Shown here: one piece after another, positions 1-64,000 of the stretch
Numbering within the stretch: the stretch's first letter is position 1
Layout: the number at the start of each line of letters is the position of its first letter
Source: Polytrichum commune
Taxonomy: Eukaryota > Streptophyta > Polytrichopsida > Polytrichales > Polytrichaceae
Direction: 5' to 3'
Length of the DNA: 64,000 nucleotides
NCBI GenBank assembly: GCA_950295325.1
Contig: OX485807.1
Location: 14,287,001-14,351,000 of the forward strand
Translations under genes and position numbers: made by a program
The notes under the pieces: generated by a model
Databases searched by the model: none
Told to the model about the DNA's origin: nothing
Seen by the model: the letters and a program-made list of their open reading frames with translations, nothing else

Positions 1-172
1 CATATGACTCCCAAAAAGCTTCCACAGAGCCAATAACAACATTCTTTGACATTAAATTAGAGTGTATATTTTGATCCCAGTGTCACTACAACCACTTTAG
101 AACGTGCCCATCGTATATAAATTGTATCCTTAACATTTCTTGAAGTTGACATGCTAATCATAAATATTAAAA

Positions 173-226
173 ATCACTTAACTCACTTAACTCACTTAAC
201 TCACTTAAAAATCACTTAACTCACTC
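173..226. repeat. short 9-bp tandem repeat
   Basis: Direct copies of CTCACTTAA follow one another, with one interruption by an A-rich variant. The array lies directly against the left end of the Harbinger-type element that starts at 230. Confidence 0.8.
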
Positions 227-229
227 TAA

Positions 230-1436
230 GGGCCGGTTTACACTACGGTGGAGAAGTCCACCGGTCATGAAAAAAAGGGCGTTTCTCAATTGTGATTGGT
301 CGAAAATGCAACTCTTGACCGGTGGGTGTTTACACTAGGTGAAGAAAACAATGGTGGTGAACTTTCCTCATGGATGATAAAATGACATGGCCGCCTACAT
401 GGCGGCACTTTTTGGAGTTGGGCTTCTCCGGAGGAGGAGTTTCTTGTCCGGCCTCAAGAGGCCAGAGAAGCCCAACTCAATAAAAAATACCATACAAATC
501 GGCAAGTGTATGCAAAGTATCACCGGTTGCCAATCGATGCAATGTCAAAGAAATTCTACACTCTATTAGAATACAAAGTCTTAATTTTGTATCTTTCTTG
601 CTCAACATGGGTCCAAGCAAATGACATAAATAAATAAAAAGTAGGCTTACTCACCCGTACACAATCTTTGAACATTTTTGCATTATACGATCCAAGAAGA
701 AATTGTGACACATATCCACTTTGCCGGTCAAATTTCCACACCACCCTCTCCTTACTCCCAAACAAAAAATATGTCATCATCATAATTGAAGCATTATGGT
801 GATACATGATGGTTTTTTGTATCGCCATAGTTGAAACGATAAAATACTTCAAAACCATAAAGATCATAAGAGAGCACAAAATCTCTCTTCTTCGATTATC
901 CGTGATTGAAGATCAAAGATAAGAAGAGAGAAATTGATGAGGATGATTAAGAGGAGAGCATGTCTTAAATAATACCAAAGAGTAGTGCTTTGTCCAATGT
1001 GTATGGATTTTCCCCTCTTCATTCTTAAACACCCAAAGAGACATTTATTTCCTACATGGGCCAAACTTGACAATTGGCAATTTGGCAATTTTCATTATCT
1101 TTTGAATAAAATTGAACATTATATTACACAATTCTTATGAACACAATTCTTGTTGAAATCTTTTGATACAATGTGAATGTAGAGAATTATGGTTTTTTAT
1201 CACAAAAATCTTCACCATTAGGTGAACTTCTCTTCACCGGTGGACTTCTCCGGTGGACTTCTCCGCTAAACTTCTCCTCTAGGTGTTTAGACTTCAACCG
1301 GTCAAGACTCCTTAAGAAATATTTTATTGCCTTTAATTCTTCTCTGGCACATCCACCATTTGCCTCATATAACCATGTCTTGGCCAAGCATTCTTGACCG
1401 ACCGGAGGCCTTCTCCACCGTAGTGTAAACCGGCCC
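230..1436. mobile_element. PIF/Harbinger-type non-autonomous element, 1.2 kb
   Basis: The left end GGGCCGGTTTACACTACGG is matched in reverse complement by the right end. Pairing continues through GTGGAGAAG and then degenerately through CCGGTC. The element is flanked on both sides by TAA (227-229 and 1437-1439), the target duplication typical of PIF/Harbinger elements, and the GGGCC start fits that superfamily. The interior has no transposase-like reading frame. It carries several CCGGTGGACTTCTCC-like subrepeats near 1,230-1,290 and a strong internal hairpin at 415-478. It is therefore best called a large MITE or deletion derivative. Confidence 0.85.
415..478. repeat. hairpin inside the 230-1436 element
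   Basis: GAGTTGGGCTTCTC at 415-428 pairs perfectly with GAGAAGCCCAACTC at 465-478. Between them is a second small palindrome, GGCCTCAAGAGGCC. Whether it has any role is unknown. Confidence 0.8.
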
Positions 1437-1439
1437 TAA

Positions 1440-2870
1440 TTGTGATTGAACAAAGTTAACTATCTCGATTGTTGGGCATGCGACCTTTACAACGTCGTCT
1501 CCTCATGGAGTATATGTTGGATCCATTCATATGGCGTTCTAGAGAAGAGATCCCGTGAGATCAATAGGACTCATCCATGTGCTATTTGTGATCTAGCTAG
1601 TTAGCTTTGAAGCAATGGCTGTTGTTGGTGCCACCATAACGGACACAATACTCTAGGCCCAATATTCCAAGCTAGGAACATCGAAAAGCCTCTCAATGCT
1701 ATCTAGAAATTGCTATTTGGTATTCAAATATGTAATAATGATATTCAAAGCCAAACAGCTCATGATGCCTTAGTAGGCCTATCTCGAAAGTTGAACAATT
1801 GCTATCAAATAGCTTCATTTTAAAGTGAGTCTTTGTTGGTGTTTGAAAGGGGGAAATGGAAAAGCGAACCACACTCGAGTACCAAGATGGAGTACTTCCA
1901 CAAACAAAAACCTTGGTGTTGTCAAAAGTATAGGTATCATAAATGGTGAGATGGGTCTTAAATGGTTACTTTTCCGACTAGGTTAGATGGATCTTAAATG
2001 GTTGCTTTTTCCAACTAGCCCACTTCTCCTAGGATATGAAACACGTGATTAGCATGAGATGGTTAGCAAATCCGCATCAAGGATGTACACACTTTCCTCG
2101 TGTCTTTAGGTTTTGCTAAGGTAGGTTAGCCTAATATCACAATCACTTCCATGAAGTTTTGAGTTACTATGATGTGCAATAGATATAGAAAAATAAGCCT
2201 AGTTGATTCATAAAAATTTGCACAAATTCAATGCTATACGAATGAGCTAAGGTGATTGAACTTTCAGTTTGTGATCATTTTTTCAAAAAAGTATCTATGC
2301 AATTTTCTTAATTTGTTGCATAGGCGCGTTTAAATTGGTTGCCATTGAGCATCATTTGTGCATTGGCCTTTTGCCTATTCCAAGTTCTCAACTATTGAGT
2401 TGTCGTACAATTCCTTAAAAACATATTAGAATCGTTTGTTTTGGTAGGATATTGAACCATGGTGAACCCAAAAGTATGTGTTAGAATAAGGTCAGTGTAT
2501 GAATTAACATCTCTACCTCAACAATCTTGATCCCAATCTTTGATTCATTATAGAGGGCCTCTATCTTTGCAGGCCTTCACCATGTAAATAATCTCATATT
2601 TTTATGTCCAAAGCTTCTAAAGGGAGGCCCTCTATGATCAATGGAGAATGAGTAATGTTGATCATAAATGATTGGACAAGCATGTTGTCATACCCAGTAA
2701 TTTGCGTCCAAGATGACCCAAAACTACTGGATGATAGTGGAGAGGTACCCAGAACCAAATGGAGTGGTTGGTAGTTTGATTCCTGGCCATGAAATCTCCT
2801 CTCTACTTGACAAAAAATCTAGCCAGGTGACCATGTGCCTCTTGTGTTAAAAATAAAATAAATAAATAAA
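1440..2870. other. intergenic, no gene seen
   Basis: No reading frame with coding character was recognised. At about 1,990-2,090 there is a fragment resembling the interior of the K MITE family (the words GGATATGAAACA and GTTAGCAAATCC recur at 21,840 and 32,715). The rest is unassigned AT-rich sequence. Confidence 0.5.
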
Positions 2871-2871
2871 C

Positions 2872-2905
<34 letters not shown>
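2871..2905. repeat. AAC/CAA microsatellite
   Basis: About eleven uninterrupted CAA units, preceded by a short AAAT-rich stretch. Confidence 0.95.
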
Positions 2906-2906
<1 letters not shown>

Positions 2907-3039
2907 ACCTAGTAACTTGCCTATAAAGTTGATGATACCCTGGTGGTACCTTGATGAAGAGATGTATTGATGGATTCATTGGGGAAGAATGATGACTAAC
3001 CATACTTTAATGGTTTTAGCATGTGAGCAGATGGTCATT

Positions 3040-3431
3040 GGAGTCAGACAACTCTAGAGGAAGAAATGGGCTAGACAACCCATGAATGAATTGTGACAAG
3101 GGCTAGACAACCCAAGAATGTAAGGTGCACAATGGCTAGGCAACCCATGAACAGATTGTGCACGGGAGTTATACAACTTCCGATGGAAGATCTTTGCCAT
3201 GGAGTTAGAAAGCTCCAACTAAGAGTTAGACACCTCCCTTTGGAAGATCTTTGTGTTGGGGTTAGACAACTTCATCTAGAAGATATGAATTGGAGTTAGA
3301 CAACTCCTAGCGGATGGATGTTATCCACTGGAGTTAGACAACTCTCAATGGATAGATGAATGGCGTTGGAATTAGACAGTTCCAACTAGAAGAATGGATG
3401 AATAAATCAATTTGGAATTAGACAATTCCAA
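3040..3431. repeat. array of about twelve degenerate mini-hairpin repeats
   Basis: Units begin near 3040, 3067, 3100, 3133, 3164, 3200, 3222, 3258, 3290, 3330, 3366 and 3412, mostly 31-46 bp apart. Each is centred on TAGACA and flanked by complementary arms. Examples are GGAGTTAGACAACTCC (3291), GGAATTAGACAATTCC (3414) and GGGCTAGACAACCC (3100). In several units a change in one arm is matched by a change in the other. Between arms many units carry GGAAGAT(C)T or GGATGGATG spacer words. One frame stays open over 3093-3299 with a roughly 12-residue periodicity, but I do not regard it as an established protein. No known repeat family is recognised. Confidence 0.75.
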
Positions 3432-3444
3432 CTGGAAGAATGTG

Positions 3445-4847
3445 ATTGAGCCAAAAGATGGAAGAACATTCATAGTAGAACTAAAGCTAGAGCTATGAAT
3501 ATAAGGATTTTACTATATTTGGAAATATAAAGTTAAAATAATGTCTTTGGCATAAGAGGAAGCTCGGGGGAGGAGAGAGGATCTTTTTTGTCTCTCCTAT
3601 GGTCGGGTGGTTTGAGCTTATAGTCATTCACATTGTATTCGTTAAGGGTCAAGTTTTTATATTACACTCCGCTGAAAGTTCATAATTATTGTATTGAGTA
3701 TAAATGTTTATTGTATTATTCCTTATAAATTTAAATTCAATGATATTTTAGTCGTTAATTTACCTCCAAGAAATTTCAAATATATTGGCCCGATAAATAA
3801 AGCACACAAGATCTTTGGTTGCACATTGTGTGATCACTTTTTATAAGTCACTTCCCGGGGGTTTGTAGTTTATATTTTAAATAGGGAAAATCCCAAGGAA
3901 ACACTCAAGGAAGACTCAAAACATGATTTTTGTACCATACGGGTGTCTCAAGTAAGTTTAATTAGGACAAACATAGGAGGCCATGATGATAGCACTTCCC
4001 CCAATAGACTCTTCATTCATGATGGCCCTTCAGGCCAAAGTTCCTCTCTCTCTAATTAGGACAAACATAGGTTGATAACTTGATATCAAGCATCGACAAC
4101 CAAGAGGAAAAAAGGACTTCATCGGACGGCAAACAAGTGACAAGTGATGTGGCCGCCTTCAACATATACCTCTCTTCCTATCATACTATGGTCTTTACAG
4201 TTACTATTCATGAAATCTGAAGACAACAACCTATTCATACCTTCTCAATTATAATTCTCTAGGTCAATCAAGGTCATTGTCACCTATATCCTATTTGAGC
4301 TAGACAAACCAAAAAACTAACACCATAAGAATTGAACCCTCCGAGTGCCGAATAGTGGTTTCCACGTAGGATTCAATAGGGGTTAACCAATGTGAATATG
4401 ACACGTGCCAAACTTCTTCAAAAAATATGAATTAAGTGTGTTATGTTGAAATTTATGTCACCCTACATCAATAAAGATAAAATATGTAGAGCAATGTCAA
4501 GTACTACTAAGAAGGTAGTATTTGGGGATGGTTAGCAAGTGCTATCCCCACGGACTACCCATTAACCTTTCTTTAGTCCATTAGGCATTTGGCAGGTGAC
4601 CTTCTTGTTATGTTTAAAAAGTATACATGCATGTGATTGAGATTAAAAGTTGAATATGGGATTTTGACTTAACTTACTAGTATTGTAAATATGAGGTATT
4701 TTATAGTGTTGAAGAAATACCATTTTCAATGCAAGACTTGGCAAATTTTTTTGGAAGACTCGACATGGGTGTTTGATGTTTCTCAAAGTCAAAGTTGTCA
4801 ATCAACACATATGTTTTACCATATAGGTTCAAAAAAGAGCATATTTT
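3445..4847. other. intergenic, no gene seen
   Basis: AT-rich sequence without recognisable coding or structural features. Confidence 0.5.
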
Positions 4848-5221
4848 AGGTAGATGTGTCTAATTCGGCGTCTCATCTTAAATGGACACCTATATTTGAG
4901 TGGTGTATGGTTGGGTGTGACTCTAAGAGTGGACAACAAAAAGACAAGTGTCTATAGGAGACAAGACTACATGCTTGAGACGTGATAATCATTCTAGGTA
5001 TAATCATCAACATAATAGGAGGGACCTAAATGATTGTTTAATAAAAAAAGAACCTTCACTTTGACAATGAATTAGATATTAATGCGAATTATAGAAATTA
5101 CGAGGACAATGGCTACGGGCACGATTTGGATTTGTTGATCATCTCAAACTAATTACATGTTTCCTATCCTACAAGAAGGGAGTGCAGAGCAAAAAATGTC
5201 CATTTAAGGCACACTTGCCTT
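4848..5221. mobile_element. K-family MITE, copy 1
   Basis: The ends AGGTAGATGTGTCTAA and TTAAGGCACACTTGCCT are imperfect reverse complements. The interior (words such as TATATTTGAGTGG, ACGATTTGGATTTG and TTCACTTT) recurs in order at 59,082-59,446 and inverted at 21,790-22,158 and 32,668-33,077. No coding content is seen. The superfamily is not determined because no clear target duplication is visible. Confidence 0.7.
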
Positions 5222-6005
5222 GACTTAATCAATACCTAGTATGAGTGGTGGGGGAGTGGTGATAATTCTCTTTAATTCTTTAGTGATATTACCAAATTGG
5301 GATGGCGTGTATTTTTTGAAGCAATTTGTGTGTCGGACTAATCAATTGAATGACATGATATGGCTTTGTGGTGGGAGTATTTTGTCAAAAACCGATAGAG
5401 GTTGAAATACAAGGAAAAATCACGAGTTATATAGGAAATCGTCTTCTTGTATAGCTTGCCTCTCTTGTGTTAGGGTTTGATAATCAATCACATGCTCAAA
5501 AAAACATTGTTCATTATATTTTTTTCTCCCCTCCTGTCACCAAAAAGCCTCCACCCTTCAATTTCGTCCTAGCCCGAATGGAGAAGTTTATAATGACATG
5601 TAGAGATTTCTCTCTTTGTAACACAATGTATGATTCCAATCTATCGTTGGAATATACAAAACTTAGCCAAGTCTATACTATGTCTTCTTACACTCCTTAA
5701 TCTCGGATAATGTCACATCCTTGTATTTCTCTAAAGTCCACCCGGCCGCTTTGGCCACGCATGCCTTCAAAGATATCCCTCTTGTGAAGCGAGTCATTGT
5801 CGTCGACTCCACACTACTACATGAGTTCTCGCTTATTGATTCCATGAATTACACAAGTTTAAGTATTGATAAATACTTGTCATTTATTGTAGTTTCTCCT
5901 CACGCTTCAACCACTATATTGGTTTAATGAACTAATGGTTATCCCTAATGGAACCAAACAAACTTCCTTTGTTCCCCTAGACTTTACTAGCTAATAGTGT
6001 AACTT
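5222..6005. other. intergenic with a weak open stretch
   Basis: The stretch 5,467-5,927 is more GC-rich than its surroundings and holds two moderate open frames (77 and 68 codons) in different frames. No family was recognised, and I do not call a gene. Confidence 0.35.
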
Positions 6006-6009
6006 TTCC

Positions 6010-6640
6010 ATTACTTCTCGGAATGTCCTGAAATTTTATCTGTAACTAGGGAGACAAAGCAAAAAACATCTCACCAATTTGTGAGCCTATCCCATTTTCT
6101 GTCCGACAGTTATGACCATTTTAGTGTGTCAGTCTACCCAAATTTCAGAATGTCATAACTTCCTCTCACAGGCTCCAAAGAACTTCAAATTTTGGGAGCA
6201 ATCATAAAAACTAATTTTTTATGACCCCCCGAAATTTCAAACTATTTTCATTTTCTGCCAAAACGTTATGGCCTTTTTAGTCTGCAACTCTTGAAAACAC
6301 TTTAGAATAATATATCTCCTTCTCATATATTCGGAATGACTTGAAATTTGTACCACAACTAGGAAACCTAAGAACAAAGCATCCCTCAAAATTTCATGCG
6401 TTTCCAAGCCTCTGTCCATGAGTTATGCCCATTTCAGCTCAAAAATGTAGGCGAAGTTCAGAATGTCATAACTGCTGCTCCAGTACTCCAAACATCCTCA
6501 GATTTTGACCATGTTCATATAAACAAGTTGTTTATTAACCCTCTAAATTTCAATGAAGTAGCTTCTTCTGCTCGGAAGTTATGCCCCTTACAACCTAGAC
6601 TACTCAAGAAATACCCAAGAAATATGAACTCAAATACTAC
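6010..6640. repeat. satellite-like tandem repeat, about 156 bp x 4
   Basis: The word GTTATG(C/A/G)CC followed by TTT(T/C)AG recurs at 6109, 6265, 6422 and 6578, a spacing of 156, 157 and 156 bp. Other words keep the same register. For example TTCGGAATG(T/A)C with TGAAATTT occurs near 6,018 and 6,328, two periods apart. Copies are diverged by many substitutions but few indels. It could be a small satellite or the tandem-repeat part of a larger retroelement. Confidence 0.7.
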
Positions 6641-6644
6641 AACT

Positions 6645-9110
6645 TGAAGCCATAAAATATCTTAAAATTATTCACACCAAAACTAATTCTAACAAGAGGT
6701 CAAGCCCTCTTCAAGGCCAACTAGCCTTGGCTCTCCAACTAAAAACTAAACACACACATGTGTTCCAATCTTGCTTCCAACATACCCACATTTATAACAC
6801 GTGGGGTGCCTTGGAGCACGAAGGGAAGAGAGGATGAGTGAGGGAAGAATGAAGAATTATATAGTGAGTTTGAGGGGGTGAGCATCCTCAAGGTTCACGA
6901 TAAGCCCTCGAGATCTCCTCATACTTTGTAGGCTCTAATCCTATCTCCTAAGCCTTCCTCCCTCAAATGATCAACAAGGATCCTAATTCAAACATTTAAC
7001 TAACCTTGGTTTTCTACCTACCACACTTTACCAAGGTTTGTCCTTCTCCTACTTAAATCCACTCCACAAAAGCCTAATGCTTCAAACTAAGTTTTCTTCA
7101 AGCTTCACTCTTTTTATATTTTTGTGAATAATCATAAATCACCAAAACACCACTTGTAATGTTTTACAAGTGTTAACTACCAATGTGGACATCAATTTGG
7201 GCTCACACCTCCTCCCCCCCCCTTTACGGGATTTTGGTCACATGTTTATCGTTTTCTCAAAAGAACACTTAAATTGAGCTTGGAAGTTGTTTGGGAGTTG
7301 CATGGTTGGTGGGCATGGCATTGTAATTGTTGGTACCAAAGAATTTCTAGATAACACACCAAAGACAAGACGTACCTTCAAATATGGTCAAATGGTAGGT
7401 CATGTATTTTTATCTGTAAGATTGTTATCACAAATATAAATGAATATTGGTATTTCTTGCAAATAATGTGCTAAATTCATAGTCAATATATTTTAGTTAT
7501 GTGGTGGACTTGCTATGTGTGGATATGTAGGTCATGTTATGCCTCCACTTCAGTTTGGTTTTGAAAAACCCATGAACATATGCTCATATGCCCTTAACCC
7601 CTAGAAACCTGTGAGTTTTGAGTAAATTTTGAATATGTTATTAAGAATATGTTCTTTCTATGAAAGGAAAAACTTCTTAAAACAAAGTTGTTTATGAAAG
7701 ATTGATACATATATCTATACAATTGGTGCTTAGACTGAAGCATATCATATTTATATGGGCTTTATAAAATGGTTGTTATCTAAAAACATCTCGTGAATTT
7801 AATTTGGACCTTTTGTAATAGAATTTGTGATTAAAATTTCTCTATACATAAGAATAGTATGTAATGAATAATTGCAAAGGAAAACCTATCATCTGCATAA
7901 AAAAATAATCATTGTGTCATCATTATTTGTGCTTATTGGCTACACTCCCACTATACTACAAAAAAAATGATGTGCCTAAGTTTGACAAGCTAGTAAAAAT
8001 AAGCAATTGGCCTCATTGTGGTGGGTGGTGGGTTGAACTAATTCCACGTCTTCGTTGCTAATTATCCTAGCAAAGGCTGGCACACAAGTCTTGCTACCAT
8101 AGCCACAACATAAAATAATTCTGAAATATATATGTTGGATTTTTTTGAGAATAATAGACACATTTTTTCCAAATCACTTTTATTTACCTTACACAATTAC
8201 CGGAATGTGGTGAATCCTCACTCCACACAAGCTTATGTAGTGGTAATAGTCCATTACAAAATATTAGATTGAGAGAGGGTTGCACATTATATTCCACGGC
8301 ATACTTAGTCATTGCAAAGAATATGGGTTAACATGAAATTGTAAGACTTTGTACTAAGAACTTGGTCTATAACCTGAATAATTGTTCGGACCTCATCTCC
8401 ACATAGAAGATGCATCTATATAAAATAGTGTCCTACTAAGAAAAGTTGGTACATCAGAAGAAGTACCACCTTCAAAATGAACTTTGTAATTTGATGCAAA
8501 AATATATGAACAAATTTCAGCATGCGTTTTCAAGAAGTGAGGACATTTAACAAGAACATTTGTTTTGAATACAGTTTCAGAGCTTGATTGTGCAAAGAAG
8601 AATTTATTTTCTTGGAGTTGTGTTAAACTAAGAGAAACTAAGACAATTAAACATAGTACCACCTTCAACAAAACACGTGATTTGTTGATGTTATACAAAA
8701 GACACCAACAAATACATATAAGACAACGAACTGGGACTTCATCTCTTAAATTTATAGAGCCCACATGGATTGTGGATAATTCTCCCACTTTACTAATACG
8801 AGGGCTATTCTCCATTATCTTGCTAATGACTCAATGTTCATTGACACAACTACCACCTATTGCTTAGGTATTGTTGAACAAGTTGAACTTGATTTTTAAA
8901 ATCATAAAATTATTAATAATCTCATTTTTTTTAAATGTTCGTTGGACTTTTGGTTAGTTGATTAATTATTGAACACAAGTATGTTGGACCGGCTATTAGC
9001 ATATGGTAGTAGCCTCAAGAGGGCACAAGTCTAAATGGCCTAAGGAGAGGAGAGGGAAGAGGAGACTCAATCGTAGAGAGGGTTTGGCTTTGTCCCCATG
9101 ACCACATGTC
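6645..9110. other. intergenic, no gene supported
   Basis: Largely AT-rich. Around 8,393-8,867 both strands stay open (140 codons on -, 100 on +), but neither translation resembles a family I know. I see no LTRs, primer-binding site or transposase motif. Confidence 0.45.
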
Positions 9111-9114
9111 CCTT

Positions 9115-9674
9115 GGATCTTTCACCTATGCGCCATGGGAAGCATGGAGTAATGCCGTAGTTGCTCACCAAATGGCATTGGTTGGCCAAGTGCAAATGAA
9201 AATAAAAATGGTTGACATAATGGCTCATTTACATAAAAGTTCATGCATTGGAGGACATAGGGAAAAGAAATAACAACCGGGAAGAGGCAAAGTGAACAAC
9301 TTAGTGTGAAAAATGTGAGATTGATAAATTAGTCGATGAATTCATAGGATAGAACAGTTTGGATCATAGACAAGGGCGATGTCAATTTTGTGAGAGAATT
9401 TGAATTCATAATCTAAAGGGTGTTAAACTTCATCATGGAGTTAGTTCATTGACTCCACTTGGTTGGATTTGACCAAATACTTGTCATGCTTTGGGACTTG
9501 GGAACATGGGTTAGGGAATATCATGACATGTCTACAATGAGGTGAAATATTGCGGAAAGTAATGTTGATGTAGCCAAAGTAGTGCAAGAGAGCAATGATG
9601 CTCTTAGGTTGTCAATGGCCTTCCCACTTCGGACATTGCCAATGCATCCATGTGGTAACAATGAATGGACATAG
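9115..9674 (+). pseudogene. decayed coding fragment, family unknown
   Basis: Two stretches look like former coding sequence. At 9115-9270 an open frame without an ATG reads with natural composition (it includes APWEAWSNAVVAHQM) and ends at TAA. At 9495-9674 a different frame reads WVREYHDMS and then, after one internal TGA, VDVAKVVQESNDALRLSMA. The frames differ, so at least one frameshift separates them. The pattern could suit a Gag-like or host gene relic, but no signature motif is present and the call rests only on coding texture. Confidence 0.3.
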
Positions 9675-10659
9675 TTAGTGGGCTAATTGGGTAAAGATGA
9701 GGAGCACACCAACTTCTCTATACTCTAGTATACAAGCGAGGCAATGCGTGGCTCCAACCTTGAAGACAACCCAAATATCTAGTTGGTCGATTGAGTGTGG
9801 CTCAAAAGAATCTTGTTGACATTCAAGGTCTAAATTGAATATAGTTTACAACTCTTTGCATGAAGTTGTGAGTAGTGTATTGCACTTCATGGTCTTTGGA
9901 ATAACTCCGAACCTCATGCTCACAAATTGTGGTTACATTACCACTTCCCACCTTTGGGTATGATTCTTTTAGCTTGGGGTGGATTGTCAAAGTTTGTGGG
10001 AGAACATCAATTTTTGTGCATATTAACAAGAATTAATTGTAGAAGTTAGAATAGTGATTTTTATGTGTACAATTCATTGTCCATTGGTGTGCTGGAATAA
10101 TTTTAGATGTATTTGTTAAAGGGCCTTTCCATACCCCTACTTGTTACTACTTCCACCATGGTTATGTGAATATGTTGGTTTCGTGACTAGTCTAATTCCA
10201 TGTCTAGTCTAGTCTAGTCTTGTCCCGTGACTAGTTCAATTTTGGCCATAAGGGCAGTTCCTATCCTCTACTAGTCCCTCTCCCTAGAGACCTTCTATTT
10301 CTTGGTGTGGCTACCCATCCTTCACTTTAGCTTTATTGGTCCTAGATAAGGCTTCTCCTTGAAACCCTCTCATTCATCTAGCCTCCTAGAGTATGAAAGT
10401 GTCCATGGTTCCTCAACCCCACCAACCTGAGTCCTAGTTCCCTTTAGCAGATACAAATCTTCATGGTTGGACACGAACTCCATACTTAATGTTGTGTATA
10501 CCACATTTGGACATTCTTTTACACAATGAACTATGGCATGTGTCCTCTTTACTATAACTTAGTAGGTAATAGAGCAAATCTCACAAAATGCCAATCCTAA
10601 AGTTCTATGAGTAACTCCTGACTCTAGTATGGTCTAAGGCTACATTAGGTGCTTAGAGA

Positions 10660-10721
<62 letters not shown>

Positions 10722-11190
10722 ACTTAGATGCATAGATATTGAAATTGATGAAGCAATTCATAGATATAGGTTGTCTCGCATTTTGAGCAAAATTAAGCAC
10801 TTCAACGGCACAAACATAGTGTTTTGTTGCATGTGATACTTTTAGACAAATAATTGTGATGAAGAATGTTTACAAACCCTTGATTCAAAGGGGTGTGTTG
10901 ATTGATGATCACAATTTCAAAACCGTATTTCTTGAAATGACAGATGCAAGTGCAACCAACATGGACGTATTTATCCCCAAAACCTAACGACAAAAATATC
11001 TCCCTCATTCCAATCTTTGAGAAAACTTTTAGAGTTTGTTTGGGCAAGGGGATATGGACTTTGACGGCACACAAAATTGTCAGCATCAAGTTCAAACGGT
11101 CATGGTATTAATTTTAAGTTTCAAATGACAGACTTGAGAACTTTAGTCCAAAGTATATTGCACAAGTCAACCACTACAAGGATCAATGAG
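9675..11190. other. intergenic with microsatellite
   Basis: Apart from the GT/GA repeat at 10,662-10,722, nothing was recognised. A 97-codon frame on the minus strand (10,802-11,095) has no recognised family. Confidence 0.45.
10662..10722. repeat. compound (TG)n(AG)n microsatellite
   Basis: About 18 TG units run directly into about 11 AG units without interruption. Confidence 0.95.
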
Positions 11191-11193
11191 TAA

Positions 11194-13089
11194 GCTCATC
11201 TACTTGATCACAATGCTTTCAAATTGATGCAAAAAGCACTAGAACAAAAAATTACATATTTACATGAGAAACAAAATACTCTTGAAGGAGAGCATGAGAA
11301 AACTAAAAGTCAGCTTTATCAAAAGTATGAGGAGCAATTGGAAGATAATGTCATATTTGAAGGAGAGTCGAATAATACCATACTGATGATCAAAACATAA
11401 TTTCTGGAAGAAATCTCAATGCTAAAACTCACTCACCAAAAAGATCTTGAAGCTTCTCAAAACAATTTACTCAAGATGACAAATGACCTTCGACGTTTGG
11501 CTACGAAGCTTGAGAGGCTCAAGAATCACAAGTTCCACCCACTGAAAGATTTCTCAATTGAAGGTCAGGGCATTACAAAAGAGTCGCCAAAAGATTGAGG
11601 TAAAAAGTCCTCTCATGTCATGAGATTATCTTCTTGATTATAGTTGTCATATGCTACAGTGGAGTCATGTAATGAGCTGATGAGATGTTGAATGTTTCAA
11701 CTTTTGCATGTAAATGTTGAATCCAAACACAACAGAATTAATGCAATCTCACAATGCACAAAATAGAGACAAGAAGTGGTTGCACAGAGACAATGATACT
11801 CGGAGATTGACTCGAGAGGTACTTGCATCAATGCTCTCTAAGAAGGAGGCTATAGCTTTGCTTTGCCCAACCAAAGTTCATCCATGTTGAAACACAATTG
11901 GCTAATGATGTATTGGAATGTATTGGTTATGAGATCGGTTCTCGATCAATATTAGCTACTTGTGATAGGAGTGGCATATCACAAAAAGGATACACATCAA
12001 TCTACAAAACAATGGAAAATGGAATAAAACATGTTGACAAGAATATACGGTTGAGGTATATGCTAAATCCACATCAAGTAAAGTTAGCTTGACCCCTCAG
12101 TGTTACTTCAACCTTGTGGCCAAAAGGAATTGTTGCATGCGAATTTACCTCATTCATCCATACTAAAAACTTGACCCCCTATAGTTTTGTGGCTGATTTT
12201 TCTCAAATGTGTCTCATTAGACTAATGCAAGCCTCAAGAACTATTTTTTCATATCACATCAACTAACAAAGATAATCTTTGGACTTTGTATTGTTTTAGG
12301 CTTCTGCTGTTTTTCTCACTATAGATCAATGGCTATAGAAAGAACAACAAAGTCTGCGGTCTGGCAGGTTACAAAAAAACGACGACAATTCAATCAAAAC
12401 TTGCGAGATTTTATCAGTGAGTATTATCATGTGGAGGGCACATTCGACTTGCCATCTTCCAAAAAAGAAAAAGAACAAGAAAAAGAAAAAATACCACTCG
12501 GGCAGGGCCTACGCAACTCATCTTAAATAGTACCTATACATTTATTTATTTTGGATATCAAAGTGGTGCAATGTTCCATGGTGAAACTCTATGACATCAC
12601 AAATGAAGCAATTTACTCTATATATTGATTTTCATATGTGAAATGATCAGTTCAAATTGATAATTGATGTCATATGTTGTAAACTCCAGTGAATTGATTA
12701 GCTAAAATTGCTGTCAGTGGCTGCAAAAATTGGTGACAAACCACTAATTTTTTTGTGCTAAAGCTAGACGAGATAAAAATTGTTCGAGGACAAAAGCTTG
12801 AGTGGGTCTTAATCACTCTTATGAATAGAATCTGAGTTGGCCAAAAATTGGTAAAGACTACAAAGATTATTTCTCATTGCAATCTGAATGTGAGATTTTA
12901 TCCCATAGGTTGCTTTAGGTCGAGAAGGAAATCCATGATGTTTTGAAGTGGGTTTCCTCTAAGACCAAGATTCCAACACTCATAGAAGCCCAAGGGAATG
13001 GACAACTTCTCCATGTGGATGGTGTGGGATCATTTAAGGTAGAATGGCACTCGTCAACTGACATGAAATCTATTAAAGGGGTGGGTTGA
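11194..13089 (+). pseudogene. decayed multi-part gene of unknown family
   Basis: Four collinear remnants on the plus strand read like former protein. First, 11194-11598 is about 135 codons rich in K, E, Q and L with coiled-coil character (it includes LYQKYEEQLEDN and NDLRRLATKLERLKNHKF), broken by one TAA at 11398. Second, 11765-11889 (WLHRDNDTRRLTREVLASML) continues after a frameshift as 11883-12092 (DVLECIGYEIGSRSILATC, GYTSIYKTM). Third, 12329-12526 starts at an ATG, reads DFISEYYHVEGTF and ends in a lysine/glutamate-rich tail. Fourth, 12838-13089 reads KDYKDYFSLQSECEILSHRLL, a TAG, then EIHDVLKWVSSKTKIPTLIE and FKVEWHSSTDMKSIKG. Same strand, same order and similar decay suggest one former gene with introns or a transposon polyprotein. 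I cannot name the family. Confidence 0.5.
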
Positions 13090-13330
13090 CATTAGGCTTT
13101 GATTTCAAAACACCCTCAATGGGCCTTACTTTCAAGCTCAAGATTGAACCCAAGCTTGACAAGTAGTATCTTGAAATAACGAGGTGGTGACCACCAAAAT
13201 TTGACAGGAGAATGATGCCACATATGCGCCACTTCATTTGCTCATACCTTGGACCCCCAAACCCTAGTGTTAACTCCTTGTGTCCAGAAACCCTAAGTGA
13301 GCAAGACTTGGAAAGCATTAAGTGAGACAT
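13078..13330 (+). mobile_element. M-family MITE, copy 1
   Basis: It begins GGGTGGGTTGACATTAGG and carries internal words shared in order with 28,682-28,935, 31,030-31,335 and, inverted, 46,419-46,746: CAAGATTGAACCCAAGCTTG, ATGCCACA-TGTCACTTC-like and CATACCTTGGA. The 3' boundary is uncertain. Confidence 0.55.
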
Positions 13331-14567
13331 ATAAGTTTGAATGTCGTGCGGATTGAAGTTCGATGGAAAGGTAGATATTCTTGTACCATAGAACCTAACT
13401 TATTCATACCATATAACATAGCCACTTGTTTCAAAGGCTTAATATCTTTCCTCTCACACAAATATTTTTAGTGTACACTAGGTGTGGAACCGAGTAGTCA
13501 GTCATGGGATCGTTTGTGATGGTTCTAGATGTATACGTTACCAATGACCATCTTACTTGGAAGATTCGGCCGTTTTTGAGTTCCCGTTTAAAATGACATA
13601 TCCCCCTCAATGCCAACATTATGAGGCCCCATTCTTGTTTGGCATTGTTGTCTCTAGGGCTCAACTTTTGTCCAAACTATATGCATTGTTTATACAAGTC
13701 CTCGCCACGTCTTTAGATTTTGTGTGTGTGTGAAAAAATTCATGGGTTTAAATTTTTTTAAACTACTTTAACTATTGTCGAGGAAGAAATAAATTTTCAA
13801 TCATATGTGGCATTGATGATCGTTATACTATGTATGTATTTGTATCTAAGCGGCATCCATGTTGTGTAATGGAACCTAGATCTTTGATTACGTATTAAAG
13901 CATTCAACCAATTTTGAAAACGTGCTTGGGATGCACTTAATGAATGGGTTTATTTTAATTAGAAACATAAGTAACGCGATGATCAAAAAATGGGTGTATG
14001 TAGCTCAAATACATGTGTTTGTGGATGTCGAGGTTTGAATAGGGCCTCACATATACTTCAGGGTTGAGCAAATCCAGAGGTTTACACTACTTTGGAAGGG
14101 AAGGGGAGGATCATGGGGCGCTAAGGGCTAGTCTCTACAGTAGAGCTTGAGGGCCCTTGACCCATGATATAGAAATTATGTGATTTGGTCGAGAAGCCCA
14201 AGATGGTCTAAGTTCACTTTACACTTTGAATGCGTGAGGGATCAAAGAAATATAGATGGATGAAAACTACATGGCATTCTACATGGCCACAAGTAGATAA
14301 TGTTTCACAACCCATCATATATTACGTTATGCCTGTCAAAAAGAGGTGGGTCTAATGCAAAATTAAAGGCCATGAACAAATAATTTACATCATCATTGAC
14401 TCCTACAAATATTATAGTACCATGTGGGGACCCAATCCCAAACAAATGTTGCAGTCCCTCAAAATGGTCCACTTTCACTTTACACTAAACTTGAGAGCCC
14501 ATCGATTGCAAAATTAGGTTTCTATTTCCCACGGGTACGACGTTTGGATTATTTTCAAGGGCCCTTA
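13331..14567. other. intergenic, no gene seen
   Basis: No coding or structural feature recognised. Stretches around 14,090-14,230 resemble T4-like MITE interiors (wording such as GAGGGCCCTTGAC and CTACATGGC). Confidence 0.4.
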
Positions 14568-15145
14568 GGGCCACTTCACACACAAGGCTGAAGGCCCTTG
14601 ACTATGGCAATGTAAGAGCTCTCATTGGTCGAAAAGGCGGAGACCATCCAAGTTCACTTCACACTAGGAGGTGAAGGCCTAAAGGCCCAAAGAAAAGTTC
14701 GTGGATGAAAAGTCTACATGGAGTCCTACATGGCTAGTTGTGGATAAGGGTGCATGGTCTACCAGAATTTGCGTCAGGCCCACCTCGAAGAGGTGGGCTT
14801 GACGCAAATTCCGGGAGACCATTATTTTTTTAATATTTTTTCCAGCAGGACAGATTTCAGGACAGACTGCATGGCAGATTCCAGGACAGACAAACACCAC
14901 CAAGTAGTTATCTTAAATTGATAAACTTGGAGACATATTATATTAAACCAAATCCTCCCCTCTTTTTCCGCCAACAAAATATGCAATGGTCCCGCAACAT
15001 GGTTCATTCTCACTTCACACTATGCTTGAGGGCCAAAGACTACATAAAATGGCTTTCCCAACACCCATGGTACGGCCTTTGGATGAGAGTCAAGGGTCCT
15101 CACCATTACAAGGTCACGGCTCTTGGCTCATGTGTGAAGTGGCCC
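14568..15145. mobile_element. Harbinger/Tourist-like MITE (GGGCCACTTCACAC family), copy 1
   Basis: The left end GGGCCACTTCACACACAAG is the reverse complement (imperfect) of the right end TCATGTGTGAAGTGGCCC. TTA flanks both sides (14565-14567 and 15146-15148). Copies with the same ends lie at 18,643-19,111 and 61,756-62,457. Shared interior words include CTCATTGGT and TACATGG-TCCTACATGGC. It contains a large extra hairpin at 14,755-14,821. A second, decayed end (GTGTGGAAAGCAGCCCTAAG) lies just outside at 15,177. Confidence 0.85.
14755..14821. repeat. 67-bp hairpin nested in the MITE
   Basis: AGAATTTGCGTCA and GCCCACCTC pair with GAGGTGGGC and TGACGCAAATTC around a GAA loop. Outer TGGTCT pairs with AGACCA. 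Only a few bases are unpaired. The hairpin is absent from the sister copies at 18,643 and 61,756 and so looks like a later insertion or foldback. Confidence 0.85.
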
Positions 15146-15148
15146 TTA

Positions 15149-17390
15149 GATTCTTCATGGTCATGGCTCTTGGTTTGTGTGGAAAGCAGCCCTAAGAACA
15201 CATTGGAAATTGGTGCTGTCTAGATTGCACATCCCAAGTTCCAACAACCGACGTGTTTGTCCTCCTAGATTTTGGGAAAGAAAAAAGCCTTATCTATTAT
15301 GTTGGGAATACGGTGAACCCACCTCCTTAGACATGCATAATTGCAAAGAAAGCTACCAAGTAGTTGACGTCATTGGTGCAAAGTGTACCATTTGCAAATA
15401 AATTAGGTTATTCGGTTGTCTCTAACGTCTTGACCTAAGAGGTTTGTGGGCTCCTCCTGAAGGCTCTTCAAGGGTTGGCAATGATATCCGGATTGAATGT
15501 TGTTTTGGAGCAAAATACATTCGGCATCTTGTTTCTCATTTCAAGAGATCCGAGGTGCATTTGAACACAATCAATAAGGTAGAGGGTGGTTAAACGAACA
15601 CTTTAAGCAATTAAGCCTGATTATGGAGCCCATTTGGATTAGTGGTATGCATGATTGGCTTAGCAAATTGGCTTGGGCATAGTAGAAACAAAAATGAAAT
15701 AAATTGTACATCATATAAATATATTGTAAATTATCGAAGTCACCCACTCCTAGCTTTTTGAACCCTTCTTGGACCCCCATTTTTCCCAATGCCAACAACT
15801 CGTAAGCTCATCCCGACACTTGTCCAAAACACACCGTGCTCTCTCCCAGAACTAAGGCAACACCTTTTGTCCAAACCACCCCGCATTGAAACCAACAGTC
15901 CACGCAACAAAATATTTGAGCCCTTATAACTTTTGCACGCGGAACTTAATGAATACATATACATAACCCATTGCTAGCTACATTCACACTCTTGCCCAAA
16001 CCCAATCCCACTTTCACCTATAACCAGCTCCACGTTCTCCTAGAAACGCCCCACTTGTCACCCAAATCCACCCCCGCTTTGTGTCAGAGACATTTAGATG
16101 GTTTAAGGTATGATTTGAGTATGGGAATAGGAGGCTTGCATAGGTATTGCTTTTGGGTGGGGTGTTGCTTATAGCACTCTCTACCTTATGTATTCTCAAG
16201 TGCGTTTGAATCTCAAATCAACATTGGCAAGGGCATAAGTTTAGATGGATGAAAGCATGGTAAAGTGGACCATGAAAGTGCTCCGATATACTAAAACCAC
16301 AGTTTTTTGGTCGAGTGCCTAAAAGTAGTAGCAAAATGCTATTAAATTTGGAAATGTGTTCATAGTACCCTTTATGGATGTGTTACGTACTCAAATATAA
16401 AATACCAAAATGACATCTTCAAAACTTTTCATTAAAAGTAATGCTCAAAAGCAAATGACCAACTCAAGTTTTGGACATAAATTTCATGACCTTAAACATT
16501 TTGTACTTGATTTATTCTTCATATCCCTTAAATTCATTATAAACTCAAGGGAATCATAAAGAAATCCTCAATTTATTATATATTTATTTTATTTAAAACA
16601 AGTTCTATAATTACTTGTTCAATATCACCCACTTGCACACCACTTGCATTGTCTTCTAAAAAATTCAACTTTTTAAAAACCAGTTTTGGTTAGCGTGATT
16701 TTTTTATCTTTACAAATCAATATGATTTAAACATGTTTATGATTTTTGGACACAATGCAAAATTGATATATAGCTTTAAATCACTTTCGCTTATTTATTG
16801 ATGCACAAATCAAGATCTTTCCACGTATTGCGTTTGTATCCATCTCATATGTGTGGCTAAATAATGTAAGTTGAATGTGTAACTACTAGGCTCATTGCAA
16901 CTACTAGGCTAATTGGAGACTCCTCTCCCTCACGTTCCCACAAGTATCATATTGATATTCGTGTAGAGGTTTCAATTACATTCTAGGCATGTTGACTAAG
17001 GAGAGTCCCTAACAACTCCACATGTGCCTTTACTCATTGAAATTCTCGAAGTACAAGTGTTCTTATCAACGAAGTTTTTTTTTCGGGTGGCATAAACGTT
17101 CATGTGATATTTTTCTTCCCAAATGATTTTGCACGTTATTTTGAAATTCAAATCAAATGGGCTTCTCGTGGACCACACATTTGTTGGACATGTAGAAGCC
17201 AAAGTCTAATGCAAGCCATATGGACCTCATAATATTTTACATTGAGTTTGTGCACTAAAGACAAAAGAACATGGGGTGTAAGGTAGCTTTTAAAACCTCT
17301 TGGAATTGCATGCACATGATTCGGTTTCCGTTAAGTAGTCTCAAGAATTTGTGTTAGAACCGCAAACAATGCTCAACTTTGATGCAAAAC
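15149..17390. other. intergenic, no gene seen
   Basis: No supported coding or structured feature. Sequence at 15,970-16,170 is locally richer in C but has no recognised product. Confidence 0.45.
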
Positions 17391-17394
17391 TTCA

Positions 17395-18030
17395 TAACAT
17401 TACTTAGTTTCTTGGTTGCGTTCTGTGGGACTAGATATCGGACGAGCATACTTATTCTCTAATTATGGGATTCCCCGTTTATGGGGAGCACTTGGGCTGT
17501 GTATTGTAGAGTTTTTGACAAACAACTATAACTTATCATAGATTGTTAATAATGGTTTTTTTCTTTAGAAAGAGACCATCATGTAGTTGCTTACTAATGT
17601 TATGTGATGTCAATTACTCATATAATAAGAAAAAGAACATAAATAGGAACCCTTGCCAAATCATGTTGGTGTCAATGAGTTTGCTTCGCAAATTCGATCC
17701 TGATGTGGCATCAAGTATGCCAATATTTTGGGGCGATACATGAATACCTCTCAATCATTCAACAAATATTGTCCTTAAATAGTAGTGATAATTTCAGAAG
17801 ATAATAGAGATTCCAAATTCCTTAGGACAAAGCGCGAATGAAGCGTCTCTTTATCCACATGCTATTGTCAACTTTCAGTGGTGACCACTATCCTAAAACA
17901 ATATAGTCGAAAGGTTATTGATATTGGATCGGCTCCAAAGTCCCCAAATTTGTCTAAAGAGACACATTTGAGATGAATCAACCACAAATTTATAGAAGGT
18001 TTCAACATGAATACATGAAAGGTGCGCTTA
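17395..18030 (+). repeat. R repeat, copy 1
   Basis: Homologous in order with 22,335-22,755. Shared words are ATCGGA(C/T)GAGCATA, TTCCCCGTTTATGGGGAGCA and TCTTTAGAAAG followed by ACCATCAT. No ends or coding sequence are clear, so its class is unknown. Confidence 0.6.
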
Positions 18031-18033
18031 TAT

Positions 18034-18439
18034 GAACTACACTAAATATTACATTTAGTGGCATATGGTATTTTATGTCACTGTACTGAGAAACTTTTCC
18101 AATAACACTTGTGAATTAGTTCACAAATGTTGTCATGGATGATTGGAATTCGAGTGAAATACATGCCAATAGTTGAAACAATGTTGGTATAATCTACATC
18201 CTAACATATCATGTATTGAAATATTGTCATGGATGATTGAAATTTGGATGAAAATTTACTTAGTAAGTGACGATAATTGCAACATTGCAAATCTATGATG
18301 CCCAAATTATTTTTACAAGGAATGACAAATAATGTGAGGTTTACATTTGGTGTTGGTGACACGGCATGGGTAGTTTACAATAAGTATTGAGCAAGATGAA
18401 TGGAATCGGTGACACTAAATAGAATATTTAGTGTAGTTC
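18034..18439. mobile_element. MITE with GAACTACACTAAATATT ends
   Basis: GAACTACACTAAATATT at the left is the exact reverse complement of AATATTTAGTGTAGTTC at the right. The interior (GTCATGGATGATTG and GGTGACACTAAATA words) recurs at 33,530-33,906 and inverted at 53,811-54,187. The ends share CTACACTAAATA with a second MITE family in the window, so the two families probably used related transposases. Confidence 0.8.
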
Positions 18440-18642
18440 CTTCTTACCCTATTTTCGTGAGGGTGGACAACAATCATACAATAAATTTATCTAGTATATA
18501 TATATGGGAGAGTACTATGGATCTGAAAGTAACTATAGAGCATGAATAGTGTAGGTGGCAAGAAACAAGCTTATTTCAAAAGATATTTTTTCAAAACATT
18601 AGAGTTATCCTTAAAAGGTCCTTACCAAAGCAACACTAGTAA

Positions 18643-19111
18643 GGGCCACTTCCCACATGAGACTGAGGGCCCATGCCCATTGCACTTCAAGCACTCTCAT
18701 TGGTGAAAAAGGTGGAGCCGGTCCAAGTCTACTTCACACTACGCTTGAGGGACCAACGGAGTAAGTGAATGCAAGATGGATGCAAAGGCTACATGGATTC
18801 CTACATGGCATCAAATGGATCATGTTTCATGGTCACTTGGATTATTTTTCAAAACCACTTCTTGGAGGTAGGCCAAACACAAAACGGGGAGGCCATGGCA
18901 CTCTGAAATCTCGTATTAGTCCCCACATGAATAGAAATTCATGGAAATAGCATTTGGTTGAGGGCCCGGTCACATTTGACTTCACGCTACACTTGAGGAC
19001 CTGTGACCACACTACATGATTTTGGAAATGTCTAGGGATGGCTTTTGGACACTTCTTTTGGGCTCTCACAATTCCATGGTCATGACTCTTGGCTCGCGTG
19101 TGAAGTGGCCC
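18643..19111. mobile_element. Harbinger/Tourist-like MITE (GGGCCACTTCACAC family), copy 2
   Basis: Ends GGGCCACTTCCCACATGAG and CGCGTGTGAAGTGGCCC; flanking triplets are TAA (18640-18642) and TTA (19112-19114), one base apart. The interior is collinear with the copies at 14,568 and 61,756. Confidence 0.8.
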
Positions 19112-19114
19112 TTA

Positions 19115-19664
19115 ATTGGCCATGAATTTGGAGCCCAAAATGCTAAGAGGAAACATTCAAGATGTCTTGATAGTCCTTAAATATATAAGGCATGACAATG
19201 TCAAAAGCGTGGGGGCGTTTGTTAGTATCTTCATTGTGCGAATGATGTGCAAGATAGTGTGTGGTCTGGAAGCCATAGTCTACATTGATATGTGCAATTA
19301 GGTTGGCCCGCACTAATATATCAACATTCTACAATAATATGAATATTTACAATTTTTGTAATAAAACACATAAAACACTTGTTGATTTGGTCGGTACATG
19401 TATGAATAAAAAAGAAGCTATAAGTTTTTGTGATTAGATTTTGACCCAAGGTAATTTGCATGGGTAACTAGGCAATCCATTTGCAAAGGCAACCTAATTG
19501 CACATGCCACGGTAGAAGCCATAGTCTACTGCAGAAACTCATTCTCACCCAATAATAGAACGCATGGGAGTTCCATATTGTCCCTATTTATTGTATGCTT
19601 GACACATGAGCGTCCCTCAAAATAGAAGTCAGTCTTAATCCCAAAATTACACATGGAGTGTGCT
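19115..19664. other. intergenic, no gene seen
   Basis: Nothing recognised. The word GGAAGCCATAGTCTAC at 19,269 recurs as GAAGCCATAGTCTAC at 19,516, hinting at a local duplication of about 245 bp. Confidence 0.4.
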
Positions 19665-20022
19665 ACCCCATTTATGGTATTTAGTGTCACATGTGTAATA
19701 GTGTCACTTACCCTATTTTTAGGCATGTGCTAGGTTACACTAATGATCAACAACTTCATCATTAGTGTCACATCATGACACTTCGCATTCAAGTGCACTT
19801 AGTAATATCTTCACATGAGTATGTTCAATAGTGTTATGAGGTGTAAGCCTATGTTATAAAATGCTCTACAAGTTGATTAAAGTGTACTCAAATGACATTT
19901 GGCATTAGTGTGATCAAGAATATCTTCCTCTTGCATACTAAAATGTAAACACACAAGATTTTCCATTAGTACACTCAATAATATCTTCCCCTTGCATACT
20001 AAAACACAAAACTATCATCTCA

Positions 20023-20278
20023 GGGGTTGTTTACATCATGGACCATGAATTTGTGTCATGTCAGAGGGTAGTTTTCCATGATCATACTTCCACGGTCCAA
20101 TTCCTAAAAAAAACATGTTTTTGAAGCTTTTGGGCTCCTGACTAGATGTGAACCGAACATCGACCAAGAGAAGTGACCATGCACCAAAAAGGGCAATTTT
20201 GTGAATTTTCTTCATGTTTGACCTTCTCCCATTCTTCTTCCCTTCTTTCTTCATAACCATGAAAATGTTTGGCCATAA

Positions 20279-20312
<34 letters not shown>

Positions 20313-20566
20313 TTTGCCATGGTCCTGTGACATTTGCACTAATAGAACCTCTTTTGCCTCGCCCGGCCCACTGCAAAACCTATTGGACCATGACAATGAA
20401 TAATGTAGGCCTGAAAATAGGCCTTTTGGGGACCTCAAGTTCCATGGTCACTCTTACATTTTATTTTTCTTGATGTAAACCAAAATGGTCCTAGGACGAG
20501 TTCAATAGCCAATCACATTTTTAGAGGAGCAAGGGACAACTTCATGGACCATAATGTAACAACCCC
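20023..20566. mobile_element. Harbinger-type MITE inserted in the L repeat
   Basis: Ends GGGGTTGTTTACATCATGG and CCATAATGTAACAACCCC are imperfect inverted repeats. Flanking triplets are TCA (20020-20022) and TAA (20567-20569). The interior shares GACCATGCACCAAAA and GAGTTCAA--ACCAATCA words with 23,128-24,934, so both belong to one family. It carries a GAA microsatellite. The uninterrupted sister locus near 33,402 represents the empty site. Confidence 0.85.
20285..20312. repeat. GAA/AGA microsatellite
   Basis: About nine AGA units inside the MITE. Confidence 0.95.
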
Positions 20567-20720
20567 TAAATTATCCCAATGTGTTGTCATAACGTAAATA
20601 ATTCACAATTGAATTTTTTTTTACTTATGATGACAAATAGTATCATATGGGCAATTAGCGGATGTGGCACTTGAGACCTTTAGACATCTAGTTTAGGCCC
20701 TTCCCAAATAGTGTACGTGA

Positions 20721-21479
20721 CACAAAATACAATAAATGATGTTTAGATACTAACCTCTGTGATAAGGATAGCTCTGATGTGTATGAAATAGGTGTGTATT
20801 GTGTTCTTTGTCAAGTCACTTGAGACAAGGGATTATCTCATGCAAGCATACCTCTCATCCATCCAACATAAAAACATGACCCCTTTATAAATTTGTGGCC
20901 TATTCATTTCAACTGACTTGGACTAGACTAATTTGAGATCTTTGAAGCTAATTTCGGTGTCAAACTAATTGAAAAAGAAACATCCAATTTGATTACTATT
21001 TCATGGCTTTTATGTTGAATGAATGAGAGGTACGCTCGTATGTGCTAATTCCCTCTCTCCTAAGTCACTTGATATGTTCCACTGAGTGGACGGGTCTTCA
21101 AATAAGTTGTGGTTCACACTAATTAGATATACTAGTGTAGTGGTAATTCATTCCTTACTCATAAACAAGGGACTAGATTTGAAATGCAAATTTGCTTATT
21201 AAGATCCACTAAACAAATTTATCAGTGTGGGCCACAATAATTTTCTAGAGCTGACACCCCTCCCACTGACCATGCTACCCAAAGGAGCCCACCTCCCGAA
21301 AGTAAGGAAGTAACCTCACCTTGAAGCTTGGTAAAACATGATCAAGGCAAGGAACGAGCTCCCATTCATGTTGGTGTGAACATGACACTAAAGTCATCTT
21401 TCCTTTCTTTCTAGAGCATACAATAAGTTTATAAGGAGAATCAATGTGAGTCACATTAATTTTCAACCTACCCTAAATC
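20721..21479. other. intergenic, no gene seen
   Basis: No coding sequence recognised. A short GGTACGCTCGTATG word at 21,031 recurs near 56,960 and 55,840 in similar contexts (a tiny dispersed repeat, also at 18,022). Confidence 0.4.
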
Positions 21480-21720
21480 TTTAGTCTAAATGTAGTGTGG
21501 ACCACATCAATTGGTTTTCATCGATGTGGGTGTATAGTTCATTTTATGCTCTTTTTGATGTAAGGTGAATGTTTTATTTTACGAAGGCTAAGAGGACACC
21601 CAAGGCCTTGGACCCATGTTATTTTCACCATGACTAGACAATTAAAATGGCCCACATTAGTTACTTCCATGCTAATTTTTCACCCACACTAATAGGACTA
21701 TACAATAAAGCTAATACATG
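21480..21720 (+). mobile_element. N-family MITE, partial copy
   Basis: Shares collinear words with 25,083-25,400 and 47,833-48,187: GGACCACATCAATTGG, TTGGACCCATGTTATTT(C)CACC, AACTAGACAA and GGCCCACATTAG. It ends near CACACTAATAGGACTATACA, which resembles the right end of the complete copy. Confidence 0.6.
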
Positions 21721-21789
21721 AAAATGCTCATCTCAAACATGAAAACTCTTAAGTTGCCTAGGATGTGACCCTTACATTTGGTGCTTAGA

Positions 21790-22158
21790 AGGTAGATATG
21801 CCTTAGATGGACATTTTTCTCCGTACCCCCACCTCTCATATGATATTAAACAAGTGATTACCACACAAGATGATTAATAAATCCAAATCACGCATGAAGC
21901 CATTTGCCTCATAATATTTATGCTTATCTTATTTGTTAACAAAGTGAGGAATCATGTGCTCATGAAGTGGTTATAAAGGTTACCCCAATCATGTTGATTA
22001 TTGAGCATAGAATGGTGAGTAAAATTCTGAACATGCAATCTGATCTCTTTTGGACATATATCTTTGTGGTGTTGGTTTTTTAAAATCCATGCCTAAGCAT
22101 ATGCAACTCAAATATCGGTGTGCAAATTACTGTTGTGTTTGATTTAGGTATGTATACT
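21790..22158. mobile_element. K-family MITE, copy 2
   Basis: Ends AGGTAGATATGCCTTA and TTAGGTATGTATACT. The interior is inverted relative to the copy at 4,848 and matches 32,668-33,077 in the same orientation. Confidence 0.65.
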
Positions 22159-22334
22159 ATAGAGGCAAAATTTGAAGGAAAGGAGGAAAATGGTGTTATT
22201 TGCGAGTAGTTGTTGCCTATTGAGAGCATGCTTGCAAACATAATCTTATTATTGAAAGATGGGGACACAACCTAAATGCAAGTCTTAAGTGAATGGAGTA
22301 CATAATAGGGTTCATAACATTACACAACTCCTTG

Positions 22335-22755
22335 CCCGTGCTCTTTGAGACCATGTATCGGATGAGCATAATTTTCCTACAATTACGATATTCCCCGTTT
22401 ATGGGGAGCACTTTGTCTATATATTGTGAACTTTTCGATAAGCAAATCTAAGTGTCATAGTTTATTTAGTTACAACCCTTTCTTTAGAAAGGAACCATCA
22501 TCTAGTTGATTAATTATTCTATGTTTGGAATAAATTGAGAAGTTGAAAAACATTAAGGGAGAGATGGTGGGAGTACCTTGAAGGGTGATGTTTCGTAACA
22601 CCTATAGGAGGAGAACGCAAAAAACGTTGATTACTATGTAGAGCCTTGTTATTATCATTTGTTGTCAATTTCACATTTAAATTGAGGTCATAGATCCAGT
22701 ATTACTCTATGAAAATTAGATTAGGAATGAATCAACAATAAACCAATTGGGGGGG
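22335..22755 (+). repeat. R repeat, copy 2
   Basis: Collinear with 17,395-18,030; it contains TTCCCCGTTTATGGGGAGCA verbatim and the TTAGAAAG-ACCATCAT segment. Confidence 0.6.
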
Positions 22756-22836
22756 GGCATCTTTTCATCACATGTTTCATGGTAGATGTTGGGAAACAAA
22801 ATCCTATGTTGAAGAGCATTGTGGGTTGTGTTTCTT

Positions 22837-22977
22837 CATAACATTATTTAGATCCATAACAATGTTATGTGGGATTGACAATATTCCACAGAAGATTTCT
22901 ACATATTATTTCATGCAATATTCCATGAAATATTTTCAATCCCATGAAGCAATATTGTGGATTTGAATAATGTTATG
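22837..22977. mobile_element. short foldback element, P family, copy 1
   Basis: CATAACATTATTTAGATCC and ATAACAATGTTATGTGGGATTG on the left pair imperfectly with the right arm ending GAATAATGTTATG. The whole 141 bp can fold back on itself. A close relative lies at 61,481-61,598 and a half copy at 45,045. Confidence 0.85.
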
Positions 22978-23533
22978 TTACCAAATGATTGATGACCTTT
23001 GTTCAATAAACTACACACTCTTCCAAAACTATTTTAGGGTCTATGTGGTGGTCTACATAGCTAAGCCTAAGTAGTGTTTCTTGGGGGAAGGTATTTTGAT
23101 AATGAAGCATACCTGAGGTGCAATTTAGGGCCGGTTTAGACTATGAACCATGAAGTCGGACCATGGAAGAGGGCCTTTTTCAATGGTTTGAGTTCATGGT
23201 CCAACTTCCATGGTCCGGCTTCTTAAAAAATTAGTTTTGAAAGCCTTGGGCCTCTCACTAGGTGTAAATTGAATGTGGACCAAGATGAATGACCATGCAC
23301 CAAAAGGTGAATGTGCTGATTTTTTTAATACATGCCCAAAAAGGGTAGTTTTGAAAAAAAATTCAAGTTTGACCATTCTCTTGTCTTCTCTTGGGCTTCA
23401 CTTGTCTTCACTTCTTGTTAAGTGTGTGGAAGATGTGGCTTGCAACTCTTCTCACAAAAAAAATTACAAAAAATGAGTGATTTAATTTGTACATGTTCAG
23501 TGTAATTTACATGTGACATGTACCTTGTGTTGT

Positions 23534-23854
23534 CACTACACTAAATAGGTTATTTAGTGTTTGATTATATTTAATGTTGTTACCACCCTACCATGCTCAA
23601 CACAAATTTCTAATTCTTTGATATTCAATGTTAGAAGATTTGCTAGAAGATATGTTGGAATTCTCCTTTTATCATTTTTTTTCATATCCTTACTAAACAC
23701 TAAATTCAAACATGTAACTTCCTTATATTACCATAGTTGATATTTAGTGGTTGAGTTTCCATTTGATGTTACTTACTTTCACATGGTTATTGGTATTTAG
23801 TGTATGCATTCATATTTAGTGTATCAAACACTAAATATCCTATTTAGTGTAGTA
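23534..23854 (-). mobile_element. CTACACTAAATA MITE, about 320 bp, copy 1 (nested)
   Basis: CACTACACTAAATAGG and its reverse complement bound the element. Directly inside each end comes TATTTAGTGTTTGAT or its complement, so the termini are double. The interior matches, in reverse, the copies at 33,951, 49,741 and 50,982 (GGTAGGGTGGTAACAAC, TATGGTAATATGTGGAAGTT, TTTAGTGTTAGTAAGGATAT). Confidence 0.85.
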
Positions 23855-24363
23855 GAAAACTATGTGAAAAAAAACCGCATTCGTTTTCCCATTGAGGTTC
23901 TTTTGACCACCCTGATTTACGATCACTAAACGACTACATATTTTTGTTTTTTTGTTTTGCAACTGTAATGTTAAAAAAAATTCCGGGCGTGTAAAATACC
24001 ATTGGTAAGGTATTTTCAAGACCTTTCCAACGGTATATTACAAGCCCCAAAAGTCCATATATTTCAGTTGGTAGACCAAAAAGCAAATTTGCACTCGAAT
24101 TCTTGAGTTCTAGATGTCCCACGTTGTTTGGTGAAACATGTGGGAGCCGGTCTAAGGAGTAGAGCAAGGAAGAAATGTCTTGGGGGCTAAGATATGATCA
24201 AGGCACATAGAGGGTAGATTGACTTCTCAAGATTCAATATAGCACATAGATGCTGAAAAGTGTGCCTTGTGAACCTTACCTAGTGGGAAGAGTTGTATAT
24301 TAGGCCCCCAAAAAATTCATTAAGAATTGATTAAAATGGCATTTCTTTGCCATGGGCGCTTGC

Positions 24364-24717
24364 CTTTCCCTACTACACTAAATAGGTAGATTAGTGTTGG
24401 AAACACTAATAGTCGACGAAAACACTAAATGTAAATTGTCTCTATAGTGTTAGAACACTAAATGTCAACTCTAACACTATTTGTACCAAGTAGTAACTTT
24501 AAATATTTACATGAGGGCATTTAGTGTTAAATGATATTTTGTAAATCTTGGAATGAAGAATTGAAGGAAGAAGAATATGAGAACCTCGTAAAAGGTATAA
24601 TTTGTTCAAACCCTATTCAAACACTAATTGTAATATCAGTTGAAAATTAGTGTCTTAGGTAACTATTGCATCTAACACTAATCTTCATCTAACACTAATC
24701 TACCTATTTAGTGTAGT
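24364..24717. mobile_element. CTACACTAAATAGG-ended MITE (nested), different interior
   Basis: CTACACTAAATAGGTAGATT at the left is the exact reverse complement of the right end. The interior holds many scattered AACACTAA or TTAGTGTT words but does not align with the 320-bp family. It is therefore a separate family using the same ends. Confidence 0.8.
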
Positions 24718-25082
24718 CCACCTCTCTTGCCTCTCTCACCGCAAAACCCGTTGGACCATGTTAGTGCATTTATTAGGTCTTAAAATTTGTATTTTGGGGA
24801 CCTCGACCTTCATGGTCCCTCTGCCATTTTTTTCCTTAGTGTAAACGGAAGTGGTCCTGGGATGAGTTCAACGACCAATCAACGCTCTTACAACGCCGTG
24901 AGATGACTTCTTGGTCCATAGTTTAAACCAGTCCTTAAAGAGGGAGCACAAGAGTCCGATTGTGCTCAAATTTGCATTTACTAAGCTACACAATGACTTG
25001 CAATATTTTGATGGAATTCATCCAAACTAGTAGGGACGAAAGAAACTGGGAAAGCTTGCGGTCATTTTGGTGAGTCTAACTA

Positions 25083-25400
25083 CAACAAATAGTCCTATTG
25101 TTGTGGGTCACAATCATTCTCTAATATCCAAATTATTTTCTCAAGTCGCGTCAAACCTCTTGTTAAAGTTAAGTTAGCGTGGGCCACATTGATTGGCTCT
25201 CTAAAAGGTTGATGTGGATGAATATCTTAGTTTATGTTAATTTTGTTGTAAGGCGAGTATCTCTATTTTATGTAAGGTGTTGGTCGGAAGTCTCAAGGAA
25301 AACTGAGGGGAAGACCGAGGGTTTTGGACCCACATTATTTCCACCCCAACTAGACAAATTCACATGGCCCACATTGATTATTGGAATCCACATTGAAATG
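25083..25400 (+). mobile_element. N-family MITE, copy 2
   Basis: The left end CTACAACAAATAGTCCTATT is a diverged version of CTACACTAAATAATCCTATT at 47,833. Collinear words include GTGGGCCACATTGATTGG and GACCCACATTATTTCCACC. The right end is not clear. Confidence 0.6.
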
Positions 25401-28040
25401 ACTATTTAATGCATTGCTTTGCTTTTGTAATTATATTGGCAACAAGTCAGGACACGACACCTAAAGTATGTGGCCCTATTGGGGGCACTTTCAACTCCAT
25501 AGACATTTTGTGGTTGTGTGAATAGCTCGCAAATTGTCTAGACATTGCAAATCACAAAGATTATCATTTGAAATTTCAAACTAGGAACGGAGGTGCAAAA
25601 GATATGAGAGTCCAAAGGGAAGATTCTCTTACACTATAAATAATCATATGGATTCTTCTTGATTGTCTTAGCGACATGTTGAACCTAGAATATTGTTTGT
25701 ATTTGAACACAAAATCCAATCTCATCATGCCATGTGGCTTCTTCTTTTTCTGTTTGTTCTTAACTACAAGCTAAGTACAAGCCTTGCCCTATACCACTAA
25801 ATTATAAGTGTTTGATTAAGAAAAATGACCAGATAAAGCTCACATATCTTGGGTTTATTCAATAAACAACTTGTCGAGAGAAACAAAGAAGTCCTTATCG
25901 TGCATGTGATGGTGGAAGATTCCAATTGTGTAAGCTAGTTGTAATTGTGATGTGCTAGTTGATGCATGTTATTCTAAGCCTTGAACCTCTTCCCCACCCC
26001 AAGGTTGTTTGTCAATATCAAAACGATGACATAACAAAGTCATCCTCTATTAACTCAACATGATTCTTGGTTGGGAGTACTCCTTCCAGATTTAGTAAGT
26101 TTTTGGTGCATATTTGAAGGCACTTAATGGGCAAGATTGATCGGAACTTCTATATCATTTCATTGAGTGTCAAACTCAGTCTCACATGACAAGAAGTGCT
26201 CAAATGAGTTTAGCTCTTAATGAACCGAAATAGGTTGCTCTTCATTCAAATTTAAACACTGCCTTTAAGCATACACCACAAGCGGAAATAAATCATTGAT
26301 TTTGTACACAAAAATTTACCAATGAGAAGTCATTGGGAACAAACTCCCAAAGAAAGTGTCATTGAGTTAAAAGATAGCTCTAATGTGAAACAATTCTTAT
26401 TAACCCAATCAAAAGACCTTGGGGTTGCAATCACAAACTATATTGGACCGGAACACCACGCCTTACATTGTGTTGTTAGATGGGCTTAATGTAAGGCATA
26501 AATCCTCCATCAACCCAAAAGTGGTCACTTGAGAAGTTAGGAATTAACAACCTCTCGCGTATTTTTGTTGAGGGTAAACGTACAATGAAGTTTGTGCATG
26601 TGGCATGGCATGTTGTCCAACCTCTTAACCTAATTTGACATGTAGTTGTAACTTGACCCCTAGTAGGTAAATTAGTTGGGCTCTACTAACTTTAGCAGAA
26701 CACTTTTGATTCATGCAATGTAGGCAAGTAAATTGACTATGTCATAATCTTCCAAGCTTCAATGGCGAGAGAGGGCAAGAACGGAGGGAGTTGATAGTAG
26801 GCATGCCAATGTTTTCTTTGTAGCTTCATGTTGTGTCAAGTTGATGCTATGTATGATATTGTGCGTATACTAGTGATGGCCTGTGCCAGACACCATCTCA
26901 GTGACTATATCATTTAACATAAATATAAAGAAAACAATGGATTTTTCATTGATTTTAATAATTGAAGCATCAATGATTGTCAATGGTACTTTGAATCTCT
27001 TCTTAAGAATAAAGTCAATGTGAAGACAACTCTAAAAGCACTTCAATCTCGCTATTCTCGATGTTGCTTGTGTTAGGTTGATCTACCAACCTCATGAACC
27101 TCACTTGACCCTTCCAAGTGATATAGCCCCCCTCAAATTGGACAATGTCGATCATTAACATTTTGTCTCCAACAACCAATGAGTTGCTTTTGTAGTCCTT
27201 AGAATAATACAATTAGTGTTCTTGTTGAAGTACGTAGTTGCTCACCTTGGAGAAAAGTTGGTGTTGGGATTGGATGCTTCTATCTTATGTGTTGTGAACC
27301 CTTACCCCCAAAACTTTGTGACGAGGTTGAATGCTATTAGGCTACACCGCTCATGCTATGTATAGTCACTTACTATTCAAAGTTACACAATACTATAACT
27401 TTATACTAGGAAGGTATATTTTTACCAAGTAAAAGTCATTTATGTTATATAATGTCCATACAACCTATTTAGTCTTTGTAAATACACAACCAAACCTATT
27501 GTAAGAAGTTATAACGTTGCGTAATCCCAAATACAAAGTGACACGAAATACCGTAAACGGTGTAGCGGTAAGTTTTGAGTGTAACTCACCACTAAGTTTC
27601 GAAACATTACAGTATCTAGTAGTAATTCTAGCTGAGTCTTATAGAAGCTTTCCATCATTTAAGTTATCCACATGTCTTGCACCCATTGTCCAGGAAGATT
27701 TTCGGGCATGCGTAATCGGTCAAGATCCTAGTGGTGTTGTCAAGGCAACCGGTCACATGTTGCGATCTTCCAAATTTTCTTCATTAATTTGAAATATGTT
27801 TCATAGATTCTTCTAAAAGAATCATTAATTTTCTTGAAAGTCTTAAACTTCAAAAGGTCATTTCTTAAATTCAACCCATTCATATGTAACTACAAACTGG
27901 TTTGTCTTGTTCACAAACAAAAAGTACAACCCATTCATGTATAACATATAACATACATTCACCTATATATTGGTTTAACATTGAAACAAACCATCTAATA
28001 TCCATCAACGATGTTGTGCAACGTCTCCAAGTCCTTGATC
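25401..28040. other. intergenic, no gene supported
   Basis: Frames at 27,015-27,212 (-) and 27,517-27,792 (+) have fairly natural composition but no recognised family. The word TGTAGTTGTAACTTGACCCC at 26,642 resembles the start of the U1 unit described below. Otherwise nothing is seen. Confidence 0.4.
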
Positions 28041-28165
28041 TAGTTGTAACTAAGCCTCTAGAGGGGTAATTTCAGCCACACTACTTACCAACTTGCACAA
28101 TGCTTTTGCTGCATGCAAGGCAAGGCGAGTTGGTAAGTGATAGTGCAACACCATGATAGGTTGTC
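28041..28165 (+). repeat. U1 unit, copy 1 (sequence also found upstream of PP2C gene 1)
   Basis: Runs TAGTTGTAACTAAGCCTCTA, then CTTACCAACTTGC-CAATGC-TTTGCTGCATGC and GGCAAGGCGAGTTGGTAAGTG. This order is shared with 34,236-34,400 directly upstream of the phosphatase leader and with the other U1 copies. Confidence 0.7.
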
Positions 28166-28681
28166 ATACATAATACTAAGTGTGTTGTGAATGTTATCAA
28201 TTTTATATTATCCTGCACATTTAGACTATACACGGATGTCCATTAATGCCTTGTTGGTAATGTGCATGATTTTGTGCATTGATTTCATGCATTCACCTAT
28301 AAACTGGTGCAAAATCGGACTAAATCAATGTTGGACCGGTACATAGGCGAATGCATGGTCTCAATACACAATATCAATAATGTTGTCAAAAAACCTAAGT
28401 GATTGGTATCAATATTGTGCTACCTATCATATATTGATACTTGTTGGGTATCACAAGACGAGGGAATATGTGTATACATGTGTTATTATTTGGGTCGATA
28501 TGATCCTAATACCATATATACTAGGTTAAATTTTACTAGGTGTGAAATCTTTTGCATGGTATATAGATATGAGTGTTATTAAATACTCAACTACCCATAC
28601 CCTTCTAGTATCTGAATCCCAATTATATTTACCCAACATTCTTTTATTTTAACAATCCAACATTGGAACCAAGCAACCAAG
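28166..28681. other. intergenic, no gene seen
   Basis: AT-rich sequence. A small inverted pair, GCATTCACCTATAAACTGGT at 28,289 and ACCGGTACATAGGCGAATGC at 28,337, forms a foldback of about 70 bp that may be another MITE relic. Confidence 0.45.
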
Positions 28682-28935
28682 GATGGGTTTACAATAGGGT
28701 CCGGGTCCAGAGAACTTGGTCCAAACACCTCTTGATGGACCTTACTTGTGGACTCTAGATTGGATTCAAAAACTTGATGATCGGTTCCTCAAACATTTTG
28801 GAGGAGTGTTTTTGTGAGTTGGGGCTGCAAAGACTTGGTGAAAAAAGTTTGCCACATTGATGTCACTTCATTTCTTATACATTGGACCTAGGCCCTAGTG
28901 TAAACACCTTGGGTCGCCACCTATTAATTTGATGG
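28682..28935 (+). mobile_element. M-family MITE, copy 2
   Basis: Begins GGATGGGTTTACAATAGGGT. Interior words GACTTGGTG, GCCACATTGATGTCACTTC and CATTGGACC-CCTAGTGTAAAC are collinear with 31,030-31,335 and 13,078-13,330. Confidence 0.6.
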
Positions 28936-29681
28936 GGTTTGCAACCCACTAGGTGGCAATCTACATGGACGGAAGGTATTTGTTGGTGTAGGGTGGTGTC
29001 CACTACCACGTGGGCCAAAATAACATAGAAAAACCTCATACTTCAAGCATGTAGGACTTTTTTGTAGGTTGGCATTTGCTTGTATTGGGAGATAGTCCCA
29101 TGAGCTACCCATGTGTAGGAGCCACATTTAGGAGCCAATATTTTTCACATATGATGCCCAGTTTGGGTGGGGTTTTTTCCTGCTTAGGACAAGGTGACAG
29201 TGGTGCACAACTTGGCCGGATGGACTTGGAAGAAAATTAGTGCACATGTTGCTTTGATCCATGAAAAAAGGAAATGACCTCATGTGACCCTCCAACTTTG
29301 AGGGTGGCAGACGTCATCTAAAGTCGCTAAAAGATATCCAAATTTTTGGGAGCAACTCATTTGTCATCTACCTAACATATTATGAGAAAGTTGCCAACTT
29401 TTCAAAATTTGTGGCATGACCGAAATGGTCATGAAAAGAAAAATTTCAAAGTTTTCTCTAGCTGCCCCCCGGACGAAGGCCATGTTCATATGCCAATTTG
29501 ACCTAGCAAATGTGGTCCGATTGACTTACAACTTTCAAGAACATAGGGTAGTCTAGTTCGCATCCGTACGCTTGAATTTCAAGAAACCATATTCTAATTT
29601 ACTACATAACAGAAGTCTACAGCACTCGTGCTGGAAATGCCTGAAAATGGAATGTGAACGCTGGAGCATTTAGGGGTTAAT
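28936..29681. other. intergenic, no gene seen
   Basis: No gene or recognised repeat. The text at 29,330-29,640 has the tone of the tandem repeat at 6,010 (AAATTTTTGGGAGCAA) but no clear period. Confidence 0.4.
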
Positions 29682-29947
29682 GCAGTTACAACTAAACCCA
29701 TAGTGGACAAATTTAATCAAGGCTACTTACCAACTTGCGTAATGCTTTATTAGTGGGTGAGGCAAGGCGAGCTTCCACGTATAGGGAGGCTTGGTGAAAG
29801 TTGGTGCTCGGAAATTGGAGTTGGTTAAGAAATGTCAAGGTGTTGCAATTGTGAGTTAGTTGGTGATTTAAGGTTAGCTATCCTTGTGCATCTTTCGAGT
29901 TTATCCTCTAGTCACGGAGATTCTTAGCTCCGTCATTTGTGGAGCTT
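29682..29947 (+). repeat. U1 unit fused to a copy of the PP2C gene 1 leader
   Basis: Positions 29,682-29,770 match U1. The sequence then jumps directly to GAGCTTCCACGTATAGGG and follows 34,925-35,130 collinearly (GGAAATTGGAG-TGG-TAAG, GATTTAAGG-TAGC, CGGAGAT, CATTTGTGGAGC). Compared with the locus at 34,300-34,930, about 600 bp is missing. The junction lies at CGAG, which occurs on both sides of the missing segment in relatives, so a microhomology deletion is the simplest reading. After 29,947 similarity ends. Confidence 0.8.
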
Positions 29948-30477
29948 CAGAAAGAAGGAAGCAATGATCGGGGAGAACCGGCAGTTAGTTACAAATGAAC
30001 CGGTTGAGTTTGAGAAATAACTGGTTGAAGTTCAAGACGGCAGGAAAATTATTAAATCATTTTAGAGGAATTTATAGAAGAATAAACCCCAATTTAATAA
30101 AGGAAAACTGGAGGATGTCAACATGTAAGCGGTTGGACTTTCAAACACTAGGATCTCAACCCATTATGCCCAATCACTGGAAGGAAGCAATGAAAGGTGA
30201 GTATGTCTTCAATTATAATGGCATATCACTTGTAAATCTTGGCATGCATCTCGTGGCTAAAATATGATCCCGGACTTTACACTTGATAATGCCCTCAAAC
30301 CATAGAAATAACGACCCTCCCCAAACGGACCATTATTCACGGAATGCCCTAGTCCGAGGACGTTATCTATCATGTAAAGCCCCGGTTTATATTGCCTTTT
30401 GCTAAGGGAGAAAAGAGATCCTTACATGACGTAACGGCCCGTCGTTGACCACCGTTGGACTATGAGCATAATGGTTC
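29948..30477. other. unassigned, open frame of 90 codons
   Basis: A plus-strand frame at 29,995-30,267 follows the duplicated leader. It opens at an ATG and has natural composition (RMSTCKRLDF, HWKEAMKGEYVFNY), but I recognise no family. The position directly behind a copied leader is notable. Confidence 0.3.
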
Positions 30478-30612
30478 ACCCACCGTAGACCCAAACATGC
30501 ATCCGACAACTTAAATATGCTCTTGACCTTCATGCGCGATAAAGGTCCTTGGGCATGAGTGTTTGTGAATGAGGGTCCGCCCGAGAGTTGAACCGCCTAA
30601 GATCCGTCAATG
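30478..30612 (+). repeat. V unit, copy 1
   Basis: About 140 bp starting CACCCACCGTAGA, with GCGCGATAAAGGTCCTTGG and GGGTCCGCCCGAG near the end. Repeated at 30,884-31,020 and 32,519-32,652. Confidence 0.75.
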
Positions 30613-30632
30613 GTGGCATCTCCAACCCTTTC

Positions 30633-30800
30633 ATGTAGTTGTAACTAAAACCCTCTAGTGGGCAACTTAGCGAAAGCTCCCAACCAACTTGCGCGATGCT
30701 TTCGGTGCATGTGAGGCCGGGCCGGGCAAAGGCAAGTCGGTAAGTGACAATGCAACGGCTGTGAGGAGCTTCCCAAGAAATTAGGAAGCAAGCGGGTTAG
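30633..30800 (+). repeat. U1 unit, copy 3
   Basis: TGTAGTTGTAACTAAAACCC, CCAACTTGCGCGATGCTTTC, GGTAAGTGACAATGCAAC and GGAAGCAAGCGGGTTAG follow the order of 34,236-34,400. Confidence 0.75.
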
Positions 30801-30883
30801 TATGAAAGCTTTGACTACGTCATCAAGCCCTTGGCTCAAATTGGGTTGCCTTAGAGGGCCATAAATGCTTCAAGCCTAATGGC

Positions 30884-31020
30884 ACACCCACCGTAGATCG
30901 TGACATGAATCCGATGGTCGAACTAAGACGTTGGCCTTTATGCGCAAGATGGCCCTTGGACCGAGGCTCACCGTGAATAAGGGCCCGCCCAAGTGTTAAA
31001 CCATCGAATATCCATAACTA
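30884..31020 (+). repeat. V unit, copy 2
   Basis: CACCCACCGTAGATCGTGAC through AAGGGCCCGCCCAAGTGTTA; collinear with the other two V copies. Confidence 0.75.
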
Positions 31021-31029
31021 CGGCACTTA

Positions 31030-31335
31030 CATTAGTCTACAGGTCCAAGAACTTGGGGTCTGACACACCCCTTACTAAACCTTATTTCAAACTCGAGATT
31101 GGACCCAAGCTTGAATCGATTTCTCTCGAGTTAGGAGGGATCGATTTTTGAGTGGGACTACCGAGATTTGGTGGAAAAGCAATGCCACACTGCTGTCACT
31201 TCGTTTTCTCATACCTTGGATCTAGAATCTAGTGTACATTCATTGGGTCCAAAATTTTGCTCTCCACCAATAGGATTGTTGGGTGTTGGAGTTCTTTTGG
31301 TCATGGACCCTGGTGTGGAACCACTTCAATGTAGT
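31030..31335 (+). mobile_element. M-family MITE, copy 3
   Basis: Carries the family words CGAGATTGGACCCAAGCTTG, GCCACACTGCTGTCACTTCG, CATACCTTGGA, CTCTCCACCAATAGGAT and ATGGACCCTGGTGT. The right part is inverted-complementary to 46,440-46,520. Confidence 0.6.
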
Positions 31336-31820
31336 TGCAAGTAGACCCTAAATTCCGTAATATCAACCTCCATAATGTCACACACTCTTTAATACCTTGA
31401 AACCCTAGGGAACGGATGTTCGTGGTTCAAACCTCACTCCTTATTGTCACATTTCTCTCCCTTGCATCACAAAAACGTCATTAATGCAAACCACCAAAGG
31501 AGCCAACCCGCCCCCTCACATTGCGCCATGTGTCAACATGCGGAGTGTCACCTTCTTCTTCTTCTTCTCCTTATGCCACATGTTGAATGTCTGTGCATGC
31601 ATCCGCCACATCGCCTAGGAAGGCCAAGTGGAGTGGACCACACTAGCGTAGGTGAGGGGAGAACAAATTCGAATTGTCCTCACATCTCCTTTGTGTTATT
31701 CCATGGTGTCACATGCTACACTAATTCTATAGCATCACACATCCATGTTAACACTACAAAACTCCATGATATCATGTGCACTTTGGTTGCCACAAGTGTG
31801 ATACTACAGAGTTTAGAGTG

Positions 31821-32300
31821 TAAACCCTTGGTGGGGAATTTAACCAAGGCTACTTACTTACCAACTTGCGTAGCACGTTTGTTACATTGCAAAGTAAGTC
31901 CAATAACATAGGAGCACCTTACACCGAGAATTTAAGGTATTTGGCATACATGTGGCAACTGTATATTGCAGGGGGGAAAAGTCCCAAGTACAAAAAGAAA
32001 AAGAAAAAGAAAAAGAATGGACCAGGTGTATTGTAAGCCCAGCCCCCCCCCCAATAAAAAAAACAATGAAATAATGAAATAAATATAAAATTTGAAGTGA
32101 AAACTGTATTGATACCCTAAAACCGTTAGGGAGGCTTGATGTTCCCATGGTGAACAGTCTCAAAATCAACATGTACTTATTATGCAAGATTTCAAAGGTG
32201 TTGGTTTTGGGTGATGTTTTGGTTTAAGGTGCTCCTACCTCAAGTGATGGTGCGACACTGCAAGAAGGCTCCAAAGGAAGAAAGGAGCCAACAAAAGTTG
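31821..32300 (+). repeat. U1 unit, copy 4, split by an insertion
   Basis: The first half, 31,821-31,908, matches U1 (CTTGG-GGGGAATTTAACCAAGG, CCAACTTGCGTAG). The second half, 32,238-32,300, continues it (GGTGCGACACTGCAAGAAGG matches GAGCGACACTGCGAGCAGC at 34,336). Between them sits the 329-bp inverted-repeat insertion. Confidence 0.65.
31909..32237. mobile_element. 329-bp insertion with short terminal inverted repeats
   Basis: TAGGAGCACCTTACACC at the left and GGTTTAAGGTGCTCCTA at the right are reverse complements with one mismatch. The element interrupts U1 copy 4. Target duplication and superfamily are not clear. A stretch of AAAAAG units lies inside at 31,998-32,015. Confidence 0.65.
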
Positions 32301-32402
32301 AAAAATATGTCGTAAAGCCATGGCCAAAACTACCCCCTTAGCGAAAGGGCATGCAACTTACATGAAGTAATTGCCCCGCTCGCTAGGGATCATCGCAGGC
32401 TG

Positions 32403-32485
32403 GGGCGAACCAACCCGTACATTGGTTCCTTGGAGGCAAGGGTTTAGGCATCCAACAAGGAACGAGTGTATGGGTTGGTTCACCC
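32403..32485. mobile_element. mini foldback element, O family, copy 1
   Basis: GGGCGAACCAACCCGTACA at the left pairs with TGTATGGGTTGGTTCACCC at the right. The core reads CTTGGAGGCAAGGGTTTAGG. Related copies are at 53,701-53,783 and 59,846-59,971. All three share GATTT or its complement just outside one end and CA(G/T) outside the other. Confidence 0.8.
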
Positions 32486-32518
32486 AAATCATCACCGCAT
32501 GAGGGCAAGCATAACAAC

Positions 32519-32652
32519 ACACCCACCGTAGATCCTGGCTCATCCATCGGCTGAAACTCATCCCAACCTTTTACACGTGATAAGGGCCTTGGACCGAATT
32601 GTTCCATGAATAAGGGCCCGCCCGAAGGTAAAACCATCTAATACCCATCAAT
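32519..32652 (+). repeat. V unit, copy 3
   Basis: CACCCACCGTAGATCCTGGC through AAGGGCCCGCCCGAAGGTAA, collinear with 30,478 and 30,884. Confidence 0.75.
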
Positions 32653-32667
32653 GACCATCACAAGCCC

Positions 32668-33077
32668 CCTAAAGCATACGTGTGTTATTTGGATATTTTT
32701 TTCTCTCCACACCCACTTCTCATAGGATATGAAACAAGCAATTAATGTGAGACAATTAGCAAATCCAAATTGTGCATGTAGCCATTTGTCTCATAATTTC
32801 CAGAGCTCATACAAATATCTTCTCCGTTAGCAAAGTCAAGATTCTTGTGCTCATTACGTGGTCATGCATGTGCCTCTCCCCCCTCCCCCCACCCCTTCCC
32901 CCCTCACAAATCATGTTGAATGTTGAACTTAGAAGGGTTAACGTATTCTGAGCATGTGGGCCCATCTCTTTCAAACACATGTTTTTTTGGTGTTTCTTCT
33001 TAGATCCACAACTGAGCACACGTCACTTAAATGTATTCTCTAGATTATTGTTGCGTTGGAATTAGGCACGTCTACCT
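32668..33077. mobile_element. K-family MITE, copy 3
   Basis: The right end TTAGGCACGTCTACCT matches the family end. The interior is collinear with 21,790-22,158 (AGGATATGAAACAAGC, GTTAGCAAATCC-like, TTTTGGTGTTTCTTCTTAGA). Confidence 0.65.
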
Positions 33078-33104
33078 TGCTGTAGTTGATACTAGAACCC
33101 TTCT

Positions 33105-33529
33105 ACGATCATTTATGGTATTTAGTGCCACATGCGTAATAGTGTCACTTACCCTATTTTGAGGCGTATCCTAGGTTATATTAATAATCAACAACTTCAC
33201 TAGTAGTGTCACCTCACGACACTTGACGTTTCAAGTGTGCTTACTAATATATTGGCGTGAGTTTGTTCAATAGTATTATGAAGTGTATGCCTCTGTTACA
33301 CAATGGTCTACAAGTTGATTAAAGCGTACACAAATGACCCTTGACATTAGCATGCTCAATAACATCTTCCCCTTGCATACTAAAACGTAAAACTATCATC
33401 TCAAGCATCCCAATATGCTTTGCTAAATATCATAATGTAAATAAACTCTCACTGCAAAATCTTACTTATGTTAACGCATAATATCATGTTGACCATTAGC
33501 AGACGTGACATTTGGAGACCTCTAGGCAT
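33105..33529 (+). repeat. L repeat, copy 2 (uninterrupted)
   Basis: Collinear with 19,665-20,022 plus 20,567-20,720 but lacking the MITE; the junction reads AAACTATCATCTCAAGCATC. Confidence 0.75.
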
Positions 33530-33906
33530 CTACACTAATTATGGTATTTAGTGTCATCTGGTACTTTATGTCACCATGGTAACTTTTTTTGGATGACACT
33601 TATGAATAAGTGAGAAAGTATTGTCGTGGTTGATGGATGAGTTCATCCATTGGCTGAAACCCTACCTTCTCTCGTCAGCAACTTTGTGATGAAATATTGT
33701 CATGGATGATTGAAATTTGGATGAAAAATCAATTGCTAAGTGATAGTAATTGCAACACTGTAAACCTATAATCCCCCACAAAACTTAAAAGGAATGACAA
33801 ATAGGGTTGGGTCCACATTTAGTATGGGTGACACTACACTGCGGTTTACAATTAGATTGGAGCAAGACGATTAGAACTGGTGACACTAAATATCACATTA
33901 GTGTAG
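33530..33906. mobile_element. MITE of the 18,034 family, copy 2
   Basis: CTACACTAATTATGG at the left and CACATTAGTGTAG at the right bound an interior collinear with 18,034-18,439 (GTACTTTATGTCACC, TATTGTCATGGATGATTG, GGTGACACTAAATA). Confidence 0.7.
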
Positions 33907-33950
33907 TTTGGGCCCTTCGCAAGCGGACACTAAGTACCATAAATGGTGTA

Positions 33951-34235
33951 CACTACACTGAATACGAACGCACACACTGAATATCATTAACCCTATGAAA
34001 GTAAGTAACCTTAAATGTAAAATCAAATACTAAATATTAACTATGGTAATATGTGGAAGTTATATGTTTGAATTTAGTGTTAGTAAGGATATTAAAAAGA
34101 AGAATATAATAAGGGAGGTGACAGTAGGGAAAGTAGTGGCACATTTATATCTAACACTAATTGTCAAAAAAACCGAAAATTAGTGTTGAGCATGGTAGGG
34201 TGATAACAACACTATATATCATATTTAGTGTAGTG
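33951..34235 (+). mobile_element. CTACACTAAATA MITE, copy 2
   Basis: Left end CACTACACTGAATAC, right end ATATTTAGTGTAGTG. The interior aligns with 49,741-50,067 (CCCTATGAAAGTAAGTAAC, TATGGTAATATGTGGAAGTT). The U1 sequence that precedes PP2C gene 1 begins immediately at its right end. Confidence 0.8.
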
Positions 34236-35183
34236 GGGCAACTTAGCCAACACTAATTAAGTTGGTCCCTCACCAACTTGCGCAACGCTTTTGTTGCGTG
34301 CGAGGCAGGGCAAGGCAGGCTGGTAAGTGGTGACGGAGCGACACTGCGAGCAGCTTCCGCAGAAAGAAGAAAAGGAAAGGAAGGAAAGCGAGCAGGAAAG
34401 TTGACCGGGTCAAAGTCTCCCAGGCCGCGACGGCAAGGGAGAGAGCGAGAGAGAAGGAGAAGGAGAGAGAGAGAGAGAGATACTGACTTATGTTAGATGG
34501 ATGGAAGGCAACAACAACTACTTAGCACGGATTCAAGGAAGAAACTTTATGTCAATTCAGTTTTAATCGAGTCAAGTGGTGGTCCCTTGAGTCAATCGTA
34601 AGGAACGCTTTGATCCTTTTGTAAGTAGCAATTTGTTGTTGTAAGTAAAATTGTGGCGATTTTGCTGTGAGTGGGAGTCGTTGCAAAAGCCAAAACGGCA
34701 AAGGGCACACACACAAAGAGCAGCTAAAGCAACCACATATATCCATCCGTATGCACTGTCTCCTTCGTCTCCACCTTCTTCGTCACGGGCCATTTTTTAT
34801 AAAGCAAGCAAGCAAGCAAAAGAAAGAAGAAGGACCTCTCCATCGACGATGAGTCAGAGGAAAGAACAAATGCTCTAGAAGACAGCCTTTTGAGTTTCTC
34901 CTGCCTTGTCCCTCCTGGCCCAGTCGACGAGCTTCCACGTATAGGGCGAGGTTTGGTGGGAGTTGGTGGTTCGGAAATTGGAGCTGGGTAAGGAATTTCG
35001 AGGTGCTGCTGGAGCTGTGACTGTGTGTTGGTGACGATGATTTAAGGCTAGCGATGTCTGTGAATCCTTCGAGTTTTTTTTCCCGAGTTGCGGCGGAGAT
35101 TGCTAGCGGAGATCACCATTTGTGGAGCGGAGTGCGAGGTGGGAAGAATCTGCGCGGTCGAGGTTTGGCCCGTTAACGTGCAG
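34236..35183 (+). promoter_or_regulatory. probable promoter and 5' leader of PP2C gene 1
   Basis: Base composition changes sharply here to GC-richer, CpG-containing sequence with purine tracts and a (GA)n run at 34,459-34,480. Two models fit. In the first, a TATA-like TTTTTATAAAG at 34,792 starts transcription near 34,825. In the second, transcription starts upstream and an intron is removed between a good donor (CTG/GTAAGT, 34,323) and acceptor (CTCCTGGCCCAG, 34,923). A further donor CAG/GTGAGA lies at 35,184. No coding exon is needed here because the phosphatase N-terminus is complete downstream. Confidence 0.45.
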
Positions 35184-35353
35184 GTGAGAGGGTTTTTGTG
35201 TGAATGGCAGATTAGAATAGAAGCTTGTTTCTATTGTTAGAGATGATTTTCTTCGGTGAATTTTAGGAGGTACACGATTTGGCAATTGGTGTAGGAATTC
35301 GCGAGGGAACACTATGTCGATATCGTTGTTGTCCATGGCCAACCTTCCGAATT

Positions 35354-36046
35354 TGCAAATTCTCACAATGGATGGCACAGGCCCCACATATGCTTCTCAG
35401 GTCGGCATGTGTGGTGCATGTGAATAAGCATAGGTCTGGAAGCAATTTGATTCACACATGAGAGCCAAGCAGACTACCACCCAATTCTCGCAAGACAAAG
35501 TGATGATGAACGAAGTTAGCAGAAGTTTGACACAACCGTCGGCCCTTCATTCATTGCCTCATGCTCCTCCTGTCTTCACTTAACAAACAAGCCCATATGA
35601 ATCTAATTTGGCAAATCAAGAAACGCTAAGTACAAAGTCCGGAACCGACCACCCGTGCTTATGATGGGGTTCAAGTAGCAAGCCTCAGGAAAGATTTCTT
35701 AACCGAAATTGAAATTTTAACCCGCCGACTTTGTACTTGGTTATGGGTTCCAGACCGCACCATAAGCACATTGGCCGGTTCCGGACTTTGTACTGAGCGT
35801 TTCTTGAATTAGATTCATATGACTTGTTTGGCAAGTGAAGGCAGGAGGAGCATGAGGCAATGAATGAAGGGCCGACGATTGTGTCAAACTTGTAACTTTG
35901 TTCATCATCACTTTGTGTTGCGAGAATTGGGTGTCAGACTACTTGGCTCTCATGTGTGAATCAAATTGCTTCCAAACCTATGCTTATTCACATGCCGACC
36001 TGAGAAGCATCTGTGGGGCCTGTGCCATCCATTGAGAGAATTTGCA
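35354..36046. repeat. long inverted repeat with about 300-bp arms in the gene 1 leader
   Basis: The left arm, about 35,354-35,671, begins TGCAAATTCTCACAATGG. It is the reverse complement, at roughly 85-90% identity by eye, of the right arm at about 35,747-36,046, which ends CCATTGAGAGAATTTGCA. The spacer is about 75 bp. Mismatches are scattered, with several indels. A transcript would fold into a near-continuous hairpin. It lies between the possible donor at 35,184 and possible acceptor at 36,757. I see no terminal features of a known transposon. Confidence 0.85.
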
Positions 36047-36388
36047 TCTGCTCTTTAAACATCTATCCTGGCAGAGATTCGCTCATTGTATACATTGTGC
36101 ATGTACATTACTTTTGGCGTTGGTTTTTCCTGCTTGAGGCTTAAATCTCTTAGCTCTCCTGGCTTCCTTATGTCGATGGAATTGAGGTCTTAGTATGTCA
36201 CATGTTATACAACAGTTTGCTGGAGTTTTTCCGTTACCCCTGGAGATCAGTAGCAGAACTCAAGAGAAGGATGAACTGGCTTGCTACCATTTGGCTGTTG
36301 CCAGATGTGTGATTTGTTTTCTATTGCATTCTAGCTGTTTTGTACTGAGCAATGTAATTCTAAAAGCTTTGGATGACCTATCTCTCTT

Positions 36389-36472
36389 GTTCTATGGTTC
36401 ACTGGTTACCTTTATCTTCGGAAGTGTTGTTTAAACATTGATACTTACAAGGATACCCAATATGTATATAGG

Positions 36473-36512
<40 letters not shown>

Positions 36513-36804
36513 TTGTGTCTGTTGGGGTATATCTCTGAAGATAGGTACATAGAAGTTGGGGTCTGTAGACTGGAAAAACAGGGGTACTAGACACATTTAG
36601 TGCTGTGCACACAGGTTTTCTGGATGAACTACGTTTCTTGATTCATGTATTATGGTTTTCTGTTAACCTTTTTCCGAAATGTTCCTTGACTGTTGATACT
36701 CACAAGGATATATATCTTTCTATCTATATTTACAACCGATGATCTTGGTGTATGCAGACTGGAAAAAACAGGGTACTAAACACCTTGAGTGCTGTGCACA
36801 GAGG
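36389..36804 (+). repeat. tandem duplication in the gene 1 leader
   Basis: The block 36,389-36,614 is repeated at 36,651-36,804. Shared in order are GGTTACCTTT/GTTAACCTTT, TTGATACT(T/C)ACAAGGATA, AGACTGGAAAAA(A)CAGGG and AGTGCTGTGCACA. The first copy has a (GA)n tract (36,475-36,508) that the second lacks. The second copy keeps TATGCAG/ACTGG, a plausible splice acceptor at 36,757; the first has the weaker TCTGTAG/ACTGG. Confidence 0.75.
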
Positions 36805-36939
36805 TTGTAAAGAGGATGGGTCGGATGCATTGAAGGCGACTTTTGCCACATTAGCATTGTGGTGTCAAGCACATTTTGGAGGATCGCAAAGGGTTAAGTA
36901 ACCTCGTGAAGGTATGAGGGGTGTTTTCGGTGATCGAGA

Positions 36940-37185
36940 ATGGATGAGGATTTGAAACACGAAGACCTGAGATGCTATAATTGGGGGAAGGAATGGATCA
37001 TGATGATGATTCAGAGTAAAGGAAATTCTTCGAGTTGGCAACGAAAATGGGCATGGCGTGTTGGCGCCCTGCAAAGAAACCCTCACAGGTTGGAATACAT
37101 CAGGACAAGAGGGATCGTCAAGATCCACTTCTGTGGTACCAGGATCTGTGTCCACACGCAACTGGGGAATTTTCTTATGCGGTAA
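36940..37185 (+). other. upstream reading frame overlapping the PP2C gene 1 start
   Basis: An ATG at 36,940 opens an 81-codon frame that runs past the phosphatase start at 37,047 in another frame. If the mature leader contains this ATG it would reduce initiation at the main start. This is inferred from position only; the peptide resembles nothing known to me. Confidence 0.35.
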
Positions 37186-38165
37186 TTCAGGCGAACGCGA
37201 TCCTCGAAGACATGAGCCAAGTGGAAACGGGTGTGTTTGGCACATATGTAGGTGTATATGACGGACACGGCGGCCCAGAAGCGTCTCGCAGCATCAGGGA
37301 CACGCTTTACAACCACATCCAAAAATGTAAGGCCGAGGAAGAAGGCATCATGTCGTCTGCCGTGCTTCGCAAAGCGTTCAAAGCGACCGAAGATCGCTTT
37401 TTTGAGATTGTGCGGAAAGGGTGGCTCCTGAAACCACAGCTCGCCGCGACCGGCTCCTGTTGTTTGGCGGGGATGATTTGCGACTCCAATTTGTACATTG
37501 CGAATGTCGGGGACGCGCGCGCAGTGCTCGGGACGTACTCGAAAGAAACCGGATCCGTTGTTGCGAAACAACTATCGAAAGAGCACAACGTGAGTATTCA
37601 GGCGGTACGAGAGGAGTTGATTGCGAAGCATTTTGATGACCCGCAGATCGTGCTGTTGAAACAACAAGTGTGGCGCGTGAAGGGATTGATTCAAGTTTCG
37701 CGCTCAATTGGGGATTTCTACTTGAAGAAACCCGAGTACAACCGCGAGCCGCTCACTGCACGGTTTCGGCTGCCAGAGCCACTCAAAAGACCCGTGATGA
37801 GTGCCGACCCGGAGTGTGCTGTGTATACGCTCGGACCCCGCGACGAGTTCATCGTTTTCGCGTCCGACGGCCTCTGGGAGCATTTGAGCAACAAGGAAGC
37901 GGTGGACATTATTTGCAGCCAACCTCGTCAGGGGATCGCGCGGCGTCTCATTAAAGCGGCGATGCAAGAGGCCGCAAGGAAACGCGAAATGCGATATACA
38001 GATCTGAAAGGGATTGAGCGAGGCATCCGACGGCATTTTCACGACGACATCACTGTCATCGTCGTCTTTCTCGACCCTACTAACAACAGCCATCACAGGA
38101 AAATCCCTTCTCATCACATCTCTGTGAAATGCCCAGTCGACACGCCTCAAAATTCAAGGTCGTAG
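37047..38165 (+). CDS. PP2C-family protein phosphatase, plant clade D type (gene 1)
   Basis: Predicted Mg/Mn-dependent serine/threonine phosphatase of 372 residues. The frame is bounded upstream by an in-frame TAA at 37,017. The first ATG is 37,047, and a second at 37,053 gives the start MACWRP shared with gene 2. Counting from 37,047, motifs in order are ED at 54-55, YDGHGG at 71-76, GSCCLAG at 136-142, [10 protein letters not shown] at 153-162, [14 protein letters not shown] at 210-223, [10 protein letters not shown] at 271-280 and [12 protein letters not shown] at 332-343. The metal-binding acidic residues expected of the family are present (E54, D55, D72, D274, D333 by motif). The stretch PEYNREPL and the arginine-rich RRHFHDDIT are typical of plant clade D, a plasma-membrane-linked group that in Arabidopsis acts on auxin and H+-ATPase signalling; the role here is inferred. 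The frame has no introns, unlike many seed-plant members, and is GC- and CpG-richer than gene 2. Confidence 0.95.
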
Positions 38166-39361
38166 TGTCGCACAGCTCAGCCTCTCTCAGGACATCATTG
38201 TCTTCTTGTATTGGTGTGTTATTGCAGAGTGACTTCTAGTTGGTCAAGACAATTCTGTTCAAGAAACTTAAAACCCCAACAGTTTTTAAGATCCTTCTGG
38301 TTATCTTTCAAGGATGATGAATAAGCCAATTGCCTTCAATATTTTAAACTCTTAAACTGCTTGGAGTCTAGACATGGTTCTCAAGCCGCAAAACAAGTCC
38401 TATCTTTCTCACATTGTCACCAACACTTGAGTGTTAGATAAGAATCTTCTAACCCGGGCACTAGCAGAAGGTACAGCACAACTATGTCATTGTTAGGTTT
38501 GTTTTAGTAGATTCTAACTCTGCTAAGTCGCATAGGATTCTGTAATGAGGATTTGTTTCGACACTCTTTTTGTTCAGGAGCAGTCAAAGGAACAAGCAAA
38601 GGGTGATTTCAGTCGCCCAATATATATTTAAAGACAAGCTCCAGTTGATCATGCACTTTTTCTATTCTCATGTAACACCTGAATCACGAGAGATGACCTG
38701 AAAGTTTCAGAAAGTTCTGTTAAATACTAACTTTCAGTCACTGAATAACAATCCTGTGACCTTTGATTCGGTCTGTTTGTGGCAAAGATATTATGTTACA
38801 GTACAGATTCAAGAGGGTAGTGCCAAAATACTAGTGCCAAAATACAAAAACCCGGTGTCGATGATTTATCTCCAACTCTTCATCAAGAAGACTCTTTGGA
38901 TTAAATACATTCATCACAGTACTGAGGCCCACTGGTACGCAATTGGGTGCTTTACAATTTGCAGATAAACTGAGTGCACCAAATAAACAGGACACAAAGG
39001 TAGACTTCACAATAAGATTGCTAAAAATACAACCATTCAAAACTACAGTAATATCTTGACCTGGAAGTAACAAGAATTCACCTACTTAAGAGATAAACCT
39101 ATACTGAAATTTCGAGATAACCAATTTTGGTCAATCAAAACTTCGCAACACCACAACTCAAATGGTTTCAATGTAATGATGGAAAAAAGACTCACAGGCA
39201 TCTTTTGAGGTTTGATTAACAGAACAGGGTGCAAGGAACTTGGAAGCTAACTTTCACTACAACCTCTTTGCACTAGGGGGAAGGGAAAAGAGAAGAATTC
39301 CTTGTCCTAACCAAGCTGTGTTCTTGAAACCAAAGGTGGCTCTCCAGTGAGTAGAGATACC
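38166..39361. other. region between the two convergent PP2C stop codons
   Basis: This 1.2 kb must hold both 3' untranslated regions. AATAA-like words (ATGAATAAGCC at 38,316 for gene 1; several A/T-rich words on the minus strand) are possible polyadenylation signals, but none stands out. No other gene is seen. Confidence 0.5.
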
Positions 39362-40477
39362 TTAGGAAGAAATGTCAACTCCACCTTTAACAGAACTGTG
39401 ATGAGAGATACTACTACCTTTGCAAAGCAACTTATGGTCTAAGAAAACAACCACCACTGTAATATCATCGTGAAAATGCCGTCGAATGCCTCGCTCAATT
39501 TTCTTGAGATCCGAGTACCGCATCTCACGTTTTTTGGCAGCCTCTTGCAAAGCATATTTGATGAGCCGCCGAGCAATTCCAGCACGAGGATGGTTACGGA
39601 CCATGTCAACAGCCTCCTGGTTACTCAAATGCTCCCACAAGCCATCTGATGCAAAAATAACAAACTCGATATCGGGGCTTAGATGAAGTATATTAATATC
39701 CGGCTCTGCACTCATGACAGGTCTCTTTAGAGGCTCCGCCAACCTGAACCGGCCAATAAGAGGTTCACGATTATACTCTGGCTTCTTCAAGTACACGTCC
39801 CCGATCGAGCGTGACACTTGAATCAGACCCTTAACTCGCCAAACCCCATGTTTCAACATGACAATGTGTGAGTCATCAGGGTGTTGTGCCTCGAGCTCCC
39901 GCCGAACCGACTCAACACTTGCATTGTGTTCTGTAGAGATTTCCGTTGCCATCACAGACTGAGTGTCCGGACAGTAACTGCCAAGGACAGCTCTTGAATC
40001 TCCCAGACTAGCGATGTACAGATTGGAATTCCAAATGACCCCCACTAGGCAGCAGGAGCCTACAGCAGCAATTTGTGGCTTGGTGCTCCAATTGTCTTTC
40101 ACAATTTCCAAAAACCCATCCTCGGTCTGTTGGAATGCTTGGCGAAGGACATCCTCTGACATTTCTCCTGCCTCAGTAGCCAATTTCTGGAGGTGAGGGT
40201 ACAGGGTATCATTAATATAACGTGCTGTGTCAGGGCCTCCATGTCCATCATATATACCAATAAATGTTCCAAAAGGACCAGTCTCCACCTGGCTCATATC
40301 CTCCAGTATCGCATTAGCCTGCACCACAGCAATAGAGAACTCGCCAACCGCATGATCAACCAGATCCCTGTACCAAAGTAACGGATCAAGATTATCTCCA
40401 TTCTCTTCCCCCAGGTGCGTGTACTTCCGCACCGGACGCCAACATGCCATCAACATCTTCATTACCCACTCTACCAT
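39362..40477 (-). CDS. PP2C-family protein phosphatase, plant clade D type (gene 2)
   Basis: Predicted 371-residue Mg/Mn-dependent serine/threonine phosphatase on the minus strand. The frame opens at the ATG at 40,477, just after an in-frame TGA. In-frame ATGs at 40,462, 40,456 and 40,450 are alternatives, the last giving the MACWRP start shared with gene 1. Motifs in order are ED at 59-60, YDGHGG at 76-81, GSCCLVG at 140-146, [10 protein letters not shown] at 157-166, [14 protein letters not shown] at 214-227, [10 protein letters not shown] at 275-284 and [12 protein letters not shown] at 336-347. All expected metal-binding acidic residues are present. The tail HHSSVKGG matches the C-terminal serine/basic motif common in clade D. 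No introns interrupt the frame. It aligns with gene 1 with a single one-residue indel and about 70% identity over residues 141-350. Codon third positions are less GC-rich than in gene 1. Confidence 0.96.
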
Positions 40478-43400
40478 CTCTCATCTGCTCCTCAACCTGT
40501 TTCTTCATCCCTCCAGTCCATTCCCTCTCCTTGTTTCCCTCCTATTTCAGATCCTTGAGCTCTCTTTCCACTTATGCTCTCATGTGAGGGATGATGATGT
40601 CACCTCCCTGCTTGTTGGATCAGATTCTTCACATTATCAAATAAGATTTCCCCCACTGATTCTAAATAAATGCACACACGATCTTGTTCTAATCCTAATT
40701 TACTATACCTCTGCACCAAGTACCTTCTAGGTTGGCCTGCTTAAAATTGCCAAAGTGACACTATCCTTCTCCCTGGTCAACAATGATTCAATCAAGAATC
40801 TTCCAGAATTCAAAATTCTTCAATTTTGTGTGAAGTCATCCTTTGCCTTAAGTCTTTTTACTCCTCTGCATACATCAACCCAGACAGCACGTGTAAGTCA
40901 AATTCCTCTTGATTACCTGCAGAAAACCAACACTTGCAAAAATTAATTTTATTTATTTAAAAAAGCAAGTGATGGAAACTGGTCCTTTCAAGACACAACA
41001 TGATAATATCCCTGTCAAATATCTAATGAACACCACTGACAGCATGCCTCCATTTATAAAAGAAAGGGCCTGACCAAAACTTCTGTGCCCCACCAGGTGC
41101 CTGCACAAAAGCCTACCACAGAAAAAAAACCTCTACACACCAAATTTACCCATCTATAAAGTGCACAATTTAAGATACTTCATCTCCAGATGAGACCTGA
41201 CAGTTTGCATATTTGGAATAAACTTACGCCATTCAAATGTAGAATGATATAGCAAAATCCTGTCTACTTGCACATTACCTCGAAGGTTCTGCAAAAAAAA
41301 CTGTTACTGCTAGCCCCTTCCAAGCATCTGGAGTGACATCCTTCCTATCCGTTAGGCTGGTTGAAATCTGTTGCACCTGCAACACCACCAAAAGTGATTT
41401 CAAGGGATATTGCTACCTATTGGATACAACTTTGCCCAAGTACAAAAACGTTTCATTGACACTGAGTTCAGCCATCGAGGTGCATTCCCTAGAACATCTG
41501 CAAAAGACCATTTTACAACAAACATAGTCAATGGAAAACACAGCTCCCTCTCAAATCCTTATACCTGTTAAAATAGCAGTTAGGGCTGCAAGAGGAGCAA
41601 TCCAATTACTCACCTACAGCAATCATAAAACAAGTGCAGAAGATAATCATCTCTGACATTTTCAGCATTGAGGATTCCGATGGCACCAACAGCTTCTTTT
41701 ATGTAGCGCACACTGAATTCAACCTTCACAAAAGCACCTGCTCAATCTCAGGAATGATCTTTATTTTCGTAGTCATCCAATTCTTCACATCACACTTCAT
41801 CAATAACCCCCAAACAGATTTCTGGTACAGCATGAGAATGAAGTATATACACATGAAACTACAGCTGCACTTTCTCATGCAAGAAACACCACAAACAGAA
41901 CACCTCAACATCCAAGGGCTTGTTAGTATTCTGAAGTGTCATAATAGGTCAATGCACTACTGTATAGTGGTAATCAAAATTTAGTCCAAGCATACACAAA
42001 TTCTTTATTTGCACACACATTCAAGGCAGATTGCGGAGGCTGTAACAATACACCTACAGAGTGTTCAACATGTTCCATCCATCAAGCAGAGGTTACCTAT
42101 TTCCATGCATACTCCTAAGAGAAATAGGGGCTGTTTAGTACATGTAGTAAAAATCTATGCCAATTATTAATGGACAAATATACAGATGACACTCTTTGCA
42201 TTTATCTGCTGCAAGATTATGAAGCTTTTGCAATCCCATGGTACTGTTCAGGTGTCTAACTACAGATGACAATAGGCTCACAAACACTCTCTTTGAAGCC
42301 AACTTGATCGAAACACTGCGGTCTCGTGGACTTTCTAACCATTAGAATGTGAGACTTGCAACTACCTCAGGACCACCCAAACGTCAATAAGAAACACAAG
42401 CCCTCTCTCACTGAACCCTAGTTCTTCTCCAGAGAATTGAACCGTGTCCACTACCTGCAACCTACCAGGTTGGAATCTAAGCTCTATACTATCAATATGG
42501 ACAGGGCTATCTACAAAGAAGTTGTAGGGGCGCACTTGTAGCTCACTAGTTGTTTGTCACATTTGACGCAGTGAGCAGTTGCAGGTGAATGAGCATAAAA
42601 TCTGTATGTAGTCCCTCTCTCATGCTCATCATCCCTGCCTACACAGCAACAAATTTGTGTAGATCCATCCGCACAGGTGCACTTTTGGTGTCTCCAGGTG
42701 TGACAGCATGATGGTCAGCCTGATAAACAACACGTTAGAAAGAAACATCAGCAACTCAACCAATTCTACATCGTAACAAACACAGGCACTGGGAACAACA
42801 TGAAAGATCGGTTATCGGATAGACAAAAGAATAGGCTGAGTTAACGACATGGCATTCATTCAACCGGCCACTTCACATACAATCTTGCTCATACAAACAA
42901 AAGCAGATACCCTTAATGGTGGGCATTATTTGGATCACCAAAACCTACGCAATTTCAGGAAGTTCCGTTCAGCCCACAGCCATCAATCCACCCACTGACC
43001 AACCTGCCTGACACTAAAATGTGCAACCGATTGTTACAGAATTCTGCCACATGATTTCCGCAATAATGATTGCATCATGCATTTTAGCAACTATTCTCTA
43101 CTTAGTATCTATAGTGTGCACACGATACCTATGGGGCTTGGATACTGATATGAAATGGTGATAAATGTCAGAAAACAGAAGCATCTTGCACTTTTCCCCA
43201 TATTGAGGTCCCAAATGAAAAGATGTTTCAAGAAATTAGAGCTTCAATGTCCGTGGTCATGAATTTAAAAACCCAACAAAACACACGTTCGGGTTGGCAC
43301 ATTGCCCCATTCCGAAGCTCTTTGCGCACACTGAGCGTCTGAAACTAAATCCTAGGTTATAAAGCATACACATAGCATTGTCAGCCCTAAAACCTTTCCC

Positions 43401-44397
43401 GGACACTATAAACCCTAGCCTATGGCTGCCCAGTTACCCACAATATCCTCTGCTGACTCAACAGGCCTACTCAACATGTGGAACATTTAATGCGCACCTA
43501 GGTGCAACAACTTCCTGACCATTTTCCGAATTTCCAGCGATCCTCGTAAGGAAGCTACGTAAAGCATTCCCTTCAAATTTCGTCAAGAAATAAACAGGGG
43601 ATGCAGTACGAAAGCCTTTCTGGTAACCCCCTTATATGGTCCTACCTAAGACTACAAAGTAGACGCACGCAAGCCGAATCGTACACTATACGGTGTGACA
43701 CCGCCACACAAGTCCAGAACTGAATTTGAGAGAGACGAAACCACAAGAAACAAGAACCGACACAAAACCCCGTAAAACCCACGCCCTACAGACAGACTCA
43801 CTCACTCACTCACACATTTACTAATGCTTGGGGCAGACTCTTCCAGCTTGAAGGAAACAATTCCAACGAGAGAGACACCGCAATCGACACGGAGTAATGA
43901 AGGGTCAACTCCCACCGCACCTCGTAAAGAGATGACACGCCAACTAAGGCGAAAATACCGGCACGCGTCCACCGCACCAACAACTTGAACCGCCCTAACC
44001 CAAACCCCAAGGCCCTAATCCTCCGGCCATCTCAAATCAATCCCAAACCCTGAACAATCCCGCCATTCCATTTCATTCATTCGGCAGACAAGAAATCAAA
44101 GTTGAGCCCAACCGGTGACCGTGTAGGTAGAGAGCACCTAGACATACCAGAGTGTGAAAAGAAATTGAATCTCAGCATGTCCATATACCAAAACCCCAAG
44201 GCCCTCATGGTCTCTCTATCTCTCTCTCTCTCATATCAACCCCCAAATACGTCATCCGCCATTCCTTCACAGGCAAGAAACCAAAGCTGCTGACCCCAAA
44301 CGGCGAATCCCCTTTCGTCATCGGAGAATAACGGGAATTCCACCTGTTGAAGCCAATGAAAACCTTCCTTACTTACTTACTCCCTTTACTTACTTAC
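40478..44397 (-). other. long leader/intron-like region upstream of PP2C gene 2
   Basis: About 3.9 kb without transposon ends or convincing coding sequence, in contrast to the repeat fields outside. On the minus strand good donors lie at 44,503 (CATCCAG/GTATAC) and 44,397 (CGG/GTAAGTAAG). The 100 bp before the start codon look like leader. A long 5' untranslated intron is the simplest model, but I cannot fix the acceptor. Several short frames inside look accidental. Confidence 0.4.
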
Positions 44398-44970
44398 CCG
44401 AAAGCCTCATCATGTGAAACCCCAAACCCTGAGAGAAGTGCACCATTGAGGCAAGACACAAAGGAAACGGAGGGAAGAGGTGACCGAAAGCATGCAAGTA
44501 TACCTGGATGCCAGAGTGTCATGGAAGGAGGAGCAGGGGGAATTGCGATGATTAAGACGCACAGCGTGATTGCGCAGGCGCATAGGGGCGTGTGAATCGC
44601 ATGGAGAAGGAGAAGGAGAAAGGGGGGAAGGGGGGAAGGGGGGAAGGGGGGGGGAGGAAGGCGGGAGGTAGAAGGGAGGCAAACAGACAGAAAATGAGCT
44701 CCAAACCCTAAACCGTGGCGAGACGAAGGAGAAGGAGAAGGAGAAGGAAGGGCTTTGGAGTAACTTAACGCGGAGGGCAAGTGTCTGCGTTGAGTCAATT
44801 CACTCCCTTGCTAACTTGTTAGTAAATTAGTTGCTTGCCCTTTTCCTTCGCGAACCTTCCACGAACTCGCTTTCATCATGCCCCCCTCCCCTCCTCTCCT
44901 CTCCTCTCCTCTAGTCCTCTCCTTTCCTTTCCTTGCCTTACCTTGCCTTGCTACCCACCCTACTTTTTAT
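44398..44970 (-). promoter_or_regulatory. probable promoter and first leader exon of PP2C gene 2
   Basis: Read on the minus strand, this stretch has pyrimidine-rich CTCCTT repeats (plus-strand GGAGAA and GGGGGAA tracts at 44,601-44,655 and 44,727-44,749), CpG-containing sequence and the words AAACCCTAA and GGGTTTGGAG. This is a common texture for plant promoter-proximal DNA. Plus-strand C/T-rich CTCTCCTCTC repeats at 44,880-44,935 lie upstream. No clear TATA box was identified. A diverged copy of 44,810-44,965 occurs at 46,065-46,196. Confidence 0.4.
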
Positions 44971-45044
44971 TTCGCCTCGCTCCGGGCCTAACTTAAATTA
45001 TTAGGTTACCCTATAACAAAACTTCTCCAATGCAATTCGTCATT

Positions 45045-45128
45045 CATAACATTATTTAGATTCATAACAGTGTTTTGTGCGACTGATTGTATTTCACGTA
45101 ATATTCCCGAATATTCCTCACATGCAAT
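45045..45128. mobile_element. P-family foldback element, left half
   Basis: CATAACATTATTTAGATTC, then ATAACAGTGTT-TGTGCGACTGA and ATATTCC words match 61,481-61,545. The right arm is missing, and a Q-family relic follows directly. Confidence 0.7.
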
Positions 45129-45252
45129 CTATTGCGGCTCAACCAAGAAAATGCATAAATAAATCATTTTGGTTGGTTACCGGAGGGTTTTGGTTACCCA
45201 TTATCCAGAAATATGATTATTTATGCAATTGTTTGTCATGAGTTGCATCGGT
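45129..45252. mobile_element. Q-family foldback element, decayed copy
   Basis: CAAGAAAATGCAT-A and ATCATTTTGGTTG on the left, with CAATTGTTTGTCATGAGTTGCA on the right, resemble the intact copy at 58,881-59,010. Confidence 0.6.
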
Positions 45253-45324
45253 CAAGTTACAACAGATGATTGTAATGAACAAGGTTTTTTTTCTAGTGTT
45301 AGTGTGCCCTTCACCATGCAATAA

Positions 45325-45757
45325 GGGCCGTTTTACACACATGCTTGACTTCATGAAAATTTCATTTATGATTTTATCATGGTCATAGTCAGCGGTTCAA
45401 ATACCATGTGGTCAAGAGAAATCCACCTCAACCTTAAAAACACTTGGTCACACGTCATAGTGTAAAACATGCTTACATCTGGACATAATGTTTTTGATGA
45501 AAATAAAAATTTCTTTGACATGGTCACCCTTATTGTCCGCTAAGACACCCTGGTTGGGTTCTATCATCACAAATCCAGGTGACCACCACACAATGTCCAT
45601 TCCCAGACATGTAGGATTCCATGTCATTTTCTCATCCATTCCCTATAATAGGTGACCTTGTGTAAAATAAAATGGGATTGCCACTCGTTTTTCAACCAAT
45701 GGGAAGATTTTGAGAAAGCAATACTCATGGTCACCGGTCACTAGTGCAAACAGACTC
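45325..45757. mobile_element. Harbinger/Tourist-like MITE, 433 bp
   Basis: GGGCCGTTTTACACACATG at the left and AGTGCAAACAGACTC at the right are imperfect inverted repeats, with a perfect TAA duplication (45322-45324 and 45758-45760). A further decayed relative lies near 45,838-45,960 (GAGTCGTTTTACAAATG, GGTCACAGGACATAATGTAAA). Confidence 0.75.
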
Positions 45758-46049
45758 TAAGTATTAGCCATTGATTTATTGTCTCCAACCTTGACTACCT
45801 CGGACCCTTTCCAACACGGCTCAATTGTAATAGCCATGCAAGAGTCGTTTTACAAATGTGAGCAAGGGCCATGAGAAAATATGATATAGGATTTCTTATG
45901 ACACACATCACTTTTTAAAGCCTTGGTCACAGGACATAATGTAAAGCAAACTTAGACCAAGACATGACGTTTCTAATAATAATCAATTTTAATTCATGTT
46001 TAAATGATTGGTGGAAAACATACTTGCTAGAGATATATGATCCATCCCA

Positions 46050-46196
46050 ACTCCATTCCTCACTCGGAGCCCCTCTTGCTAACTTCATTACTTGCCTTTT
46101 TTTTCAAACCTTTCCTCAAACTCACTTCATCGTGTCTCTCCCCTCTTCTCCTCTCCTTTTCCTTTCCTCACCACCCACCCTATTTTTCTAAATGGC
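46050..46196. repeat. diverged copy of the gene 2 upstream region
   Basis: CTTGCTAACTT--TTA-TTGC, CTCACTTCATCGTGTC, CCCCTCTTCTCCTCTCC, TTTCCTTTCC and CACCCACCCTATTTTT follow the order seen at 44,810-44,965. It lies 1.1 kb further from the gene, in the same orientation. Confidence 0.6.
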
Positions 46197-46418
46197 CTCA
46201 TGCCCCCAACGTAAGTTGGTTAGTGTGCCCTTCACCATGCAATACCCATAAATGAATTAATGATGGGTGTGCACTAGAATCAAAGATCCAAAAAGACTTC
46301 CAAATCGAGCAATCATGTTGGTTGCAAAATTTTGGACCCAAGGAGTTTACATCATAATCCAAGTCCAATGCGTGAAGAAACAAAGCGTTCCCTTCATCGC
46401 AAAATACCCATAAACTAA

Positions 46419-46746
46419 GGGTGGGTTACACCAAGGTCCACGAGCAAAGAAACTCCAAAATCTAAGTGATCCTATTGGTGGGGAGCCAAAGTTTGGACAC
46501 AAGTAGTTGACACTAGGGCCGGGATCAAGATATACACAAAAAAATTATTAAAAATAAATAAAATGGCATTAATATGGTGCCACTTTGTGGTCATCTTGGC
46601 GGGTCCCCACTCAAAAAAAAAGCTTCTCCTAGTTTGAGAAATTGATCTTCAAACGTGGGTGCAACCTCGAGTCCAAATGTAGGGTCTGCTAAGGGATGTT
46701 GTGGACCTCAAGTTTCTTGGACTCGGACCCTAATGCAACCCCACCC
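46419..46746 (-). mobile_element. M-family MITE, copy 4, inverted
   Basis: GGGTGGGTTACACCAAGGTC at the left pairs imperfectly with ACCCTAATGCAACCCCACCC at the right. Flanks are TAA (46416-46418) and TTG. The interior is the reverse complement of 31,030-31,335. A partial relative precedes it at 46,300-46,370. Confidence 0.7.
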
Positions 46747-47832
46747 TTGTCTTCGTGCTTTTGACTTCTTGGGCCCCTTTCCACAATGGCCCTTGATTCA
46801 TGGTGGCCGTGCTAATGGGTCATATGAAAAATCCTACCCCTATAGGTTCGTGGTTGATGCATCCCAATTATAGCGTTCACACTTGTTTGTTTCATTTGGA
46901 GTTATTTGTTGCTATAACTTTTTACCAATAATATCATTTTTACTTAAATAACATAAACAAATAATATGTACATCAAGGAACATAGTAGAACTTAATAGCT
47001 CCTCTTAGTAAAAAGTAACAACAATGCATAATTCAAAATGGTAAACCATAATAATAGGTGTAAGATGTAATTAGCACGTAGATTGATGTAGAATGTAGAT
47101 GATGAAACCTAACCCCTAAATCCCTACAAAGTCAAAAAGCACTTGCGAGCACTTTTCAAAGATATCTTTCTCAAAGCAAAACAAATTCATTAATAGTTTG
47201 TTCTTTTCACTTTGAGCCCATTATACCTATAGTTCTACACCATCCATAGCAAAGCCAATCAATATATATGTATTAATGACTCTTAGAAACGGACACTGTT
47301 ACAAAATTAATTGTTTGAGAAAGGTCAATGACATGGTTCTATTTAGATTTTCCACCAATTTATGAAACTCATGTCTTTAACCAATCATGTCAATGATCAA
47401 TAGATTTGATACATCTTATAAATTCTAATTGTCAGTGAGGAAATATATTTCTTAAATGATTTAGTGAAGACCCAAGACATTGATCCTCGTTGTAATTGTA
47501 TGGATGTGGTCTTAAATTCATTCTCTACGCCACTCCTATGTACATCAACTGCAAAATACATATAATACATCTTTGATTCAAGTTGAAACTCCAAGGCCAA
47601 TGTGCTCACCCGTTCCACCACACCCATCAATAATGGGTGAGGGTGGTGTTTTATGCGGTCTTCAATAGTTGAGGTTGATGCTTGTCTCAAGGATTCCATA
47701 ACACTCTTTGAGTCCATGCCATACGTGTGTTTGGTGGTGGCTATTTGTTAGATTAAGCTTCTATGCAAAGTTATTATTATGACTAAGCTTTTCTTTTGTG
47801 TATTTCAAGCAACGTACAAGGAGAACAAATTG
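46747..47832. other. intergenic, no gene seen
   Basis: AT-rich. A 106-codon minus-strand frame at 47,397-47,717 has no recognised family. Confidence 0.45.
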
Positions 47833-48187
47833 CTACACTAAATAATCCTATTAGTGTCGGTGGAAATTAGCGTGGGCTACATTAATTTTTTGGTCAAGGT
47901 ATAATTAATTAACGTGGGTCCAAGACCCCAGGTCTTCCTCTAAGTCTTCAAGACGACTTCCCACCAACACATTAAATATTAGTTGTAAGACAAAAGTAAC
48001 AAAAATTAAAACAATTCCCCAAAAGTAGTTATTTTTAGAAATAAATTAAAATGTCTCACACTAATTTTCTACTAGGGAATGTAATATGGGTTGAAGGATT
48101 TCATGGCCCACGTTGATTCTCGTTATGAGAATCAACATGGGCTCTAGAGAATTAATGTGGTCTACAATAATAGGACTATTTAGTGTA
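47833..48187. mobile_element. N-family MITE, complete copy
   Basis: CTACACTAAATAATCCTATT at the left and AATAATAGGACTATTTAGTGTAG (in part) at the right are near-perfect inverted repeats. The interior has GCGTGGGCTACATTAATT and its partial inverse, AGAATTAATGTGGTCTAC, so the arms extend about 60 bp. Related to 21,480 and 25,083. Confidence 0.8.
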
Positions 48188-49020
48188 GTTGTAGACGAAG
48201 CAATTCTTCTTTCCTAAATTACCCGTTCAACATCAAAAATTGTGAAATGAACCAATTCAAAAAAAAAAATTAAAGTAAGAATATGAGGGAGAGCCAAAGC
48301 ATTTCAATGAATAATCGGTTGATGATAAAGAAGCAAGGAAGGCAACCAAGTTGGCTCACATTTCTCCCCGCTCATTGATTTCAAGGCTGCAATTTTTTTC
48401 TCCAATCAACAAATAATGGTTTAACTTCGAGTCATAACTTGGTGGTGTGAACATTATATCATCCCCCGATTACTATGAGCCTCATGAAAACTATCCATAC
48501 ACTCTCCAATAATAAGGGTTATTAGAGTTTAACCGTAAACTATGGGGATGGATTAGGGTTGGAATCCCCTAATAGTCCCTTGTTTTGCAAGCGGAAAGCT
48601 TTGGAGGTTTGCTTTGAGTTTTAGGTGCTGACTTGTTTTATAATTATATAAGTAAGAATCTTCTCATTTCTTGTTACCTATGTATACATGCATCTCTTTG
48701 CTCCTCTCACCACGTGTGTAATCTCTCAAATGAAATCAAAATCAAGATAATAACTTGAATTTTTCTAAAAGTTTTGTTGCCTCATAATAGACCAAACAAC
48801 TCTCTCCCCCCCCCCCCCCCCCCACACACACACGTTTGTTTTTTAGGTCCCTAAGACAATTGTTGCAAGTGGTAATTATGGGAGATTCTTCCCAAAAACT
48901 TGAGTTCATCTGCACTTTTGATGACTTTACAGTTAGTTCTATTCTCTTCAATTTTGGTTATCATGTTCTCCTTCTTAATTTCGTAACGTTATTAAGCAAG
49001 CCAAGAACATCCTCTTCAAA
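48188..49020. other. intergenic with poly-C tract
   Basis: A C-run of about 18 followed by (AC)n lies at 48,806-48,833. No gene was recognised. Confidence 0.5.
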
Positions 49021-49540
49021 GTAAGCATGCCTAATTTGGTTAATTGTTTTAATTGGACACTTGTATGATGTGTGTTGCATGATTAGGTGTGAATATGAGA
49101 GACATCTAAGAAACAAACACCAAAAAATAAGAGGGGTTTGAAAGAGATTGGATTGCATCCACCATAGGTTCAATAGCTACGGGAGACACATATGATTATC
49201 TAACAAGAAATAAAATCCCCACTTTGACATAACATTACTCAACATTCAGCTTTCGTTTCATGGGCCCTTGAAATATAACAGTGGGATACTCGAAAAATTG
49301 CGCAAGGAAATGCATTTTTGAATTGAACTCTCATCATTCGACTATTATTAAATACGAGGGCTCACGTTGTTGAGTAATGTATGGATAAATGAACAAGATA
49401 TTTCCAAAATTTTACGAGGAACGGCCACATGCACAATTTGGATTTGCTAATCATCTTGCATTGAGTGCATGGTTCATACCCTTTAAGGAAGTGGGTTCAA
49501 AGTGAAATGCATACCGTATCCTTAAGACCTGCTTACCTTA
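49021..49540. mobile_element. K-family MITE, diverged and probably interrupted copy
   Basis: GCATGCCTAATTTGG near the left, GATTAGGTGTGAAT, CACAATTTGGATTTGCTAAT and CCTTAAGACCTGCTTACC at the right follow the family order. Extra sequence near 49,200-49,330 is not shared. Confidence 0.45.
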
Positions 49541-49740
49541 TATTCATAGTGAGTTGTGAGTTGTGATCAAGGAATGACAATATATGCAACTTTGTTTCAA
49601 AAATATGCTAGCATATGCCATTCATTACCCATCAAGAGTCAATTTTACCCTCTAAAATTTGAGACATCTATGTGCCCTTTTCCACGCTACTAATATTACG
49701 CTAAGACCTACTTAAGTGCCCTCCCCGTTCAATACACACA

Positions 49741-50067
49741 ACTACACTAAATAGGATATTTAGTGTTTCATACACTAAATATGAACGCATACACTAAATA
49801 TCAATAACCCTATGAAAGTAAGTAACATCAAATGTAAACTCAAACACTAAATATCAACTATGGTAATATGTGGAAGTTACATGTTTGAATTTAGTGTTAG
49901 TAAGGATATGAAGAAATAGGATATAATAAGGGAGGTGGTAGTAGGGAAGGTAGCAACACATTTAAGTCTAACACTAAATATCAAGGAATTGAAAATAAGT
50001 GTTGAGCAAGGTAGGGTGGTAACAACACTAAATATAATCAAACACTAAATATCTTATTTAGTGTAGT
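49741..50067 (+). mobile_element. CTACACTAAATA MITE, copy 3
   Basis: ACTACACTAAATAGGATATT and ATCTTATTTAGTGTAGT ends. Just inside each end comes a second copy of the end motif (TACACTAAATATGAACGC; AATCAAACACTAAATATC). Aligns throughout with 50,982-51,307 and 33,951-34,235. Confidence 0.9.
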
Positions 50068-50981
50068 GGGTTATGCCTTGAGTCCAATATGCCATGAATT
50101 TTCTAATATGACCTATTTTACTCCATCTTACCATTAGTTAGATTGCCAATGTTACTGCATGAGGTCTCTAATGCTTTTAACTTAAAAATAATAGAAATTA
50201 AAAGTATGCCACCACCGTACAAGTGCAACACTTCAAAAAGACATAACATACAACTGCAACAATATGAAGCGAATCATTTCAATAATTTACTTAATGACAA
50301 ATGCAACAAGAAAACTAGGCAAACATTTAAATTTTTGCCTATAAGTCTACAAATTCATGGCTCAATATTACATTATCGTCATGCATCACAAAAGAAGGTT
50401 TAGGGTGAAAAAACACAACAACCCCTTAATTATGTGGAAGTCTTTCATAAATTTTATGCCAAACATATTTCATCCTCCATATATCAGGCCAAATGTCGTT
50501 TTTAAAATGCACTAAGTGACCTACCCAATATGCTTTTGGGTAGGTAAGAAAGACCTCACCATGAAAACCACGTCCCAATCGTGTAGCCCATCGCTTTATG
50601 CGATCCAATGGTGCTCATCTTTGCGACATTCTAAGAGATGACCCATGCGTTTAGCTCTCTTGATTGCTTCTATCAATGAGGACTCTTTGGCACGTTCGAG
50701 GGTTTATGATAGTACTTTGATAAGTTCTCTTCCATTTCTCCCATATTTCCTCCCTACTATTTGGTCAAAATCAATGTACGTGACCTCACTATTCAATGCC
50801 CATCAATAGTGGATTACATGAGTTGTCCTCATCCACCAAGTTTTTCTCTTTTTGCAATCTACATAACACAAAGGCTAGCATGCAATCAATATGATTCAAA
50901 AAACATCAATAGTGAGTTACACCCTCCAAGACATGGTGGTCGTATCCATTATTTTCTACCTTCCTCCCCCATTTCTAAAAG
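50068..50981. other. intergenic with a possible decayed coding stretch
   Basis: On the minus strand, 50,620-50,720 reads with coding texture (RAKRMGHLLECRKDEHHW) and 50,426-50,608 stays open in another frame (FKNDIWPDIWRMKYVWHKI). No family was recognised. Confidence 0.3.
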
Positions 50982-51307
50982 CTACACAAAATATGATATT
51001 TAGTGTTTGATACACTAAATACGAACGCATACACTAAATTTTAATAACCCTATGAAAGTAAGTAACAATAAATGTAAATTCAAACACTAAATATCAACTA
51101 TGGTAATATGTGGAAGTTACATGTTTGAATTTAGTGTTAGTAAGGATATGGAAAAAAAATGATATAATAAGGGAGATGACAGTAGGGAAGGTAGTGGCAC
51201 ATTTATGTCTAACACTAATTGTCAAAGAATTGACAATTAGTGTTGAGCATGGTAGAGTGGTAACAACTCTAAATATAATCAAACACTAAATATCATATTT
51301 TGTGTAG
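50982..51307 (+). mobile_element. CTACACTAAATA MITE, copy 4
   Basis: Ends CTACACAAAATATGATATT and ATATCATATTTTGTGTAG match each other even where they differ from the family consensus (CACAAAATA for CACTAAATA). Collinear with 49,741-50,067. Confidence 0.9.
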
Positions 51308-53255
51308 TGTGTTAGCAACATTTCATTATTAAACAGGTGGGCATTTTCATAGTCACCGTTTCAAGTTTCAAACAGTTAGTGATCAACGATAACATGCAAA
51401 GCATGCGGTGCATGATTGTCTTGCAACCATTCACATGCACAAGTCCAAATTAAGTCTCATACAAACTCTTAGAATCCTCATTGTCTACATTGCCATTACA
51501 CTCTAATTGTTACTTATGGTTATAAATCCCCCCCCCCCCCCCCCACCCACACACACACACATGTTGAGTTAAATCAAGTTCAAAAGATAAGCTAACTTTT
51601 AAAGGGCCTAAGTAATTATGCACTTCCTCACCAAGTCCTAGATCTTTAAATTACGTTAAGTGCATTACAACTTTACAAGAGAAAATGAAACAACACGGTC
51701 ATTTGTGACATTAATGATAAAATGCATATGGCATTGAAAAATGTTAGTAGCTTGACAAGCAAATAGAAATTTCATTTACCCTTGCTCCTTGTGAAGCCAA
51801 CCTACTTATCTATCTATCTATGTAACATATATAATATTTGTTTTCTCTCACTGGTAACTAAGTCACGTAATTGCACTTAAACCTTATTTACCTATATGTA
51901 TTGGACCCAATCTGAAGTGTGTGTTTCATGGACAAGTTCATTTTGGATGGGGTTCTTTTTACACGACTAGCTCAAATTTTGAACATTAATTCAAAAATAT
52001 ATTTTGAATGTGCATGTAGAGGCTCAACCTCGTACATATAACATGGTACCCGACACACACCGACACTTCAAAACTTTCACAGTTTCCCTTCATTTCTTCT
52101 ATCATCCTAAAACATTAACTTAACACGTACTACAATATTTATGAAGTTGACTACGTGACTAAAAAGGTATGACATGTAATATTTTTTGTATTAAGAAGAA
52201 AGATGTATATAAACACTTAAGAGAGAGAGAGAGATCACTTTGATCATGGTTGCGAGCTTCACATGTATACATATACAATGCACTTTACATGAAAATGCAT
52301 TGCACCACACAACTTTCAAGAGAAGATTACACCAAATGCCATAAACCATAATTGTCAATAGAACATGCTAGCATTCTCATCACAATATCAAACTTGTAGG
52401 GTGAATAATGTGTTCCAAATGAAGGCTTTTGTAAACACTACTCAAAAATGAGATCTCTTGAAAACCAAAGGTTGGGAAGCATTTGTCATTGCATAGTTGC
52501 CACGTGTCCTTTGTGACTTGTTTTGGACAAATAACACCATTTTATCAATACCATGCAAGTTGGATATTCTTCTTTGTCTTCACATTGGTTGGGGCGACTT
52601 TCCCAATTAAGAAATCGACGCTTGTAAAGTGTTAGCCAACACCTATTCATCTCAATACTTAGACAAAATTGCACAAGTACCAACATGATAGTGAACAAGT
52701 GTCGAATCACTAAGGACGCGGAACTACTTTTAGTTTCAAGATGCGGAACCAATTATATATTTCAATTATCAATGCAATTTTTGTTGCCTTCCGGTTGCTT
52801 AAGAAATATGTACTCAAGATCTCACAAATGTCACTTACAAATGACAATATCTACCGATGCAACAATTAGGTACTCCTCATATAGGGTTTGAGTTTTAGAC
52901 CATATTACTCAACTTGTGCAACCACCAATCATTTACGTATACAATGATCCAACATTGACATATCCATGCCCTTGAAATTGGACCTTTCCTCGAATCAACG
53001 ATTTTGCATTTCAAGGTTTTCCAATTTGGTTGGTACGTGAGTGACAATATCATCATGATTGTTTATATATATATATAAAAACCATTTTGTAGAGGTTGGC
53101 TTAAAGGATAATGATGCAGTTGTAGACCTTGAGTAAGATACATGGGCTTTATGTAATATGGGGTTTTTTGGGGCACTTGTCCCATAGCCCTGGTCAATAT
53201 ACTCATCTCGGGTTACATACAAGCTTGTGGCTATGATCAATTTGAAGAGTCCCTT
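51308..53255. other. intergenic, no gene seen
   Basis: A poly-C tract followed by (AC)n lies at 51,528-51,560 and a short (GA)n at 52,220. No coding sequence is supported. Confidence 0.45.
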
Positions 53256-53271
53256 AGGCCAGTTCATGTGG

Positions 53272-53340
53272 GGTCCCAAGTCCCAAGTCCCAAGTCCCAA
53301 GTCCCAAGTCCCAAGTCCCAAGTCCCAAGTCTCAAGTCCC
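53272..53340. repeat. heptamer tandem repeat AAGTCCC
   Basis: About ten near-perfect AAGTCCC units, one with CTC for CCC. A single inverse unit, GACTTGGGAC, occurs at 53,576-53,590 and again at 53,660. The array lies at the left edge of a possible inverted-repeat element (GGCCAGTTCATGTGGGGTCC at 53,258 versus GACCCCGTGTGAGGTGGCC at 53,588). Confidence 0.9.
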
Positions 53341-53700
53341 ACTCATGTTAGCAAGTCTCAACATGGAGACAAAGTCCCAACCTTTGGGCCTCAAGACATC
53401 ATTAAAACATGATTGATAGTTGTAAAAATCGAATCTTTATTCTTTTAGGCAAAAATATTTGCGGGATTTGTGCCGAGAGTTGGGTATAGCTTTTTGCTTA
53501 ACCCATTTTAACACCTCCCAAGCCTCACCTCCAAAAAGAGTTTTTGCATGTAGGCATCCATGTCATACTCGAGACTTAGGACTTGGGACCCCGTGTGAGG
53601 TGGCCAGTCCCAACTTCGATGCTCCCAACCACTGAGCTTGCATGGATTGACCTCAAGTGACTTGGGACTTTGGATTTAGGACCTTGTGTGAACCGGATTT

Positions 53701-53783
53701 GGGCGAACCGACCCATACACTCGTTCCTTGTTGGATGCCTAAACCCTTGTCTCTGAGGAGGCAATGTACAAGTTGTTTCGCCC
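53701..53783. mobile_element. mini foldback element, O family, copy 2
   Basis: GGGCGAACCGACCCATACA pairs with TGTACAAGTTGTTTCGCCC; the core has CTTGTTGGATGCCTAAACCC as in copy 1. Confidence 0.75.
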
Positions 53784-53810
53784 CATCTTGTGAATTGGCC
53801 CTCAATCACA

Positions 53811-54187
53811 CCAACACTACATATTGCATTTATTGTGACCAATTTTTATTTGTTTTGCTCAATACTAGTTGTAAAGGGTTGCATGTGGTGTCACATACAC
53901 TACATGTACACCTAACATTATTTGTCGTTGTTTGTAAAAATGTTTTGGGTATTATGGATTTACAATGTTGCAATTATTGTCACTTACTAAGTGATTTTTC
54001 ATCCAAAGTTCAATCATTTATGATAGTAATTCATTACGAAAATGTTAGGATGTATATTGTACCAAAATTGGATGAACAAGTAAGTTGGGATGACAATATT
54101 TGTAAACTTTTTCATAAGAAACATCATTAGAAAAGTTACCATGGTGACCTGAAATACCATGCGAAACTAAATACAATATTTAGTGCA
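53811..54187 (-). mobile_element. MITE of the 18,034 family, copy 3, inverted
   Basis: CAACACTACATATTGC at the left and CAATATTTAGTGCAG at the right. The interior is the reverse complement of 18,034-18,439 (CACTTACTAAGTGA-TTTTCATCC, CAATCAT--ATGA). Confidence 0.65.
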
Positions 54188-54305
54188 GCGATTGGCGTCA
54201 TATCTTTCTCTCTTTGGGGTGTTATAGGCACTAGAATTTTAAGGATGGACCCTTTATTGCCCATAGGCACATTCCAATAAATTGGAACTTTCATACCACC
54301 CTTGA

Positions 54306-54745
54306 TGTGAGGTCCTCAAGAAGTCGATTCCACATAAGTGGCGGAATGAAATTCCCCTCTCCACTTCCCCTAAGTGGAATATCATTTGGCACAAAGCTAA
54401 GGTACGAAAAGAGGTTGCCTTTCTTTAGTTGGTCATCCATAAGGTTGTGGCGGTGAATGAGTGGCATGGGAAAATCTCGGTGGAGACTGACAAAAGAGTT
54501 AGTAGGAATTTTGCCAAAAGGGGCAACCTTGGTCTGCAAATTTCCTTTTCTATGATGCAATGCACTGAAACAATTTAGTTGCATACGGATTTTCTTGAGG
54601 AGTTGTCTCCCGTGGATTATTTGGCGCCAACATAATAATATGGTTTTTAATGCTCTGCAATAGTCCATTAAGAAAACACGTCAAGTCATATGGGATGCCT
54701 TGCATAATTATGGTAGGATTGCCACTCACACTTGGAAAAGGCCCG
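54306..54745 (+). pseudogene. decayed LINE ORF2 C-terminal fragment (zf-RVT-like)
   Basis: The plus strand reads EVLKKSIPHKWRNEIPLS, then KWNIIWHKAKVRKEVAFL, a TAG, LVIHKVVAVNEWHGKIS, and ends at a stop. After a frameshift it continues FLRSCLPWIIWRQHNNMVFN, then ALQ, a TAG, and IKKTRQVIWDALHNYGRI. The order W-x-I-W, V-x-x-F-L-W-L, N-x-x-x-K, then W-I-I-W-R-x-x-N-x-x-V-F is that of the zinc-finger and tail region following reverse transcriptase in plant LINE-type retrotransposons. The middle of the finger, including its cysteines, is missing. The match is by recognition of pattern, not by search. Confidence 0.6.
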
Positions 54746-54831
54746 GACGTTGCCTAACCATATGAGATAAATCTCAATCCAATCCAGTTCAATCAAAATT
54801 GTATGTAAAATTGGATGTGTCTACAACAACA

Positions 54832-55400
54832 CCACACCATCGCCACATACCTTACCTATAAACTTTGTATGATGCTAACGTGGATGCATATTGGCCATGT
54901 GACATGCTAGAAACATGCATTCTTATTGGGAGTGCTTATGTGATCACTTGCAGAATGTTCAGTTTGGCCACTCATAGGTTTCATCTCAGTCATGAAATCT
55001 GAAATGACTAGCCCCGCGATTTGCAATTGCTAACAGCATGCCCACAGTAGGATCAATGATTGGCCCACAACATTGAGGGAGTTTTCAGATTGATAAGAGT
55101 TTTATACCTTGTATCTAGTGAAACGAACAAGAAAAATAACAGTACATTACATCCAACGAGCTTATTGTGTGTAGAACGAAAAACCCTCACAGATACCAAT
55201 AAATTTTGGAAAGAGATGAACTTTCCCTACCATGTGGGACTCATGTTGCTACAAACGATGGGCCATATTTTGGACATTTTATAACCGAATAAGACAGTTC
55301 CCAAAACAATCCAACAACCAAAATGGTCCGTGGACTTGGCCCCGCCACATCATTGCCACATACCTCACCTATAACTTTGTGTAATGCTGACGTGTACTCT
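54832..55400. repeat. direct repeat pair of about 65 bp, 505 bp apart
   Basis: TCGCCACATACCTTACCTAT plus AAACTTTGTATGATGCTAACGTGGA-like sequence at 54,839 recurs at 55,344 as TTGCCACATACCTCACCTAT and ACTTTGTGTAATGCTGACGTG. A perfect 16-bp palindrome CTTGCCAGCTGGCAAG follows the second copy at 55,402-55,417. Confidence 0.7.
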
Positions 55401-55417
55401 CCTTGCCAGCTGGCAAG

Positions 55418-56139
55418 CAAGAGATATGTCTTCTAACCCGATTGATGAGGTGGCCAACGACAGCAGGGCCACATTTGAAGCCCAGCAACTCGGAATATAA
55501 TTAAATCAGCAGATAAGAGCGACTGACCCATGGTTCGTGACACATGTCCTTCTCTTCTGTGACTGGGACAATTCGACCCATTGTCTATTTAAAAAAAAAG
55601 GAGGTGGCAAATGCGAAGGTGGCAGGTGTCAAGGCTAATATATGGAAAATTATAGCTGTTGCCAATCGCTTTGAAAATTTCGGAAAATGAATTGAACTTC
55701 CTTTTTCTTTTCTTTTTAATGCGGGGGGGAAGGCGATGCTTTAAAGCGGTGTGAATGGAACTGCTCAATAAGCAGTGAAGGAATATGTTGTTCATTGACA
55801 ATGGGTTCAATTTGGAGAGAGGGAATTATTGTATATGAGCGTATCTTTCATTCATCCAACATAAGAGTTCTGAAATAGTACCGTAGTTTAATAGCTGATT
55901 CGGCACAAAATAATTCTAAAAATAGATGCCTAAAATTTTGGAATATTATTGGCATTTTTTACCGAATATAAAATTAATTATTTTACAAAATTGCCAAAAA
56001 GTAAGAAATTTTTACTTTTCACTAGAGTTTTACTTACAGTGGAAGCATATGTGAATTTTGAAGGAGAGAAGGTGCTCCTTTTGTAATCAAGCTCACGTAC
56101 ATTAGTCCACAAAGAATATGGGTTTAGACTCTAGGCGAG
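55418..56139. other. intergenic, no gene seen
   Basis: Nothing recognised apart from T/A-rich runs. Confidence 0.45.
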
Positions 56140-56505
56140 GCTTTTCAAATGTGTTGTACACAAATTTTTGGAGTCCAATTGAGCATAGAAGATGAAGTTT
56201 TATAGAATTTTGTCCAACTAACAAAAGTTGAGAAATCAATCCTTCTTCCACCTCCAACAAGTTTTGTGTCAAAATAAGTCTTTATGCAAAAGATATGGAC
56301 AAAATATTGCAGCCGTGTAAAGATCAAAAAATTAAAATGCGTTCATAACAGTTTTTTGGAGCTCATTTGTGCATAGAAGATCAACTTTTTTGGAATTTTG
56401 TTGGTCTAAGAAAAGTTTAGAAATCAAGTAATCTTTCACCTCCAACAAATTTTATGTCATTTGAAGACTCTATGCAAAAGTTATGCGTGTTATAAAAATG
56501 ACGTC
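56140..56505. repeat. tandem repeat, about 188 bp x 2
   Basis: TTTTTGGAG followed by GCATAGAAGAT near 56,165 recurs near 56,353. Also shared in order are GAATTTTGT, AAGT-GAGAAATCAA, CACCTCCAACAA-TTTT and TATGCAAAAG-TATG. Style and phrasing resemble the 156-bp repeat at 6,010, but the sequence differs. Confidence 0.75.
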
Positions 56506-58400
56506 TAACTAGGTGCTTCACTTCAAAGTTTACATATCCCATATGCATTGTTGAACACAACTCCACTCTACTTGCATAAAGCATAGGGCATTCTCAACTC
56601 TTCACTCACATCTTACTTGTTATTCAATGCAAGAGAGATGTACAAGATATAAGTTGAAATAGAAAATTAAAAATGAATGTTAGCCGAATTTTTAAAAATT
56701 AAAAGAGAAAATTGCCGAAAATATGAATATACTATTTTTAGGTGCCGAACCTACTTTTTGAACTTTAATTAAATATTAGGCAGCAAGTTGCCTAACCTGC
56801 TAGTAAACTACGGTATGCAATCTGGAGATTTGGTATTTTTTTATTTGATTTGACAACGGATTTTGTTTTCAAGATTTACAATTGGCCTAGTCCAAATCAA
56901 TTGAGATAAATCAACTACAAACATGTAGGAGGTCCGGTTTTCAAGTTGGATGGACGAGAGGTACGCTTGTCTGCGATAATTTCTTCTCTCTGTTCAATCT
57001 CCTATGTGTAATGAGCAGGTTGTCAAGCTTTCCGAAATCAAGTTAGATCAAGGTACATGGGCCTTATGCAACCACTCTTCTTAGTTACACAATGTATATT
57101 TGAGTGGTACTAAGCCAAACACTAGGAGAAAACTCGCCCATTCCAATCATCCATTGCAACCAATGTTGGATACTCACACACTAGTATTTAGGTTTTGGAA
57201 TGCGTTCGAATTCTTTCTTATGGTTGTGGACAATTTACGCTTTTATTAATTTTTGAGTTTTGGCACATGTTTTACTATAACACATAACATATTATGGGTT
57301 GGAAAATTATTTGAACATTAAAATAAAACTACATATATGAAACTTTCACCCTTTCATATTTGTGATGCACTAAACTAACAACAAAAACTCCAAGAACCAA
57401 ATTGGTTGGCATTCACTTCTCCATGTAGGTTCTTGCAAAAAGTCAGCACACAACCATGAGTTGTTGGTAAAGTACACATGCGTACAAGCTTGTAATTATA
57501 TTAAAAATTTGGCCAATATTTTCCAATAAAAAATGGTTTAAAATTTAGGAACTTACATGCACGTCATATTGACATATCATTCAAGATGGTTAATTCATCA
57601 GTCCGTCACATTCTCCAAAACAATATGACATTATCCCAATCAAATTCATCGATGGGAATATCTACCATGAAATTGCATCAATGGATCAATTGTTTCCATT
57701 TCAAACTAGCTCATAAATGGCTCTTGATCAAGTTTTGCTTGGAGAAACATATTTGTATTAGAAGGAATTACTAGCACTCCTTGCCAACGTTTGTGTAAGC
57801 CTACCCAAATTGTTGGCTCACTTTCAAGTCATGGTTGCATGAATCCATGCCCCTTAGAGGAATTTGGTTGGAGATATTTTGTTGTTTGATATTGTTTGCT
57901 ATATTTTACACATTAGTGCAAGATGACTAGCATCACCAAATCATGCCCATAGCCACTTTTCTCACAATTGTTTTTGAGTTTATATGAAAATCCTACTCAT
58001 TGTCAAAGTGAATATTTGTTGAGTTATTAAATGATCATATAATCCCCCATGTTTAGATAACCGTACGTGAGCCTACGGCCTCATACGGCTATTCTCATAT
58101 TGTTTGAATCTTCGCGAGTCTAGATCCAACACACATCTTTTTGGTGTTTGTTCTTAGATTCATACCCAACCGTACACCACTCAAATATACGGGATGTAGG
58201 TGTTATTTTGTTACTTCTATTAATCACACACCTACATTTGACAAACATGTGGTTTGATGAGGATAAAAGAACAAACAAACAAACAAATGACGCATGTGTA
58301 AAAGCGATTGGACTACGTATCCATATTTATTAACTGCTCCACGCTCAATAGCGAATACAATTGTGAGGGCTTGTATTATGTGCTAAGTTGTCAATAAACA
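56506..58400. other. intergenic, no gene seen
   Basis: AT-rich. Around 57,990-58,190 a decayed relative of the K family is suggested by TCTTTTTGGTGTTTGTTCTTAGA and CCACTCAAATATA, in parts. No coding sequence. Confidence 0.45.
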
Positions 58401-58401
58401 T

Positions 58402-58441
58402 GATATATATATATATATATATATAGATAGATAGATAGATA
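58402..58441. repeat. (AT)n(AGAT)n microsatellite
   Basis: About 12 AT units followed by four GATA units. Confidence 0.95.
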
Positions 58442-58880
58442 TAATGCATGAAACATTATGGGTTGGAAAAAGAAAATCGACTTTGTGATACAATGTTCTA
58501 TTAATTCGAATCCAAGATGTAACTTTTTTTTCAAATTTAGTTTTTGAAATTTTTCCTAAAATCACTATATTTGTTAATTGGAGACTTTCTCTTGTCTCAA
58601 ATTAATATATGGACCACAACAACATGGTCTAATGTTTGGGTGGTTCTATTTAAACCATCTTGATATGAGTTCTTAATTGGGTTCTTGATATGAACAACCG
58701 TTCAAAGTATTTGCATCTTACAACATTCTTCTATATTTGTGTGATTTTATCCATGTTCTTATATTTGTAACTGTCTCAAAATGCCGATAAAGTCCCAAAT
58801 TAACGAATATAGTGATTAAAACCTTTTGTTTCACATGAGTTTTTTTGTATTGTATGATTAGCATAGGTTGCAACTTGTTT

Positions 58881-59010
58881 GTTGCAACTCATGGCAAGAA
58901 AATGCATACAAAGTCATTTTGGTTGCGAATTTGGGAGAATTAGCAACCAAAACCCTCCTGTTGGCAACCAAAATGATTTTGTTATGCATTTTCTTGCCAC
59001 GAGTTGCAAC
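58881..59010. mobile_element. Q-family foldback element, intact copy
   Basis: GTTGCAACTCATGGCAAG at the left pairs with CTTGCCACGAGTTGCAAC at the right. Arms of about 50 bp continue through AAAATGCAT and TCATTTTGGTTGC. The two strands read almost the same, which explains open frames on both. It lies 71 bp from a K-family copy. Confidence 0.85.
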
Positions 59011-59081
59011 AAATGGTTGGAATGGCCAATTTTTGTTGCTAGTGAAACCACCCAAATTGTCCCTTTGGTTGGTTTGAGTTA

Positions 59082-59446
59082 AGGTAGACGTGCCTAAATT
59101 GAACACAAGAACATGTTGGACGCCTATATTTGAGTGGCATGTGGTTAGGTGTGGAATTGAGAATTGGCACCAAAACAACACATGTTTAAAGGAGATTATA
59201 TTACGTGCCAACCTTTCTAGGCTCAATAGTCTACATGATTCGGAGACCTACATGATCACTTAATGAGCATGAGCATCTTCACTTTCATAATGAATAAGAT
59301 GTTCCTACTAGATCCAAAAATGATGAGGCAAATGGTGAAGGGCACGATTTGGATTTGCTAATCATCTCGAACCAATTGAGTGTTTCATATCCTGCATGAA
59401 AAGTGGGTGCTAAGAGAAAAATATCCATCTAAGACATGTATACCCT
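59082..59446. mobile_element. K-family MITE, copy 4
   Basis: Ends AGGTAGACGTGCCTAA and CTAAGACATGTATACCCT. Same orientation and order as 4,848-5,221. Confidence 0.7.
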
Positions 59447-60950
59447 ACAAATAAGTACCAAACCACAAATGTTTTGTTATGGAGTCTGTAGCAAATGTTT
59501 ACATTGTACTTGCTTCAAAATAAATAATAGAAACTACTACACTCTACACTCCATAATATCACGCATGTGGCAACCAAAGTTCACATGATATTTTGCTCAT
59601 TAGTGCAACATAACACACACTTCTCCAAATCAATCCACACACTCAATTTGTTTTAGCCCAAATGCATCCACCACGAATTCCACTACTCACATCAACTCAC
59701 ATGACTATATTTCACTTCACTACAAAGTGGAAAGAAAGAAAGCTCCACAATGCAAAGTAAGCATTTGCCCATGGCCATATTACCACACAACACCATAGCC
59801 AAACCTAATAAAGCCTTCACAAACAAGGACTACTCTTCAAGATTTGGGCGAATCAACCCATACAAGGAATCCTAAATCCTTGCCTCCAAGGAACCAACCC
59901 ATCGTTTAGGATTCTTTGTTGGATGCCTAAATTCTTGCGTCCAAGGAACCAATGTACGGGTTGGTTCGCCCCATCCACTCTTCAACATGTCAGGTTTAGG
60001 TAGGTAAAGGTGAAGCAAGCTTAAGGTTTGCACAACACATGGATGCAACTTGTGGTTACACCGACCACTCACCGAATACATGAGCATGACTGAATCCATG
60101 AGAAGAGAAAACAACACCACCTTGTCTAATGTTTATGTTGTGTTGGTTGTGAGTCCGGAGACAATGAATAAGAAACTCCCAACGTAAGTAACTTAAAACC
60201 TCATAAACATAACGACGACGATATGACACATTAAGACTCCAACAAGTAAATCATAGTAAAATCGATTTGATGACAAGAGAAGGACCAGGGAACTATGAAC
60301 ATAGCCTTGTGACATGAGCAATGTGGTAAAGAAAGATAGTTGGAGCCATTCTAACATTAATCTCAACACCTCTAATATATGGGAAAAAAATGTGACAACA
60401 AGAAGTGAGATTTAACCTGAGAACATCCTTTCCCTAGGGTTTCAGTATATAAGAAAAAGAGTGACATTAAGGAGGTTGATATAAGTGAGTTTAGAGTGCA
60501 ATGGCATGAATATATTGCATGCATTGTTTTATGAGCAAATCCTAGCTTTCTAATCCCACACAATAGACCCAATCATGCTTTGTTGGTGAAGGTGGCATAG
60601 CCCAACTCTATTGAGACCCAAAAGCTATCCTCGCTGGCATTATGAAGCCGACCCCTAACCAAGCAAACCAATCCTAATGTGTACACATGCCGACGAACCA
60701 CCAATGCTCGAAATTTCTATAACCAAACTCATCATGCACTGCTTCTGTGAAGAGGTTGTTGGGTAGTAGTCTTCATAACACTACTACAACATAAATAAGT
60801 AAATGAGTAAATAAATAAATAAAGTCTGCCAATCTGACATGAATTTGAGTTCATTGATTTTATTATGTTAAAAAATCTTCTCGGTGCAGGGTGGAGTTTA
60901 TTGCCTACCTTGCAGTGGGCGGGCTCTTGGCTTCTTAGCTACCTAGCTAG
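59447..60950. other. intergenic, contains an O-family element
   Basis: No gene seen. The O-family element is listed separately. Confidence 0.45.
59846..59971. mobile_element. mini foldback element, O family, copy 3, with internal duplication
   Basis: GGGCGAATCAACCCATACA pairs with TGTACGGGTTGGTTCGCCC. The core TAAAT-CTTGC-TCCAAGGAACC occurs twice (59,872 and 59,928), making this copy about 42 bp longer than the other two. Confidence 0.75.
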
Positions 60951-61055
60951 GTTTTTTTTATCGAGTAAAGAGAAGATTTCACAGCGGGAATTGAACCGCC
61001 AAGCACTCCCTTTGGAAATGGGTACCTCTACACAATCACCCAGTAGTTTAGGGTC
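60951..61055 (-). mobile_element. candidate tRNA-derived SINE
   Basis: On the minus strand, CTACTGGGTGATTGTGTAGA is followed about 40 bp later by GGCGGTTCAATTCCCGC, which fits the internal B box of RNA polymerase III promoters (GGTTCRANNCC). After about 30 bp the sequence ends in AAAAAAAA followed by CCTAGCTAGG. A tRNA-like head with an A tail and no functional tRNA folding points to a short SINE; the upstream box is weak. Confidence 0.5.
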
Positions 61056-61183
61056 ATCTTAGACCTCTACTACAGTAGCTTTATGTTGCGCTCTTTCCAA
61101 ACTGAGAATATGCCATTTATGCTAAGGGATTGTCAACATTCTCGCCTCTTTCAGGTTGCACATTGTAGCAGTGCAAACTAGTT

Positions 61184-61208
61184 GCATTCTAGTTGCAAAC
61201 TAGAATGC
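61184..61208. repeat. 25-bp near-perfect palindrome
   Basis: GCATTCTAGTT at the left pairs with AACTAGAATGC at the right, with three bases between. TTGCAAACTAG-like words recur immediately upstream (GTGCAAACTAGTTGC at 61,171). Confidence 0.85.
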
Positions 61209-61480
61209 TACTTGCCCTCCCTGTTATGCATGGTCGATTGCCAACTTGCAGCCTTAGATCTTGGTGGAGTGACTAGGGTTTCAACGTATATATTTAAGTG
61301 GTCATTGGACAACATACACATGGCAGATGCCACCTCAAAGTTTTTGTTTTATTTGATTTTCTCAATTTGCAAAGAGAGCAGCAAATGGTAGCAGTATTGT
61401 TATGTTGGTGGAAGCTTATGTTAGTAATAGCACCAACAAGCAACTTGAGTTGAATATTGTTGTTGGAGTTCTAAACCGAC

Positions 61481-61598
61481 CATAACATTATTCAGATTCA
61501 TAATAGTGTTATGTGCGACTGAGAATATTCCATGGAATATTCCCTCACATTCATTCTGAGTCCCACATAACATTGTTATGGATCTGAATAATGTTATG
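61481..61598. mobile_element. P-family foldback element, intact copy
   Basis: CATAACATTATTCAGATTC at the left and GATCTGAATAATGTTATG at the right begin arms of about 40 bp with few mismatches (ATAATAGTGTTATGTGCGACT against AGTCCCACATAACATTGTTAT). Confidence 0.9.
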
Positions 61599-61755
61599 AC
61601 TTCTTGGCACCACCATTGTCACAACAGTTCCACCATAAGTCATCCCACGGTATGAGAGGCAACCCAACGTTGGAAGGGAATGATATTAGGGACCCAAAAG
61701 GTACAATATTGGGAGGTTGACCTAGGTGGCAAACATAGCTAGGGGGATAGAATTA

Positions 61756-62457
61756 GGGCCAATTCACACACAAGCCAAGAGCCGTGACCATGACTTTGTG
61801 AGAGCCCAAGAGAAAGTGTCCAAAGGCCGTCCCAAGGCACCTCCAAAATCATGTAGTTTGGTCACAGACCTTCAAGTGTAAAGTGAAGTCATATGTGACC
61901 AGACCCTCAACCAAATGTTATTTTGATGAATTTCTATTCATGCAGGTCCTCACGCATGATAAAATAGAATAAATCAACAGTTGTCAACGTTCAGAGTGCC
62001 ATGATCTCTTGGTTTTATGTTAGGCCTACTTCCAAGAGGTGGTTTTAAAATAGTGCAAGTGACCATGGAATAGAATCCATTCGATGCCATGTAGGAATCC
62101 ATGTAGACTTTACATCCATCTTGCATTCGCATAAATTTCTATTCATGTAGGTCCTCACGCATGATAAAATAGAATAAATCAACAGTTGTCAACGTTCAGA
62201 GTGCCATGATCTCTTGGTTTTATGTTAGGCCTACTTCCAAGAGGTGGTTTTAAAATAGTGCAAGTGACCATGGAATAGAATCCATTCGATGCCATGTAGG
62301 AGTCCATGTAGACTTTACATCCATCTTGCATTCGCATACTCAGTTGGTCCCTCAAGTGTAGTGTGAAGCAAACTTGGACCGGCTCCGTCTTGTCCACTCA
62401 TGAGAGTGCTTGAAGTGTAATGGTCACGGGCTCTCAATCTCATGTGTGAAGTGGCCC
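61756..62457. mobile_element. Harbinger/Tourist-like MITE (GGGCCACTTCACAC family), copy 3
   Basis: Ends GGGCCAATTCACACACAAG and CATGTGTGAAGTGGCCC, with a perfect TTA duplication (61753-61755 and 62458-62460). It is inverted relative to 18,643-19,111. Its length of 702 bp includes a 205-bp internal duplication. Confidence 0.9.
61931..62340. repeat. 205-bp tandem duplication inside the MITE
   Basis: TTTCTATTCATG(C/T)AGGTCC begins at 61,931 and again at 62,136. The following about 200 bp are nearly identical, with two visible differences (C/T in ATGCAGG versus ATGTAGG, and GGAATCC versus GGAGTCC). The near identity shows the duplication is recent. Confidence 0.9.
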
Positions 62458-62460
62458 TTA

Positions 62461-63297
62461 GCAGTGTCTGACTTATCGTTGCATAGGTAGCATGGGTCTA
62501 AAGCACACTTCCCATTTGACGTGGACATGTCTTAAATCTACAATGATTGTCTTGGATTTCACTCGATATTAATCATTTTCATTTGCATGCAATTGATTGC
62601 ATGTGTCAAATGGGAATGGCACGCTAGGTCCATGTTTCCTATTAGTGTAGAATGCAAGGTATAAACACAAACACCATTTGAGGTGCAATTGTTAACACAA
62701 TTGGGAAAGGTCTGTGTGATCACTTATAAAGAATGAAAATCGTCACTTTTATCTCTTATGGTTATTGCATCTCAACTTTGATTTTGAGATATGAAAAAGC
62801 TCTTGAGAAGACAAAATTGTGAATCTTGCAATTTCTACATGGATGAGATAATAACCACTATGATCCAATGGTTGAAATTGCTCACTATAAGGTCAAGTAT
62901 TTTAGCTAGATCTTATGTTTGTGGACCTCACGTGGTCACCAAACTTCTTAACAAAACACCAATATTTGACTCATATATGACAAGGCTTGCAGTTAAGAGC
63001 ATACATGACAAAAACATGCGACACAAGAGAAGAAACGTTGACCTTAGTGAGATCAACGTGATTAATATACCCATTCGACCCACCCTTGGTATTATGTCCA
63101 TTGGACATAATATAAGTGGTGCAAGACTACGTACTAACCCCTCTCAGGGTGGGCATTATAGTAACCAAGGTGACCAAAGTGACCATAGGAACTGAGTGAC
63201 TGGATGATCTTTGTAGTGATGGGGTTAGTGGTGTTGTGGTGTTGTGGTGTTGTAGGGGTACATGATCATTTTTCTTCATGAGGTGGCCGCCGAGTCA
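62461..63297. other. intergenic, open frame without known family
   Basis: A 134-codon plus-strand frame at 62,791-63,195 opens at ATG, but its translation matches nothing I know. It may be chance. Confidence 0.35.
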
Positions 63298-63385
63298 TAG
63301 GACTTCTCAGTGGTTCATTGTAGCATCACATGTTTAGTGATCCGGGTTCGATCCCTAATGGCCTTGTACGAACACTGTATTGAAC
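63298..63385 (+). mobile_element. candidate tRNA-derived SINE head
   Basis: GACTTCTCAGTGGTTCATTG resembles an A box (compare TRGCNNAGTGG). It is followed by GGGTTCGATCCC, an excellent B box, about 35 bp later. No acceptor stem closes around them, so this is not a tRNA gene. The 3' end of the element and any tail are not clear. Confidence 0.45.
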
Positions 63386-64000
63386 TATATACTCAAAACT
63401 TCAACACCGTTCTAAGCTCAGTAATTGTGAAGCACAAGTGAAAGACCTATAAGATAATTTCAAGAGAAATACAAACCTTCGCTTCGACCTCTCCTAATTT
63501 TTGCATCTCCACGCCAATCCTAAAACTTGAATCGACAATCTACGTGATTTGAAATTGCTAACCGGATGAGACCATTTGTGGTTCGATCCAACGGTCAAGA
63601 TTGTCCGTGGAGTTGGAAGTCCAACGATTGGTTATAGATATAGATGTAGCAACTACTACTCTTGGGCTTTGGTTCATGTTCCCGACCTGGACAAGGTTTG
63701 ATGTGCTGGGCGGTCCAGGTTGTATAAAAGATTTGGCAAAGATTTCATGTACGGTGGTTGCATTGCATGACATACCACAAAGCCGACTTCCAAGGAATCT
63801 CCAAAAAATCAAGATGCACGAGAGTATAAGATAATTTCGACAATCATGGACATGGAAATGATTCGAACAAATCTAAATAGATAACATGCGAAGAGATTCT
63901 ACTACTACTACTAAGGTACATGGGCCACCTAAGTATGAATGACAACGTTTGTAGTTAAGAACGGACACCAAAAAGACACGTGTCATGATGAGATTGGCAG
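63386..64000. other. intergenic, window edge
   Basis: No gene seen. The last 75 bp (GGTACATGGGCCACCTAAGT, GACACCAAAAAGACACGTGT) resemble the left part of a K-family MITE cut by the window edge. Confidence 0.45.

Follow-up and report, generated by a model that had tools for sequence, protein, structure and literature searches.

A 693-bp inverted repeat lies within the putative leader intron of a PP2C gene of Polytrichum commune, and within the reach of our genome search its two arms are apparently single-copy apart from each other. The best explanation, to which we assign a probability of about 0.45, is a local inverted duplication in the leader intron, the hairpin of which, if transcribed, would be diced to mixed siRNAs. 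All positions refer to the window, the whole stretch of 64,000 nucleotides that was analysed (contig OX485807.1, positions 14,287,001 to 14,351,000 of the forward strand); the features are collected in Table 1.

Table 1. Features of the hairpin and of the adjoining PP2C genes, in positions of the window
Feature	Position	Strand	Description
Putative leader intron of PP2C gene 1	35184..36757	+	1,574 bp, GT...AG; predicted from splice-site sequences; holds the hairpin
GAATTTGCA, left copy of 9-bp direct repeat	35349..35357	+	First part of 14-bp palindrome
Left arm of inverted repeat	35354..35670	+	317 bp; from gapped local alignment with the reverse-complemented right arm
Loop between aligned arms	35671..35753	.	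83 bp
Right arm of inverted repeat	35754..36046	-	293 bp; same gapped alignment
GAATTTGCA, right copy of 9-bp direct repeat	36038..36046	+	At outer end of right arm
Dispersed two-module repeat	36110..36455	+	About 350 bp, just right of the hairpin; genome search
PP2C gene 1, coding sequence	37047..38162	+	372 aa from ATG, one open frame; Pfam PF00481, E 1.8e-35
PP2C gene 2, convergent neighbour	39365..40480	-	372-codon open frame, stop to stop; Pfam PF00481, E 2.9e-39

The inverted repeat is real and beyond chance. Gapped local alignment of the left arm against the reverse complement of the right arm gave 273 identities over 293 aligned positions (93.2%), the 20 mismatches being made up of 11 transitions and 9 transversions, with six indels that total 24 bases. 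Ungapped repeat finding recovered the same inverted repeat as four blocks of 92-97% complementarity, and the longest perfectly paired runs in the hairpin measure 36, 33, 23 and 20 bp. The plus-strand RNA folds with a minimum free energy (MFE) of -496.3 kcal/mol, as compared with a mean of -192.0 (sd 7.4) for 20 dinucleotide shuffles, none of which reached the value of the hairpin; the minus-strand RNA folds at -513.9 kcal/mol. With long arms of high identity, a short loop and a single stem-loop, the locus has the structure of an endogenous inverted-repeat (hpRNA) siRNA locus. The outer ends at 35,354 and 36,046 agree exactly with those of the preliminary description, the arm and loop sizes of which (about 318, 300 and 75 bp) were near the measured 317, 293 and 83 bp without being exact; its expectation that transcription would make a long near-perfect hairpin is borne out by the arm identity and the folding energy.

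Long-read sequencing is known to produce artefactual palindromes, and the structure could in principle be a fold-back chimera of the assembly. Such an origin is extremely improbable, because a fold-back read should give identical arms, and the two arms observed here, which flank an 83-bp loop, are separated by 20 substitutions and six indels. The K2P divergence between the arms amounts to 0.072, so the duplication is not brand new; gene conversion between the arms could feign a younger age, and for this reason no date is put on it. The mutation pattern of the arms was considered as a sign of function and rejected: nine of the 11 transitions keep a G:U pair on a minus-strand transcript and two on the plus strand, an asymmetry that is too weak (p = 0.065) and does not favour the plus strand.

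The hairpin was compared with palindromes in 26 pieces of 10 kb, of which 20 were taken from C1 at 3-Mb steps and six made up the first 60 kb of the window. No other palindrome of the set was as strong: the hairpin scored 661 bits versus 309 (L035), 181 (L024) and 177 (L026) for the next three. Because of the small sample and of the choice of the window for its hairpin, the comparison shows only that 200 kb of unselected C1 sequence holds no equally strong hairpin, and the background rate of such hairpins rests on the 20 C1 pieces and the window. The runners-up are all multi-copy, with 6,975 (L035), 278 (L026) and 189 (L024) first-look candidates, 40 of each being scored. L035 looks like two diverged, oppositely oriented copies of one dispersed repeat. 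For L026 and L024, many of the copies can be matched to both strands along their length, in the manner of MITE-like palindromes, and these two (1,850-2,018 in L026; 8,959-9,107 in L024) represent MITE-like multi-copy palindromic families; the L026 palindrome is also matched in part at many sites, where such matches come in groups with spacings of a few hundred bases. Palindromic arms are common to these families and to the PP2C-leader hairpin, but L026 and L024 are multi-copy, whereas a second copy of the hairpin was not found.

The preliminary description had called for a genome search for the source of the arms, and this search returned only the two arms and no many-copy foldback family. With the whole 693-bp hairpin as query, the search of the 408-Mb genome (very common words skipped) gave one first-look candidate, in which only the two arms match; with the left arm as query it again gave one candidate, comprising the left arm itself and the right arm and nothing else. 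Three conserved arm cores (27, 29 and 23 bases), searched with up to 3 mismatches, had one forward and one reverse match each, corresponding to the two arms, and the reversed control patterns of the three cores had 0 matches; the cores sample 79 of the roughly 300 bases of an arm, so that other parts of the arms might still correspond to a short trans target. As a control of sensitivity, flanking DNA used as query recovered the neighbouring repeat in dozens of copies, the most diverged of which are 66-67% identical. A profile of both arms run against the fetched sequences found the arms alone, plus two matches at E 2.5 and 6.1. In four frames of the hairpin, Pfam gave no match above cut-off; two matches below it in one frame, DCAF15_WD40 (E 0.0072, 16.5 bits, cut-off 23.9) and an NrdR zinc ribbon (E 0.14), were judged to be due to chance. 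With no source of the arms found elsewhere in the genome and no Pfam match above cut-off in the four frames, one of the two in-place arms is the likely source of the other.

These results bear on the proposal that the hairpin is a young MIRNA gene giving one or a few discrete miRNAs against a trans target. It is accepted that some young MIRNA genes started as long fold-backs produced by inverted duplication: PMC1790633 describes 16 recent MIRNA loci of Arabidopsis for which there is evidence that inverted duplication of protein-coding sequence gave rise to them, and this origin model is revisited in PMC3237417. For the present hairpin such a reading is very unlikely. The derivation from another gene envisaged in the preliminary description was not supported, as the genome searches found no similarity of the arms to a separate protein-coding gene. 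Moreover, the three cores match nowhere else within 3 mismatches over the 79 arm bases tested, and a helix that is long and near-perfect is judged unfavourable to precise dicing. Rfam at its gathering threshold gave no match within the window. Four permissive Rfam matches, considered as a sign of a known RNA family, lay far below cut-off (MIR2606 at 33 of 139.7 bits) and were rejected.

The arm ends read TGCAAATTCTC..., and the left arm end continues outward into a perfect 14-bp palindrome, GAATTTGCAAATTC (35,349-35,362); it is because of this extension that the 9-bp direct repeat GAATTTGCA stands at both ends. Nine base pairs is the length of the target-site duplication of Mutator-like elements, and the hairpin might be a non-autonomous DNA transposon of the foldback or MULE-like type, an orphan that has terminal inverted repeats of about 300 bp and a 9-bp target-site duplication and is now reduced to a single copy. 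The presence of GAATTTGCA at both ends and the fact that the arms fill nearly the whole element speak for this, and so, to some degree, does the finding that the three other palindromes tested are multi-copy. Nevertheless, we regard it as unlikely: the genome searches, with their one candidate, revealed neither multiple copies nor related ends of the kind expected of a foldback, MITE or MULE transposon, and as a target-site duplication GAATTTGCA is asymmetric to the arms, since its left copy shares four bases with the left arm, whereas its right copy falls entirely within the right arm. Such a direct repeat also arises if the five bases left of the left arm chance to complete the palindrome. 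The earlier statement that no transposon ends are apparent stands in that no symmetric target-site duplication and no other copy were found, but it passed over the 9-bp direct repeat.

Local inverted duplication is preferred because neither a separate source of the arms nor another copy was found. Approximately 300 bp of the PP2C leader intron would have been copied in reverse orientation beside itself, and the outer breakpoint of the duplication may have fallen at the small palindrome. Two points count against this origin: the 9-bp direct repeat fits insertion equally well, and all three other palindromes tested in the genome proved to be repeat elements or pairs of them.

The hairpin precedes the first of two convergent PP2C genes (37,047-40,480), each of which has one uninterrupted frame over the domain; the gene 2 product is 67% identical in amino acids to that of gene 1 over residues 2-366. 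A third PP2C gene, on C3, shows 74% amino-acid identity, and the three genes make up the genome matches at E 1e-30 or better. The donor and acceptor proposed earlier for the leader, at 35,184 and 36,757, were both found as sequences, the donor reading CAG/GTGAGAG (the slash marks the splice point) and the acceptor TATGCAG, so that a leader intron of PP2C gene 1 containing the hairpin is plausible. With 34,950 taken as an arbitrary start, the leader contains 53 ATGs unspliced and 12 after the predicted splicing. The leader of the C3 paralogue, considered as a possible empty site, could not be aligned: the coding sequence alone aligns, the best matches elsewhere having E 0.16 or worse, and the 9.9-kb stretch around the paralogue contains no inverted repeat at E 1e-3. 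A partial direct copy of the PP2C leader (29,768-29,902 versus 34,928-35,076, 77%) is located about 5 kb upstream and ends short of the hairpin. A 62-bp direct repeat (84%) occurs at 36,556-36,617 and 36,745-36,806; through it, a second version of the putative acceptor and of the beginning of the next exon stands 189 bp upstream, and an alternative acceptor near 36,568 is therefore possible. Elsewhere in the window, a tandem duplication of 205 bp at 61,929-62,338 is present in two copies with 99% matches.

The two-module repeat just right of the hairpin belongs to a dispersed family, with at least 56 matches at E<=0.001, itself included, among the 40 of 239 candidates scored. The other copies are 66-83% identical, several loci hold more than one of them, and a partial second copy is present at 36,621-36,710. 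Ten other copies were fetched, and the hairpin was absent beside them (about 1.5 kb on each side); 20 of their longer open frames were scanned against Pfam. At five of the ten loci (L011, L013, L014, L015 and L016) a Pfam match of E 1.3e-5 or better was found near the repeat, that of L013 being just under cut-off, and a sixth locus, L019, had a weak match under cut-off (E 0.0032); the remaining four copies had no informative Pfam match nearby. The domains concerned are THF dehydrogenase/cyclohydrolase, DUF7589, TMP-TENI, amino-acid transporter and SecY, one match being weak. The repeat lies on the strand of the frame in six of six informative loci and likewise at PP2C, and a profile of the repeat detected none of its copies in the 200 kb of C1 sequence that had been sampled without selection. 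The family may thus be sense-biased and intron-resident, perhaps introner-like. Because the repeat at 36,110-36,455 lies on the strand of PP2C gene 1, a sense intron there receives indirect support.

If PP2C gene 1 were transcribed through the hairpin, the unspliced transcript or the excised intron would be expected to fold into a hairpin of roughly 270-290 pairs with perfect runs of 20-36 bp, from which Dicer-like enzymes would probably release a mixture of 21-24 nt siRNAs. Three genome matches to the Dicer dimerisation domain (Dicer_dimer) over the Pfam cut-off, on three contigs, suggest that Dicer-type genes exist in the genome. As the searches gave no further copy of the arms, siRNAs, if any, would act on the intron or on the locus itself, and any effect would be local, concerning either the PP2C transcript before splicing or the methylation at the locus. 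Transcription, splicing, dicing and an effect on the phosphatase are all steps that we infer.

The same local inverted duplication might instead have left an inert relic, which would be spliced out with the leader intron and degraded, giving rise to no small RNAs and having no function. The 20 mismatches and six indels by which the arms have moved apart resemble drift, so that selection on the fold is not indicated; in Physcomitrella, moreover, the 132,656 inverted repeats counted (median arm identity 79%) far outnumber the top 100 small-RNA loci analysed in the same study (PMC2600652). On the other hand, perfect runs of up to 36 bp in a very strong fold would be a good Dicer substrate upon transcription, and the hairpin is the strongest palindrome of the 26 pieces checked. 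We consider the relic rather unlikely, the preferred reading being a hairpin that would yield siRNAs if transcribed.

Structures of this kind are known from other plants. According to PMC2600652, heterogeneous inverted-repeat loci of moss produce RNAs of about 21 nt and extend from precise miRNAs at one end to, at the other, repeats that vary in size, are processed chaotically and have functions given as unknown; those of Physcomitrella, part of the Pp21SR class, are likewise single-locus inverted repeats and potential stem-loop precursors. The rice long hairpins MIR3863 and MIR2284, as described in PMC3661559, lie in introns of protein-coding genes, as the present one putatively does, and yield many different small RNAs, mainly 24-nt for MIR3863 and mainly 21/22-nt for MIR2284; they are longer (1,147 and 1,681 bp versus 693 bp) and belong to introns 3 and 5. 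Arabidopsis IR71, an endogenous inverted repeat that gives intramolecular dsRNA like that envisaged here, is cut by DCL2 and DCL3, with DCL4 in a secondary role and DCL1 contributing (PMC12825306). IR71 forms dsRNA of about 3 kb and is backed by small-RNA and mutant data, whereas the present hairpin, in contrast to the Physcomitrella, rice and Arabidopsis examples, is known from sequence alone, and it differs from the Pp21SR loci also in its position in a putative gene leader intron. Long inverted repeat variation has furthermore been made responsible for several small-RNA QTL hotspots in rice, as stated in PMC7649420. Our literature searches by structure, gene or kind of genome returned no report of the present locus, which is not a claim that none is in print.

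An effect of such a hairpin on its host is exemplified by miR838 in intron 14 of Arabidopsis DCL1, dicing of which leads to non-productive host fragments (PMC12825306). The likeness to the present case lies in the position of the hairpin in an intron and in the damage that its dicing can do to the host transcript, but miR838 is a miRNA precursor (mirtron) inside the Dicer gene itself. By analogy, the PP2C hairpin might operate in cis as a dose-control switch, in which dicing would compete with splicing of the leader intron and the dicing rate would set the amount of surviving PP2C mRNA. This would be a counterpart of miR838/DCL1 on the siRNA scale, but one that concerns a signalling phosphatase and involves no trans target; we hold it to be quite improbable.

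The hairpin is therefore a plausible, putative small-RNA precursor and a strong example of an already known kind of structure. Arms without any other copy set in-place inverted duplication apart from the gene-capture and MITE routes. If small RNAs are made from the hairpin, the locus would offer a clean test of the feedback of an intron hairpin on its own host gene, because we found no further locus at which these small RNAs would be produced or would act. Fold-backs that are single-copy and lie inside genes provide the material out of which small-RNA loci can develop.
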